NCBI GenBank assembly: GCA_034387635.1 | Contig: JAOANU010000008.1 | Coordinates: 496,001-560,000 of the forward strand | DNA from: Rhodosporidiobolus odoratus | Lineage: Eukaryota; Basidiomycota; Microbotryomycetes; Sporidiobolales; Sporidiobolaceae | Reading direction: 5' to 3' | DNA length: 64,000 bases | Shown here: one piece after another, positions 1 through 64,000 of the stretch | How positions within the stretch are numbered: position 1 is the stretch's first letter | Layout of the letters: each line of letters starts with the position of its first letter | Notes under the pieces: model-generated | What the model was told of the DNA's origin: nothing | The model's database searches: none | The model's input: only the letters and a program-made list of their open reading frames with translations | Program-made: the position numbers and the translations under genes

Positions 1-31
1 TTTCAGTCAAGCTGACTGTGACTACCCTACT

Positions 32-624
32 AGGCTCCTCTTACATCGCGTCCCACCGCGGTCAACCGCTCTCAGCGACTCCCCTCCCCGTTCGACTGTC
101 CCTCTCGCAACACCGGTGTCCCCGTCTTCCCTGCGTTCCCTAAGAAGGTGGTTTCAGCTTCTACCATCGTCATCTCGGCTCCCGCTATTGTAGCTTCCGC
201 TCAGCCGATTCAGCTCGCCCAACTCGGCGCGACCTCAACTTCCGCCTCTCACGCCTGCAGCCCTCCTGCATGCTCTCCTCCCACCAAGCACGCCGTAGCC
301 TTGCCCGCCTATGCCTTCGGTTTTATCACCGCCCTCGCTTCCACCAAGCCCATCCCAACTCGCCGGACCAAGCCCTTTGTCCCACTTTCCGCTCCTAGCC
401 TCAGCCCTGCATTCCTCCAGCGAAACCAGGAACAGTCCCGCCAGGCCGACCTCCTCATCCTTCAGCTCGAAGCCGAGAGTGCTGAGCGAGCGCAGCAGGA
501 ATTGGCTCGCAGCCGCTCCGCCTTTAACGACGATTCGGACTCGGAGAGTGAAGACGAGGACGGCGACCTCAGCTCCGTTCTCGGGTCTCTCGCGCAGGTC
601 ACCCAGCGGGTACCTCGGTGCTGA
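32..624 (+). CDS. 3' part of an unrecognised Ser/Pro-rich protein
   Basis: The reading frame is open from a TAG at 31-33, which could be a splice acceptor, to the stop at 622-624. There is no ATG near its 5' end, so this looks like the last exon of a gene that starts outside the window. The protein is rich in Ala, Ser and Pro, then has a short helical stretch (LILQLEAESAERAQQELA) followed by an acidic Ser/Asp/Glu run (DDSDSESEDEDGDL) near the C-terminus. I recognise no domain. The frames overlapping it on both strands are also open, as is common in GC-rich DNA, so the coding call is moderate at best. Confidence 0.4.
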
Positions 625-2043
625 GTATATTGCGGTATATCGCAAGGCTGTGCAGGTCGCGCGGTATTGGGTGGCAGTATCTTTGTCCTTCTTCCGTGCC
701 TTGTTGTTGTCCTTTGTATGTCTTTCTTTGCCAGCACAACTAGTCTGCATTCTGCAACGATAAAGTGAGAAGTTACAACATGGAAGGGGTCTTGACTTTG
801 CATTCTCCCTGGCTCATTGCGAGAAGGGTATCGCCGAAGCGCAGTATACGATCTGTTCAGCGTGCAGACGAGCAGACTTGCCACGCTGCAGCGTCGTCCC
901 TCAGGGGAAGAGAGCGACCGATAACCTCGAGTCGCGCTGTTTGTCTCATGGAATGCCGAAAAGCGGACTGAAGTGCCCTTTTCGGCGCGACGGGCAAGGC
1001 GGTACTTGGGAGAAGTGGTGCAGGATCGCTGGGCCTGTCCTAGCAAGGCTCGAGAGAACGGTAGACATGAGCATGACGGTTTGGGTACGGGGCTTATAAA
1101 GGCGCGTTATGGCATGCCTTGCAGTTTGAGTTGGCGAAGGCGCAGGCGGAAGGGTCGGGAGGTCGCTGCAGCAGATGCGCATTTTGGTAGGGACCACGCG
1201 CATAGGTGGGAGCTCAATGGTAGGGCGTTTATGCTGCCCTAAGCAGTATCTGAGCTGCAAAATCGACAGGCAAGCACGGCGGAAAGCTCGACAGGACGAA
1301 GGCTTCGCATTGCGAGGGTTGTCGACTTCCTTGCGACGGTGCAGGTCAGTCAGTCCGCAAACAAGGCTGTGCGTGACAGTTTGCTGTCGTCACAGTGTAG
1401 CGGGCTGCATACCGTGAGAAGGCAGAGTCGCGGGCGAAGAGCACGTGGACGAAGTCGGGCATAGCAGCTTCGCGCAGTCGTTCTCTGAGCAGCATTCTTA
1501 CCGCATGGCGCGGAAAGCGTACCAGAAGACTGGCCGTAAGTTTGGATCGCACGGTGGCGCAACAGCGTTGGGCAATACGCGAAAAGGGAGACGACTGCGG
1601 AGAAACGGGCAAGCGAGCTTCGGCCACGGGAGCAAGGCGAGCACCGCGTACCCGTATTGATGCCATTGTACTATTTATGCCTGACGGGTATCGGCTGCGC
1701 GTTCCTAATTCCCCAGAACGAGAATCGCTCAAGGAGGCGAAAGAGTCGAAATGATGATGGGCGGTTTGGCGATCTCCAGAGGCCGTAAGTCCAGAGCTGA
1801 AATTGTACTAAGCCTGCTGCACCGAGTATATAGCCATGAGCGGCGCGTGAGGATGAGGATGGGGCCTTGAGGCCTTGTTTCGTCTTGACTTCTTCTGACC
1901 GCTGCTTTTGTCTCGCACTCACCTGATCGATCTCGTAGGCACTCCAGAGCGCGAAGCAGGTACACATATAGCCCCCCTGCCCTTCACCGGCTCCCACTGA
2001 CTCTTGACCGGCTTGCCCAGTTTCGCTCAACATCCCTTTCGAC
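625..2043. other. Intergenic region, no convincing gene
   Basis: About 1.4 kb between the end of the first gene and the GBD/FH3 gene. All frames carry only short open stretches without family motifs. A TATAAA lies at about 1095-1100, far from any start I can support. A long open frame on the minus strand around 1671-2132 overlaps the start of the next gene and reads as its shadow. Confidence 0.5.
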
Positions 2044-5000
2044 ATGTCGGCGATTTCTCCTCCACCCTCGCCCCAGAAGCGCAATATACTACGCACAATC
2101 GTCACTGGAGTAACACCGACCGACGACCACACTCACCATCAACGCTGGTCTCGCACTTGCTCTGCCGGCCCACCTTCGCCGACGAAAGCGGGCATGCCGC
2201 TTGGGAGCGCACAGCCTGCAGCAACCGGTGGCATGGCTGGAGCAGCTGGAACCGGGGGAAAGGTAGCAGGGCTGGTACAGGGATGGGAAGCTAGTCTAAG
2301 CGGGTCGTCGCGACCTTACTCCGCACTTCCTCCAGTATCCCCTTCCCCTTGGATAGCCGCCCGCCCTTCTTCGACCTCACCGACGCTGCAAACCACGCCA
2401 GACGCCGGACAAAGTCGCTTCGCTCCGCCGTCATCTTCCTCCCCAAGCTCTTCCCGCGGCCCTTCCCCGACCGTACCCGCTTCTTTCTTCCAAGCCCAGC
2501 AAGCTAAGCGCGTTCCCCCTTCAACCGCGTCCAAACCCTACCCTACATACGAACGTTCCGCCGGCAAAGAGAATGAACCAAGCCCACGGTCATCTTTCCA
2601 GCCTGCCTCGCGCCCTTCTTCCTCCCTCCCGCCTGCCAATGGCTCGCTGAGTGCAGCAACCAGCGTCTCGCAAGTGACGAATGCCCTCACCGACTTGACC
2701 GTCGATACAATGGCTACTCGCTCGAGCGACTCCACGCACGCGAGTAGCCTCGTAACGAATTCTGCAGAGGGCGCTTACGTCGGCGTAGCTGCGAGAATAC
2801 CAGTGAGCGCAGTTCCGACAACTCGTCAGCAAATGACACAGCCAAGAGCGGGAACGCCCACTCGCTCTGGGCCAGCCGGCTTGCGGGCACCCCGAATCGT
2901 CGAAACAGCACCGACTCCGCTTCGCAACCTGCGCGAAGAAGCCCCTGCGCCCTTTTCTCAACTGGCCGCCAGGCCTGTCTTCGGCGCTTCGGCCCAGCCT
3001 CGACCTGCCCACACCGACCACGCCAGTCCTCCCGCTTCGATACCATTTCACCTCCCTTCACCGCCGATCCAAACCTCCTTCTTTGAACACTTGCCTCCCT
3101 CTCGTTCCCCTGAGCCTCGACCTCTCCTCCAGGAAGGCGCACTCCCTTCACCTACCCTACAAACAAGTCGCTACAGCCCTCTGCCCTTCGATCACTCGCC
3201 TGTCCTCCAGCAACAGGAAGCTCCGCAAACGCAGCAAACAAAGAGTAGAGGCCGGCCGCGTGCCTCTTCATTGGGTGCTGGGCTCAAAGCGGCGTTCGAT
3301 GAGGGGGGCTCGCCTAGGGTCGAGACAGCAGAGGAGAAGAGGGCGAGGGTTGAGGTCGACTTTGAGAAATTGCTCGTACGGCGGTCCTTCTCCCCACTAT
3401 CTCGGCGACATCGCTTATGCCCTGCTCAAATTTTGCAGGACACGATGCAACTGCCCGACCGTACTGTTCGCACGAAGATGCTCGGTCTCGCTTTCCCGCT
3501 CAAGGAGGAGATGCTTCGGTCCGCTGTCAACCCACTAAACCAGTCCACCTCGTCGCTCCGTCCCGCAACTCGCCCGAAACATCAACGCGGCCGTTCGCTC
3601 AACCTCGCCGACTCACAGCCACCCAGCGCCGCTCCCCAGCCTGCGAAGAAGGAAGGCGGCTCCGGCTTCAGATCCGCTTTCCTCCGCAAGTCCAAGTCGA
3701 ACAACACGCTCCGAGAAGAGGCAGCGAAGGAGGCCGCCTCGGCGCTTTCGGCCTCAACTTCGGCTTCCGGCGGCGAGACTAAGGGTCGACCACGCTCTCA
3801 CTCTCGCACTGCGTCGGCCGCTTCCGCCATCTTCCGCAGCTTCGGCAAGTCGTCCGGTGCAGGTGCCGCCGCCGCGGTTGCTTCTGCCATCGACACCGAA
3901 GATGCGACGTATTGGGCTGTCAGGCTCCGGTCGACGAAGTGCAGCAGCCTTGATGTCAAGGAGTTAGGGAGGCTGCGAGGAAGGTTGAGGACGGAAGCGC
4001 CAATTTGGGTCAACGAGTTCATCAAGAGCGAAGGATACTTGGGCATGCTGGAAAGGTTGAAGGAACTGCTTGATATGGAGTGGAGGGAGGAACAGCACGA
4101 TGATCAGATTCTCCATGAAATATTGCGCTGCTTCAAGGCGTTGACGATGACCGCAGTGCGTCCCTTCTGTCTTCTTTGCCGCACGGTCCGATCTGATCCG
4201 TTTCGTCCCGCAGTGCGGCAAGCGCGCACTCGCTTCGCATTCTCCTACACCCTTCCTTCCTATCGCCTCCCTCCTTTTCTCCGAAAAACGCCCTGGAGAC
4301 CTTCCCTGCCGACAGCTCCTTGTCGAGCTCATCCTCTCCCTGCTCGAGGTCTGTCCTATCAAAGCCGACACCTTGCCCAAGGACGCCTGGGCCACCCCGG
4401 AGATCTCGCTCGACCCTGCACCGTCCTCACCTTCCTCCGCCTCCGGGTTCGGCTCTTCCAGCGACGGCGGCAGTGGTGGACTGCGCCGGTACACCCGCAA
4501 GATGAAGTCTGGCGATGACGAGGAGGGTGATGCTGCGATCGAGCGCGAAGAGGTCCTCACCCCCGAGCGGATTCAGCAGACGCACCGCTTCGTGGTGAGT
4601 TTGATGGAGGGACCGCCAGATGAGAAGGAAGAGGCGAAGGTCGACTTTGTCAAGGTTGCGGTTAGGCCGAGGGTGTTCAAGACTTGGGTTACGGAGATTT
4701 CGGACTGCGTGAGGGATTACTTCTGGTGTGTCTGCTTTCTCTGCCCTTCAGTCTTTACTTGGCCGCTGACCCTACTTACCTTGACGTAGGATCTTCTGCC
4801 ATGCCAACAATCTCTTCTGGACGCTCGAGCAGATTGATGCCGAAGCTATCGAGGCGCCCAAAGTGCCTAGCGGCATGACCGGAGGCGTCGAGTACGAGGC
4901 AATGGCGTATTGTGTACGTCAGCGCAGTTCTCCCACTGCTCTGCTCTGCTCTGCTGACTTCGCCTCACTACTCATAGGCCTCTCACTTCCGCCTCATCAA

Positions 5001-5368
5001 CGCTATCGCCCGCACTTGCCCGACCATCGAAGCTGCCTTCGCTTTCCACAATCAGCTTTTCGAGAGTGGCTTCGAGCGGGTTCTCTTCGTGCGTCGCTCG
5101 CCTCTTACCGTCAGAATATTCGCACTGACGCACTGCTCATCCTTAGACCTTGCGCCGCGCCTCCCTCGTCTACTACCAAACTCTCCACCTCGAAATGAGC
5201 CGCTACATCTCCCTCGCCCGCTCCGCTCGTTTCAACCTCGGCGCCCGCATCCTCGGTTGCCTTGATCGTCGCTTCCTCTCTCGTCAAGAGCTGATGGTGC
5301 TCGAGCAGGTGGAGAGGGCGACCTTCCAGAGCAGGTCAGGCGCGCCGCAACTGGCAGCGCCTTTCTGA
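2044..5368 (+). CDS. GBD/FH3 (formin-type Rho-binding) domain protein without FH2
   Basis: Six exons: 2044-3375, 3439-4155, 4214-4725, 4790-4913, 4978-5088 and 5147-5368, giving about 1005 residues. The first ~430 residues are Ser/Pro-rich and disordered. A formin GTPase-binding/FH3 region then begins with FEKLL|DTMQLPDRTV across the first intron. It continues through KELLDMEWREEQ and the hallmark SEKRPGDLPCRQLLVEL, and an armadillo-like helical C-terminal half runs to the stop. In formins this region binds active Rho GTPases and dimerises. The actin-nucleating FH2 domain is absent: the protein stops soon after the FH3-like part. It may be a polarity or cytokinesis regulator working with Rho GTPases; that role is inferred. 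The first intron (3376-3438, 63 nt) has no stop and keeps frame, so a naive translation includes it wrongly. The start is the first ATG of the long frame. Confidence 0.85.
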
Positions 5369-6143
5369 GCCGCGTCCGCCAGAACAGTCTGTGCCCTCTG
5401 TGCCCCCTTCGACTTCGCAATAACTCTTTACAGTATACACTCCGCCCGCGATCTATAGACCCTCAGGACCTGACGATACCCAACCATTTTCGCTTTTCGC
5501 TTTTCGTACACTTCCCGTTTCCGATTTGCTCCCTGCGTCTTCAAGTCGTTCACCTTGTTTCCGCTCTACATAGCACTGCTTCTTTCCGTCGTACCGCACT
5601 TTCGCATTTCGTTCCGTCTGATACGTTGGCTGGCCATGCGATTTTGTTTTCTCCTTTTCTTCTGGCTGAGACGAAAAAGCCGGTCTATCCTCGTGCGACT
5701 CGCGCCTTGCGGAACCACTGTCCTTTTACGTCTTTGGAGGCACTACCGCGCTCCTGACGTAGCCCGGCGTGGCGGAAACGATTGTTTGAACCCGCACGTT
5801 CGTCTCCCCCTCCTCTCTGGTTTCCTCGTCTCGCGCTCTTCGTCCTCGCTGAACGTGTTCAAGAGCTACACGCTACTAGTAAGCTCGTGCGTCTGCTTCG
5901 CTTCAAGATACTCACCCGCCTCCGCTTCCCTTCGTGTCAGCGCCAAGGCGGAGTCGGTCGTCATCTAGATGAACGCTCTCGACGAGTGGGAGGGGCCAGG
6001 ATCAAGTAGCAATGGACTGGTTGGGCATCAGCACCGATGGTCCAGCGGATGGGTGGAGGGGGCAGCGCACACTGAGCCAGACCATACGTGCTTCTCTCCC
6101 TCAACTCGACGAGCTGACCCTTCCTCGTTCTTTCAGTTGCGCC
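5369..6143. other. Intergenic region 5' of the Vtc1-like gene
   Basis: About 775 nt holding the 3' UTR of the GBD/FH3 gene and the promoter/5' UTR of the Vtc1-like gene. It has pyrimidine-rich stretches (5500-5700). An ATG at 6012, in frame with the downstream gene, would add 44 residues to it. I see no other gene. Confidence 0.5.
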
Positions 6144-6980
6144 ATGCCCAGTAGCTCTTTCACCCGTCAGCTTCATCAGCGCCTCGTGTATCGCTTTCCA
6201 GCGCTCTTCGCTAATCTGGACGGGAACGCTGAGGTCAGTCGGCCTTTTCTTCCTCGCCTCCTTGTGGGAAACCGAGACTGATGACCTGTCCTTGTCGATC
6301 CAGGTCACTAATTCGGTACCGAACAACTATGGCGCGACCGACGGTGCCCCTGCGCCCAATAACGGGATGCAAACCCTAGGTGCGGATGCCTCGAAAATTG
6401 AGCCCAAGGTATTTCTCCTCTACCTTGTCTTGACCCGCCTGCTTCCTTTGCTTCAGCTAATTACTTTCCGGATGCAGGTCTGGCTCGCCTCTGAACGCAC
6501 CCTCCTCTCCTGGTTCCGCGTCTCCCTCCTCCTTTCCTCCTTCGCCCTCGCCCTCTTCAACGGTGCAGTGGAGCACGACTCCGCCTCCCGGGCTATGGGA
6601 GCTGTCTATGCAGTGATCGCATGTGGAATGCTCGGCTACGCTTGGGTCATGCATCGGATCAGGCGGTATAGGATCGTACATCGGTATGCGGGAGCTCACG
6701 GTGAGTGGTCTTTCTTCGTTCCCTGCTCCGACACCTCTCCCTCATATTTCTTCGGCCATACACTCAGACAAGCATACTGATTTCATGGATCGCAGACGAA
6801 CCCTACGGACCTCTCGTCGTCTGTGCCCTGATCTTCCTCGCAGTCCTCGTCAATTTCATCCTCCGCGTCATTCACCGCGAAGACCTACGCGACATCCCTT
6901 CGCCGAAGAATCCTTGGTCAACCACGGTTGAGCTAGTCAGGGTTGGGCTGAATTTGCAGCGACCGGAGGGGAGTCTGTAG
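6144..6980 (+). CDS. VTC1: Vtc1-like DUF202 membrane protein (vacuolar transporter chaperone)
   Basis: Four exons: 6144-6233, 6304-6408, 6478-6700 and 6796-6980. After ~65 poorly conserved residues comes the DUF202 core: IEPKVWLASERTLLSWF, then three predicted membrane segments (around LLLSSFALALF, AVYAVIACGMLGYAWVM and PLVVCALIFLAVLVNFILR). This is the arrangement of yeast Vtc1, a small subunit of the VTC complex that makes polyphosphate at the vacuole and supports other vacuolar and ER membrane functions. The protein is longer at the N-terminus than the 129-residue yeast protein. An upstream in-frame ATG at 6012 is possible. DUF202 is also the C-terminal membrane domain of Vtc2-4, but no SPX or polymerase domain is present here, so Vtc1 is the best match. 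Confidence 0.85.
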
Positions 6981-7281
6981 AAAGGAAGGGCGCGGCGATG
7001 TGCTTGTTATGCTTGGTTTGTGTGACTGTTCCGGAGTGGGCATGCGCCGTTTGAGTGGGACTGTACGCAAAGCGAGCCTTGTCAGGAGCCAGAGGGCCAG
7101 TCGCTTTCAACGGGACTGGGCAAAAATCCAAGGGGATGTCCGCAAGAGGGGAAGCCCGCACGAGGGAAAATCGGGACCGAACGCAAAAGCGTCGATCTAA
7201 GCAAGGCAACCGATGCGTGAAGCAGCGCGCTGAGCTTATCGCTTGGTATCCAACAATATATACAGCACAGCCCTACCGTGT

Positions 7282-8420
7282 TCACCCGACAATCATCTCT
7301 TGCAATTCGCCGCTTTCTTGCATCTCCTTGACAACGTCGAGCCCACCCACAAACTCGCCCTTGATGATCAACTGCGGGAAGGTTGGCCATTCGTTGAGTT
7401 CCTTGAGTTCTGCAGTGCAAGAGGCAGTGAGTAATGCTGATCAGTACAGAAAATACCCGGCGTCAGGCCCATCAAGTGGGAAAGGAGGCAAACGTACTTT
7501 GTCGCACGCCTTCGTCGGACAAGATGTCGAAGGTGCTGTAGTCGATGTTCTCGCTGTTCAGAATACCGACGATCTTTTGAGAAAACCCACATCTGCGAAG
7601 GGAAAACGGACAATCAGAGTCCTGGCTCAAACGAGCTGGTGCAGGCCAAAGAAGAGTGGAGCAGAGAGACGTGAATGCAGACGTGAGACGAACCGAGGAG
7701 TCTCGCGGTCGCCCTTCATGAACAGCACCACATCCGACTGCTTCATGACCTCATGGCACCTCTTCTCCAACTCTTCCTCACTCTCTTCAATCTCGTCATC
7801 TCCACCATCCGCGATGGTCCCTCCAGCCCCTGCAGACCCAGTCGCGAGCTGGCCGGGCTGGTAGACTGTTTGTGCGGCGACGGGTTGTTGGGTGCTGCTG
7901 GACAGGGCGGTAGGTTTGGAGGCGTGCGATTTGATGGCAGCAGAGAGGACGGCGGGCTGGGCTCCTGAGAGGCGAGTGAGGAGAGTGTGACCCTGTAGGG
8001 CGAAGTGAAGTGAGTTGAGCGGGCTGAATTGGCAAGGAGAGGAACCGCGAAGATGGGTAGATCCGGTGGGAAAGCTGACTTACGCGGAGAAGAATAAAGT
8101 AGGGAACGGCATCGACCTCGAATGACTCCGAGATATCGGGCAGAGCCTCTGCTTCAATCTAGCAGGGTGCAAAGGACAAAAGTCGGGACTTGGTCAGCTT
8201 CGGATGTCGACATCATCAGTAGAATGAGGAGGCGGACAGCGGGACGTACCGACAGGAAGAGGACCGATTGCCACCGTTTTGCCAGCTCGTTGCAGACTCC
8301 ATCCATGGTCTTGCATGGTTCTGCCCAGTCTGCTCGGAAATAGAGAACACTGACCCGTTGCAGGTCGGCGGAGAGAAGTTGCTGAAGGTGGGTTGGTGAG
8401 TCTACGTTCACGCAAGTCAT
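7282..8420 (-). CDS. GRX4: Monothiol glutaredoxin Grx3/Grx4 type
   Basis: Five exons on the minus strand: 8420-8250, 8158-8084, 7992-7694, 7592-7498 and 7409-7282, giving 255 residues. The N-terminal half is a thioredoxin-like domain in which the usual CxxC is replaced by [11 protein letters not shown]. An Ala/Gln linker and an acidic helix ([14 protein letters not shown]) lead to the glutaredoxin domain with [18 protein letters not shown], the CGFS motif, and [16 protein letters not shown], the glutathione-binding segment. Grx3/4 proteins bind a [2Fe-2S] cluster with glutathione in cytosol and nucleus and report iron status to iron regulators. The CGFS codons are only restored by using donor CG|GTTCGT at 7694/7693. 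It ends tail to tail with the Vtc1-like gene. Confidence 0.93.
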
Positions 8421-8860
8421 CTTGTCTGCGTCTGAGCGAGTCTGAGCCAGTTCGAGCGTGTATGACAGAGTTTGGGAGGAGGAGAGGTTCTCTCATCGCC
8501 AGGTCTCGTTCCTTCACCACACTCACTACGCTGTACGGGCTGATACACACTTGTAGACTGCACATACTGTCTCTAACAGTGCCCCGAGCGAGACGGTCAA
8601 GTCACCTCGGTCGTTCTCTCGCCTTCCCGTCGATATCCACGGCCCCATCTTTTTCCACCTTCAAGTCATCTCACACGCGCTCAGCTAGCCTAAGAGGCAA
8701 CTCTCCTCCGTCTTGCTCCCTCTCCTACTGTCGCTGACATTGCGAACTCCCGTACGTTCCGCCATACTCGTCCCCTCACGTTTCGCTCATCGACTTTTCT
8801 TTCCCAACGCCCTCAAGCCCTCACACCCTCTGGTCCACGCGACCCAAATCCATAGTCCAT

Positions 8861-9978
8861 ATGTCCGGTTTCTCCAGCTTCCGCACTGCTGCTCCACCTG
8901 AGCTCTCCAACTCTGGCCTCGTGCTGCTTTGGGGTAACTCCCCGAACGGATGGAAACCCACGTACCTCCTTGAGGCTCTGCGCCAGGATGGTGCTGTTCC
9001 CGAATACACCGTCATCCAGGTCGATCTCCTGAAGGGCGAGCAGTTTCAAGACTGGTTCATCAAGGTCAACCCAAACTGTTCGCTCTTCTTCTTCTCCGCT
9101 ACTCCGCCCCCCGTTGATTCGTTCTCCTTGTCTCGTTCTTTCTGCCTTCGACGTCCCTATCTCAGCCAAAATGCCCGCCCTCCTGCATAACCGCGAAGAC
9201 GGCAAGAAACCCCTCCGCGTCTTCGAATCCGCCAACATCCTCCTCTACCTCGCCGACAAGTTCGACAAGGCGTACAAGTACCACTTTGAGGACGAAGACC
9301 TCGAAGTCGAGATGAAGTCGTGGGTGTTCTGGTCCCAAGCGAACTTGGGTCCGATCCAGGGGCAGGTTAACCATTTCAGTGTGCTTCCCGCCTTTGCGTT
9401 TCGCGGCCGACTGTATTGACCAGTGGAGTGGGAATCCTCCTTGACCCCGCAGCTCGCTACGCCGCCGTCGAACCGCAAACCTACTCGATCAACCGATTCA
9501 ACACCGAATGTCATCGTATTTACCAAGTCCTTGAGGACCACCTCGCGGGCAAGCATGACGACGAGGTGAAGGAATGGGTCGTGGGTGGCAAGCTTTCGCT
9601 GGCAGACATGGTCATCCAGCCGTGGTACGTCTCGTGCTCTTCCGCTTGGCCTTGCCGAACTTGCCTCTCTACCCATACTGCTCTTTCCGGCCGCTGTTTG
9701 CCGGCGTCTAGCCGATACTAATGAGACTGCTCGCGTGGTACAGGGTCCGCTGTCATTTCTGGGGTGGCATCTCCCTCGAAACCTACCCCTCCATCCAAGC
9801 GTGGCTCAACCGGGTGGAAGCACTCCCCGTCATTCAAGCCGCTCTTCAGGTTCCAGTGCAAGATCTCGTCACGCGTGTAAAGAGCGACCCGAACTTCGAA
9901 AAAGCCATCATGGAGAGGATGAAGAAAGACAGGGAGGAGAAGGAGCAGGCTGCCGCGGCGAAGGAAACGAAGGCTTAG
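8861..9978 (+). CDS. Glutathione S-transferase, Ure2p-like (copy 1)
   Basis: Four exons: 8861-9077, 9166-9378, 9453-9624 and 9744-9978, giving 278 residues. The N-terminal thioredoxin-fold domain has LLWGNSPNGWKPTYLLEAL, VNPNSKMPAL across the first intron, and the glutathione-binding VFESANILLYLADKF. The all-helical C-terminal domain has GPIQGQVNHFTRYA and VGGKLSLADMVIQPW, then a charged Lys/Glu/Ala tail. This domain order is typical of fungal Ure2p/GTT-type GSTs that conjugate glutathione to electrophiles. The loop VRCHFWGGISLETYP differs from the conserved RWAPWAGIDLEPFP kept in the downstream copy, so substrate preference may have diverged. It is the first of two tandem paralogues on the same strand, about 400 nt apart, and starts head to head with the glutaredoxin gene. 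Confidence 0.9.
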
Positions 9979-10377
9979 GGTTTGGGGAGGGGGTCGGACG
10001 TCTAGAACAAGTCTATTATATGCCGTTCAGTAAGCAGTGCAATCAGTGTTCTGTCAATCAAGGCGCGCCGGCGTAGCCAGGAAACGGCACGTAAGTAAAA
10101 GAGAACACAAGTTCGGCTTTGCAGTTCACGACGCTTACTTACCTCGCGGCACTTTCAGGTGTGCTAGCCATCTGTACTCCGCGCAGGCTGCGCTACATCC
10201 CGAACGTCCGGCCCATTTCCTTCGCGACTTTTCACAGGCACTTCAGGGAGACCTTCAAAGCTGTCCGCTCGGTCTTCCCCACATGCAACTCCGAGTCGCC
10301 CCCTTCTGCTTCGTCATCTTCGCTGCTTCTGTGTCGCTATACGACGTGCTTCAAGGACGCTTCGCTACAGCCAATAC
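9979..10377. other. Spacer between the tandem GST genes
   Basis: About 400 nt containing the 3' end of GST copy 1 and the promoter of copy 2. Two overlapping short open frames here lack motifs and are not supported as genes. Confidence 0.5.
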
Positions 10378-11719
10378 ATGCTCAGCGCCCTCCGCCGTGC
10401 CTCCCTGATCAACACCCAGCTTAACCGTTCCGCCCGCACCAATATGGTACGTTCCGACACGTGCGGGCTTAGCGATCAGACTGAAAATCAAGGGATTGTA
10501 TTGCAGACCGACGCCGCCCTTGCCCAAGGCCCGAAGGAGTTGCAGAACCCGGGGCTTGTTTTCCTCGTCGTACGTCGTGCGTAATTGTGTCTTTCCCTCT
10601 TCCCCTTTCCTCTTCCCTTGACGCGTTCCTCCTCCCTGTGCTCACCTCTCTTTTTCTCGCGCTACCCCGCCGATACGCTACGTCGACCCAGGCTCAAACT
10701 CCCAATGGAAACAAACCCCTCTACTATGCCGAAGAGCTCAAGGCCATCGGCGCCATCAAGGACTACACCTTTATTCCCATCAACTTTAGCCGCAACGAAC
10801 AAAAGACCGAATGGTTCGAAGCCGTCAACCCTAACGGCCGTATCCCTGCCTTAAGGGATAACCGTGTGGGAGGAAAGAAGCCGATCAATGTGTGGGAGAG
10901 CGCTAGTATGCTGCTGTGCGTGCCTTCATTTTCTTCACATCGAAAGGATCACTCACGGCTGATGCCTTCGCTAGCTACCTTGCCAAGGAGTACGATGTCG
11001 AGTCCACGTTCTGGTTCAAGGACGACGAGGACCTGCACCAGGAAATGCTCAACTGGCTCTTCTTCATGTTTGTCCCCATTCTATCGCAGTTGCCTCCGGG
11101 ATTATTTCGCCTCAGAATCCAAGTGTGTATGAGTTGGCTGACTATGGCTTCCCGATCGACAGCCAAGGTGGTGTCGGTCCAATGCAGGGCAAGTCCTCCT
11201 CCGTTCCTCCTCAGCTGGTGTCAACCCGAGCTTACACGTCCGGTCCTGCACAGGCCAGGCCAACCATTTCTTCCGCTACGCCCCGGAAAAGATCCCTTAC
11301 GGCATCGAGCGCTACCAAAACGAAACCAAGCGCCTGTACAGCATCTACGAGCAACATCTCCAAGGCGACAAAGATGGCGAGAAGAAGGATTGGCTCGTCG
11401 GCGGCAAGTACACCCTCGCCGATATGTGCACTCAACCCTGGCTTAGGATGGCCAGGTGGGCCGGGATTGACCTGGAGCCGTTCCCGGCTGTCAAAGCTTG
11501 GGTTGAACGGATTGACAAGCGTGAAGCTACAGTTGCGGCGCTCAAGATTCCCGAGCAGGATCACATGACTAGTGAGCACATACCCGTTTCCCATGCGTTT
11601 CCTTTCCCCTGCTATCAAGGCTGATTTCGCGCCACGCAGCCATGAAGCAGGACCCTGAAGCCGAGAAGAGGATGCAGGAGGAGGCGAGTAAGTGGGTCAT
11701 GGCGGGCAACAGAAAGTAA
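10378..11719 (+). CDS. Glutathione S-transferase, Ure2p-like (copy 2), possibly mitochondrial
   Basis: Seven exons: 10378-10446, 10507-10569, 10692-10915, 10975-11067, 11163-11188, 11254-11571 and 11640-11719, giving 290 residues. Exon 1 encodes only an Arg-rich stretch without acidic residues (MLSALRRASLINTQLNRSAR), which looks like a mitochondrial presequence. The next Met (codon 23) closes that exon and could give a cytosolic form. The GST body follows: VAQTPNGNKPLYYAEEL, VNPNGRIPAL, VWESASMLLYLAKEY, GGVGPMQGQANHFFRYAPEK, then WLVGGKYTLADMCTQPW and the canonical RMARWAGIDLEPFP. The intron after exon 5 starts with GC (GGCAAGT at 11188-11194), a GC-AG intron that restores GQANHF. Exon 5 is only 26 nt. 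Confidence 0.9.
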
Positions 11720-11839
11720 AGCAGATGCAGTGTCGAATGCGATTGATAATTGCTTTGGCGCGCTGCGTGACCTCGGTACTGATTTACTAGGACCCGACTG
11801 CTAAGCGCCCCAATGTTGACTTGGCCTGCATGAGGACAA

Positions 11840-11856
11840 GGGGGGGGGGGGGGGGG
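11840..11856 (+). repeat. Poly-G run, 17 G
   Basis: An uninterrupted run of 17 G lies in the 336-nt gap between GST copy 2 and the MFS gene. The length is as given in the sequence; homopolymers of this size are prone to length error. Confidence 0.9.
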
Positions 11857-12055
11857 AAAGAAGAACTCAAAGTATGCCTTTCGGTGTGCAGCTCTGGCCT
11901 TAGTTCGTACATTGCCTGACTCGAACTACTGAGGGGAGGCGCTGAATGTAACAGAAACTTGAGGCAGGTCAAACTGACCCGGCGACGCGACTCCGTCTTG
12001 GTCCGACGGCCTCTTCTGCTTCCTACACCTGTCGTCTCATCTGCCGAAAGTCACC

Positions 12056-14480
12056 ATGTCCTCGATCGGCACCACACGACCGCTATCGGGTCGGTCGGAT
12101 TCAATCCATACCGCCGCTGCATCTCTACCCTCACCCCCCCTCACCCCCACCCACGAACACGATGAACAGTATGTGGCTCGTGCCATAACAGGAGAAGGGT
12201 CGGAGAGCCAGCGGGAGAAGCGACAGAGGTGGATCAGGGAAGCAGGCTGTACGTACTGGCTGTTCGACGTTCGCATCTTTCGGTGCTGACCTCGTCTCGT
12301 TCACGTTGCAGGCCATTTTTCGCTTTTCATCGCCGGATGGGGCGACGCTTCGTCTGGCCCGCTCATCCCTTACATGTGCGTCGAGATGAGGCGGTACAAC
12401 CCTTCCGACGCATAGGCTGACCCGTCTTTTTCTCCTTTTGCAGCCAAGCGCACTACCACATCTCGTACACGGTCGTGTCCATGCTCTTCGTCGGCCAGAT
12501 GGTTGGCTTCTTGATCGCCGGCTGTGCTTGCGCATCGCTGACCGCCAAGTTTGGACTGGTACGCTTTCTTACTTGTCAACCTCTTTCCTCGGTAGTCTCT
12601 GTCTCGCCCGCCAAGCTGTGGGGCTTCAAGTGCCCAGCGCTAAGAGACTACCACGAGATTCGTGCTGCGTGGTCTTCGCATGGCACTCAATCCTCGCATC
12701 TCACAGGGTAAGGTCATCGTTGCGGGTTCCATCCTGCAAGCAATCGCCTACGCTCTTCTCATTCCCGCTTTTCCCTTCCCGGTCACACCGGTCATCTACG
12801 CCATCGGAGGCATCGGTCTTGCACTTCAAGATGCACAGGCCAATGTATATGTGGCTACGCTGCCCAATTCCGAAGCCAAGTTGGGTCTTCTGCATGCAGC
12901 GTACGGCTTAGGTACGTGTGTGAGCATGTCACACTTTCAGACAGTTGACTAATACCGACTGACTTCGGACTTGTACTCAGGCGCGGCTGTATGTCCGCTG
13001 GCGGCCACCGCTTTTGCTTCTCGAGGCATTCTCTTCGCGCGATTCTATTCCATCTCACTCGGAATCGCCATCTTCAATATTCTCATCCTGCTCTAGTACA
13101 TTTCAACTGTACTTCGCTCTAGACCTCGGTCGCTAACCTAACCCACTGTCCGTAGCGCCTTCAAGTTCAGCTTCCGAGTCGACAACGAAGAGCTCGTCGA
13201 GGACGTTCTCGAAGCTCCTGGTCTCCCGCCCGCCCAGCTTGCTGCCTCCAACAAGAACATCGAGCTCGCCGAGCGTCGCGGGTCTACTGCCGACGCCGCC
13301 GTCGCTGACAAGATTGGCCTCGTGAACCACGCCGAGGAAGGCCGTGTCGAGGTTCCGCATCTTGAGACCCAGCTGCGTAAGGGCAAGGCGAAGGAAGGCT
13401 TCAGAGATAGCCTGCTGTATAGGACACTGGCGACTCGCACGACTCTCTTTGCGTCGCTCTTTGTCTTCCTCTACGTTGGTGCGGAGGTCTCGATGGGCGG
13501 GTGCGTCTGCTTTTGTTTTACCAGTTTTCGTTGGTGCTGCTTCTCTGTGTGATGCCATGCTCTCGTGCGCTGATTGCATATCGCTTATTCCGCCCTGCTG
13601 CAGCTGGATCGTTACTTTCGTGATCGATAATCGCAATGGTGGACCCGAGTACGCTGTTCTTTCTTCTGTGAACATCCCCGCCCTGCGCTTCTGTTGTCTG
13701 ACCATCTACGTTGGCGTCCATTCAGTGCCGGCTACGTCGCCTCCGGCTACTGGTTCGGTTTGATGCTTGGCCGCTTGCTGCTCAACCCGCTCAACATGTG
13801 GGTGGGCGAGCAAAATGTCCTTTACGTGTATTCGACCGTCGCGCTAGCGCTCGAGGTACGGCCATTTCCACACGCTTCGTGGACTCGGGATAGTGACTGA
13901 CAGCCCGACGCAGTTTTCAATCTGGTTCGCCAACTCACTCGTTGGTAACGCAGTAGTGTAGGTTTCTTTCCGTCTCGCCTTTGCAGACATCCTTTTCCTT
14001 GTCGTTGCCCTTTCGCGGTCCAGCTCAATCCGCTCACTCGTGAGCCGAAGATGTCGATTCTTCCGCGGCTCACCACCTGTAACTGCACAGTGTCGCCATC
14101 GTCGGCGTTCTCATGGGTCCTTCCTGTGAGCCCGCTCTTATTCGCTCACTCAGACAGCTTGACGTTGACCCGAACTCGTGATCTACAGACCCGATCTTGA
14201 TTTCTGTCTGCACAAAGATCCTCCCTCGCCATTTGCACGCGCCCGGGATCGCCATTATTGCAGCTCTGGGACAATGCGGGTAAGACCTCGTTCCTTCTCT
14301 GTGAGATTCGCTGACGCTTCGGCGTCTTTGGGCAACAGCTCGGCCGTCTTTCCCTTTATCACGGGCGCGCTCGCTCAGCGCTTCAACCCCGTCGTTCTGC
14401 AGCCAGTCATGGTGTGTCTACTCGCTGGGCAGATGGCCGCTTGGGCCGGAATCCCCCGCATCGCGCGCAAAGCCGAGTAG
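12056..14480 (+). CDS. Major facilitator superfamily transporter
   Basis: Twelve exons with consistent phases: 12056-12248, 12312-12375, 12444-12558, 12707-12911, 12981-13095, 13156-13500, 13604-13648, 13726-13855, 13914-13957, 14091-14125, 14189-14279 and 14339-14480. They give 507 residues. After a Ser/Thr/Pro N-tail the protein has twelve hydrophobic segments in two halves, separated by a long charged central loop (about residues 235-325). Examples are FSLFIAGWGDASSGPLIPY, VVSMLFVGQMVGFLIAG, YWFGLMLGRLLLNPL and ITGALAQRFNPVVLQP. The pattern resembles the fungal MFS group that includes yeast Bsc6, whose substrate is unknown to me. The exons of 35-45 nt make this gene easy to mis-predict. 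Confidence 0.88.
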
Positions 14481-14657
14481 AGTGGTCGAAGGGGACTGGC
14501 CAGACAGGTCTGATAACTGCGGTTGGGATATCTAAGTAACTGGTTTCTCTGTACATGGACGCTAGGCAACTCAGTTGACCCTACATCATTACGAAAATCT
14601 ACCCGTGTCCATATTCTACATTCCGAAATAGAGAGAGAAACCCAAAAACAAGCGAGA

Positions 14658-17600
14658 TTAAGGAGTAGTGACCGTTTCGTCTTCCTCTTCGATTCCGACT
14701 TCCTCTCGGCCGGCTTTCTCGAGGTCCGTATCCGACGAAAAGAGCTGAGCGAGGATGAAGGTGCAGAAGCGGCGGTCGGTCTGAGAAATGCAAGGGGGAA
14801 GTTCAGTTTGGGAAGGTCAAAAATTCGTTTCTCTCGCGTTCTGGAAGCGGCAAAGCGAGTTGAGACTTACCCAGTAGCCCTGGTGACTGTAGAGAGCATC
14901 GATATACCTGCAGAAGAGTCGCGGGGTGGTCAGCTGCGGCATACTCGTAAGAAAGCGAAGAAGCGCTCTGGTTGATACCCTCTGCCGGCAAGACATAGTC
15001 GATCGTGCCAGACGGATTAAGCGCACGCATACTGCACGGCAAGACGGCACACAGCTCAGTACAAGTACGAACATAGTGACAGACTCGGGGAACGCACCGC
15101 TTCTCTGCCCTCCCAACCCACTCAAACGCATCCCTCCCCATGCCATACTTGGGCCTCTCGGAAGGCATCCTCTTTATTCCCGGAGGTCTCGGCATTCGAG
15201 CCTGAGCGTGAGCTTTAGCCGCCGCTACCGGCTCTTCGACCTTGTCCTTCTTCTCCTGCTCGACTGTGTCCGCCTGTTCCTGAGCTTCTTCGGCTGACGG
15301 CTTTGGGTCGTCGGTGCTGCTGCTGGAGGCGGTTTGCCACAGAGAGGACCAGTCGAAGATGCGAGAAACACGAGTGTAGGCATTGCTGAGGTTTTGAAGG
15401 AGCGTTTGATTTGTGGAGGGCTGCATGTCATGATGGTGTCAGCTACTCTGTCGGGCTCGGGAGCAGAAGGAAAGGTAATTCACGATGGGCACAGGCTTGA
15501 TGAGCTTGGCATACCGACGGTCCACCGTAGGATTGGCGGCAAAAACGATCGGGTCTGTCTCGTGGTAGACTGCGGGACAGAAGGTTGGCGAATTGCACCG
15601 GGCAAGGGGAAGAGACTGACCATTGTAGACACTATCGCAAGACATGCAACCGTATCGCCCTGCACGATCAAGCGCAATGTCCTTGCCGACACCCTTCGTT
15701 CGCTCCCTTCCTGCTCGGGCGATCAGCTGCCCCTTGCCGAGGTGAAGGAAGAAAGCCAGCGGCGATCCAACGAGGAAGACAACCCGGGTGTCGAATGCGA
15801 AGGTCAATTCGGGCTCATGCTTCGCTCGCGCAGAGGCTAGGCGTTCGAGGTCTTTGACAAAGGTAGGTTGGGAGGAGAGGACGTCGGCAACGAGACAGGA
15901 ACCGAGGGAGTGGGCGATGATGCTGACTTTGCCGCCGAAGGAGGGGTTGCGTTGGCAGAAGAGCTTGTAGATCCGGTTGGCTTCGCGCTGTCAGAGTACA
16001 AGAACAGAATGAGCGGGTGGGTGGATCGGGAAGCCCAGGCAAGACATACGACAACGGAGGCTAGCATTTTCTTCTTGTGTGCAGGTGAGAGGTAGAAGGG
16101 CACATCGAGCACGAGTCCGGAGACGACTGCGGAGGGCCAGATTGGATCAGTGGCACCTCGACGTGTTTGCCGAGGGAGTGGCGTACCTTGTCGTAGGAAA
16201 GGAACCGAGTTCTGCACCTCAATATCCTTCAGGGAGAAATGGTTGGCGAGATGCTCGTCCGCCGTCTCGTCCGCATCGTCAACCTCGTCGAAGTCCAGAT
16301 CGGCCCTCCACAAAACTGGGATGAACTGTGCCCGCTTGCCCTTCAGCAAAGGTGAGAGCGTTTCCGAGGTCGAGAGAGACGTGCATGCGGAGCGGAAGGC
16401 GTTGGCGGCATGGACGAAGGCAAAGGAATCGTACGAAGAGGCGAGTTGCTGCCCGACGCCATGCACGATGAGTACCAACTCGTCGACCGCTCCAATCTTG
16501 CCGTCTGCTTCTGCCCGAGGCTCTCGTTCGAGGGCTTGCTGGGTGAGGTTCTGCACCTTGGCATCCCCAGCTGAAAACGTCGAGCGGAGACTCGCCGCAT
16601 CGTCTGCTTCTCCCGCAGATTCACCAGGCGAGGAAGGCGGTCCGACGATGCGATTTCGCAAGCTCGAGAAGAAGCCGGGGGAATCGGAACGCTTGATGCC
16701 GGCGGCGGCAGCCGAGGAGGAGGAAGAGACTTTTCGAGTGTGACCAGAGGGGGAGATGGACCGTTGTGGAGTGAGTGTCTCAGAGGGCTTGGTAGGGTCG
16801 GGCTTGCGAGGAGTGAGGCCTTCTCCATCAGAGTCCGAGGCGGTAGAAGCTGAAGAGGGGGCGACTTTGCGAGGTCGTAGCGTTTTCTTCTGCGCTTTCT
16901 CGCGCAAGTAATCACGTAGAGCGTCCCAACCTGTAGGATCAATCAGAGTCAGTTAGTATAGAGGTGATAGAGAGACAAGGCATTAGCGTACCTCGCAGAA
17001 CCACCTGTCCGCCTCCCAAGCTCTCCTTCGAGCTCCAGTAGCTCTTCGACATCGAGCTTAGCATTCCTCGCGAGTAGACCCTCCCTCGATCTTTCCCCTC
17101 AAATAGCACCTCGATGCCCAAATCTCGATACTTTCCCTCGAGCTCCGCCTCATTCTCCACCGCAAGCGGGACCGCTAACCTTTGTTGCGCCTCTGCGCCA
17201 CCTTTCAGCGCGGAAGACAGCTCGGCAGCATACGATTCCTCGTACGGCCGGATGCGGGCGAAGGCGGAGTCGAGGGCTTTGGACAAAGACGGGTCAACTG
17301 GGTAGGGCTTGACTTGATGAGAGGGTAGGAGAGGGTCGTAGCTGTTGGAGGGTGGGGCGTAGAACCAGCAAGAGAGGAGGACGCGAACTGGGGTACCCTG
17401 CCAAAAGGCCGGGTAGAGGACCTTGTCGGCAAGGTGCACGGTGAAGAGATTATCGAGGCCGACGGGGATGAGGTGTGAGGCATAGTCAAGGTCTAGTCTT
17501 GAAGAGTGTCAGTAACTTCAGGATCAGGCCTAGTAAGCGGGCAAGACAAACCAGCCTCATCCTCCGACGCCCGCTTCAATCCGCCCTCGCCCTTCACCCC

Positions 17601-18137
17601 AGCTTTGGCCTTGGCCTTCTCCTTGTCTCCCTTCTCCTTGTTTGCATTCTCCTTTTCCTCCCGCTCTCGCTCCATCTGCACCTTTTTCCATCCCGCCTGC
17701 AGCCTTTCCTCTTCCTCATCCGTGAAAGCCCTCCACTCCGCATTCGCCACCGGGCGATTCGAGCTCGGAAGCGTGATGGACGGTGCTTCCAGCTCGCTCA
17801 GAGGCGGCCCGCCATGTAAGAAGCGGGACTGAGCGGGAGGAGGCGGATTAGCTCGGCTGCCTAGAACGGTAGCAAAGGCGGATGGGCTTCTGGCACTAGC
17901 CTCCGCGCTGCCCGTCGCCTTCGTCTTTGCTTTCGGCGGTGTAGGTTCGTCGGCAAAGTCGGTGGCGGTGGGGAGGGAGATTGTGGCTGCTTGTTCGAAA
18001 TGGGAAGAAAGGCTAGGAAAATTGGGCGAGTCGAGAGGGGAGAGATAACCGGCTGCTTCAGCGGGAGTGAGGAGGGCGTCGGCTACACCGGCGCTTTGTT
18101 CGCCCTTGAGGGAAGGGAAGGAGAAATAGTCTTCCAT
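14658..18137 (-). CDS. DDHD-domain phospholipase (PA-PLA1 family)
   Basis: Ten exons on the minus strand (18137-17552, 17492-16992, 16930-16187, 16126-16050, 15987-15621, 15569-15484, 15420-15098, 15031-14945, 14907-14871, 14780-14658) give 976 residues. The N-half has a WWE-like/disordered region with a Lys/Glu helix. The catalytic part starts at ELVLIVHGVGQQLASSYDSF and carries the serine-hydrolase motif VSIIAHSLGSCLV. The DDHD part follows with VVFLVGSPLAFFLHLGKG, VYHETDPIVF, and RMRALNPSGTIDYVLP to the end. Relatives (yeast YOR022c, mammalian DDHD1/2) are intracellular phospholipases A1 acting on phosphatidic acid and other glycerolipids, often at mitochondria or ER-Golgi. The start is the ATG at 18137; an acceptor-like TTACAG sits just upstream, so a 5' UTR intron is possible. 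One intron is only 37 nt (14908-14944). Confidence 0.92.
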
Positions 18138-18763
18138 GACAGACTGTAACACATGATAGGATCAGCGTGAACAGGTGAGGTGGGGAGTTCTCATTGCTGG
18201 GGGGGCATGCTGGCAAGGACAGTGCACTATATATATATGTAAGGGTGCTTCACTCGGGCTCGGCTAGCACAACGTACCTGTTACGGCTCCTCACACACTT
18301 GTTTATACCGCCTTGGACTGTCACGATACGCCTAGACGGCGGAGGGGCTTTGTTGTATCGCTGAGTTCTCTGTGAGCGGTCGTAGCCTTGTGCTCGAGCG
18401 TTTCGAGCAGATCGAAGTTAAGGGAGAGCGGGAGGAAGCGATCTCCGGAAAGCAGCATCATCTAGTCAATCTCGAGCGGAAAGCCACTTCGGATCCTCAC
18501 GCGTCTCAAGAGGCATTACGGGAAACGTTATATTGTCAGGTGACTCGAGAGGCAGAGGTGCTCAGAATCCGCTTTTCGACCAGCCTGTTCGTTCCATGCG
18601 CCGCGTTCAGCGAACCCTCCCCACCCATACCATACGGCCGTCGTGGACTCTTCGCTGCAGTACTCAGGTATAGAGGAACGACTCAGCCGCGACAAACTCG
18701 TGAGGGCAAACTGATGTGGGCGAGTGATTCTGAAAGCTGAGTTTTATGCCCTGGTACTGGCGT
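18138..18763. promoter_or_regulatory. Intergenic region with TATATATATA element
   Basis: The 625 nt between the DDHD phospholipase start and the UXT-like stop contain an alternating TATA run at about 18229-18238. It lies roughly 95 nt upstream of the phospholipase start codon and is a plausible core promoter element for that gene. The rest shows no gene. Confidence 0.35.
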
Positions 18764-19590
18764 TCAAGCGGTGAGAGCTGCGGGCGCGTCTTGGCCAAGC
18801 CCCTGTGCTTTCAGAGCTTGCTGTAGCGTTGAGGCGAGCTATGGATCAGACGCGGTTGAAATCAGTCACCGGCAGGAGGGAACCAAAGTGGGCATGCAGG
18901 GATAAGATGTTGGCGACTGACCTGGGCGTATTCCTCCTGCATCCGGGTCAGCGGCTCTTCCACAGCTTGCTTTTTCTCTGCACGAGAAAGATGCCAAGGT
19001 CAGCGCAGCTCAGCGTGCAGGAGGAAGACGGGGAAAACAAGGCCTACTCTCGACAATGGCTATTCGCTTCGCGACAAAGTCGCGTGCCTCTTCCACCGGA
19101 AGCTCTAGGAAGAGGTCGTCTAACCCAGCGGCGCAGATGATTTTTGAGGTATCCTCGCTGTGTGTTTACGGGATCAGCATGCCTAGATCAAGCATTAAAG
19201 GGGTAAAAAAGCTTACACTACGCCCTCGACGCTGAACCCCGCTCCTAGCTCGACCGGCAGTTCCATGTGGCCGTTGTCTCCTTTGCGTGCCTGCAGCAGT
19301 TCATCCAAGCGAGTGCTCAAGTCGACGAGTTGATCCAGCTGCAGCGAGAGAGCGTCGAGTTTGACCTCGAGGAGGCGGAGTTCAGAAGGGACGGGTAGAG
19401 CTGCTTGCATGCTCTGTATGTGGTTGTGGTGAGGTTTTCCGTAAGAGCCTTGGAGTGAGCGACGGGGAGGAAGGGAACGGTTGCTTCGATCTCGTACCCA
19501 CACCTTGGACTTCGCTCGTCCGCTGTAGAGAGCATTTCTCGTACACTTTGGCGCCCCGACGAGGTCCGCTTCATAGCAGCACCCCGCCAT
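18764..19590 (-). CDS. Prefoldin alpha-type subunit, UXT-like
   Basis: The stop (TGA) is at 18764-18766. The clear core is a helix with LRLLEVKLDALSLQLDQ and QLVDLSTRLDELLQAR. The beta-hairpin segment is MELPVELGAGFSVEGVVEDT, then SKIICAAGLDDLFLELPVEE, and the second helix holds EEPLTRMQEEYAQ. This helix-hairpin-helix order and the GAGFSVEGVVEDTSKI region match prefoldin alpha-class subunits, closest to UXT, which acts in prefoldin-like/R2TP co-chaperone complexes. The last exon encodes QALKAQGLGQDAPAALTA. The 5' end is uncertain. An ATG at 19590 is in frame but gives an atypical N-terminus. A different first-exon frame ending in AKVYEKCSLQRTSEVQ would look more like the family, and would need an upstream exon I could not place. 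Confidence 0.72.
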
Positions 19591-19823
19591 CAACAGCCAG
19601 ATTTCGCCCTTTTGAGGTCACCTACAGTAACTCCCCACCTTCAGCTCATCGGCCAACTCCCTGCGCCAACCTCGACCGAGCGCTTTCCCAGTTGAGCAGA
19701 CCAGTAGAGCAAACCAAGGGCTTCTGTGGTGCGCCCCGTCTGCCCAGTCAGTCAAGTCGTCGTTGACCCTTTGTCCTCCTTCAGCCACTGCATTTGCCTC
19801 ACCATCACCTCGACTCACTCAAC

Positions 19824-20801
19824 ATGCCCCCAGCCGCCCGTCTCTCCCTTCCTTCGGGACGAGCACCCAGTATATCCATAGCGAGCGTCGCGCCCACCAA
19901 GTTCCGCGTACAAGGGTGGGACCCAGTCCTGATCATCTCGCAAGTGCGTTTTTCTCCCTCATTTGCACTTGCAGAATGAGAGGTTACCGTAGTCACTCAA
20001 TCGCTGACGCGACTCCTTACCATTGCAGATCGTCTCCCTGCAAGCTCTGCACTACCTGACCCTCGCCATCCTCCTTCCCATCCTCCTCTCTTTCTTCGCC
20101 AACCCCGACCTCCTCCGCTACGAAGGCGGAGCCTCATCCATCGGCATGGCCATGAACTGGAAAGCCTTCTCCGGCTCGACTGTGTCCGGACTACCTTCGA
20201 ATCGGATATTGCAACCAGGGTTGGTTGGGTTGCAAGCGGTTACGGGCGTTGCAGCAGCAGGGGCTGAGGGCGTCAAGGTGGATGCGGCGGAGCTTGCACG
20301 AGGGGTGGTCAGAGCAGTAGAAGGGGATGCCATGCGAGGTTGGGCGGTCGCGCTGGGATGGGCGACAGCTTCTATGGTCGAGTAGGTGTTCTCTCTCCAT
20401 TTCGGTTTTTCCAGAATCAAGTCCTACTCTGAGTCGATGTCGTGCGCAGCATCTTCTTCCTGTACCATATCGTCCGTCGACCAACCCACATCCTCGATTT
20501 CTCCCTCACTCTCATCTTCAACCATACAATCCTCACAACCTACTACACCTCGTCCTTCCCGTCCTCCTTTTTCTTCTGGTTCGTCGTTGGTGGTTCTGCC
20601 GTCGCCCAAATTGTGCTCGCCGAGCAATGGTGCGTCGGAAGAGAGATGCGAGAAGGGTTCTCGGTGGCAGGAGACATGACGCCACGGTTGGGGCCGGATG
20701 CGAGAATGTCGAGTGTGGCGGAAGACGTCGAGATGGGACATGTCAGGAAAGGTGATGGACGAGGGTACGAGCGAATTCCATCTGCAGATGAACGGGTGTA
20801 G
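19824..20801 (+). CDS. SYS1: Sys1-like Golgi membrane protein
   Basis: Three exons: 19824-19943, 20029-20381 and 20450-20801, giving 274 residues. It has the conserved Sys1 start FRVQGWDPVLIISQ|IVSLQ, directly followed by a membrane segment (ALHYLTLAILLPILLSFF). After a variable loop come three more segments, with HIVRRPTHILDFSLTL, FNHTILTTYYTSSFPSSFFF and FVVGGSAVAQIVLAEQWC. Sys1 is a four-span protein that recruits the Arl3/ARFRP1 GTPase to the trans-Golgi and so controls golgin and Arl1 recruitment. The variable loop between segments 1 and 2 is longer than in yeast, and a charged C-tail of ~60 residues follows the last span. It is transcribed divergently from the UXT-like gene. Confidence 0.93.
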
Positions 20802-20964
20802 TCTGGAATCTCCTCGTCTCGTTTCCGCGTCTTGCAACCATTAGATCGCAAATGCTCGGCTTTTTACGACGAGATTTGTGGGCGTGAACAACAGTACGGT
20901 TCCTTCAGTGTACAGTCGCAAATGGAGATAATGCTACAATGCGAGAAAGGGAGAAGTGCGGACC

Positions 20965-22970
20965 TCATTCTCTGTCTCTTTCTCGAGCCTTCCACCGCCC
21001 CGGGCTCAGCAACCCTTCCTCCCGTCTACCAATGCCCAGCGATTCCTCCAGCGGAAGCTGCTCCTCCGGGTGGCTAACGCTGATCGTCTGGCTGACCGTA
21101 ATGCCGCTCGGCCCGGCGGCGCTGCTACTCCTCCCCGACCTCGTCTTGGCCCTACTCTTCCCCTCGCTGGCCCCGACAGGAGATGCTGTTGCATCCTCGT
21201 CATTCGCGTGCTGCCTGCCAGACCCTCTTGCTAAACTCATCGTCTCCCCTAAAAAGCTCTGCAGCCCCATCGAGAACCCTCCACCTGCACCTCCATTCCC
21301 ACTCCCTCGCAGTCTCATCTGTGACCTACTCGTCGTCGCTTCTCCTTCCCCAACCTCGCCTCTGATGAATCCATGCCCGCTTGCGCCGGAATCGCCACCG
21401 TTCTGAGCGGACAAGCCGGCTCGGAGAGTTGGGACGGTGTTACCAGCGGTGTTTTGGCTCATTGAACGGGCCTTGGTACGCCAGTTTAGGGTATACATGA
21501 CGACGGTGGCCGAGAGTACTGTATAAATACCGGCGCTGTGAACGTGAACAGAAGCCGGTCAGCGGGAGGAATCCAAGTCGGTAGGGTGTGGGCACGCAGA
21601 TGACGCACGCGAACTCGACTTCAGTCTGCGGAGAAGGGTCGAGTCAGTGCAAGAAGATGGAGAGGAGCAGCAGGCTGACTTACAAGTAGGGCAAAACGTG
21701 GTTGAGCACCCACGGAAACGACGACGGCTACCAGCAGTTCAAAGACGACAAGGATCCTGCGGGCACGAGAGTGTCAGCCACTCGACGATAAGACTATCGT
21801 GACAGGATTGACGACGATGGGAGACCAGCAAAAGTCATGCGAAGACTTACCCGGACGTCCTCATCGCGAGGCTTACCAGCTGCGAGACGGTCGAGTTGAT
21901 GCTGTTCCGAATGATCTTGCGATCGCCCGAGAACTGTAGCTCGTACAGTAAGCAAGTGGCGACAAAGATGCCTTCGGCGAAAGTTCCCTGTGCGACCACC
22001 AGAAAAACCTCAGCCCCATCTGAAGCGGCATCTGCGAGCAAGACGTGGACGTACCCAGAACGCACACTGCACAATCAGTGGCTGCTGACTTTGTCCGACT
22101 ACTCTGACACGCCCTTCGTAGGCAGCTATCCCTATCCAAACGATGTGTGCAACAGTCGAAAATGACCAGAGGATGAACGCGATGGCGCGCATCCAGGTCC
22201 GCTTCGTCACGCGGTACAACCTCCAGCAAAAGAACCCCTCGGCCGTTGCTTCGATGAGTCTAGTTTGCAAGTAGCGAGTGATCGTCAGTCGGGAGCAAGT
22301 GGGCTCAGGGAGAATAAAGCAGGCAGACGCACGTCGTGAGAGTGAGGCTCATGATGGTGAGGCTGGCTGGCACGTGCCCGGTCGAGAATCCGTTCGTCCG
22401 CCTGTCTATGACGACGTAGCACGCCTGAGAAAGATCAACAATCAGCGCTTGCGTGCCTGTCGGGAAACGGAAAGGACAAACGGCAAGTCGACAACCAAAA
22501 TACAACGCTTCGATGATTGACATCCAGGTTACGAGTAGTTTGAAGGAGGCTCTGTCCTTGGGGAACCGCTGAAAATAGGTGACTACTTCGAGTAGGAAGT
22601 AACCCTGCAACAAGCAGAGGGGATTAGCTGCATCTGGCGAACCCAGGTAGACGACGAAAGGGCGCACAATCTGGGCGGAGGTGACAGCTGTCAGGACAAT
22701 GAGTGTCTGCGCCGACTCTAGCTCGGGATCCTCGTGCATCTTGACCAGGCCAGGTGAGTTCGAGAGGGCGGCGTGGGGTGGAAGAAGAGCGACAGCGAGA
22801 CGAGGAGCAAGGGCAGCTGGCGTGGGGCGTGTCAGCCCGCCTGACGAGCGCGTCTGCACAGCGCGAGTAGCAGTAAGACGAGGTGAGCGAGGGATCGAGA
22901 CTGGCTGGACTTCGCCAGGGCGCATACAGCTCAAGAGGAGAGAGTAGAAGTTGGACCAGGTTATGGACAA
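20965..22970 (-). CDS. Multi-pass membrane protein of basidiomycete DUF6534-like type
   Basis: The stop (TGA) is at 20965-20967. At least six exons run leftward. Recognisable pieces in order are GYFLLEVVTYFQRFPKDR, FKLLVTWMSIIEALYFG, VIDRRTNGFSTGHVPASLT, RLIEATAEGFFCWRLYR, AIAFILWSFSTVAHIVWIG, GTFAEGIFVATCLLYELQ and INSTVSQLVSLAMRTS. A long Ser/Gly-rich cytosolic tail follows, ending in ARERDRE. The order of spans and the tail resemble the DUF6534 family that is amplified in mushrooms and relatives; no biochemical function is established. One intron lies at GTCTACCTG...TTGCAG near 22610-22660. The 5' end is unresolved: the long frame at 22970 begins with a non-ATG codon, and a short upstream exon around 23000-23100 is likely. 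Confidence 0.65.
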
Positions 22971-23388
22971 GAATGCTGCACAGTGAGCTTAGTGAAGGAA
23001 AGATTGCAGCAAGTGAAGCTTCGGTAGGTGCCTGACTGTCATGAGAACAGGACCAAGGAGAAGTGGTCGATGAGACGGTGGTGTCGAGCGTATAGGTGAG
23101 TTAACCGCGTGTAAGAGGGTTGTATTGACTCTTCATTGCGGATGCGCGAGTCAGAATAGCTGTACGTGTTGATGTGACGCTGGCGGACCAATGTCAAAAG
23201 GAAGACTCTCGGAGGAGCAAGTTGATATCTTGCCTCAGCTCACCGCTGTCGGTCTCATCAAGGCAGCTTCTCAATCCCTGACGACGTCGCGAAGCCCTTT
23301 ATCTGCCGCCTGAGCTGCGTTTCGCCGCCCAACTCGCTCTTGCGAGCTCTGCACAACCTGCTCCTTGCGACTCATTTAACCGTTCGCC
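22971..23388. other. Divergent promoter region between membrane protein and Pol kappa genes
   Basis: About 420 nt shared by two divergent genes. It probably contains the unplaced first exon of the membrane protein gene; a stretch encoding PLLLGPVLM on the minus strand near 23050-23085 resembles the usual start of that family. I cannot find a phase that joins it. Confidence 0.4.
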
Positions 23389-26300
23389 ATGGACGCCCAG
23401 CCAGTCGCGGGATCAGCAACGGCGGCGGAAGTCGTAGACAAATCGGCCGACCACTCGGAGCACCGCGCAAATACCGCAGGAGTGCCAGTCGTTTCTCCTC
23501 GCAAACGAGAAAAGGGAAAAGACGATGGAGAACCGCCCACAAAGACGATGCTGGCACGAATGGCAGGACCAAGTGACCTCAAGGCGGGAGTAGGAGGTAT
23601 CAGGACCGCAGACGAAGTCCAGCAAATCATCTATAATGCGAGCAAAGGGTCAAGATACTTCAGTTAGTCACTTTTCTTGTCTTCCAACGCCAATTTGTCT
23701 ATCTACCTCCTGACTAGCCACCGCCACGTCGCCGCGACGCAACACTGATGCTTGTCGTCCGAGCAGACGACCAGCAACGGCGCGACAAAGAGCTCGAGAT
23801 TAAATCGACTCGGCTGAAAAAGCTACTTTCCGACAAGGAGCTCACCGTTACTGGCCATGAGGAGGACATCGTCGACCGAATCCTCGAGCAGCTAGAGGAG
23901 AAGAGGGATCTCAGCCGGGTCATTGCGCTCATTGACGCAGGTGCGACGTCCTCCTGCACTGCCTGGATCAATTCAGCGGATCTGACACGACTGCGCTTGT
24001 AGATGCCTTCTACGCTGCGTGCCATCAACGAGAAGATCCTTCGCTAGCAGGGAAGGCTTTCGGCGTTGGAGGAGGTAGTACGTTCTACGCCTTTTGCCCG
24101 ACGTCGGGGTCATGCTGATGAACATTCTTCTGTCAGTGCTCACCACCGCAAGTTACGAAGCTCGACGCTACGGATGTCGCTCGGCGCAACCTCTCTACCT
24201 AGCGCAGAAGCTCTGTCCGCACCTTATCTCGCTCAAGCTGCAGCCCGAACTCTACACCAAGGCTAGCAAGGAGATCATGACGATCTTGGCCAAGTACGGT
24301 CCGATCGCCCCTGCCAGTCTTGACGAAGCATGTAAGCATCTGCAATACTCTGCCTAGATCGCCTCCCGACGCCCTTCGCCCGCGTACTCTACTGTGTCAG
24401 CGCAAAGACGAGCTATTGACGCTGTCCTTCTCTATAGATGTCGATCTAACGCAATACTGCGCAGAAGAAGGTGTCTCTCCTGCCGAAGCCATCACTCGGT
24501 TACGTACCGAAGTGCGCGAGACCACCGGTATGCAGCCTTTAGCCCCTTCCTTTCTTCGAATCGTGCTGAAACGTGGCTCGCTGTTTGTCAGGCCTCACTG
24601 TCTCCGCGGGCGTCTCTCCCAACAAAGCTCTCAGTAAGATTGCCGCCGACATGAACAAGCCGGACGGGCAGTTTGTCGTCGACTCGACGCGCGAAGCCTG
24701 CATGGCGTTCATCAAGGGAGTCCGGCTGCGACGGTGCTTTGGCATAGGTCGAGTGACGGAGGTTCTGCTCAATGCAGTAGGTTTCGAAAAGGTGGAGGAT
24801 CTCTTTGCTGAGCGTAAAAAGCTCTACCTTGTCGTGAGCCTCCGTATTTTGCTTGCCTATCCTCAGTAGCGTACTCGTCTGACCCGTTCTCTCTTCTTCT
24901 TCCGTGTTACCAGCGTGACCACCTCGGCAACAAAGACACCTTCCGTTGGCTGTTGAGTCTCTACCTCGGGCTCGGCGCGAATCGCGTCGTTCGCGCCAAG
25001 CGTGGGGACAGAAAGACCTACGGCGTCGAGAAGACCTTTCATGCAACGGATGATCCGGACAAGCTCGAGGACATCGTACGGCTTTTCTCGCCTCCTATTA
25101 TATCTTTGATGCTGACGAACTGAACTGGCAGCTGCGCCGTATCGCAAAAGCGCTCTATAAGGACCTTTCTCGAGCGGAATTCAGCGGGAGGACCATCACC
25201 TTGTTCGCTGCTTTTCTCCACTTGATCCCTCACTATGTACTTATGTTTTGCATCGCGACGCAGAAAGATCAAGCACGACAACTACGAATCGGTCACTCGT
25301 GCTTACACTCCGGGAAAAGGTGCTTGGATCATGCAGTACAGGGAGATCTACGAGTACGCCACTGCTACACGTGATCCGTCCGCGTGTCTCCGAGCTGACG
25401 ACGGCGTCGCCTTCCCCGATTGCCGCAGACACGGTCTCCGCCTCCTTCGCAAAGAACAGGAAGATCGCCGACTCGCCCTGGCTAAGGGGGAGAAGGTCAA
25501 GGGTGGGAACAATGTCGCGCTCAAACCGAGGTTGCTGGGCTTACGAGTCAGCAACCTGAGGGATGAGAGAGAGGTGAAAAAGGAGAAAAAGCTGGATGGG
25601 GTGCGTTCTCCCTCTTCTCGTCTTGCGTTCCTTCTTCCGCCTCGGCGCCTTCTCAGGCTCCTACTACATGCTGTTCATGGTGCTGACGACGCTCTTGTGC
25701 AGTGGTTCCTGAAGCTCGCATCACCGAAGAAGAACTCTGGCGAGCTGACACTTAGCGACACGGACGACGACTCGGACCTCGCCCACTCGGACCACGAAAG
25801 CGACATAGACGGCGACGAGAACCCCGAGAAGCGCGCCCTAGAGCAGCTGAAGCAAGCTGCGGCCGCCCTTGATCCGTTTGCCGAAGAAGGTATGGGTGCA
25901 GACGACGAGGAGATGGGTGGGGCTAGCGGAGGCGGCGAGTCGAGCGGGAGATGGATGTGCGTGAACGAGGACATGATCATCGAGGAAGGGCAGACAGGTC
26001 GATCCGCATCTGTACCGCCGCCCTTGCCGCCGCTTTTGCCGAGACGAACCTCGAGTTCTTCCTCCTCCGCCAGCGCGTTTTCCTTTGCGGGTCCTTCGAC
26101 CTCGACCATTCCTCTTGCGAGCAATAAACGCCCATCACCCTCGTTTGCGTCCCATGAAGCTTTCTCCGCCGGTCTCGCCGAAATGGGCGACTCTACATCT
26201 TCCTCCGCCCAGCTCGCGAAGAAGAAGAGAATCGAGCCGGCTCGTCCACCTCCCCCACCTGCAGGTTTTACGTGTCCGATCTGCTCCAAGATGTTCCAGG

Positions 26301-26541
26301 GCAGTGAGGCGGCTATGGGAGCGCATGTGGACAAGTGCTTGAAGGCATTCAGTACGTTCTTCACCCTGCCATGCCTAGACACCTTGCGGCTACTGACGCT
26401 GCTTGCTTATTCTGAACAGACCAGCCCACCAAGTCGACGTCAAACGTGAAAGTGGGATGCTCGAGCTCGACAGGCTCGACATGGTTGTCTCAGCCGGCGC
26501 CAACAGGAAGAGAAAAGCCACGAGGAAAGAAGAAGGGATGA
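23389..26541 (+). CDS. POLK: Y-family DNA polymerase kappa (DinB) with UBZ finger
   Basis: Twelve exons: 23389-23662, 23767-23940, 24003-24074, 24137-24331, 24438-24527, 24592-24833, 24914-25075, 25132-25202, 25264-25353, 25429-25600, 25703-26351 and 26420-26541. They give 770 residues. The kappa-specific N-clasp includes KGSRYFNDQQRRDKELEIK. The palm has LIDADAFYAACHQRE, GVGGVLTTASYEARRYGCRS and LDEAYVDLTQYC, so the metal-binding acidic residues are present. GLTVSAGVSPNKALSKIAAD, the helix-hairpin-helix RCFGIGRVTEVLLNAVG and the little finger (LLGLRVSNL) follow. The acidic/Ser-rich tail ends in a Rad18-type UBZ finger, CPICSKMFQGSEAAMGAHVDKC, which binds ubiquitin (for example on PCNA). The enzyme does translesion synthesis past minor-groove adducts. 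The first catalytic motif reads D-A-D where D-M-D is usual. Confidence 0.95.
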
Positions 26542-26875
26542 AGGGGTGGGGGGTCAAGATAAGGATAAACCAGTCGCTTGATTGATCTGATATAGCTGTC
26601 CTTAGTTCCTCCTTGTTGCTTGTATCTCATACTGAACACCGTCTTTTCTGATGTTTCGAGGGAGAAGGGCCGGGAGGAAAACTTGTGCGCCTCATTCGGA
26701 GGTTCCCTTGCTACTGACCGCGACCACGCGCGCTTTTTCCTGGCTGTACCATCAGCCGAAAACGCCCTCTGCGGCAGGGAGATAGCTTGTATTACCCATC
26801 GCTACGATCGCTTCCCTTCTCTTCGCTTTCTTCCTCTTCCACCTCATCTCGATCACCTGCTCCACCCAAGCCAGT

Positions 26876-27827
26876 ATGCCTCTCGCCGATGCTGACATCA
26901 ACTCGTCCAAGGTAGGTACCTCCCTTCCTTTCCTTCGCTTCGTTGTGGTGTATTGACGCCCCGCTCTCGCCTCCTCCGGCAACTTGTATCAGCTCTTCGA
27001 CCTCATCCAGGACTCGCTGAGCAAGGTCAGTGCAACTCCATACATTCATCATCTCTGCCAGCCGTCCAGCTCAACCGCCGTTGCACTCTGATTGACTCTT
27101 TCACGCCCATCCTCCCCCACCTCCCCGTTTCCCTCCCGACTTACCGGCCTATCATCATCATCAACCTCAATTACGTACGTGCCGCAGATGGGGGAGAAGG
27201 AGAAGAAAGACCAGATGAAGAAGGTCAACGGGATCTTCGAGATGAGGGTCAAGAACGCCAAGGGAAAAGAAGGAGTTTGGACGATTGATCTGAAAAAGGT
27301 GCGTCCGTAGTGCTCCTTCCGTCCACTATTCCTAAGTCTTACTCAGTCTCGGCTGTACGTATGCAGAAAGCAGAAGTCTACGGTGGAGCGGCGAAGCCCA
27401 AGGCGGATGGTAAGTCGTTTTCTGCTGTTTGGCTTTTTCTGCTTGACCTCCCTTCGTCTCTCCCCGTCCAACCCGGCTGAACTTGCCTTCTTTGCGCTTC
27501 GGTCAGTCACTATCTCGCTGTTGGACGAGACGTTCCAGCAACTTGCGGACAACAAGATCAACGGGCAGAAGGTGCATCCAGTTTCATCTGCTTTTCTGCC
27601 TCGCCCGTTCTGAGCCTGATGCCGTTCTTGCGAACCTCGTGCTTCTCCTTCTCACACTGCTGCTGTCTAGGCGTTCATATCGGGCAAGCTGAAGGTCAAA
27701 GGCAACAGTGCGTGGTCTTTTCTTTCCCTTCTCACCGGGGCGGCGCGGCTAAACGCACCCGCTTCATGCAGTCATGCTCGCCACCAAGCTCGACACCGTG
27801 CTGAAGGGCGCTCAAGCCAAGCTGTAG
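26876..27827 (+). CDS. SCP2-domain sterol/lipid carrier protein
   Basis: Seven short exons: 26876-26911, 26993-27025, 27188-27298, 27367-27409, 27507-27571, 27671-27707 and 27772-27827. They give 126 residues, the length of a free-standing SCP2 domain. Visible family features are VNGIFEMRVKNAKGKEGVW, TIDLKKKAEVYGG, VTISLLDETFQQLADNKING and QKAFISGKLKVKGNIMLATK. Such proteins bind sterols, fatty acids and acyl-CoAs in a hydrophobic tunnel and often sit in peroxisomes. The C-terminus is AQAKL, close to a peroxisomal targeting type 1 signal (the -AKL tripeptide is an accepted variant of SKL), so a peroxisomal location is likely. It faces ERG3 tail to tail. Confidence 0.93.
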
Positions 27828-28166
27828 ACACTCTTTCGCCCCCATCCAGTTGTTGTGTGTAACTTGTCATTCTTCGACCCAGGTTCGGTCTTTTCCATCT
27901 CCCGTAGAGGTGGTCATGCAAGAGTCTGGGTATGAAGAGAGCGGGTTGCTGCTGTAAGAGCTATGTAGAAAAGAACGAGAGTAAAAAGTCCGTCATAGGG
28001 CGCAAGAAATAACGAAAGAGAGATGCGATAGTCAAGGCAGGATAAGGAGGGAGGCGAAGGGAAAGAGAGAGCGAGACCTGCGAGACGAGTGAGGGGAATC
28101 TAACACGACGAGACAATGGGCCTCCACCAATGGAGATCAACGCAAACACATCCATCTCTCCACTGC

Positions 28167-29530
28167 TCACTTGCGTTCCCGCAGTCCCTCCCTCCTGACC
28201 GTCCGTTCCGTCTCCACCTCCGCCTTTCTGACCTCCTCCTTAAACTCATCCAACGACTCAGTCTCACTCCCCAATCCAGAATCGATCCTCTTCATCGCCG
28301 GCGCAGCGAGTGTAGCGAGCTCAGCTTCGCGTTCGTGCTCATTCTTCTTTTCAATGGCGGCGAGGACGGCAATGAGGGGGTCGTCGCCTTTTGCCGGAAC
28401 GCGGAAGGATTTGAACATCTTGTCGCCCCAGGTGAAGTATTGGCCGTAGTTGCAGGCTGAGGGGGGGGGGGGGGGGGGGGGGGGGGGGAAGGGAGGATTA
28501 GCGGGAGGTCACAAAGCAGAGTGAGGAGGGAAGCACGTACTGAAGTAGATGTGGTGCAAGGTGTGGTGGGCGGGACCATTGATGTACTGCTCGAGCGGGT
28601 GGTCGCACAGCATGTCCGAGTCGTGTATCTATGATGCGGAAAGAGGGAGAATGTCAGTTTGGTTCGTGCGTCGGAAGACAAGTAACAACGGCTTACAAAG
28701 ATACTCCACAAGTTGACGAAGGAAAAGAGGGCGACGAAGAGGTACTTGTGAATGGGGAAGATGTAGCAGGCGAAGTGGTAGGGGATAGACTGGAGGTAAC
28801 CATCGACAGGGTGGAAAGCGTGCGAGGCGAACGGAGTAGGAACTGCGCGAAACAAGGCGGTTAATCGAACGTACTGGCGAGTACGTGAAAGAGACCGGAA
28901 CTGACTGATCCACTTGTGATGAGGCTTGTGAAGGCGTTTGTATAGGAAAGGAATGTGCAACCACCGGTGAATCCAGTAGATGCAGAAGTCGGTGAAGAGA
29001 AGGAATACGGCGCTGCACGCCGCCATGTACACCCACGGCATCCATCCTCCCTGTTTGCCAAACGGCCCATCCTCAATCGAATCGTACAACATACTCCACC
29101 CGCGAACGTCGCCGACGAACCAAGGGAGGGTGAGAAGGTCAAGCATCGGGAACGCCTCGAGCGAGAACTTGATCTCTTTGCTGACTTGGTCCTTAAGGTA
29201 CCGAGGGTGTTGCTTCATTCGGTGGTCGAAGATGGCGTAGTAGGAAAAGGTTGCTACGCTGAAGTAGAGGACGAGGATGCCGACGTAGGTGAGACCGTAC
29301 AGCGAGAGGGATTGTCGAACGATATTGTCACGGCCGAGGGACGACAGGCCGGGCAGAGTGGCAAGGTAAGAGGCGGCAGAGGAGGTGAAGCCGGAGGTGG
29401 AAGAGAAGTCTAGGGAAGAAAGAGTCGCATTGGCGGTATATGGTGAGGCGAACTTGGCGAAGGGGTTGTCGAGGCTCGCGTAGAGCTTGTCTCCAATGTA
29501 CTCATCGAAGTAGTGGAGAGGAATGTCCAT
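28167..29530 (-). CDS. ERG3: Sterol C5-desaturase
   Basis: Four exons on the minus strand: 29530-28906, 28842-28697, 28628-28541 and 28456-28167, giving 382 residues. All three histidine clusters of the di-iron fatty acid hydroxylase family are present: DFCIYWIHRWLH, RLHKPHHKW, and the last, GPAHHTLHHIYF. The Erg3 signature IPTPFASHAFHPVDGYLQS spans the first intron junction. Four hydrophobic stretches fit an ER membrane protein. Erg3 introduces the C5-C6 double bond in ergosterol synthesis and its loss changes azole response in many fungi. The charged C-tail (KNEHEREAELATLAAP onward) is longer than in yeast. The third intron has an unusual pyrimidine tract, a run of 28 C immediately before the CTCAG acceptor. 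Confidence 0.97.
28461..28488. repeat. Poly-G/poly-C run of 28 nt in ERG3 intron 3
   Basis: An uninterrupted run of 28 G on the plus strand (28 C in the sense of ERG3) ends one base before the CTCAG splice acceptor. It serves as the pyrimidine tract of that intron. The length in the true genome could differ because of slippage. Confidence 0.9.
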
Positions 29531-30856
29531 CTGTAGAGAGTTGAAAAGGCGGCGACGGGCGGACGGGCGGAAACAATGGACGAGAAGGAGGGTCAGCTCT
29601 GTCAGTCTGTCATGAGTGGCGCTGCCTATCTGATCGAACCACCTGCTTGTCCAGTCTTTAACCTTCTGTCAACTTCTTTTAGAGGAATGCCGAAGCCAGC
29701 GCGCCTCGAACCACCAACACGACCCTCCCCTGACTGTCCCAGCACCGCTTGACTGCGCCAGATGCGAGGCTATGGCGTCTTGTAGTTTTGTGTATGGCAT
29801 GCACTTACGCTGTGTACCGGTAGAAGAGGTGGACGATAGGCCAGGAGGTGCCGGCGAAATAGGGTGGTGAAAGTGGCGCAGGCGCAAGGGAGAACGCGAC
29901 GAGTAGGTGGGGCGCGTGTGCGAGTAAAGGAATGGAGTAGCTGATAGTAGCAGACAGCAATAAGACGCAAGAGACAGAGAGACGTAGACGGAGAGTTTGA
30001 TCAGTCGACGGCGGGCGGAATCTTTCCGGTGGCCTGATCAAACTGTCTCCCCTTTCTCTCGCTCAAATGGGCTGATCTCGCACATGGATAAGACCTACTT
30101 GACATGCTGAACGCGATCCCACATTTGCCCTGGCCATACTACTGCTTCTACCTGTGTTCCGCCACCGGGCGACCCCTCGCGAATTTGCTCGCGATTTGGT
30201 TTTCAGCACTGCCCAGGTCGGCTATTGTTGGCATACGCCACGCTCAACAGTAGAGACAGACGCGTACAGGCCCCCGCGCGCGATAGCGCCGTTGGGCGGC
30301 GAGCAGAGTACAGCAAGGGAGACACGGGAAAGAAAAGGAGATGCGATGATATCGAGGGTAGGGCCGCCGTTATAGAGCAGGTCACGCCCCCGGCAACGAA
30401 AGTGACAGCGTGGGTGTGTGTGAGCAGGAAGGCGCCAATGAGAGATGCGAGCAGCTGAGTCAATTGTGACGGGCGAGGACGGCAAGGTCGGGCAAGGTGG
30501 TCAGGAAAAAGTGATGGTGAAGCCGGTGAAGGTGCATGGCCCGGTCACAAGCGGAGGACACTCGAAGTCTCTCGAAGGAGTTGACACAGTCGTGCGTTTG
30601 TGCCGAGCGAGAAGGCCTGGAAGAAATGCAGGGTCGATGCATACATACTTATACTAGTAAGGGTGAGTGAGAGAGGCTGGGGATGTCTGTACGAGTGTTT
30701 GTGGAGCGTTCGACAGTGACCGGGTATCGGGTAACGCTGTGCAACGCAGGCATTCTGTCTGCAATCATTTGAGCGTGTACAGAGGGACTCGAGTGTTTGG
30801 CGGAGGTGAGAGAGAGCGGAACGGCTTCGTCTCCTCCATCGCTACAGCTTGTCAAG
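29531..30856. other. Divergent promoter region between ERG3 and PRP46
   Basis: A 1.3-kb region between two divergent starts. It contains only short overlapping frames without motifs. Long 5' leaders are likely for ERG3. I see no RNA gene and no clear sterol-response element that I would assert. Confidence 0.5.
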
Positions 30857-32901
30857 ATGACTGAGTCTCTACCGCCCATCGACCACCTGGTACGCCGGTC
30901 TGCCAAGCGTGCCCACTCGCTCTTCCAAGCCGATCAAGCATTCGTTGTGTCCGACGATGCCAACGACAGAAGGTACATTATCCCTTTCGCATGGTGATGC
31001 AGGAGCGCTTGCTGATCGCCATGCACTTCTATGCAGCACCAAGATCCGCCTAGCCAGCAAGATCGAAGCAGAGTACCGAAATGCAAAGGTGCTCCCCGCC
31101 GCCCTCGTCGCTCAGCAGAAGGGCGCTGTGGGGCCTGCACGACCAGCGGGACCGCAGCCGGGTGTCGGAGCGGGAGTCAAGATGATCGAGGGTGCGCTTG
31201 CCTCGCTGCGCGTACGATACGACTTGAGGTCGCTAACTTGCTTTCCCGCTCTCACCAGGTCCGATGGGAAAGACGGTCGAACAGCTGGCCAAGTGACTAC
31301 CTCTTTTCATCATGTTGCTCGGACGGTGCTGACCTTCGGCCCTACAGCTCGCAAGCCCTCACCACGAGCAACGGCGCGACCCCCATTTCGCACGCCCAGC
31401 CCACTCTTCTCTCCCAATCTCTCATCCGACGACGCGAAGCCCGCCAAGTCAAGCCCGACTACCATGCGCAGTGGAAGCTTATGCGTGTCATCTCGGGTCA
31501 CCTGGGATGGGTTCGATCGGTGGCAGTGGAACCTGGAAACAAGTGGTTTGCGACGGGTGCGGGAGATCGTGTTATCAAGGTGCTTCTTATTCCCTAGCTT
31601 ATGCTTCTCCTATTTCCTATGCACGGGACTGATACAAGCTCGACCTTGCAGATCTGGGATTTGGCGTCTGGCGAACTCAAGCTGTCACTCACCGGTCACA
31701 TCTCGACTGTTCGCGGTTTGGCGGTATCCTCCCGGCATCCGTACCTCTTCTCGTGCGGAGAGGACAAGGTGCGTCACCACTCGACTTCGACTCATGTCGC
31801 AGTATTCCAATTGAGCTCGCCTTCCGCAGATGGTGAAATGCTGGGATCTCGAAACGAACAAGGTTATTCGTCACTACCACGGTCACCTTTCCGGTGTCTA
31901 CTCTCTCTCGTACGTTTTCCTGTACTACAGCAGTGCCCTATCCGAGCTGACTGGCTCCTTTGACAGCCTGCACCCCACCCTCGACGTCCTCGTTACCGCC
32001 GGTCGGGATGCTTCCGCTCGCGTATGTACTTTCCCCTTTGGCTCGTCCTGCTGTACACTCACTGACACATATGCATTGCACAGGTTTGGGACATGCGAAC
32101 AAAGTCGCAGGTGCACGTCTTGACCGGTCACACCGCAACTGTTGCCGATGTCAAATGCCAGGAGAGTGATCCCCAGGTTATCACCGGTTCGATGGATTCG
32201 ACTGTTCGGTGCGTACTGCTCCCTCTGCACAACAACTACGGGACAGGCGTGCTGAAGAAACAAGCTAACTGCGACTCGTTTGCAGCCTTTGGGACCTTGC
32301 CGCCGGAAAAACGATGACTACCCTGACGCACCACCACAAATCCGTCCGCTCGCTCGCCATCCACCCTACCGAATACTCTTTCGCCAGTGCTTCATCCGGC
32401 GGTAACAACATCAAGAAGTGGGCTTGCCCTTCGGGTCAATTTGTCCATAATTTTTCTGGCCACGATTCGATCGTCAACACGATCTCGGTTAACCAGGATG
32501 GAGTATTCTTCTCCGGAGGTGCGCTGTTCTCTCTTTTCTTCGGTCCTTTTCAAGCTTTCGATGGGTAGCGGGAACGTCTCTGACACCCTCTATGAGCAGC
32601 GGACAACGGTTCCATAACCATGTGGGATTTTGCCACTGGTCTACCTTTTCAATCGCTGCAGGACACGCCTCAGAGCGGCAGTCTGGAGGCCGAGGCGGGG
32701 ATCTTCACCAGCACCTTCGACCAGACTGGTACGAGGCTCATCACGGGCGGAGCGGACAAGACGATAAAGGTGCGTCGAGTTGATTCTCGATCGTGAAAGT
32801 TGAGTTTTTGGGCGTGGTTGACTGACAACGTGGTGCTGTGCTATTCTTTTTGTCTTTCCGCATTCGTCTCTCTCACGCAGATCTACGGCGAAGTAGCATA
32901 A
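30857..32901 (+). CDS. PRP46: Spliceosome WD40 protein Prp46/PLRG1
   Basis: About ten exons; the first are 30857-30972 and 31037-31191. The N-terminus starts [20 protein letters not shown] and has a basic, Ala/Pro-rich segment. Then come [19 protein letters not shown] and [20 protein letters not shown], the characteristic lead-in of PLRG1/Prp46/PRL1. Seven WD repeats follow, e.g. [76 protein letters not shown] and [17 protein letters not shown] at the end. The protein is a core member of the Prp19-associated (NTC) complex needed for spliceosome activation. Most introns are 50-90 nt and fall between or inside blades. The junction around 31293-31350 (AA|GTGACT...CTACAG) is the least certain. 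Confidence 0.95.
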
Positions 32902-33438
32902 TGTGCGGCTGGTCTATTGGAGCCAGGTGCTGCGCTGTGCTGAGACTATTGTTTTCTCTCCCCCTTTAGCTATGTGCGCGGCCACAGCCTCCGTGCAACA
33001 CTTCTGTATGGGCTATGGGGTCTACCTGGACGTTGTAGTTGACTGTAGCGAGGATACCGTTGAGAAAGCGGTCAACATTGCGAGAAATGTGTTTGAGAAG
33101 GTCCCGCTTGCAGACATCCGCCAGACTTCCTGCTTACCGCCGCTTGCTGCACACGGTGCGACACTGCATCGCGAATCAGCTGCACACTACAGCAGTTTGC
33201 TGAGTACAAAAGAGCAGACAGGACGCGTCCTCTCTTCCCCCTCTCTCCCACCCCCTGGCATTCTCACCCTTATAGAGGTCGCGTCCTGCACACCAAGTGC
33301 AAAGGACCATGCACAGTAGCAGCTAGAGCACCAGTGCGTTTATGCTATGTGGTGCTGCTCGCCCCTCCTTAGGCCTTGCTCTTCTTCTTGTTCTCCCTCA
33401 CCTCACTCGTTTCCGCACTTTCGTTGACCGCAACGACA
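32902..33438. other. Intergenic region after PRP46
   Basis: About 540 nt with the PRP46 3' UTR and the promoter of the next gene. Pyrimidine-rich near 33230-33260. No gene seen. Confidence 0.5.
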
Positions 33439-34567
33439 ATGCCGCTTTTTTCCTCCCTCTTCTCTCCGTCCGAAGACCATCGTCAACCGACGACGCGACC
33501 CAGAAAAACGAGCCTGTTCTGCCGCAAGGTGAGCCGGTCTTCCCCTTTCTTGCCGTACCAAGCTAACCCTTGTTTACCGCCCCCGTTGCTCATCACTGCA
33601 GCCCCGCGTCGAGACTTTCGTAGGTCTGACAGCGGCCGAGGCAGTCCGCCTGCAGTACGAGTACCAGTGCGAGCTCAAGGAGGCAGCTCGCGTCGCCCGT
33701 GAGCGCGTCGCCCGACGACAAGCGGAGGAGCAAAAGTCGCAGTGCCCAGCTCTACCCGTCATCCAGCCACTGAATATCAACCCCAGCGCGAGGAGGTTCA
33801 GTGGACAAGCTCCGAGACGGCGACTGAAACCTCTCCTGACTGTAAGGGCACACGAGAAACGCACCTCGGTCCTCGACATTCGTCCTCGACCTCCTCGTTC
33901 CGGTCCTTGTCCAGTCGAAGTGGCGAAAGCTTCTCTTCCCTCCACGTCTGGGCTCAAGATCTCCCCGCCTACCCGCACATCGTCCCTCCGCCCTCTTCTC
34001 TTGGGTCGATACTCCTCCGACTCGACTGCCTCCATCGCCAACTCGGAATCATCGTCTTCCATTACCTCAGCTTCCACCGCGTCCACCGTCTCTACTACAC
34101 CCTCTACCCTTGATCAAGTCGAAGCAGCTTCACAACAGGCAAAGGAGGAGAAGTCGGTTGTTTCCCCCTCAATCGATGCTGATCCCTTCAACACGGCTGT
34201 CTTCGACTCTCAGCTTTCCTCCTCGACGGTCTCCCACACACGCTCTCCTCCTTCCGACCAGCCAGGAGCTGCGACATCTACTGCCTGCAACCCCCGCACT
34301 GTCTCCTTCCTGACCTCCTACTACTCCGAAAACCCTACCCTCCCCTCCCCCTCTCCGACAATGGACACCTCCCGCATCTTCACCGAGCTCGACCGCCTCT
34401 ACTCCCTGCGTCAAGACTCCTCCAGCCCGCGGAATGTGTCGGAACAGGCGGACGTCGAAATTCACAGCTTGTGGGAGTTGTTATTGCCCATACCGGAGAT
34501 GGGGAGGTCAGACATGGAGACGACGACCGAAGTGGGAGCGTGCGTAAAAGGTGGAATGGTGGCGTAG
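33439..34567 (+). CDS. Unrecognised Ser-rich protein
   Basis: Two exons, 33439-33528 and 33602-34567, giving 351 residues. The start MPLFSSLFSPSEDHRQPTTR leads through the intron to a probable helix with TAAEAVRLQYEYQCELKEAA and RVARERVARRQAEEQ. A long Ser/Thr/Pro-rich region follows (LLLGRYSSDSTASIANSESS), then MDTSRIFTELDRLYSLRQDS and a short C-terminal stretch. Only the basic coiled helix after the intron looks structured. I recognise no family. The exon-intron structure is coherent (GTGAGC donor, CTGCAG acceptor, phase 0), which supports a real gene. Confidence 0.6.
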
Positions 34568-35142
34568 GGCGATCCGGATGAGGGTGAAGGGAAATGGTGT
34601 GCAGGGTGCGAAGTTTGAGGTGGAAGGCGGTGGAGGCAGGACGGGGAAGAAGACGGAGGCGGAAGGAGGGCCTGACGTCCGAGAGGCGGGAGCAGACAGA
34701 GATGGGGGAATGGACCATGTTGCTGAGCCATGTTGGTATCCTTCCGTACATAATCCTGTTGTGACTTTAATAAAATAGCCGGCTTCTCTTTAGTTGTTCA
34801 GTTAACCAATAATGCACTGTCATCTGTGATTGCTGAAAAAGATTCTCGTCTCGTCTTCTTCTGAGATGTGCTCGCGTCGAACGCGAACAAACAAGAAAGG
34901 GAGAGCTGCATCAGGCTTTGCGGGGACGATGCCGCAATGGCGCTACAGCTGTGTCTCCGTCGACCGTGTACGATGTATAGCTACGTGTAGCACCTACCGC
35001 CGAAATACGAACTGCGAATGAGGGCGATGTAAGAACGCAAAGCGAGGGAGGGAGAGAAAGGGGGAAAAGCCTACTGCTTTCGTCCTTTGCGCGGCTAGCT
35101 CAAAGGCGCAACTGCGCGCCTGTATCCGATCGTCTCTGTCAT
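34568..35142. other. Intergenic region
   Basis: About 575 nt between two convergent genes. It has an AT-richer patch near 34760-34850, including AATAAAAT at about 34769-34776, compatible with a 3' processing region. Nothing else seen. Confidence 0.45.
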
Positions 35143-35588
35143 TCAAGCCTTCTTCATCTGCAGGTAACGAGGGCAGCGAGGAAGAGTCAACATCGCTGTC
35201 GAGGCGTTCGAGGCTCACGACGCTATCCGCGACAAGGTCTCATCGCACGTAGCAGACGAGCATGAAAGCGGCTGCAGCAAAGTAGACGTACTGCCCGCAC
35301 CAAGCAAGCCTTGAATGCCTCAAACTCCTTCCCACACATTCCCTTCTCGACATCCTGATAGCGGGCGCCGATGCACTTGCCGTAAAGTGCGCCCTACTCA
35401 AGTCAACATGGTCAGCCTACTCCGACGATCTCTGGCAGTCTCTACCCTGCGCCTGCAGTTTTGGGCGAGATCGAGGGCAACTGATGAGAAATGGGAAGAG
35501 GCCGTACTTGCTCAGAACACTTGACGGCGGCTTTGGGAAGGGCTGCGAGAGGCCTGTGACGAGCTGCGGTGGCGCCGGCAAGGGTCAT
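35143..35588 (-). CDS. Twin-CX9C protein resembling complex I assembly factor NDUFAF8
   Basis: A tiny gene too short and spliced to appear as a long frame. Exons 35588-35508 and 35393-35301 and a probable 15-nt last exon 35157-35143 give 62 residues. The fused sequence has LAALPKAAVKCSEQ|GALYGK and then CIGARYQDVEKGMC and GKEFEAFKACL. The cysteines are C24-X9-C34-X12-C47-X9-C57, a twin-CX9C (CHCH) hairpin, the fold imported by Mia40 into the mitochondrial intermembrane space. The CxxEFEAxxxC pattern and overall length match NDUFAF8 (human C17orf89), which works with NDUFAF5 in complex I assembly. The first intron ends with TAG at 35394. The last exon is the least certain: an alternative acceptor at CTGCAG would add about 17 different residues. 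Confidence 0.75.
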
Positions 35589-35894
35589 ACTGCAGCTCAG
35601 GGAGAGAGCAGGTTGTGGCGAGAAAGAGAATTCCTGAGGACGGTCAGAAAGTGGACTATATGTTTCTTCGACAGTAGACTGTCCGCCAAGCCTTGTGCGC
35701 GGCTAGAGCTCGAGAGTACATCGACGCGCGACATCGCTCGACGGATCTGCAGGTTCAGGCGACTCCACGCAATTCTTGACTTTTCTACTTTTCGTCCATG
35801 CCGATCACCAGTCGGCTGCCAGGCCCAACAGACTAGTCCCATACACGAATTCATTCCCCAAGCTGACGCCCATAGGCCTCGGAAAGGCGGCGGC

Positions 35895-36818
35895 CTAAGC
35901 AAATATCCTCGCCAACTCAACTTCTCTAAGCTCCTCATACATGCTCTCAATCTGAGCCGCCGAGAACCCAAGATGCTGCTCAAGCTGGTTGGCCACGCAC
36001 CTTATCAAGTCTCGATAGTCGAACATCACTTGCTCAGGAGCGGTCGACGGCTGTTTCTGCTCGTGCCCGGCGAGTAGGGAAGGGGTGTGAAGCGGCGCGA
36101 GGAGGTCGAGGGCTTCGAGCTAGTTGTCGAGGGAGAGAACTGGGGGAGGTGCGGCAGATACAGAAATGGGCGCTGCTGTGGGACGTGTGGATCAGCCGAT
36201 GTGTCGAGCATGGGAGAATAGAAGGGAGAAAAAGACGGAGGGAAGGAGAGCATACCTTTGTGTTTCAACACGATGTGCCAGATGGCTGCGCAGATGTTGC
36301 TAATCAGCATGAGATCCACTTCAGTAAGGTCCAGGTGTTGGTACAGGGAGAGATCGAGGCGTGAGAGCCCTAAACGAAATAGACCGTACCAGCCAGCGTC
36401 CGCCTCAGCGTCTCTTGCCTCCGCCTTTCTCTCGCCGCTGGACCATTCATCCCCCTCAAACGCGCAATCTGCGCTTCCTGGATCTCAAGCCGCAGTCTGA
36501 CATTGCCGAGATTGCGGCGGACGGCTTCGAGCTGTTGCTGGAAAGAGCCTCCTGTACCCTGTATGCCGGTTGGGACGGCCTGTCGCAAGCGCGGCACGAG
36601 AGGTTGTCAGTCCGCTTGAAGTGCCCAGTGAGAGGAGAGGGACAGTGCTGGGGTGAGGGGACAAAGGCGTACTATGGTCTAATCAATAGTCGGCCCTCTT
36701 CTTCGGTACGTTTTCGCTTCATCCATCATCATTTGTGTGCCTAGTTCCTGCCTCGACTGCTGAAAGCTACCTCCAGCCAGGGTGTCCCATAGAGTCCCAT
36801 CATGCGCGTCTCTGCCAT
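35895..36818 (-). CDS. Unrecognised small protein with coiled coil
   Basis: A five-exon model on the minus strand: 36818-36771, 36579-36390, 36318-36256, 36175-36162 and 36119-35895. All phases agree and it gives 179 residues. It starts MAETRMMGLYGTPWLE, has a helical coiled coil (QQQLEAVRRNLGNVRLRLEI, then QEAQIARLRG), then a hydrophobic helix LMLISNICAAIWHIVLKHK. It ends with QLEQHLGFSAAQIESMYEEL and REVELARIFA. I recognise no family. Exon 4 is only 14 nt and the intron after it only 42 nt; its TAG acceptor would otherwise look like a premature stop. The exon 2/3 join is less certain because an alternative would retain a well-formed helix (LSRLDLSLYQHLDLTE). Confidence 0.55.
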
Positions 36819-37197
36819 TGTACTGTGTTGAAGAGGAGGGGTAAGAAGAGAAAAGGACGATGGCGAGCCGGAAGAAGGCTTGAGTGGCAGAGCCTGAGCC
36901 AAGGTCGACACAGATCCAGTACTCCGAAAGGTTTGAGAAAGGGTGAAGCCACTTCTATGTTGTAGTTGATGATTGAACTGACTTGTATATTCGAGGACCA
37001 AACATCGGACGACTACAACGATGACGGCGTTAAAAGGGCTACCATCCTACAGGTATGCTGAGTAGTCATGTAGCTAGCGGACGGTATAGCACGAGAGCTA
37101 GTCTATGCGGTCTAAGTGCGTGAATCGAGGTCAATTCGAATTCCCCCACTCGCTTTCCCCTTCTCGGCCATTGTCTTTCTCTCCGCTTTGCTTAACC

Positions 37198-38826
37198 ATG
37201 AACGATGAGCTCGACCCCGCCTTTCTCGACTTCGACATGTCCTCTCACGGCACTGGCCTGGGCGATTCGCTAGGAGCAGGGTTCGGCAATTCTCTCAACT
37301 TCAACAACGAACAACCCGATTCGGATGATGAACAACGACTAGGAAGCGGGTTCGGTAATCCGCTGGACGCTGAACTAGCTCGACCTCCCTCTCCATCCCG
37401 CTCTCGTCATTCTTCCGGCAACTCGACCTCGACAGCGCACGGGACCGCATCGGGAGCAGGAGCGGACAATGGCGCAGGTTTCGCTACCCCGAGACGAAGG
37501 AACGGCAGCGGAACATCTCTGTTGGCTCAACAAGGGCAAGGCGAGGGAAACCGCATGAGCCTGGCATTCGAACTCGCCAGTGCCTCCGGTCCGGCGGGGG
37601 GAAGAACGAGAGATTTGATGCGCGAGTTGGGCATTGAGGAGGATGAAGACGATCCGGACGACCGAGAGTACGATGACGAGGAAGAAGAGGACGAGTTGGC
37701 GCAGGCGCAGCAGGAAGTGGGGAGGAGACTGTTTGCCGGGAAGGAAAAGGAGGAGACGCGGGACGACACTTTCAGCGCTGGCAAGTCTCCTTTGCGACGA
37801 TCAGTCTCAGGAATGCTGCAAGGCAAGTCATCCATGGCGTCGTTCGCCACGGCCGCCGGCGGGGAGATTGACTCTTCGCCTGACGAGGAAGGCATTTCGC
37901 AAGAAGAACTGGATACAGCACTGCAGGAAGCGGCGGCGGCCCTCGAAGGTTCGATGAAAACTACAGGCGTGTTCCTCTCCCATCTTCGTCAACACGTCAC
38001 TGCCGAAGTCGACCTTTCCTCCCATTCTCCCAATCTTCCCCGACCCGCCGCAGCCTCCGACCCTTCCTCGTCCAGCCTTCCTTCCGGCTCCCCCCAGCGA
38101 TACGCTTCTGCCTCGTCACCTTCTATAGCCACCTCATCCGCTACGATCGACTATACCGACCGGCAACCGGTCGTCGAAGCCCTCGCTTCTTCTGTCCTGA
38201 AACGGATGTACGACGTCGCCGCGCAACGAGAAGCGCAGACCCGGGAGTTGACCGAGATGGAACGGATATTCGCGAGGAACGAGGGCGGATGGCGGGCGGT
38301 TCTTGCTGGCCTTGACCCATTACCTCTAGACGAGGGCGACGCAGCATCAGAAGCACATACTGGCAGCGAGCCAAACGGCGTTCTTCCGTCCGAAGAAGCC
38401 ATTCCCTCTTCCCCCAATCTCGACAGTGCCCCGCCACCTTCCTCCGCTGACTCCCACCCGCCAACGTCAGCCCCATCCTCCGTCGCCCAAGCCCAACTCG
38501 AACTCACCCAGCTTCGAACCCTAACTTCCTCCCTTCTCACCGTCCTCGCTTCCATCTGCGATCTCTCCCAAGTCCAGTCTGCCCTCTCCTCCGACGCCGG
38601 CCGAAAACTCCGGGCGCTCAAAGTTCAGGTCGGAGCAGTGAAGGATGATCTAGGCGGAATAGAGAAGAGCGAGGCCTTTGTCAGGGAGTATGAAGCGAGG
38701 GAGAAAGGGCAACCACGGGGGAGGTATGCCGAACAGGCTAGGGAGGAGATGAGAGCTGCACAGGAGGCTCTCGAGGAAGGATGGAGGAGAGCGCAGAGCG
38801 TTTTCGGGGTGGGGGTTGCGGTTTGA
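37198..38826 (+). CDS. Unrecognised acidic, low-complexity protein
   Basis: A single exon encoding 542 residues from MNDELDPAFLDFDMSSHG to VFGVGVAV. The chosen ATG (37198) has a good context; an upstream in-frame ATG at 37105 is less likely. Ser/Gly-rich N-region with repeated GSGFGNPLD-like and GAGFGNSLN phrases. An acidic block with EEDEDDPDDREYDDEEEEDE follows. The conserved-looking parts are DTALQEAAAALEGSMKTTGV, VLKRMYDVAAQREAQTRELT, and a C-terminal helical region (QLELTQLRTLTSSLLTVLA to RRAQSVFGVG). The helices look like a t-SNARE or vesicle-tether arrangement but I cannot name a family. Confidence 0.7.
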   Translation: MNDELDPAFLDFDMSSHGTGLGDSLGAGFGNSLNFNNEQPDSDDEQRLGSGFGNPLDAELARPPSPSRSRHSSGNSTSTAHGTASGAGADNGAGFATPRRRNGSGTSLLAQQGQGEGNRMSLAFELASASGPAGGRTRDLMRELGIEEDEDDPDDREYDDEEEEDELAQAQQEVGRRLFAGKEKEETRDDTFSAGKSPLRRSVSGMLQGKSSMASFATAAGGEIDSSPDEEGISQEELDTALQEAAAALEGSMKTTGVFLSHLRQHVTAEVDLSSHSPNLPRPAAASDPSSSSLPSGSPQRYASASSPSIATSSATIDYTDRQPVVEALASSVLKRMYDVAAQREAQTRELTEMERIFARNEGGWRAVLAGLDPLPLDEGDAASEAHTGSEPNGVLPSEEAIPSSPNLDSAPPPSSADSHPPTSAPSSVAQAQLELTQLRTLTSSLLTVLASICDLSQVQSALSSDAGRKLRALKVQVGAVKDDLGGIEKSEAFVREYEAREKGQPRGRYAEQAREEMRAAQEALEEGWRRAQSVFGVGVAV

Positions 38827-39251
38827 GGTGGGAAAGAGGGACCCAAGAACCCTCTTTTAACGTCTCTTGCTATCTTTCGCCTTTCGCCTCTTTGTACTTA
38901 CCCTATCTCGTGTCTTGCGTTACCCCGCCTGTCCTAGCTACCCCTTCGCATGCAGTAGTCTTCCCACTTTTCTCATCCCTCCGCAAGCCATCGAGCGCAT
39001 GACAACCAGTCTTACAACCCCGCGAGTCCTGCTCGCCCACTATCGGCTACAAGCGTCCTGTCTCTTGCCTCTTCCTCCTGAACAAGCAAGCCTAAACGGA
39101 ACCTCAGAAGAGCTCAATCCCTTTCGCCACGCTCCCCCTCGTCGCAAGATGGTGAGGCGCCCAGTTAAGCTGATCCCTGCGAGGAAGGGGGTGGGCAAAG
39201 ATCGAGCGCTTGTTGCTGTTGGTGAAGGGCGTCATGCCGCCTGTGCGAGAA
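38827..39251. other. Convergent intergenic region
   Basis: About 425 nt between the ends of two convergent genes. A plus-strand open frame (38867-39262) spans it but lacks motifs, overlaps the 3' end of the neighbour and is probably chance. Confidence 0.45.
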
Positions 39252-40065
39252 TCACGAGATGAGCGAGAAAAGGTCAAGGAAGAGAACAGAAGAAAGCGCA
39301 CCGTCAGCGGTAGACTTGCGAGGAGTGCTGTCGTCGTTGTTGTTCAAAGCGCCAGCCGCGGGTACAGGGTTCGAGGTCCCTTTCTGTGCGAGGGAAGAGG
39401 CGAAGGGTGAGAAGGTGAAGAGACAGAAAGACAAACAGAAAGCAATGCACCTGAACCATCGCACCTCGCGCGGTCCCGGGTTCCTGCCTCGCGCGAAGGC
39501 GATTGCCAGCAGTGAAAGCGGAGATGCCGCCTTCCAGATAGAACTCGGGGTTGAGTTTGTCATCGGAATGAAAAAGGGAAGAGAAAGAAACCGCACCTTT
39601 TCCATTACCGGCCGAGGGGTTCTCAACCTTGAAAGTGTTGAGATCGCCGGTCGCAGGTTCGGGGTTACTCGTACCCGCCTGTGTACTCCCCGCTTGTCGT
39701 TGTTAATCGACCGTTCCCCGCCGCAAAGGGAGGAAAAGCGATAGGTGGTGGCGAAAGAGCCGCACCTGAACTGCCGCTCCGGGCGCCGGCCTCTGCCTCT
39801 TGTGCAGTTCAGCCTTCAACGCATCCTCGAGAGCAGCAGGGAAGGCCACCGCCTCAGGCGAACGGGCGAATCGATGGTGGTTTCCCGTTACAGCGTGGTT
39901 GTGGGCTGAGAGGTCGCGGCGGGCGTGACGAGTCCTACAGCTATTCAGAGGCAGCGTAAGTGCTCAGAGAGTCTTGGAGAGAGGGAGAGAGGCGTACGCA
40001 GCACTGGCGAAGAGAGCGTTCCCAAGGAGGAAAAGGGGGAAAAAGAGGGAAAGACGAGCGAGCAT
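39252..40065 (-). CDS. Secreted protein with signal peptide, Kex2-type site and a duplicated segment
   Basis: Five exons on the minus strand: 40065-39998, 39940-39766, 39678-39597, 39530-39451 and 39383-39252. Phases agree and give 178 residues. The N-terminus MLARLSLFFPLFLLGNALFA is a strong signal peptide. The mature part is His/Arg-rich (HARRDLSAHNHAVTGNHHRF), then has a dibasic site HKR. Two related segments follow: QRPAPGAAVQ|AGTSNPEPA and, about 57 residues later, QEPGTARGAMVQ|KGTSNPVPA. An intron (shown as |) lies at the same phase-0 position after VQ in each. The second copy is preceded by RLRAR, not a dibasic. The C-terminus is hydrophobic (ALSSVLFLDLFSLIS), possibly a GPI-anchor signal. 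Function unknown; a processed peptide precursor or small cell-wall protein are the two readings I would consider. Confidence 0.6.
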
Positions 40066-40399
40066 AGCTGAGGTTGTACTGTGGTCGTCCTGCGACTCAA
40101 TGAGCGGGTGAAGAGCTTGAGCTCGAGACTGAGACCGAGGGCAAATGCGGAAAGACAAGCAAGGTGAAGAGGAGAGGCTGATACTTTGTCGCCTAGGCAA
40201 CGAGCCAAGTGCAGCACACGCCGGCGCAGCACGAATGAGGCGAGGGAACCGAGACTGCACTGCAGCGCGTAAGAAGACTTGCGAAACATACTAATAAAGA
40301 ACGACGAAAATAAGGTCACTGCTGCGCATAACTAGACTGCGATGTAGAGTGTGAAAAACGAAATAAGTCGCGTTCGGCAAGGGTGCCCCTCGATCCCAT

Positions 40400-42885
40400 C
40401 TATGACAGTGCTGCTGCGTCTTGCTCCCGCGACGTTCGGATCTTGTCGCCGTCCCAGAGGATTTGTAGGCGAACGCGGTCCCTCATGTTCACTGCCGAGC
40501 ACGACGGAGGTCAGCGAACCGAGAGCAAGCAGGCTATGAGTAGCGAGACGCACTGTGCTCGTCCCAAGCATCGGCCTGGAGATAAGTAAAGAGTGCGGAA
40601 TGCGGCGAAAGGATCTCCTGCCAGAGCAAAAACAAAAAAAAAGGCATTTGGGAAGGTCAGCTTCGACATGCAAAACACGCTAGGAGACAGCGAGCGACGA
40701 ACGGTAGATTCCTGCACGGCGAAGGAATGTGGAATTAGCTTCGTATAGGAAGTGGAGCAGCCGAAACAGGAATGGCAGGCATCAGGGTAAGGATGATTGG
40801 AGAACAACGTACGATATAGAAAGTCTGCTTTGCAGGCGCGCCAGTAGGGTCATGTCGCTCCTGAATATGCGGTCGGTCGTTGAACGACAGCTCGTAGCCT
40901 TCGTACCAGGTGTGTTCCTGCAACACATCAGATGAGCTTGGAGGCAAAAAAGCGCGAACGGAAAGGAATGTCGAGCACACCATGAACTCCATATACTCCT
41001 GCTTCAGCGCTTCTTCAAAGTAGGTGATGGTGTACCCATTGACGAGCAGCCACTTCCCGTTGCCAAATACGTAGCGGTTGAACATGTTGTCGCCGCCGAG
41101 GAAAGCTGCAGCATCTCGTAAGCGGACAATCTGCTGCATGTCAGTATGGGTCGTGCCGTAGGCGTAGAGGTGGAGCTACGGCGTACAAGAGGATCAGCAG
41201 GGCCAGCAGTGACCAGATAGACGGAAGGACCTAACGCACCCAGCCGCCACCCATGAAGTGGTGCATGGAGAGCAAGGGAATGCCACTTTGGAACATTCCC
41301 GTCGCGTCTCCGGGAACATCGAACTCTAGTTGGGCGTTCGAGCCTCGTCAGCTCATCGATGCAAGTAGGCGGGAGTGCATGGGGTCCTTACGGTGCAGTC
41401 CTCGCTGTTCCGTCGTGACAGTCTGCTTAGTCTTGCCAGTGACAAGAGCCGCGCAGCGGGTGAGCATTTCATCGCCGCCGAAGATGTCCTGCAAAAAGGA
41501 GGGCCCCGGTGAGATTGTGTCAGCCATGTCAGGAAGCGGTGGAGAAGAAATCGACCAACGCACTTTGTAGCGATCAAAGCAAGTATCCCAGCGATCATAC
41601 ATCGATGCGCCCAGTCCTCGAGACACAAGCAATCCGGCTAGACACAGTACCGTCAGAACGGAAATCTCGATGGCCAGCGCAGCGAAAGGCAGAACGGACC
41701 TCCGCCGAATGCCATCCGCCCGAATTGCTCAAGTTGCCGTTTGGCTTCTGTAGTCGTGCCGACTGTTCAAGCGAAGTGTCAGATGCGATCCGCATGGACG
41801 GAACGAAAAAAAGCCTTACCAAACCATTCTTCCTCGGGGTTGTACTGGGAAAGAAGACGACGGAGAGCACGCATATCGAGCCAGAATGTATCGCTGAGGA
41901 GGAGAGGTGTTCAGTGGGCGTCTCCAACATGAACCAAACGGAAGCGGGCGCACTCGTCACCAAAGACGAACCAGTCGATGGATTTCCTGCGGTTATGACT
42001 GTCAGCAAAGACTCAATGAACAAGTTCACAAAGTGCGTACCCGATATCCTCGGCATAATCTCTCATCTCCTTGACCATCGACAGTACCCTTACCTCGTAG
42101 CGATCATACTTGCCGCTGCGGACGGTGCAGGGCAAGTCTCTCGCCTCGAGGAGATCCTTCAGCTCCCGCACATCTTGGGGGTTTTCGTTGCTGTTGAGCA
42201 GGATAAGACATTCCGGCGCCACGTCGCCTGGCCATTTAGGCACCATCCAGTGAGTCCACAACTGGCTCATCTGCTTTGCTCGTTGCGCCGTTGTGACAAT
42301 TCCGAACATCATTCGGTCTGCCTCTGGTACGTATCGGTCGACGCCATTCTCACCCGGCACCAGCGCCACCTTGCGCGGAAAGACCTTGATAGTGTGCTCT
42401 GGTGCGGGGTCCGAATCCAGCCTGGCAAGTCCGCCGTTCTCCGCCGAGTCTGCGTCGGCCAGCGCCAATGCGGCCGGCTTCTTCCGCGCACTTCCCCTAC
42501 TGCGGGGAGGGAGCAATTGCTTGTCCTCCCAGGGAACCGGGTCCCACTGCCGCCGTTCCTTCACGAAAGGCTGCTCCACAGGATGAAGGACGACGGCGCG
42601 GTGGTCGATCTGGTCGAGTTCGCGGTAAAGGGCGGGAGAGAGGCCTTTCTTGGCGAATGGTAACGAGTGGGGGTCGAAGGCGGTACTGTAGTAGGAGGTG
42701 ATAGGTGTAACATAGGAAAGAAGGGCGAAGGTGCTGAGTAGGGCAAGGACACCCAGTGCGGCTGACCGGCCTCGAAGGGACCCCAGCATACTGGGCGCAG
42801 AAGACTGGTGCAGAGATTCGTAGGGCGACGACGAGGTATGTGGTGCCTTCCAAGGAAGAGGAGATTGTTGACGGAAGAGGACCAT
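40400..42885 (-). CDS. Fringe-like glycosyltransferase, GT31 family
   Basis: A multi-exon gene on the minus strand. The start is the ATG at 42885. A type II membrane anchor (SAALGVLALLSTFALLSYV) follows a short cytosolic tail. The lumenal domain includes MMFGIVTTAQRAKQMSQLW, LILLNSNENPQDVRELKDLL, WFVFGDE|DTFWLDMRALRRL with an acidic metal-binding triplet formed across an intron, and FGRMAFGG|VLVSRGLGASMYD. SMHHFMGGGWLHLYAYG and FLGGDNMFNRYVF come later. These are the landmarks of fungal fringe-like GT31 enzymes, which transfer sugars from nucleotide donors in the Golgi. The C-terminal exons after FYI are my reconstruction: STVRRSLSPS, ADAWDEH|MNMRDRVRLQI and LWDGDKIRTSREQDAAALS, ending at TAG 40400-40402. 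They are less certain than the body. Confidence 0.85.
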
Positions 42886-45800
42886 GATACAATGTCGGAG
42901 AGCAAGTTATTGACGGCGGGCTTTGATTGAGCAGGGAGGGGCGGCGGATAAGATGCGGATGCTGTGGAGGAGTGCTCTGTCAGCTCTGCCAGTCCGTCAG
43001 GTTCGAGTACAGCGCAGGAGGGAGGTAACGAGGTTCGAGCAAACACAGAAGAGGGGAACGACGCACGCACCTTGACCGGAAGAGCGGGGGCACTGGAGGG
43101 CGTCTATAGACCCAAGCGAGCGTAGGGTAGCTGCTTGACGCAGCCAATAGGTAGCGAGAGAAGGAAGGTTGAACGACTTGATCGAGGTCGAAAGAAGGAC
43201 AGCCACGGCTAGACTCCGAAGCTGATCAGGTCAATTTCCTAGTCAGGCTCTAGTTGTAATGTCTCAATCTTATTCTCTATAGCATCCATCCTAACTTATA
43301 GACTGTTCTTCTTCTTATCTGTTCGCTCTGCGCATTTCTTCCATAGCTGGTGTCCGGTGTCCTCGAACATTCGCGAAAAGAAAATCGCCTTTTTCAGAAT
43401 GCGTACGACTGTAGATATGTGCGCACAAGCAGGCCGCGCAAGACAAGAGGAGTCTGAGCTGCGACATGCAGGAGCACCACTTGCTCACTCGAGATCGGGG
43501 CTACACGAAGAAGTCGCGTTGTTGCAGGACAAGCTTGAGAAGGTCGGAAAAAACTCAAGCTCATGCGCTGGAATGTTGAGCCCGCGCAACTGACGCCCAG
43601 TCCCTGCTGTAAGCCTGCACGCCTCTTGACAACAGTCTGCTGAAGGCGCGCTGAAGAAGGGCAGACTCACGGACCATAGAGAGGCCAAACTCGCTGTACC
43701 GTTGTGGGCGGGGTTTCCTTCACGCTGACTGGCCGCAACGCTGTAGTTGGAGGCTTTATTCCTGCAGCCTCGACAGACTGCTGTAGACTCCGCCAGTGGA
43801 AATCGAATTAGGCGGAGCTGCGCAGATTCCCCGTGTAATGCACTGATTTGTGCAGAATTGCCAGAGGTATGTCAAAGGAGGAACGACGAGGAGAAAGGTC
43901 GACGAGACATAGTGCTTACCACGGCTGTTCCTCAACTTTGCCGATTTTACCATCCACTCCGACCATCCCATCGCCGTGTGCAGAGGTTCTTGCCTTATAC
44001 GAGGTCAGATCCTGCAGCCTGGCTTCTCCCATAGGCGGGAGGTGGCTTTTTCGGTGGCGGCGAGCGAGTAGACTGCTGAGTGAAGTCGAGGATGGTGGGC
44101 GGTGGGCGCTGGCGACGAAGCTCTGGTCGCACTCGTCGTTGGGGTGAAGCTGCCCCTCATCCGGCGATCAGGGGGCGAGGTACTTCACACTGTTCGGACA
44201 GATTTGAATGGGTACCAACGAAAGGTGCTTGCGAGCATGAGACGTTCGGTACTTACCTCGGGAAGATTCGAGTTCTTACTCAGGTCTGGCAATTTGTCTC
44301 GCCGAGAACCGCAGGTTGAACCAGAGTGCTGAGCTACAAGCTAGACGAGGCGTGAGCAAGCACCGCATCAAGCCCACTCTGCTCGAAAGGGAGAAAGGAG
44401 CGAACGGAACATGCATTACGAGAAGTGCTACAAAAAGCGAGGCGCCTTGTCAGTAGTCGGGGCGAGTCGCAGGGACTCGCTTGCTCCCGCTCCGCCTGCC
44501 TCGCGCACGAAGCGCAAGACGAGGTAGATAATCATCATCAGGCGCCCCTCTGCTATTCCTCCCGCTCAAAAGTGGGAGGTGCTCCAGCTCACAAGAGTAG
44601 TCCGAATCGAGTTACGAGCGATTTGGCGGGGAAACGCTCGAACGACGGGCTTTGCCAGCGCCGCCCAAGCGAGGACCCTCGGCAGACCGTCTGCTCGCAC
44701 CGCGAATTGCACTGAAGCGGTCCAGCGCCGACCTGGCGAGCGTCACGAAGACGCTCGGACGAACCCATTGTCCGCCCTTTGAGCCAGTCCGACGCGTGAA
44801 GAACCGCGCCAACCTCACGCACATCCCATCTTCCCCCGACCATCCTCCGCCTGCGCTTTGCTGCTCTTCTTACCCGTGCCCTCCTGCCTCGCCATCACTG
44901 TTCCCCTCCCGCCCAGAGAGGAAGGAAGACGAAGGGATCTTGGGGCGTTTGGGCCTCGTGGGACGGCGCAACGAGGTTGCTGAGAGTGACGAAGAGCAGT
45001 GGTCCTTGCGACAGGTGGATGTGGACGGTCGAGAGAAGTCACCTATCCTCTGAAAAGACAGGCGTTTTGTTGCTGGTGGTGCGCGCTCTCGTAGTTTAAC
45101 GAGTTGCCTGGCTAAGGCGAGCTCAGGGTTGGTGGAAGACTCGGACCTTGACCCCGTCGCAAGTGAGACTGGATAGACTGCTCTGCATGGAGCATGAGAG
45201 CTGTGTGCATCGACGAATCGCGGTCTTTGAAGCTGGAGCGAGCAACGTGTGAAGAGAAAGAAAGAGAGAACCCAGGAACGGGTTCAACCTCGACACGCTC
45301 GCTCACTGCCGCCAAGAGACATGGAGACTACCTGGGCATGCTACAGGTATCGCCCACACTGCCCTCGTGCAACAGCATCCCCAGCAGGGCCGCCCGTCAC
45401 CAGTTCTTTCGCCGTCCTCATCTCGATCTCGGATCGCCATTCTTGCTGTTCATAGGCGCTTTGGGGCGATAGGCACTTGCGCATCTCTATCAGTATCTCC
45501 TTCAACAACGCCCAACTGAATCCCGTACAGAGAAGGAATCATCAACCCTTTCCATCGTCATCTTCAGCCCCGACAATTCCACCTACCCTCCATCTGGTTA
45601 CCCGCCACGCAGTCTCCGGCTCCCGACCCTAATTGCTCACATATTATGGGCCCGCCGCTCGTCATTCCCACCTGTGTGCACCAAGCTGGCTCACCGGCCA
45701 GCAGAGAGAGACGACGATCGCCAAAGTACCGCAAGCAAAATAGGGCTTTTTTTTGCCCTTCACGCCGTCCTTCCAGGTCAAGGCCCCCACCGACGTTCAC

Positions 45801-46582
45801 TTCAGCCACCTTCGCGGATTCCGCTGCTTTGCAGTAAAGCATCGCCTCCCGAAACGGCTGCGGCGGTCTTTTCATCGCCTTCAAGCCCCGAATAGCAGAC
45901 TACGTGCCAAGCTGCGCTATATATACTCGCCAAGACGCTGTCGCTAAGCTGGACTAGCAGAACCAACTCTGAAGTCGCTTGCTTCCCTCGCCGTGTCGCT
46001 GTGGCCTGCTGGCCTGCCATAGGCGGTTTGATTGACTAGCAACAGGTGTGAGAGCGCCCTGCTTGAGCTGTGGACTGCTACGTTCCCTGCTTAGCCGACA
46101 CACTAGTCTGATTCTGATTCTTCTCTTCCTCCGGCTGCGGCGAGGTGATAAGCCAACTACTTTCCAGACCACTGCAAACACTGCAGATATCCTACTCACC
46201 CTATCCAAGTCGCTGCTGCTTCAGGAAGTCAGGACCCACGAATCAGGCAGACCGCCGACGCTTAGCGGCAGACTCAGTCCTTTCACCCACGCGCTTCCTC
46301 CCGGGCCTCTTCGTGCGAACTCCCCGCTTCGTCTGCCTCCGTAGCTCCTCTGCTGCTTGTTATCACCTTTTTCCTGCTGCCAAACTCATCTGCAACCTTC
46401 TCAACAAAAGGTCGAAGCTCTCCGGGGAACAGAAGCAGGTGAAGTGTAATGAACGACCGATGATGCAAAATGCAGAGAAACGACTATTCAAACAATCACA
46501 AAAGTCCCATGCGAAGAAAGAGAAATAAACAAAGAGATGGTGGGGTAATCCTCCTGAACGTACCAATCCCTGGCATCCCCGA
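42886..46582. other. Gene-poor region with only weak open frames
   Basis: A 3.7-kb stretch, the longest here without a supported gene. It holds scattered frames of 60-130 codons on both strands. Two deserve mention. One is a possible small spliced gene near 43399-43730 with a helix SGLHEEVALLQDKLEKVGK. The other is a plus-strand frame at 44652-45053, which opens from a possible TAG acceptor and contains FEPVRRVKNRANLTHIPSSP. Neither has a recognisable domain. A short AT-rich TATATATA occurs at about 45919-45926. No tRNA or rRNA recognised. Confidence 0.5.
44652..45053 (+). CDS. Possible ORF, unrecognised
   Basis: An open frame of 133 codons ending EKSPIL, with a basic Pro/Ser-rich first half and an acidic end (NEVAESDEEQWSLRQ). 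The frame extends upstream to about 44590, where an in-frame TAG could be a splice acceptor. Two other frames over the first half are also open, so coding potential is weak. Included only because it is the best candidate in a gene-poor stretch. Confidence 0.2.
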   Translation: MPAPPKRGPSADRLLAPRIALKRSSADLASVTKTLGRTHCPPFEPVRRVKNRANLTHIPSSPDHPPPALCCSSYPCPPASPSLFPSRPERKEDEGILGRLGLVGRRNEVAESDEEQWSLRQVDVDGREKSPIL

Positions 46583-48484
46583 TCACTGAGCCGAAATCCC
46601 GACCGCCCTAGGGAAAGTGGCCAAGCTGCTCTTCCCCATCGAGACGGGCATCCTAGCCGCTTCGACGAGTTGATCCTGCTCGCCAGCGAAATCCACGCGA
46701 GGGCTGTCCTTACCGCAGTCGATCTCAGGCGAAGAAGCCCTGGACGAAGCGCGAGAGCTAAGGTCCGAGATGAGGGATGGAGCGACCGACTCGCCGTCAC
46801 ACTCGGAGAAGGCATCGTCTTGCGAGCTACGGCTGCGCCTTGAAGGGCCGGAAGAGAGGAGGAGGGGGGAGGGGTCGGTGGGGAATTGTTCGGCGGAGGG
46901 GAGGGTCGAACTGGGCATGGTGGGGGAGACGGTGTCGGCGTCTACGATGACGACGGAGGTAGGACGGGAAACGAGAGCGGCGAAGGAGAAGGAACCGAAA
47001 GAGGGGAGGGAGGGAGTGGGCTTGCTCTCGGCGTAGGTCCCGGCAGAGGAGGAAGCGGTTGAAAGGCGACGGCTGAAGGCAGAAGAAGAGGGATCGACTT
47101 GAGCAGTGGTGACCGACTCGCGGCGAGAAAGAGAGAGGCGAGAGATAGACCACCGGGAAGAGGCGGCGACGGGCGGGCGAGTCTCCTCCTCAGCGGCGAC
47201 CTCGGTGGGTAATGGCGGGAGAGAAATGGGAAGGGGTGCCGAATCAGGCTGGGACTTGGCGATGAACTCCTTGAGCGCCTTCAAGCACAACTCGCTAGCC
47301 CGACGACCTTCCTCCGACTCGGCAAGCTGGATCTTCAGGCCTTGCAGCTGCAATTGAAGGTCGATGAGGTGCTCCTGCATTGCCGGTTCCGGGTTGTAGT
47401 GCTCGTGACCGGCTGAGTCGGTAGTGGCGGAAGACGACCTGCGACTCCACGCCTCGAACTGCGCGATCGAGTTGTTGCGGCCGAGCATGCGGAGGTTGGC
47501 CGAAGGAGGGCCGGTGCTAGTCGACTCCTCGGACTCGTCCTCTTCGCAGATCGAGTTGCGGTTGCGGCGGTCAGTCGAGGCGGAAAGGCGGCGTTGAAGG
47601 CGACGCTCAATGTCCCAGTCGAAGGGAGCGGCGAAGTCGGGAAGACCGGATGCAGCTGAGTTCTTGCGAGAATGTACCTTGGTGGTGGAGACGCCCAGGC
47701 GAAGCTCGCGAAGCCGAGAGGTGCGGTCGTCCTCTTCAGGGTTGCTGGGAGGGAGGACTGAGAGGCTAGCCGACCCGCGGCGGTGAGCGTACCGAGCGAG
47801 GGGCGTGGCCTTGGCGGTGCTGCTGGAGGCGGACCCAACGGAGAAGGTCGACGATGTAGGGGATGCAACAGCCAGGCCGAGACCGACGGTGACCTCCTTG
47901 GGCGAAGTAGGGGAGGCGGGGGATCCAGGGATGAGGGCGAGGCCGAGGGACGAACGGCGACGAGGCGCGGTGTCGAGGCGAGACGAGCGCCGCTGCGGGA
48001 AGGGGTGACCTTGTTCGGCGACGGAAGAGCGCTTGCTTGATTCGTTCTGGAGGCGCATGAGGGCACGGCGGGACTCCTCAACCTTGCTGCGAAGAGTGGT
48101 CACCTTCTCCTCTTCCTCCCGTCGCTGCGTCTCGAGCGCCGTTACACGGGTTTTCTCCGCCTCAAGCTCGTTCGCCAGTGCTGCGAGGGAGCCGCGAAGG
48201 AGAGCGACCTCGTCGGAGTGATCCTCTGCGGCAGCGGATGCGACCGCAGTCTGCGACTCCCGCATAGCCTTGAGCTCCCGGAAGAGCTCGTCTTGAGCCG
48301 CCTTGGTAGCTTGAAGCTCGGCGTACAGAGCGGACGGGTCGAGTTGGATGGAAGGGGTAGATGTGGGGAGGTCGCGTTGTTCGAGGAGGGCGCGGAGGCG
48401 AGCGTTCTCCTCGGAGAGGGAGGCGACGGCGTTCTCTTCTTGCTGAAGGATGGCGTCGAGGGCGGCGAAGGAAGCGTCGCTCAT
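46583..48484 (-). CDS. Coiled-coil, Ser-rich protein, unrecognised family
   Basis: A single long frame of 633 residues from the ATG at 48484 (MSDASFAALDAILQQEENAV); an in-frame ATG at 48529 would add 15 residues. The first ~150 residues are a continuous coiled coil with SLSEENARLRALLEQ and ELEAEKTRVTALETQRREEE and VTTLRSKVEESRRALMRLQN. The middle is Ser/Arg-rich with many RRSS/RRGS phosphosite-like motifs. A second coiled coil (LIDLQLQLQGLKIQLAESEE) lies around residue 390. The rest is low complexity. This architecture suits a scaffold, polarity or cytoskeleton-linked protein regulated by phosphorylation; that is inference. A GTACGT donor-like site just upstream (about 48565) hints at a 5' UTR intron. 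Confidence 0.8.
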   Translation of the reverse strand: MSDASFAALDAILQQEENAVASLSEENARLRALLEQRDLPTSTPSIQLDPSALYAELQATKAAQDELFRELKAMRESQTAVASAAAEDHSDEVALLRGSLAALANELEAEKTRVTALETQRREEEEKVTTLRSKVEESRRALMRLQNESSKRSSVAEQGHPFPQRRSSRLDTAPRRRSSLGLALIPGSPASPTSPKEVTVGLGLAVASPTSSTFSVGSASSSTAKATPLARYAHRRGSASLSVLPPSNPEEDDRTSRLRELRLGVSTTKVHSRKNSAASGLPDFAAPFDWDIERRLQRRLSASTDRRNRNSICEEDESEESTSTGPPSANLRMLGRNNSIAQFEAWSRRSSSATTDSAGHEHYNPEPAMQEHLIDLQLQLQGLKIQLAESEEGRRASELCLKALKEFIAKSQPDSAPLPISLPPLPTEVAAEEETRPPVAASSRWSISRLSLSRRESVTTAQVDPSSSAFSRRLSTASSSAGTYAESKPTPSLPSFGSFSFAALVSRPTSVVIVDADTVSPTMPSSTLPSAEQFPTDPSPLLLSSGPSRRSRSSQDDAFSECDGESVAPSLISDLSSRASSRASSPEIDCGKDSPRVDFAGEQDQLVEAARMPVSMGKSSLATFPRAVGISAQ

Positions 48485-48529
48485 GTCGGGCAAGGGGAGG
48501 CGGCTATGTGGGGCAAAAGGCGTCAGCAT

Positions 48530-50087
48530 GGAATGTCACTCAAGCTCAACTGGAGATACAGTACGTACTTGCGGAGGGTCTGATAGAGGGGTGGATGTGC
48601 GGGTAAAGGCTTGTCCTGCGCTGCTGGTGCGGACTGCATGGCGGTGGAGGTCGATCAGCGGATGCGGTCAGAAAGGCAAGAGCGGTGGAGGAGCGGAAAG
48701 GAAACATACCGAACAGTCAAACAGCAGAAGTTGGATGATCGGTTGTCAAGGCTGGGACCAGGAATGCGGAGCTCAGGAGTGCAAGTTGTGGGCAGTCGAA
48801 TTCGAAACGGGGGCGAGATGTCCGATCAACGGAGAAGAAAACGTCGGGCGTGGAGTGTGCTACCTGGGTGGTCGTAAGTGTAGGAAGAAAGAAGAGTGCG
48901 TCGGAACACCGCTCAGCAGTGAAGGAACCAGTGAAAGGCGAAACGAATGGAAAGAAGCGAGATGGCTTGACAAGCGGCAAATTGAAGACGGTGTCGCGGC
49001 GAAGGTGGGCGAGCAAGCAGGCGAAAGGAAGAAGAACAAAGGTTGGCCTTCATATCCAGGTCCAGCAGCATTTTAAAGGCGCAAGGCAAGCAGCTGGAGA
49101 AGGAAGGCCGGTGATTCGCCGGATGGGGCAACTCTGCTCATTTCGACTGGCGGGTTCCTCGGCGACTCGTGGCTGGCCATTCGAGCACGCGGATGCTTAA
49201 AGAAAGAGGGATCGCCCGCCCTGGAAGGGCTGAAGAACAAGGCAGCCTCGACAACCTTCAAGGAGACCCCCTTTCCTCGCTTGGCCGTGGCAATGGTGCG
49301 CAGGCTGCGTCGGGGCCGCGATGACGGGCGCGTATCGCAAGAGATCTGCGCCCGTCCTATCGCAAGAGATCTGCGCCCGTCCCGGTCGCATTCAGCGGGC
49401 GCTCGACGGCGATAGCGCATTCATCGTTGGGAGATTCGGGAGCAGTGAAGGGGAGGGAGCATGGAAAGGCGGGGAGCTGGAAGATGTGTCCAATCTGACA
49501 TTGAGACGCTGGTACGTCCCGGCCCGTCTTATACTGCGGCTCCCAGTGGCGAAGTGAGAGAGCACGACAGGCGAATTTGTTGACGAATTTGTTGACGGGT
49601 AGAAGGGAGACTTGGATGAAAAGAGAGGATAAACGAAACGGACAGACCCGAGGGACAACATGGCTCACCGAGAGGGCCTAGTAGGACGCTGCTGATTCTG
49701 CTCTCGCCTAGTAGGTTTGGGAGGAGAGGGTGAAAATACACCTGTAAGTTCCTGCGAAGGTCCAAGCGAGGTGGGGGGCCGACTCGCTAACAACGCATCG
49801 TCCACAGGCTGTACTCGAGGAATGACTTGTAGACCCGACTCTTCACGGCTCGACAGGTGGAGTCCGAAAGCGAGGACGAGTGAGGAGGAAAAAGAGGAAG
49901 AGACTTGACGATGTCACTTTCTCGCTTTTACTACATACCTGCACGATCTTAGCTGTTGCTGCTGGTTCAGACCCTATCCGTCTCGGTCTCTCGACCACAA
50001 GCCTCGAAGCTCCCCTCGCCCTCGTTGTATTCCTCCTCCACTCGTCTGCATCTCTCCCTCTCCTTGCCACCTCGGTTCGCCATCAGG
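48530..50087. other. Divergent intergenic region upstream of CENP-A
   Basis: About 1.5 kb between two divergent starts. It contains the 25-bp tandem repeat described separately. Long antisense frames here, including one at 48450-49076 that overlaps the coiled-coil gene, have no ATG or no motifs and are not supported. Confidence 0.5.
49333..49382 (+). repeat. Two perfect tandem copies of a 25-bp unit
   Basis: The unit TATCGCAAGAGATCTGCGCC followed by CGTCC occurs at 49333-49357 and again, identically, at 49358-49382. A further GACGGGCGCG lies just before it (49323-49332). It lies about 700 nt upstream of the CENP-A start. Confidence 0.95.
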
Positions 50088-50995
50088 ATGGCGCGCACGA
50101 AGATGAAAGCTCTTCACTTGAGCAAGATCATGGCTCCAAAGAGTTCACAAAAGTCGGGCAAGACTCCAGGTGAGCTGCATTCCTTCTTCCACCGCTCAAC
50201 ATTCCTGGCGCGCGACTTCGGCTCGGTCGCTGATCTGACATCGGCTACGCTCTCGGCAGCCGCAGGGGCGAACGCTTCAAAGAAGAAGAGGCCGCACAAG
50301 TCTGTTCCCCCTTCTTTCTTCACCGTCCTCCACCCGGACAAGCGTTTCCCACTCGCTCTGCGCTGCCTGCACTCTCCGCGCTGCTCATTCTTCCAGTTGC
50401 CTCTTGAGCCAACCGCTAACAAGCTTCCACCTCCAATTCCGTCCCACAGCAGGTTCAAGCCGGGCACCGTCGCCCTGCGCGAAATCCGCTTCTACCAGAA
50501 AGAGGTTGGCCTGTATGCAAAGACCTTCGCCTACCCTACATAGCTCTCCCGCTTCTGTCGGCTTTCGAGCTGACCCAGCCCACTGTCGCAGCCTCATCCG
50601 CAAACTCCCCTTCCAGCGTCTCGTTCGCCAGGTCTGCAACGAGGTGGACTCGTCGAAGCCCTACCGCTGGCAAGGCTCTGCGCTCGAGATCTTGCACGAA
50701 GCGGCCGAGGACTAGTAAGTTCTGCTTGACTTCCGGTGGCTCTTGCTTTTCTCATGCTAACTTCCCTTTCTCCCCTGGTGATGTCTAGCCTCACTACCCT
50801 TTTGGCCGACAGCAACCTCTGCTGCATCCACACCAAGAGGGTCACGCTCATGCAGAAGGACATGCGCCTGTGAGTATTGTCCTGATCAGCCTCCCGTTCC
50901 GTCTCTTTTGCCTGGCATCGGTGACCTTTTTCACGTCCGGCAGCGCTCTCCGCCTTCGCGGCGACAGGATTCCCGAAGACTTCCTTCGCACTTGA
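50088..50995 (+). CDS. CENP-A: Centromeric histone H3 variant (CENP-A/Cse4)
   Basis: Six exons: 50088-50169, 50260-50299, 50453-50512, 50592-50714, 50789-50869 and 50944-50995, giving 145 residues. The N-tail starts MARTKMKALHLSKIMAPKSS and does not follow canonical H3. The fold then reads RPHKFKPGTVALREIRFYQK, EVGLLIRKLPFQRLVRQVC, then NEVDSSKPYRWQGSALEIL, HEAAEDYLTTLLADSNLC and CIHTKRVTLMQKDMRLALRL. Two features separate it from H3. Loop 1 is two residues longer (NEVDSSKPYRWQ against AQDFKTDLRFQ), and Trp follows Arg in the YRWQ segment, as in CENP-A proteins. It marks centromeric nucleosomes and seeds the kinetochore. Exon phases only work with donors AA|GTCTGT (50299) and CT|GTATGC (50512). 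Exon 2 is 40 nt. Confidence 0.92.
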
Positions 50996-51515
50996 GCGAG
51001 TCGTCTCTACCCTTGCTTGGCCCCGACGTTGCTTGTTTTGTGGCCTCCACCTCTTTTCGTCTTTCGCCCTTTGTATAGTTGATCTCGCTCGTTGCGTGTC
51101 GTAGTCAGCTTCTCCCAACGCTTTTGTTTCTCTCATCTTGTCCTTCCTACCAACGGCGAACACTCAAGCTCGCTTGCAAACGCTTCTTCTCCATGGACCT
51201 TTTCCTGCTGAGTTGAGAAGGCCAATCGGGTTTCTTGCCAAGATACACCGCGATCAACTTTGTTGGGTTGCACGTGGAGCAAGATAGCAAAGCTACGTAG
51301 GGTCACAAAAGTACGGAAGAGAGGTTGAGCGAAGCAAGCGCTAGTATGACGATAAAGAGGTGGAGCGAGAGGCGAGGGGGACAAGCAGTGGCGGCACGAA
51401 GGAGGGGGTGGGGAGAGGCAAGGGGGGAAACAAGGGGACACACACTGGGGGAGTAAAGCTAGAATAGAACGCTGAAGAGGACTACAAACGGGAGCAGACC
51501 CATCTCGGCGCAATC
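50996..51515. other. Convergent intergenic region after CENP-A
   Basis: About 520 nt between convergent genes; pyrimidine/purine asymmetric near 51360-51440. No gene seen. Confidence 0.5.
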
Positions 51516-54014
51516 TTACCAAACCGCCGCATCCATCTCAAAGAACCCACTATCATCCCCTTCCTCATTATCGCCAGGAGGATCAACAGCCTTCTTCTTA
51601 CCTTCCTTGATAGACTCGGATTTGGCCTGCTGGAGGAGTTGACCGATGCTGAGACGGGGTTTGCGAGCCATAGGCGAGTTGGAGGGTTTCTTCAAGCCAG
51701 CGTCGAGGAGATCTTGGTAGTTCTCCTTGTCGCTGCTCGCAGGTGACGACGCGTCGGAATCGTCGGCTTCTGCCTCCGTGTCCGAGTCGTCTTCGCCCGA
51801 CTGCTTCTCTCCCTCTTCCGACGCCCATTCTCCCTCTTCCTCCTCCCCCTCCTCCTCCTGCTCGTCCTCATCCCCGCTCATCGCCAAATCCAAATCCCAG
51901 GTCCCAACAGTCGCCTCATCCGACAAAGTCCTCAACTTCCTCAAAGCCTCCACAGCCCATTCCATCTCGGGCCACTCAAAAGACGAATGATCCGACCAAA
52001 GCCACGGTCTCGAACTAGAACTGGAACCGAGTGAAGGAGGAGCTTGACGCAGGTAGATGGATTCGTTGATCCATTTGAGCGAGGTTAGGGATGGAGGGCA
52101 GAGAGATGGGGCGAGGAGGGAACGTTGGAGCATTGGGTGGACGTGTTTGCGTGTTTCGGCGTAGTCGAGGTCGGCGTACTGTCGAGGTGCAGCGAGCAAA
52201 TGTCAGCACGAGGTATGATGCAAGGTGAGAAGGAGGCGCACCGGACTGTAGTTCCAGGTAAAAGTACGGAGGTTCCTGAATCGCTGAAGGATAATGGCGT
52301 AGTCGGTCTGTGGTTACAATATCGAGTCAGACCTGTGTAGCCGCACACGACTCATCAGGAAGAGAAGACGCACCAATGACCCGGGCCACCAATTCAATCC
52401 GTTGTTCTCAAGCAACACGGTCAAGTCCTCCAATTCAGGCAGAGCCTCGTAGACTGCTTCTATCAATTGCGGACCGTACGAGCGCTCGTTCCAGACCGTA
52501 AAGGCGAGACTCTTCAAGTTCGGCAGATGTGTGATGGTAGGGAGGAGTTGGAGGCGCAGGGTGGTCATCGAGTAGGGTTCGCTCAGGCGAAGGGTGTGAA
52601 GCGGAATTGGAGGGGGAGAAGGGAGAGCGCGAAGAGCCTACATATCCCGAAAATGAGCAAAAGAAAGCATGCGAGATGGCACAAGAAAGGGAACGCACGA
52701 GTAGCTCAGTTTGCCAATGAATCAGTAACTCCCTCGCCTCGTCGCTGCTGAACCCCGTCAAATCCACCCTTTCAACCGTTTGCCATGTCTCCTTGTCCCA
52801 CCAGAACTCGTTCAACACCCTCGGCACCCTGGCAAAGTCGCGATGCGCCCTCACTTCCTTCAAGTTCTTCGCCATGGTGATGAGTTCGAGAGCCGAATCG
52901 TGGCATGCGTTGAGGGCGAGTTTCTGTAGCGAAGGTTGGAGGCGGAGCGAGTCGTCCTCGGGGGTGAAGACGCGACCATCGCTAAAGTGGCGGGAAAACT
53001 TGACGCCGCAGAAGAAGAGGCTCTGGAGGGTCGGGTGGGCGGCCAGCGCGACGAGGATGTCCGCCGGGAGAATTGCGAGAGAATAGGGGCTGGTCGCAAT
53101 GACTTCACGCTCCGTCTTCCAAATCAAGGCGAGGGATTCGAGGTTAGTCAGGAGTGGCAGCGTCTTCGCAAACAATTCCGCCACCGACGAGCTCGAGATT
53201 CCTGGTTGCGAGAAGATCTTGCGTCCGTCCGCCGCGCTTGATCCCACAGCGAGATAGAGATGCCTAACCCTACTCGCAGGGTACTTCTCATGCAGCGCCA
53301 ACGGCCTGAACTCCTTGCTCAGCTTGGTTTGGTCGCGTGGCCGGAGAGACGGTCTCGCCTTGTCGTACTCTTCATCCGTGACCAGCCCCTTCAACCGCCG
53401 CTCGATCAGCCGACCCGGCTTTTCGCTAGTGCTTGCGCGGAGATCAATGCCGAAAGAGCGTCCGACGAGGTGTCGAGTTGCTGTCCAGGTTGCGCGGGAA
53501 GTGGACGAGAACCGGACGAGGTCGACGCCGTAGTCGGTCCAGCTGTCCGAGCGTGAGGCACTTCCGTCCGCCTGAGTGGTGGAGAAGACGGGCGAGAGGT
53601 ATTGCCCAACTCGGTGGAGGATGTCGAGCGGTAACCGAGCGAGCGAGACTCGAGGTTGCTGGATGACTGGTTTCCCCGCCTTGTCTCCATGTTCAATCCC
53701 GAACGAAGAGCTGGTGCCGAGGGGCGTAAGTGGACTGGAGAGTACAGTGCGAGGGCGTTTGACGGTACGGGATTCGAGGTGGGGAGACGATGGCAGAGGG
53801 TCGTGAGAAGCAGTGTGTCGGAGGTTTGACGTGAGGTGACAGGTGTTGCGCGTGGAAGAGAGCTGCTGTTCTGTCTCTGCTTCGTCAACAGGGTCGACGT
53901 AGGCGAAGGTGCGGACTGTCACGAGCGAGAAAGTGTAAACAACGAGACGCGTCGACGTCAACAGGAGAAAGTGGCCAGAGGGGAAGGAAGCGCACCTGCT
54001 TTACGCCTGGGCAT
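51516..54014 (-). CDS. F-box-like/LRR-type protein
   Basis: The stop (TAA) is at 51516-51518. The first exon encodes MPRRKA (ATG at 54014) and splices with GTGCGC...GTGACAG to VRTFAYVDPVDEAETEQQ. An F-box-like segment SLARLPLDILHRVGQYLSP lies near residue 90, followed by RFSSTSRATWTATRHLV. The rest is a leucine-rich helical repeat region, e.g. LLTNLESLALIWKTERE, LQPSLQKLALNACHDSAL, LPNLKSLAFTVWNERSY and LPELEDLTVLLENNG. An acidic tail (EDEQEEEGEEEEGEWASEE) and a basic C-terminal patch follow, ending GFFEMDAAVW. F-box proteins select substrates for SCF ubiquitin ligases; the target cannot be read from sequence. There are at least four introns, the later ones at about 52640-52710, 52310-52370 and 52180-52240. 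Confidence 0.8.
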
Positions 54015-54452
54015 TCTCAGAGTCGATTTCGCGGTATGCGCGCGCTTGCGAGGTCGTCGACGGTGTACTGAGACGAAGACGCTCGAGTTAAGGAGGCGGG
54101 AAGAACTTGAAGAGGGCCGAAGCGGTTGACGAAGGGCGACGCGTGGGACCACACAGATAACAAGAGACGCTCTGCACTGGACTGATGTGCGTAGAGGAGC
54201 GCGACAAAGGACCTGCGAACTAAACGGAAGGGAGAGGCAGATGATGAACGTGCGGCAAATACATTATTGGTCGTCTGGGTTACACATCGCAATGCATGTT
54301 CGTTACACAGGTACACAGATACACTAAGCACATCGCAGCCGTCGCATTGTTACAAGAAAGAGAACAAGCAGAACGAAGAAGGGAAACAGAAAACCTGCAA
54401 ACGTCCTTTTCTTCTCCGTCTTTCTTTCCTCTTCTCAGTAAGCCCCACTAAT
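54015..54452. other. Intergenic region between F-box-like and J-protein genes
   Basis: About 440 nt. It holds the 5' region of the F-box-like gene and the 3' region of the J-protein gene. No gene seen. Confidence 0.45.
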
Positions 54453-56032
54453 TCACATCCCCCCTATGCTAGTCCTCCTCAACAAAGCTCCAGTTCCCAC
54501 CCCCACACCACCGCCCCCTCCCCCAGAAAAACTCGACCTCCTCATTCTCTCCGTCCCTCCTCCGCCGCCAAACAAGCTTGAAGGCGCAGGACTCGGCGGA
54601 CAAATAGCTCTGTGATGATGAGCAGGCGATGGAGGACGACGAGGTGGAGGGCAGGGGAGGCCGGGGGGTTGATGAGGATGAGGATGATGGGGAGGGTAAG
54701 GATGCGTAGGGTGGTGTGGCGCAGGCAGGTGATAATGTGGTTGATGGGGGCGTGGTGGCGGAGGAAGGGATGCGCGGTGATGATTGCTTCCTGTTCGGTG
54801 AAGGTGGCTAGCGCCGCCGTGAGGCGCAGCAGGGCGGGCATGCGAGTCGAGGTCTTGCAGAAGGAGCCGGTCTTGGTACCTTCCAGCGCCGTCGAAAGAG
54901 GGTCGACGGTGCTGAGTCGAGTGGGAATGAGGTGAACGACCCTGTGATTCAGTGATGCGAGGCAGTGGCGAAGGGAAGAAAGGGCAAGGCGAGAAAGCGT
55001 GAGACTCCGACTTCGGCTGAAAGAGGCGAGGGAGGAAGGAATATACCGAGCTAAACGAGATGCTCGTACTTGTGCTACTGTACCTAAATGTCCCATCCGC
55101 TGCCTCTTCGAACGTGGTCTGCCCACTCGTCTGGCTCCAATCACCGTTCCGGTGCTTCTCCCCCTCGTTAAAACTCGCTGACGCTCGTCGAGACGAGGTT
55201 CGCGGGCGCCCGGGGTGATAAAGCGGGTGCGGGTAGGAAGGAATATGCGGGTACGGGTGCGGGTGTGAGTGCCGGTGCGAGTGCGAGTGATCCGGACGAT
55301 GGGGAGGAAAAGGCTGCGGACGTGGATGTTGAAGCGCCATGTCTCGCTCGAAGACGGCAAAGGGGTCGAGAGAGTGCAAGGGTGGGATAAGGTCTGCCGC
55401 GTTACGAGGTGCCGAAGAAAATGCTTGGCTGTAAGGAGAAGATGACGGCGCGGAGAATGGATTCCAGTCACCTGCCGGAGACGAGGGGAACAACGGCGGG
55501 TCTTCAAACCTGTGGTCGAATGCTCTCGGTCCTGCTGCTGGTGTACGAGGGTAACCTCCAGGAGGGACACGGTAACCGGGGAAAGGAGAATGGGTTGGAG
55601 ATGGAGGACGCCTCGGCGGAAATGGGGCGTGAAAAGCCGAAGGCGAGGGCGAACGAACGGGAGCGAGAGCTGGTGCGGAGAAGGGGACTAGAGCAGATGA
55701 GGGTAGAGTGAGGTCGTAGGCTTTTCGTCGCTGAGCTGCTGGTCCTTGAAGTGAGCGGATATAGGCGGAAGGGAAGAGGAAGAGACGGACAATCAGAAAG
55801 AACCGAGTAGGCGGTAGCTAACGTGGCAAATAACCGCGTCGCTTCTTCCTTTTCCTCGGGGAGTACCTTGTCAGGATGAACGTTCTTTGCCTATGGAAGT
55901 GGTCCGGTCAGCGCCGAACAGAAAAGAGGGCAGGACGTGGCCTACGAGTTTGAGATAGGCGGTTCGGACTTCTTCGCTCGTCGCGTCGGTCGTGATTCCC
56001 AGCGTGGTATAGTGAGTATCCTGCGTCGCCAT
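54453..56032 (-). CDS. J-domain co-chaperone with His/Pro/Gly-rich C-terminus
   Basis: A multi-exon gene on the minus strand starting at the ATG 56032. The J domain is at the N-terminus: HYTTLGITTDATSEEVRTAY, LKL|AKNVHPDKVLPEEKEE with the HPD tripeptide, and LFATLATAYSVLSD|SQRRKAYDL. A Pro/Ala-rich linker leads to SLDPFAVFERDMALQHP, a His-rich run (HSHSHRHSHPHPYPH), then FEEAADGTFRYSSTSTSISF and a Pro/His-rich and finally Gly-rich end (SSFSGGGGGGVGVGTG). J proteins stimulate Hsp70 ATPase through HPD. The AADGTFRYSSTSTS segment recalls the substrate-binding Ser/Thr region of DNAJB6-type anti-aggregation chaperones. The intron at 54942-55046 (105 nt) is stop-free and in frame, so its splicing is inferred. 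Confidence 0.85.
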
Positions 56033-56412
56033 ATCTGCTCAGTGAATGAGGACGAAAAGCGAGAAAGGCGTCGTCATGGGCTGCCATCCGCGGGGGATGG
56101 GGGAGAAAGGAGGCAAGAAAAAAGGTTGTACTGCCGTCTGTCTGTGCGCTGCTCAGGATCAGCAAAAAGGACTTCTCGTGACAGAAGGCGCCATCAACAA
56201 AGCCGAAATGAAAGGTGGTATGGGACCGGTAGGAAAGATATGAAAAAGAGGATGCAACATGTAAGAACACACGAAGAGCAGCGGGCTTTGTATCAGCAGA
56301 CGCCGTCGTGGAAGTTTGGCATCACGGTCTTTGCCTAAAGTGCACCTTTACGCGTGCCGGACGAGCGAAGTACAACCTCATTGCACCTCCTTGATTGGAA
56401 CGTAAGGCTTCA

Positions 56413-57307
56413 CTATCCCTTGACGAACTGCCCGGCTGCTTTCCGTGTATAGAAGGCGTCCGTTCTGTGTTTAATAGCCGAGTCAGTGATGAACATCCTC
56501 TCGGGCGGCACAGGGGAAAGCAGGAAGGTTGTAGGGGAAAGAGAAAAAACACAACATACCGAGATGTTCCGACGTTGACAATCTTGGGACACCCATCTCG
56601 AGACTTTTCTAACCGTACGCATTCCTGTGGAAGAGTAGGATAGGGCACTGTCAGGCTGGTATTCAGGTGCGATAAGACGTTACCCAGGAGGACAAGGAGT
56701 CGAGACATACCGCGCAGTAGTAAGCGTCAGAGATACCTACACAAAGCATCGGGTCAGTCCAAACGGAAAAAATTCCAACGATAGGGGGACGAGAAGCGGG
56801 GAGAGAGGATATGGTAGCGCACCGTGTCCACCACAGATGATGCACCTTCCGCCGTAAGTACCGAAGTTGCACTCATCGCAAATCCGCACGAGCTCGGCCG
56901 GTCGAACGTAAGAGTCGCAGATTGGGCTGTGCATACTTCGTCAGTGAGCTTCGATCCTGTCTACGTGCGCCCAGGAGGAGGGTGCGAGGAGAAAAGGATC
57001 GCGGAAAGAAACGGCAGCGCACCATTTTCCGTCGCACTTCTCGCACATCCGGCCGATTGCTATAGGCAAGAGCCGTAAGTATAGGTGACAGAGAAGGTGA
57101 GCGCAAGAGGTGCTAGGAAAAGAAACAGAGGGATAGGATGGCAGGGCGGAGAAGGATGGCAGAAAAGGTACCAATGCCGGTCTCTGTGTTTGTGCAGCAG
57201 CGAGGAGGGTCAGGAGAGGCAAGTCAGCTTCCAGAGCATGCCAGCGAGGGCAGGGAAGGCTACGCACGCTTCCTGCACATGACCAAATCCGTGTTATGCT
57301 TCGACAT
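56413..57307 (-). CDS. RDS3: Splicing factor Rds3/PHF5A (SF3b subunit)
   Basis: A multi-exon gene on the minus strand with ATG at 57307 and stop TAG at 56413-56415. Joined exons give a small Cys-rich protein. It begins [14 protein letters not shown], then [35 protein letters not shown] and [36 protein letters not shown] and [10 protein letters not shown] lead to a C-terminal [16 protein letters not shown]. The CxxC zinc-knot pairs and their order are those of PHF5A/Rds3/Ini1, a nearly invariant ~110-residue subunit of the SF3b complex of the U2 snRNP that helps hold the branch point. Many very short exons separated by introns of 50-120 nt make it almost invisible to frame scans. The C-terminus is less conserved than the rest, as usual for the family. 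Confidence 0.93.
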
Positions 57308-57861
57308 GGTTGCTTAAAGGGGATAGACGCCGAGCAGGTGCTTGAGCGGGGGTCAAGTCGTGAAGTATTCTGATGCTTGCGAGCTGTGGTTCGAAGCGTC
57401 TCGGTGCGTGTGGGAGCAGAGAAGGATGATGAGACTCGAAGTTGCGGTGAACGGGAAAGTGCCGACGTTGGGTCTGCAGGCAGCAACAGGATCAGTACTT
57501 GACTGCTCAGGTAACTCTGGCCGTGGCGTACCTATCTCCCAGTCTATACGAGGTAGTCGAGAGGAGAAGCTGCAGTACCAAGATGGGGAAGCACCGACGG
57601 CTCGCGATGACTACGCTATGCTGTTCGTACAGACGCTGGCAACGAGTGTACACCACGTTGCTCGACACTGCGACTTTTCTTGCCGTCATCCACCCTGTCG
57701 CGGCTGATCCCGTTTCATCAAATCGAGGCGCCCTCGACCCTACCACCACGGTCGGGCGACGAAGACACGCTGCAGACGCTACACTGCTAATCCAATCGAA
57801 CCACTGCGTCAGTAGCGAGGACCCCAGGGTCAAGGCTGGACATACTTTTCCCGTCCAACGG
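57308..57861. other. Region between RDS3 and a small unknown gene
   Basis: About 550 nt with overlapping frames on both strands (e.g. minus 57507-57833) but no motif. It could hold additional exons of the neighbouring unknown gene. Confidence 0.4.
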
Positions 57862-58299
57862 CTAGGTGCGCTTTACCTCGTCATTCGTATACGATGCAAG
57901 GAGTAACTCTTCTTCCACAGGCTCTGCCTTTGCACGCCCCTGATCTTCGCCCTCGACCCCTCGACCTGCCTCAATGCGCAACTTCCTGATCACCCGCATC
58001 TTCCTCTCGAAATCGACTCCTTCGCCTGCCGTCCCCCTTTTCGATCCCGCAGGATGGCTGCCTTCAACCAACTTCTCACAACCGTTGATTTCCCACCTGG
58101 GCGCCTCGAAGTTGCCGCCCGCCTGTAGCCTCGACCTTGACTTCCGCTCTCTCGCGGCATACGCTTCTTGCCCCGCTTCCAGGTTTCGACCGAGGGCAGC
58201 TTGACCAGCCAATGCGTATGCTGTGCTACTCGAAATCCCGTTACTGCTCGCACGCGCCTTTCGCTCTGCCTCTTCCGCAAGACCTGCAACGCTCTCCAT
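57862..58299 (-). CDS. Unrecognised small Ala/Glu-rich protein
   Basis: An open frame of 145 residues from the ATG at 58299 to the stop at 57862. It starts MESVAGLAEEAERKARASSN and contains ALAGQAALGRNLEAGQEAYA and ARERKSRSRLQAGGNFEAPR. It ends KAEPVEEELLLASYTNDEVK. It is helical and charged with no recognised domain. The frame extends upstream to an in-frame TAG that could be an acceptor, and GAG|GTAAAG near the end could be a donor, so it may be part of a longer spliced gene. Confidence 0.4.
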   Translation of the reverse strand: MESVAGLAEEAERKARASSNGISSSTAYALAGQAALGRNLEAGQEAYAARERKSRSRLQAGGNFEAPRWEINGCEKLVEGSHPAGSKRGTAGEGVDFERKMRVIRKLRIEAGRGVEGEDQGRAKAEPVEEELLLASYTNDEVKRT

Positions 58300-58681
58300 T
58301 CTCTGACCCTTCTCTTGCTGAGCCCCCACCAGAAGCTGCTAGCTCTGAAACCGCTGCTCATTTCGCCGTTTGGCAGAAGCCGAGCCACCGATCATCCTAG
58401 TCAACCTAGTCAACAGCGGGAGCGCGGAACGGCCGAGTAGGCTCTCGCCTTCCGAAAAGGAACGACGTAAGCTATTCTACATTGCTCATGCTGCGCTCGT
58501 TACCGCACCATCCAAAAGTCCTGTTGGAGGACTGCGAAAAGAAGGGACGAACAATAACTCCTGTTGGAGGAACTCGAAAAAGAGACAAAAACACAAAAAA
58601 GAAGGAATCGAAAGCTCCCTCGGACCCCCCCCACACGTGGCCTGCTTCCCTCCCAGCAAGGTTTCGGTTTCACCCATCGCC

Positions 58682-61600
58682 TCAAGCGTGAACCCACTTG
58701 CCCTTCCCCTCTGCCCACTGCGCCAACTCAGCAGCCGACGCCTCCTCGAACCGCTTCACATCCGGTACCCCACTCGCTTCGACACCACCTTCCGCCGATT
58801 CAGCCTCGACACCTTCCCGCTCTGCGACAAGGACGCCAAACCCAGCCCCGCCAACCGTGGTCGAGTAGGTTTCGAAGCCAGAGGCGTGGAGGGCTTCGCG
58901 GAGGGAGGCGAGGGAGGAAGGAGGGAAGTCTGGCAAAGAGCGAGGGTCGGGATGAGCCTCGGGCGAGCTGAACGAGGAGAAAAGGAATCTACGCACCGTC
59001 CGGGACGATAGTCACTGCGCAACCACCACCTCCAGCGCCGGTAAGCTTAGTCGCTAGTCCCCAGGGATGTTCCCTCGTCTTGCTTCGCACCGCTTCGAGC
59101 GCTGCGTGTCCAACACCGAGGGAGACGAGGTGCTGGTGGTTCTCTTCGACTAGTTCAGAGAGCTTGCCGATTTGCTCAGAGCGAGAGAGGGTGGTGGAAG
59201 AAAGGGTTGAGTGGGCAGTTTCGCAGATGGTTTGGATGGAGGCGAGAAGGGGAATGATCGTATCCGGTTCCTGCTCGAGCAGAAAGCCCAGGCAATCAGC
59301 ACACAGCGTCCAGGATACAGGTGTAGGACCGGCTGGAGTAAGAGCGCACCTCGAGCTTCCTCTTCGCGACTCCAGCCACCAAAGTCTTCGTATCCCTCGG
59401 CACCTTGGTGTCGGTCAACAAGAACCTGACACTCTTGAACCCCTTGACACTCTCCAGACTCCCTTCGTTCCCCTTGATCGCCCGCTTGAACGCGATGGCA
59501 CCACCGAGAGTCGCAACGGTGTTGTCCACCCCGGAAGGCGTACCGTGAATGACCTTTTCGGCGAGGAACGCCCAGGCGTTGACGGCTTCAGCATGAGATG
59601 GGTCGACAGGGGCACCGGAGGAGGAAGTGGCGGAGGAGGAGGGTAGAGGAAGAACGCCGTGCGTGTAGAGGAGGGACGAAGCGGCCGCTACTGAGAAGGC
59701 CGCCGAGGAGCCCAAGCCCGCCGAGATAGGTAGCGAGGACCTGACTGTATAGGACTGGGCTGGCCGGTTGTTCGGTCCAGAGAGATGCATGTACAAGTAG
59801 AGGAACGCCTGAGCGGCTTGAACAGCCTTGAGGACGTCGACCTTGATAAACTTGTTTGCGAGGAGGGTGAGGAGTTCTTGGTCGGGGACAGTTTCGGCAC
59901 GAGGCGGCTTGCCGGGCTGAGAGAGAAGGGCTGGCGAGAGCTTGTCCCAGGGGAGAGAGGAGATGTCCCAGGTTTGGGAGTAGCCGAGGTCGGGCAGTTC
60001 GAGGGAGAGAAGACCGTCGCTACGAGACTCGGCGAGGCAGTAGCAGCGGAGGTCGATCGCGCCGGCGATAGCAGTCTATCGAAGTAATATAAGGCATGTC
60101 AGCTGGTGCGGGACACTCGGGCTGATAGGGAAAACGCACGACACCGTGCACGACGGCATGTTCTCCAAACAGGATAACCTTCCCAGGTGCACTTGTAATA
60201 AGCTTCTTGACCTTCGCTTGTCCAGCAGCGCCGTTCGCAGCGCTGACTGCCCCGTTTGATAACTCCACCACATCCTTGCCCGCTGGTCGAATCCTTTCAA
60301 GCACCGCGCGGCTTCCGGCCTCGTCAAGAACGCGAACGGCCCCAGCCTCGAGCAAGGCTGCTTCGAGATCGTCGAGCAGGTCGTCGACGTCCTCGATACC
60401 GACACAAAGGCGGATGAGGTCTTCGGGCAGGTTGCGGGCGGCACGGACGGCAGGGTCGATAGAGGCGTGGCTGTATAAGCGTGGCGATTCCGAGTCAGCA
60501 GAGCGCCGCGGTTAGAATGATGTGAATAGGATACGCACGACATCAGGCACGGCATCGAGATCAACGAGTTGATGCAGCCGAAACTGACACTGATTCCCCA
60601 CAGCCGCGTACTGCCAACAATCCTCTCACTTAGCTGCACATCTCCAGTCTCGAAGGACAGAACCGCTCCTGGTCCTTTGGCGATCCTGTCATGAATCTCT
60701 TTGCCGGGGAAGCCCGGTAGACCGGGATAGTTGACTTTGAAGCCGAGATCGTTGAGGTAGTTGGCGATGCGGATAGTGTTGGCTTGTTGCTTGTCGATAC
60801 GGAGGGGGAGGGTCTTGACACCTCGAAGGAGGAGGAAAGAGTCGAAGGGGGAGAGGCCGTTGCCAATCGAGTTGATGGTGAAGGCGATGCCCTGCTCAAT
60901 GCCGTGTCAATCCTAGCTTCTGAGCGTGCGAAGTGAGCAACCGTACCTTGGCGACGTCGTCCCTGTCGCAGCAAATTACACCGGCCATGAGATCGTGGTG
61001 CCCGGAGAGGTACTTCGTGCCGGAATCGTAGACGACATCCGCGCCCAGCTCCAGCGGCCTCTGGAGGTACGGACTCATCATCGTGTTATCGACGACGATA
61101 ATCGCGTCCTTCCTGTACTTCTTGACGAGGGTTGAGATGTTCTCCAAGTCCGCAATCTGGAGAAGCGGGTTGGTCGGACTCTCGAGAAGAACCATGGCGA
61201 TGTTCTGCGTCTCGTCTTTCAGGAAGGGCAGGAGCGACTCGGTCTTGGTAGTATCAACGTGGTGAGTCGTGATTCCGTTGTGCTGCTTGAGGTAACCGAT
61301 GAGGCGGTTCGAGCCGCCGTAGAGGTCGTTTCCGGCGATGATGCTGTCGCCGGGCTTGAGCAGGCGGAAAATGACGTCGAGAGCACCCATGCCGGAAGTA
61401 ACAGCGAAAGCATGGCGAGCGCTGGAAATCTTGGCAATGTGGTGTTCTGCGGACAGAGGACAAAGTCAGAACGAAACAAGCAAGCAAGAAAAGGTCAATT
61501 GAGACGGACCAAGGTGACTCCTAGTCGGGTTACCGCTCCGAGTGTAGTCGTACTCTCCTCCCATACCCTTGAAGGTGGCAGTCTGGTAGATAGGTACGGA

Positions 61601-61824
61601 GCTAGCGCCAAACTGATCTTTGTGAGCCGGAGAAGGCGAGTCGACGGAAGCGGCGAGAGTAGCGAATCGCCATGGTCGAGCTGCGGAGGCACGTCAGACA
61701 CACTTGAACTGGTGATAGGAGGGCAGAACGGGAGCACACCTCGCAAGAGAGAAGAGGAGAGCGAGACAGTGTCGGATGAGGCGGTGGGCGGGGAGATGGG
61801 GCTCGATTGACCGGACGAGGCCAT
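58682..61824 (-). CDS. Fusion protein: cystathionine beta-lyase joined to mevalonate kinase
   Basis: Eight exons on the minus strand (61824-61740, 61680-61510, 61446-60947, 60891-60539, 60470-60140, 60075-59350, 59270-58997, 58929-58682), all phases consistent, give 895 residues. Residues ~30-410 are a PLP-dependent cystathionine beta-lyase: FGASSVPIYQTATFKGMGGE, GNDLYGGSNRL, VVDNTMMSPYLQRPLELGAD, VYDSGTKYLSGHHDLMAG with the PLP lysine, and NLPEDLIRLCVGIED. A ~50-residue linker rich in Ala, Val and Glu follows. Residues ~461-895 are a GHMP-fold mevalonate kinase: ITSAPGKVILFGEHAVVHG, LPISAGLGSSAAFSVAAASS, NTVATLGGAIAFKR and KLTGAGGGGCAVTIVPDD. The first enzyme makes homocysteine from cystathionine; the second phosphorylates mevalonate on the way to sterols and carotenoids. 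Exon 5 covers the junction with no stop and no in-frame ATG. In yeast the two are separate proteins (Str3, Erg12). Confidence 0.9.
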
Positions 61825-63448
61825 ATTACGAAGCTTTTGAGGTGCTGAGAGTGATGATTTGGTTTGTATATTCGATTCGGGCAACGGTTTAGAGTCCTTC
61901 GCAAGCAGTGTTACTGAGCAAGTCAAGTGGAGGAAACGAAGAGCGGTCACGCCTTGGACTTCAACCTCTCCTCTCGACTAGCCTTGATAGGCTTGCAAAC
62001 ACGATCAACGGCCCTAAATACTCCACGTATTCCAACGCCTACTCTCAATACCTCGGCAGACCTATCCCGACTCCTCCTCCCGAGCCCAACTCCGCAGAGT
62101 CTCATCACCTTTTACAGCTCCTACACTGCTCAAGAGGCTCCGGCTGCAGGCTCAGAAGGGTCAGAGCATCGCAAGAACTGACGTACGTGTATACACGCCC
62201 TGTAGCACCTCACACCGGATTATTACGCCGTCCCATAATCATATTTGGACGTAAGATCGACCTGGTCAACTGGCGATATGCTCATTTCACCGCTGCTGGG
62301 CATGGTTTGTGGCGCAATCTTGACGCTCCCGGCCGCTTCGATGATGCACCGCGCGAAGGAGTCGTCTTCAGTTGCATCGTCTGAGTCGCACGTTTGTCGC
62401 CCTTCCCGTCAGCGCTTTTTCTCGGCGGCGTTCTCTCGGTGACTTCGGCTAGTCAGGCTAATCGTTGCTTGGAGAGAGCGACAGCGACAAGAGGCCCGAC
62501 GTAGCTGCGGTGCAGCCGTGAACACGAGTAGCGCCTGACAGTCGCTGCTCAACGAACAGAACATTGCGGGTACACATCGAGTCAACTAATGCTAACGTGC
62601 GCAAAGCTGAGTGCCTGACACTTGTCACTGCAGCCCGAGTCTGTCATTTTCGAGGACAGCCAGTGCAGCCTAAGCCTCGCACGCGCTGCAAGACGACTTA
62701 CGGAGGAAAGGCAGAACAAGAAAACCCGGAGCTGAATTGCGATATTCTCGTCACACCGGCGATATCCTGCCGTCCTGCATACCTACCTAGTCGGCTTTAC
62801 TCAGGTAAAGGCGCATTTTCGAAGATGGCGATCGCTGTTCCAGCGGAGTAAAGTGCAATGACGTGAAAAGGATCTTCAGAATCTGGCAAGCGGGCAAGCC
62901 GCAAATTTTCCTTGTTGCCCTGCCTCTACAGCTCGGGAGATGTAGAGCAGTCTGTCGTGGCAGGCGTAGGGGACTCCGTTTCCTCGACTCCTCAAGGGAC
63001 TAGTCGGTCACGAAGGTACTCCACGCAGAAAAGGATACCGAGAAGAGCTGCCACAGCAACAGGACGATAAGGGCTGAAGAACGGAGGTCGCGCAAAGAGG
63101 ATGGGACTAATTTTGATGCTATGGGCCGGGGGACCAGTCCTTGTAGCGGGTCAGGCAGACCCCGAGAAGGGCGAGACGAAGGACGAAACGGCCTGAGCGG
63201 TTCAGGCTTGCAGCTGGCTGAAGACTTGGTCGGCGGGAAATCAAGCATTCATCGATCAAGTCCCGGCGACGTATGGCGGAGCATAGCGGGAGTAGCGGAT
63301 AGTAGAGGCGAAAGAGATGAAGACGAGGAGCGCTCTTCCTTTTGACCTCGACAACTTCGCTCGATCCGCTTCAAACCGATACAGGTGTGCCGTACCGCGC
63401 CCAGCATATATAGCGCACCGACCGAGCGCCACGCTACGCGTCCCAACT
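61825..63448. other. Divergent promoter region
   Basis: A 1.6-kb region between the fusion gene and the OPT transporter gene, transcribed away from each other. It contains only short frames without motifs. A TATATA at about 63407-63412 lies roughly 40 nt before the OPT start and could be its TATA element. Confidence 0.45.
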
Positions 63449-64000
63449 ATGCCGTCGCTGCCCTCTTCATCCGGCCGACCTTCCCTGGACAACCTCCTCA
63501 ATTCGCGGAGTGGACGTGTGTACCATGCTGCAAGACAGGAGGAGGACACACCTGAGCTGACAGTACGCCGTCCGTCCGTTCTGGACCCGTGCAGATTCCG
63601 CTAACCCCTTTGCACCCCATACAGTTTCGAGCGGTAGTAGCCGGTCTGGCCATCGGTATCCTCCTTGCCCTTACCAACATGTACTTTGGGCTACAGACAG
63701 GCTGGATCAGCATGATGAGCTTGCAGGTGCGCCGTCTATCTTGGGATTTTGTCCGGAACGCCCTGCTGATTCCCATCCCTTCCAGGCATCGCTGCTTGGC
63801 TTCGCCATCTTCAAGGTGCTACCGCAGAGTCCTTGGTTCTCTGCTCGGCCACTTACCATCCACGAGAATGTATGATCTTGCCGCTCCAACTCTCGGCCGG
63901 CGGCTCAACGGCTTCACTATTGCAGATCGTCCTCCAAACCACCGCCGTTGCGACTGGCACCCTTCCTCTCGCTGCTGGCTTCGTCGGCATAATTCCCGCC
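63449..64000 (+). CDS. Oligopeptide transporter (OPT family), 5' part
   Basis: The gene runs off the right end of the window. It starts MPSLPSSSGRPSLDNLLNSR. After an intron (donor ACA|GTACGC, acceptor ATACAG) come the first membrane segments: FRAVVAGLAIGILLALTNMY, then FGLQTGWISMMSLQ|ASLLGF and AIFKVLPQSPW. A later exon encodes IVLQTTAVATGTLPLAAGFV and GIIP, reaching the window edge. NMYFGLQTGW with the following MSL is the typical OPT/YSL first-helix signature. Family members move small peptides, glutathione or metal chelates with protons across the plasma membrane. About 600 further residues should lie outside the window. Confidence 0.88.

Follow-up and report, generated by a model that had tools for sequence, protein, structure and literature searches.

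A lyase-kinase fusion gene of Rhodosporidiobolus odoratus and its place in a known basidiomycete family

Two papers published in 2012 report a gene in which a cystathionine beta-lyase is fused to a mevalonate kinase (MVK). In its excerpted text, the Ganoderma lucidum genome paper (PMC3342255) describes a metC-MVK fusion in 12 basidiomycetes, Laccaria bicolor excepted, and notes that in 7 species the MVK part contains a conserved insertion of 16 residues; the corresponding portion of the other paper (PMC3468542) has STR3 fused to mevalonate kinase in every basidiomycete examined apart from Postia placenta. As far as these excerpts go, both sources give the fusion as single-copy in basidiomycetes, and both pose the question of why two unrelated steps remain joined. 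The fusion recurs in the accessible portions of PMC3720577 and PMC4129116, nothing on it was found in those of PMC10269642, PMC11506715 and PMC13412983, and ERG12 is listed without domain detail in PMC4393869. In the literature searched we found no functional tests of the lyase-kinase fusion. An initial annotation of the DNA discussed here was not aware of any description of the fusion; the excerpts of the two 2012 papers (PMC3342255, PMC3468542) show that it is not new.

The gene examined here lies in a stretch of 64,000 nucleotides from contig JAOANU010000008.1 of Rhodosporidiobolus odoratus (the window). On the minus strand of region 58682-61824, 8 exons and 7 introns give, by spliced translation, one protein of 895 residues, with a coding sequence of 2,688 nt including the stop, a predicted mass of 94.6 kDa and no internal stops. 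The introns, every one of the GT-AG type, measure 55-79 nt each and 455 nt in total. The domain order is an N-terminal cystathionine beta-lyase (PF01053 at residues 49-409, E 6.1e-123), a linker predicted to be disordered and a C-terminal mevalonate kinase (PF00288 at 579-671, PF08544 at 754-816). The features, in the order in which they are translated, are as follows.

61740..61824, minus strand: exon 1, with the start codon and the leader at the N-terminus of the lyase half (spliced translation)
61510..61680, minus strand: exon 2, first part of the lyase domain, PIYQTATF...YDYTRSGNPTR (spliced translation, Pfam)
60947..61446, minus strand: exon 3, lyase core with the PLP lysine K230 in SGTKYLSGHHD (spliced translation; alignment, K in 121 of 121)
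60539..60891, minus strand: exon 4, C-terminal domain of the lyase, to ISMPCLMS (spliced translation, Pfam)
60140..60470, minus strand: exon 5, the junction exon, with the last ~45 lyase residues, the variable linker and kinase motif 1, SAPGKVILFGEHAVVHGV (spliced translation, alignment)
60076..60139, minus strand: intron 5, 64 nt, GTGCGT...TAG, phase 0, after the valine of kinase motif 1 (spliced translation)
59350..60075, minus strand: exon 6, core of the mevalonate kinase, including GLGSSA (S603), E653 and D664 (translation, alignment)
58997..59270, minus strand: exon 7, C-terminal part of the kinase with KLTGAGGGGC (translation, alignment)
58682..58929, minus strand: exon 8, C-terminal end of the kinase with its tryptophan tail, and the stop codon (spliced translation)

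Elsewhere in the window there are a nuclear RNase P RNA (RF00009; 44591-45204, minus strand, scoring 30.6 bits where the gathering score is 28, over the full model length), an open frame of 836 codons that matches the Diaphanous GTPase-binding domain (PF06371; 2008-4515, plus strand) and is probably part of a formin gene, an open frame partly matching fatty acid hydroxylase (PF04116; 28295-29668, minus strand) and a tandem repeat of two perfect copies of a 25-base unit (49333-49382).

An independent annotation agrees with this gene model from end to end, since the deposited R. odoratus protein P0001 (JCM11641_002566) likewise has 895 residues and differs from the window protein at 6 of 895; the start codon in exon 1 is also the start of P0001. 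The best 120 of 1315 matches, all of these 120 fused, align along 88-100% of the query, which puts the fusion far beyond chance, and on sequence grounds we regard a single, real fused gene in the window as confirmed. The proposal of the initial annotation that one gene joins the two enzymes is thus borne out by the model and by the deposited record of equal length, its exon 5 of 331 nt, holding the lyase end and kinase motif 1, matches the gene model, and the sequencing error in exon 5 that it had allowed for is very unlikely, because P0001 and many relatives carry the same fusion.

It might still be supposed that mis-annotation joins two genes here and that the kinase is produced alone, from a cryptic promoter or by way of a new exon. 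The junction argues against this, as the end of the lyase and the beginning of the kinase lie within a single exon. Methionines occur at residues 1, 68, 105, 170, 208, 209, 239, 365, 369 and 576 of the fused protein, so that, in agreement with what had been noted from the letters alone, no in-frame AUG stands between residue 369 in the lyase and residue 576, which is in the kinase beyond motif 1 (at 463); the two ATGs that exon 5 contains are both out of frame, and reading upstream in the same frame through intron 4 to the next stop (ORF 60020-60511) adds no Met before the kinase, so that a kinase translated separately from this transcript would have to begin at a non-AUG codon. A Met between the lyase end and the kinase does occur in 39 of 121 fused proteins, which favours a separate kinase product to that extent, as do ten related records that read straight through GEHAVVHG[VI] into a valine and in most cases stop shortly beyond it. 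In the window, intron 5 starts with GTG at exactly the position at which these ten records read on, and the simplest reading, from the protein records, is that this site would be an old, shared intron position just past the fusion point.

Transcript-sized contigs from other species also bear on the two-gene reading. Among the best 120 of 1315 matches, seven fused proteins are encoded on contigs of 2.7-3.1 kb with 95-410 nt outside the open reading frame (one, P0020, may lack its 5' end). That remainder would have to hold both UTRs and introns, as against 455 nt of introns in the gene described here, so the seven contigs probably represent spliced transcripts in which both halves are present, which counts against two genes. 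All of the best 120 of 1315 relatives are fused, in place of the two separate genes in close relatives that the initial annotation had named as grounds for doubt. The ambiguous kinase-only records P0176-P0178, described below, lean slightly the other way; overall we consider a two-gene arrangement extremely improbable and take the fused gene as the basis of what follows.

The fused gene appears to be the only mevalonate kinase gene in this genome (24.8 Mb, 45 contigs). Of four matches to TIGR00549, two, with 104.6 and 48.8 bits, fall on exons of the fused gene and the others score 34.3 and 32.8 bits; no exon reaches the whole-protein cut-off of that model, because the genome search runs exon by exon. 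In this exon-by-exon profile search we found no second recognisable mevalonate kinase. The nearest other locus of the PLP family, C9:50946-51674, has 153 bits to TIGR01329, and its main ORF, taken unspliced, is fitted better by gamma-synthase and gamma-lyase models than by the beta-lyase model, with none above cut-off. No clear second cystathionine beta-lyase was found in the genome, the other PLP loci being judged from unspliced sequence.

The initial annotation had suggested that proteomes be checked for proteins with both domains. In the whole-protein search both PF01053 and PF00288 were found in 120 of 120 of the best 120 of 1315 matches, and these labelled relatives come from Sporidiobolales, other Microbotryomycetes, Mixia, Atractiella and Melampsora rusts, and further from Bartheletia, Dacrymycetes and many Agaricomycetes. 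They span Pucciniomycotina and Agaricomycotina, and Malassezia P0146, from the kinase-half search, adds Ustilaginomycotina; the groups are for the most part those to which we take these genera to belong, Rhodosporidiobolus, Vanrija and Bartheletia having been looked up. Because the length limits of a whole-protein search favour fused proteins, the two halves were also searched separately, and because the relatives are the best 120 matches of each search, rare exceptions to the fusion could be missed.

In the kinase-half search (best 120 of 6373 matches), the organism-labelled kinase-only records are from organisms that we take to be Mucoromycota or ascomycete yeasts, and no basidiomycete is among them. 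Thirty-five kinase-only records have no organism label: 7 keep remains of the lyase or linker, 19 begin past motif 1, as exon-sized reads or partial sequences do, and 6 resemble stand-alone kinases, none of the 6 with a lyase tail. The kinase-only P0176-P0178 are ambiguous, either fragments of the fusion or basidiomycete kinases that stand alone, and a rare stand-alone kinase may therefore exist in basidiomycetes. The lyase-half search (best 120 of 7995 matches) returned stand-alone lyases in many non-basidiomycete fungi. Kinase motif 1 is retained in 12 of these 120 records, including Pleurotus P0239 and P0253 of Vanrija, a tremellomycete by lineage lookup, and the 12 therefore look like truncated models of the fusion. 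Other basidiomycete records from the same search, without motif 1, include Austropuccinia P0251, in which kinase sequence is still present, and Hericium P0255, which stops within the lyase; in Tulasnella P0327 the C-terminal domain of the kinase is present. The fusion appears to mark the phylum Basidiomycota as a whole. Many fused relatives (best 120 of 1315) are named cystathionine beta-lyase in their records, and the fusion may explain cases in which mevalonate kinase is missed or misnamed in basidiomycete annotation. In Ustilago maydis, MVK was the only enzyme of the pathway that KEGG failed to predict, according to the excerpted text of PMC7396576, in which no mention of the lyase-kinase fusion was found.

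In quick tree searches without bootstrap, on records hand-picked for spread, the fused proteins fall on one side of a single branch for both halves, with 34 fused and 13 stand-alone records for the kinase (SH-aLRT 96) and 35 fused and 24 stand-alone records for the lyase (SH-aLRT 99). Malassezia P0146 is a long branch, and the lyase tree joins it with Vanrija P0253, also long. These trees agree with a single fusion that preceded the split of the three subphyla, and with common descent of the fused genes since then; the excerpt of PMC3342255 places the fusion in the ancestor of Basidiomycota. A separate observation concerns Mortierella, where two records of Mortierella alpina and one of Mortierella sp. 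GBA30 have a stand-alone kinase and a stand-alone lyase on contigs of equal length (P0189/P0279, P0191/P0291, P0236/P0268; the locus tags of one record are KVV02_006121 and KVV02_006124), which suggests that the unfused genes are closely linked there. Linnemannia hyalina and Entomortierella parvispora show no such linkage on their long contigs, and neither do most other organism-matched pairs.

Both halves had been described from the letters alone as intact, with the PLP lysine and the kinase motifs in place, and residue conservation supports this. Across 121 aligned fused proteins (the best 120 of 1315 matches and Malassezia P0146), K230, D205, Y128, R390, K467, E473, H474, S603, E653, D664 and G802 are conserved in all 121, Y74 and R76 are conserved in 119, with a gap in the other 2, and the position of T703 has Ser in 74 and Thr in 47. 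The equivalents of rat MVK Lys13, Glu19, His20, Ser146, Glu193 and Asp204, numbered as in rat through alignment with PDB 1kvk, are found in 121 of 121, and the aligned lyase and kinase residues presumably have their generally accepted catalytic roles. Strict motif patterns, all six together, were passed by 70 of 120 fused records, most failures falling at the GLGSSA or motif-1 pattern. P0001 exceeds the cut-offs of both NCBIfam equivalog models, TIGR01329 (530.7 bits, cut-off 487.5) and TIGR00549 (206.6 bits, cut-off 163.05). The best solved match to the lyase half is PDB 1ibj (residues 35-408, E 2.5e-108), which we take to be Arabidopsis cystathionine beta-lyase, and that to the kinase half is 1kvk (E 5.9e-72), which we take to be rat mevalonate kinase; both are stand-alone enzymes, and K13, S146, E193 and D204 of 1kvk all have equivalents in the kinase half of the window protein.

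Between the halves, the linker is 12-68% identical to that of the window protein in nine relatives, as compared with 46-76% for the kinase and 61-87% for the lyase, and the span between the motifs used is 45-73 residues in the 103 of 120 fused proteins that were measured. An AlphaFold model of P0001, run as a monomer with 53 sequences and poorly modelled at N-terminal residues 1-79, has a mean pLDDT of 82 and a pTM of 0.55, with pLDDT under 50 at linker residues 434-451. A variable linker, low pLDDT and a pTM of 0.55 fit two folds that have no fixed pose relative to each other. The model has confident helices at 870-888, and the Trp tail is conserved; we considered this tail as a part specific to the fusion and rejected the idea, as stand-alone fungal kinases end in a similar tail (a strict pattern matched 78 of 121 fused proteins and 5 of 77 kinase-half records without a lyase tail). 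Yeast Str3 is said to be peroxisomal, and we also asked whether the fusion hides a C-terminal peroxisome signal; this is unsupported, a PTS1-like ending being found in 0 of 120 fused proteins and 0 of 120 lyase-search records.

The N-terminal half would be a PLP enzyme that converts cystathionine to homocysteine, and the C-terminal half a GHMP kinase that phosphorylates mevalonate. A floppy linker would tether the two and leave their active sites independent, and as the main consequence two steps that have no other relation would have their expression, stability and location in common. We infer both the independence and the regulatory effect, and think it most likely that each half does its own reaction and that the tether only couples their amounts. 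Deletion of STR3 in a basidiomycete would then also remove an isoprenoid step.

A stronger form of coupling has the fusion selected for its physical effect, for example a fixed higher-order complex built upon the lyase tetramer, or allosteric signalling that links sulphur with isoprenoid metabolism. PLP lyases of the Cys/Met family are tetramers and mevalonate kinases are dimers, so that a fusion forces a defined assembly, and the occurrence of the fusion across three subphyla, its two active sites preserved, would be expected of such selection. The linker, however, differs among relatives in both length and sequence and is predicted to be disordered, the pTM is low and the substrates of the two enzymes are unrelated, all of which make physical coupling distinctly unlikely.

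Possible, if doubtful, is a regulatory explanation in which the fusion puts homocysteine supply under sterol-responsive SREBP transcription and so links methyl-donor and sterol production; it would be a regulatory form of the logic put forward in the initial annotation, in which homocysteine and SAM supply would feed sterol C24-methylation. The single published hint of coupling that we found comes from the excerpted text of PMC9810662, according to which SREBP targets the mevalonate kinase gene g3941 in Ganoderma lingzhi, and g3941 rises in an SREBP overexpression strain; for the related G. lucidum, the portion of PMC3342255 available reports the fused gene as the only MVK homologue. If g3941 is the fusion, lyase expression would follow sterol control. 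On the other hand, a mention of the lyase or of a fusion was not found in the excerpt of PMC9810662, the SRE-like patterns tried in a simple scan had no match within 1.1 kb upstream of the fused gene, and yeast and other fungi cope without the fusion. The same 1.1 kb holds four CANNTG sites and no match to the CACGTG, Met31/32 or CYS3-like sites tried in this weak scan. As the sole cystathionine beta-lyase would be translated with the sole mevalonate kinase, SREBP-driven demand for the kinase could oblige a matching homocysteine capacity and couple methyl-donor and sterol supply across the phylum, a suggestion that we offer tentatively and judge unlikely.

The gene described here is very probably the Rhodosporidiobolus copy of the basidiomycete STR3/metC-MVK, the product of one ancient fusion, inherited vertically and encoding an obligate two-activity protein with independent domains. 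The fusion has been known since 2012 and is widespread in Basidiomycota, and the gene in the window is an ordinary member of this family. By comparison with the excerpted description of metC-MVK in PMC3342255, it has the same domain order and a similar size (reported mean ~886 aa), and is likewise the only MVK homologue found; metC-MVK is reported as the only best match to cystathionine beta-lyase, which may hold here too. The gene in the window differs from that set in coming from the Sporidiobolales. The STR3 fusion, as given in the excerpt of PMC3468542, is the same fusion, again single-copy, with the kinase found nowhere else in basidiomycetes. That excerpt names Postia placenta as an exception, whereas in current records Postia P0060 is a fused protein of 909 residues, and it restricts fungal stand-alone kinases to Ascomycota, whereas we find them in Mortierella, Umbelopsis, Absidia and other non-Dikarya. 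To the published account of this family we therefore add a fused Postia protein in current records and stand-alone kinases in Mucoromycota.
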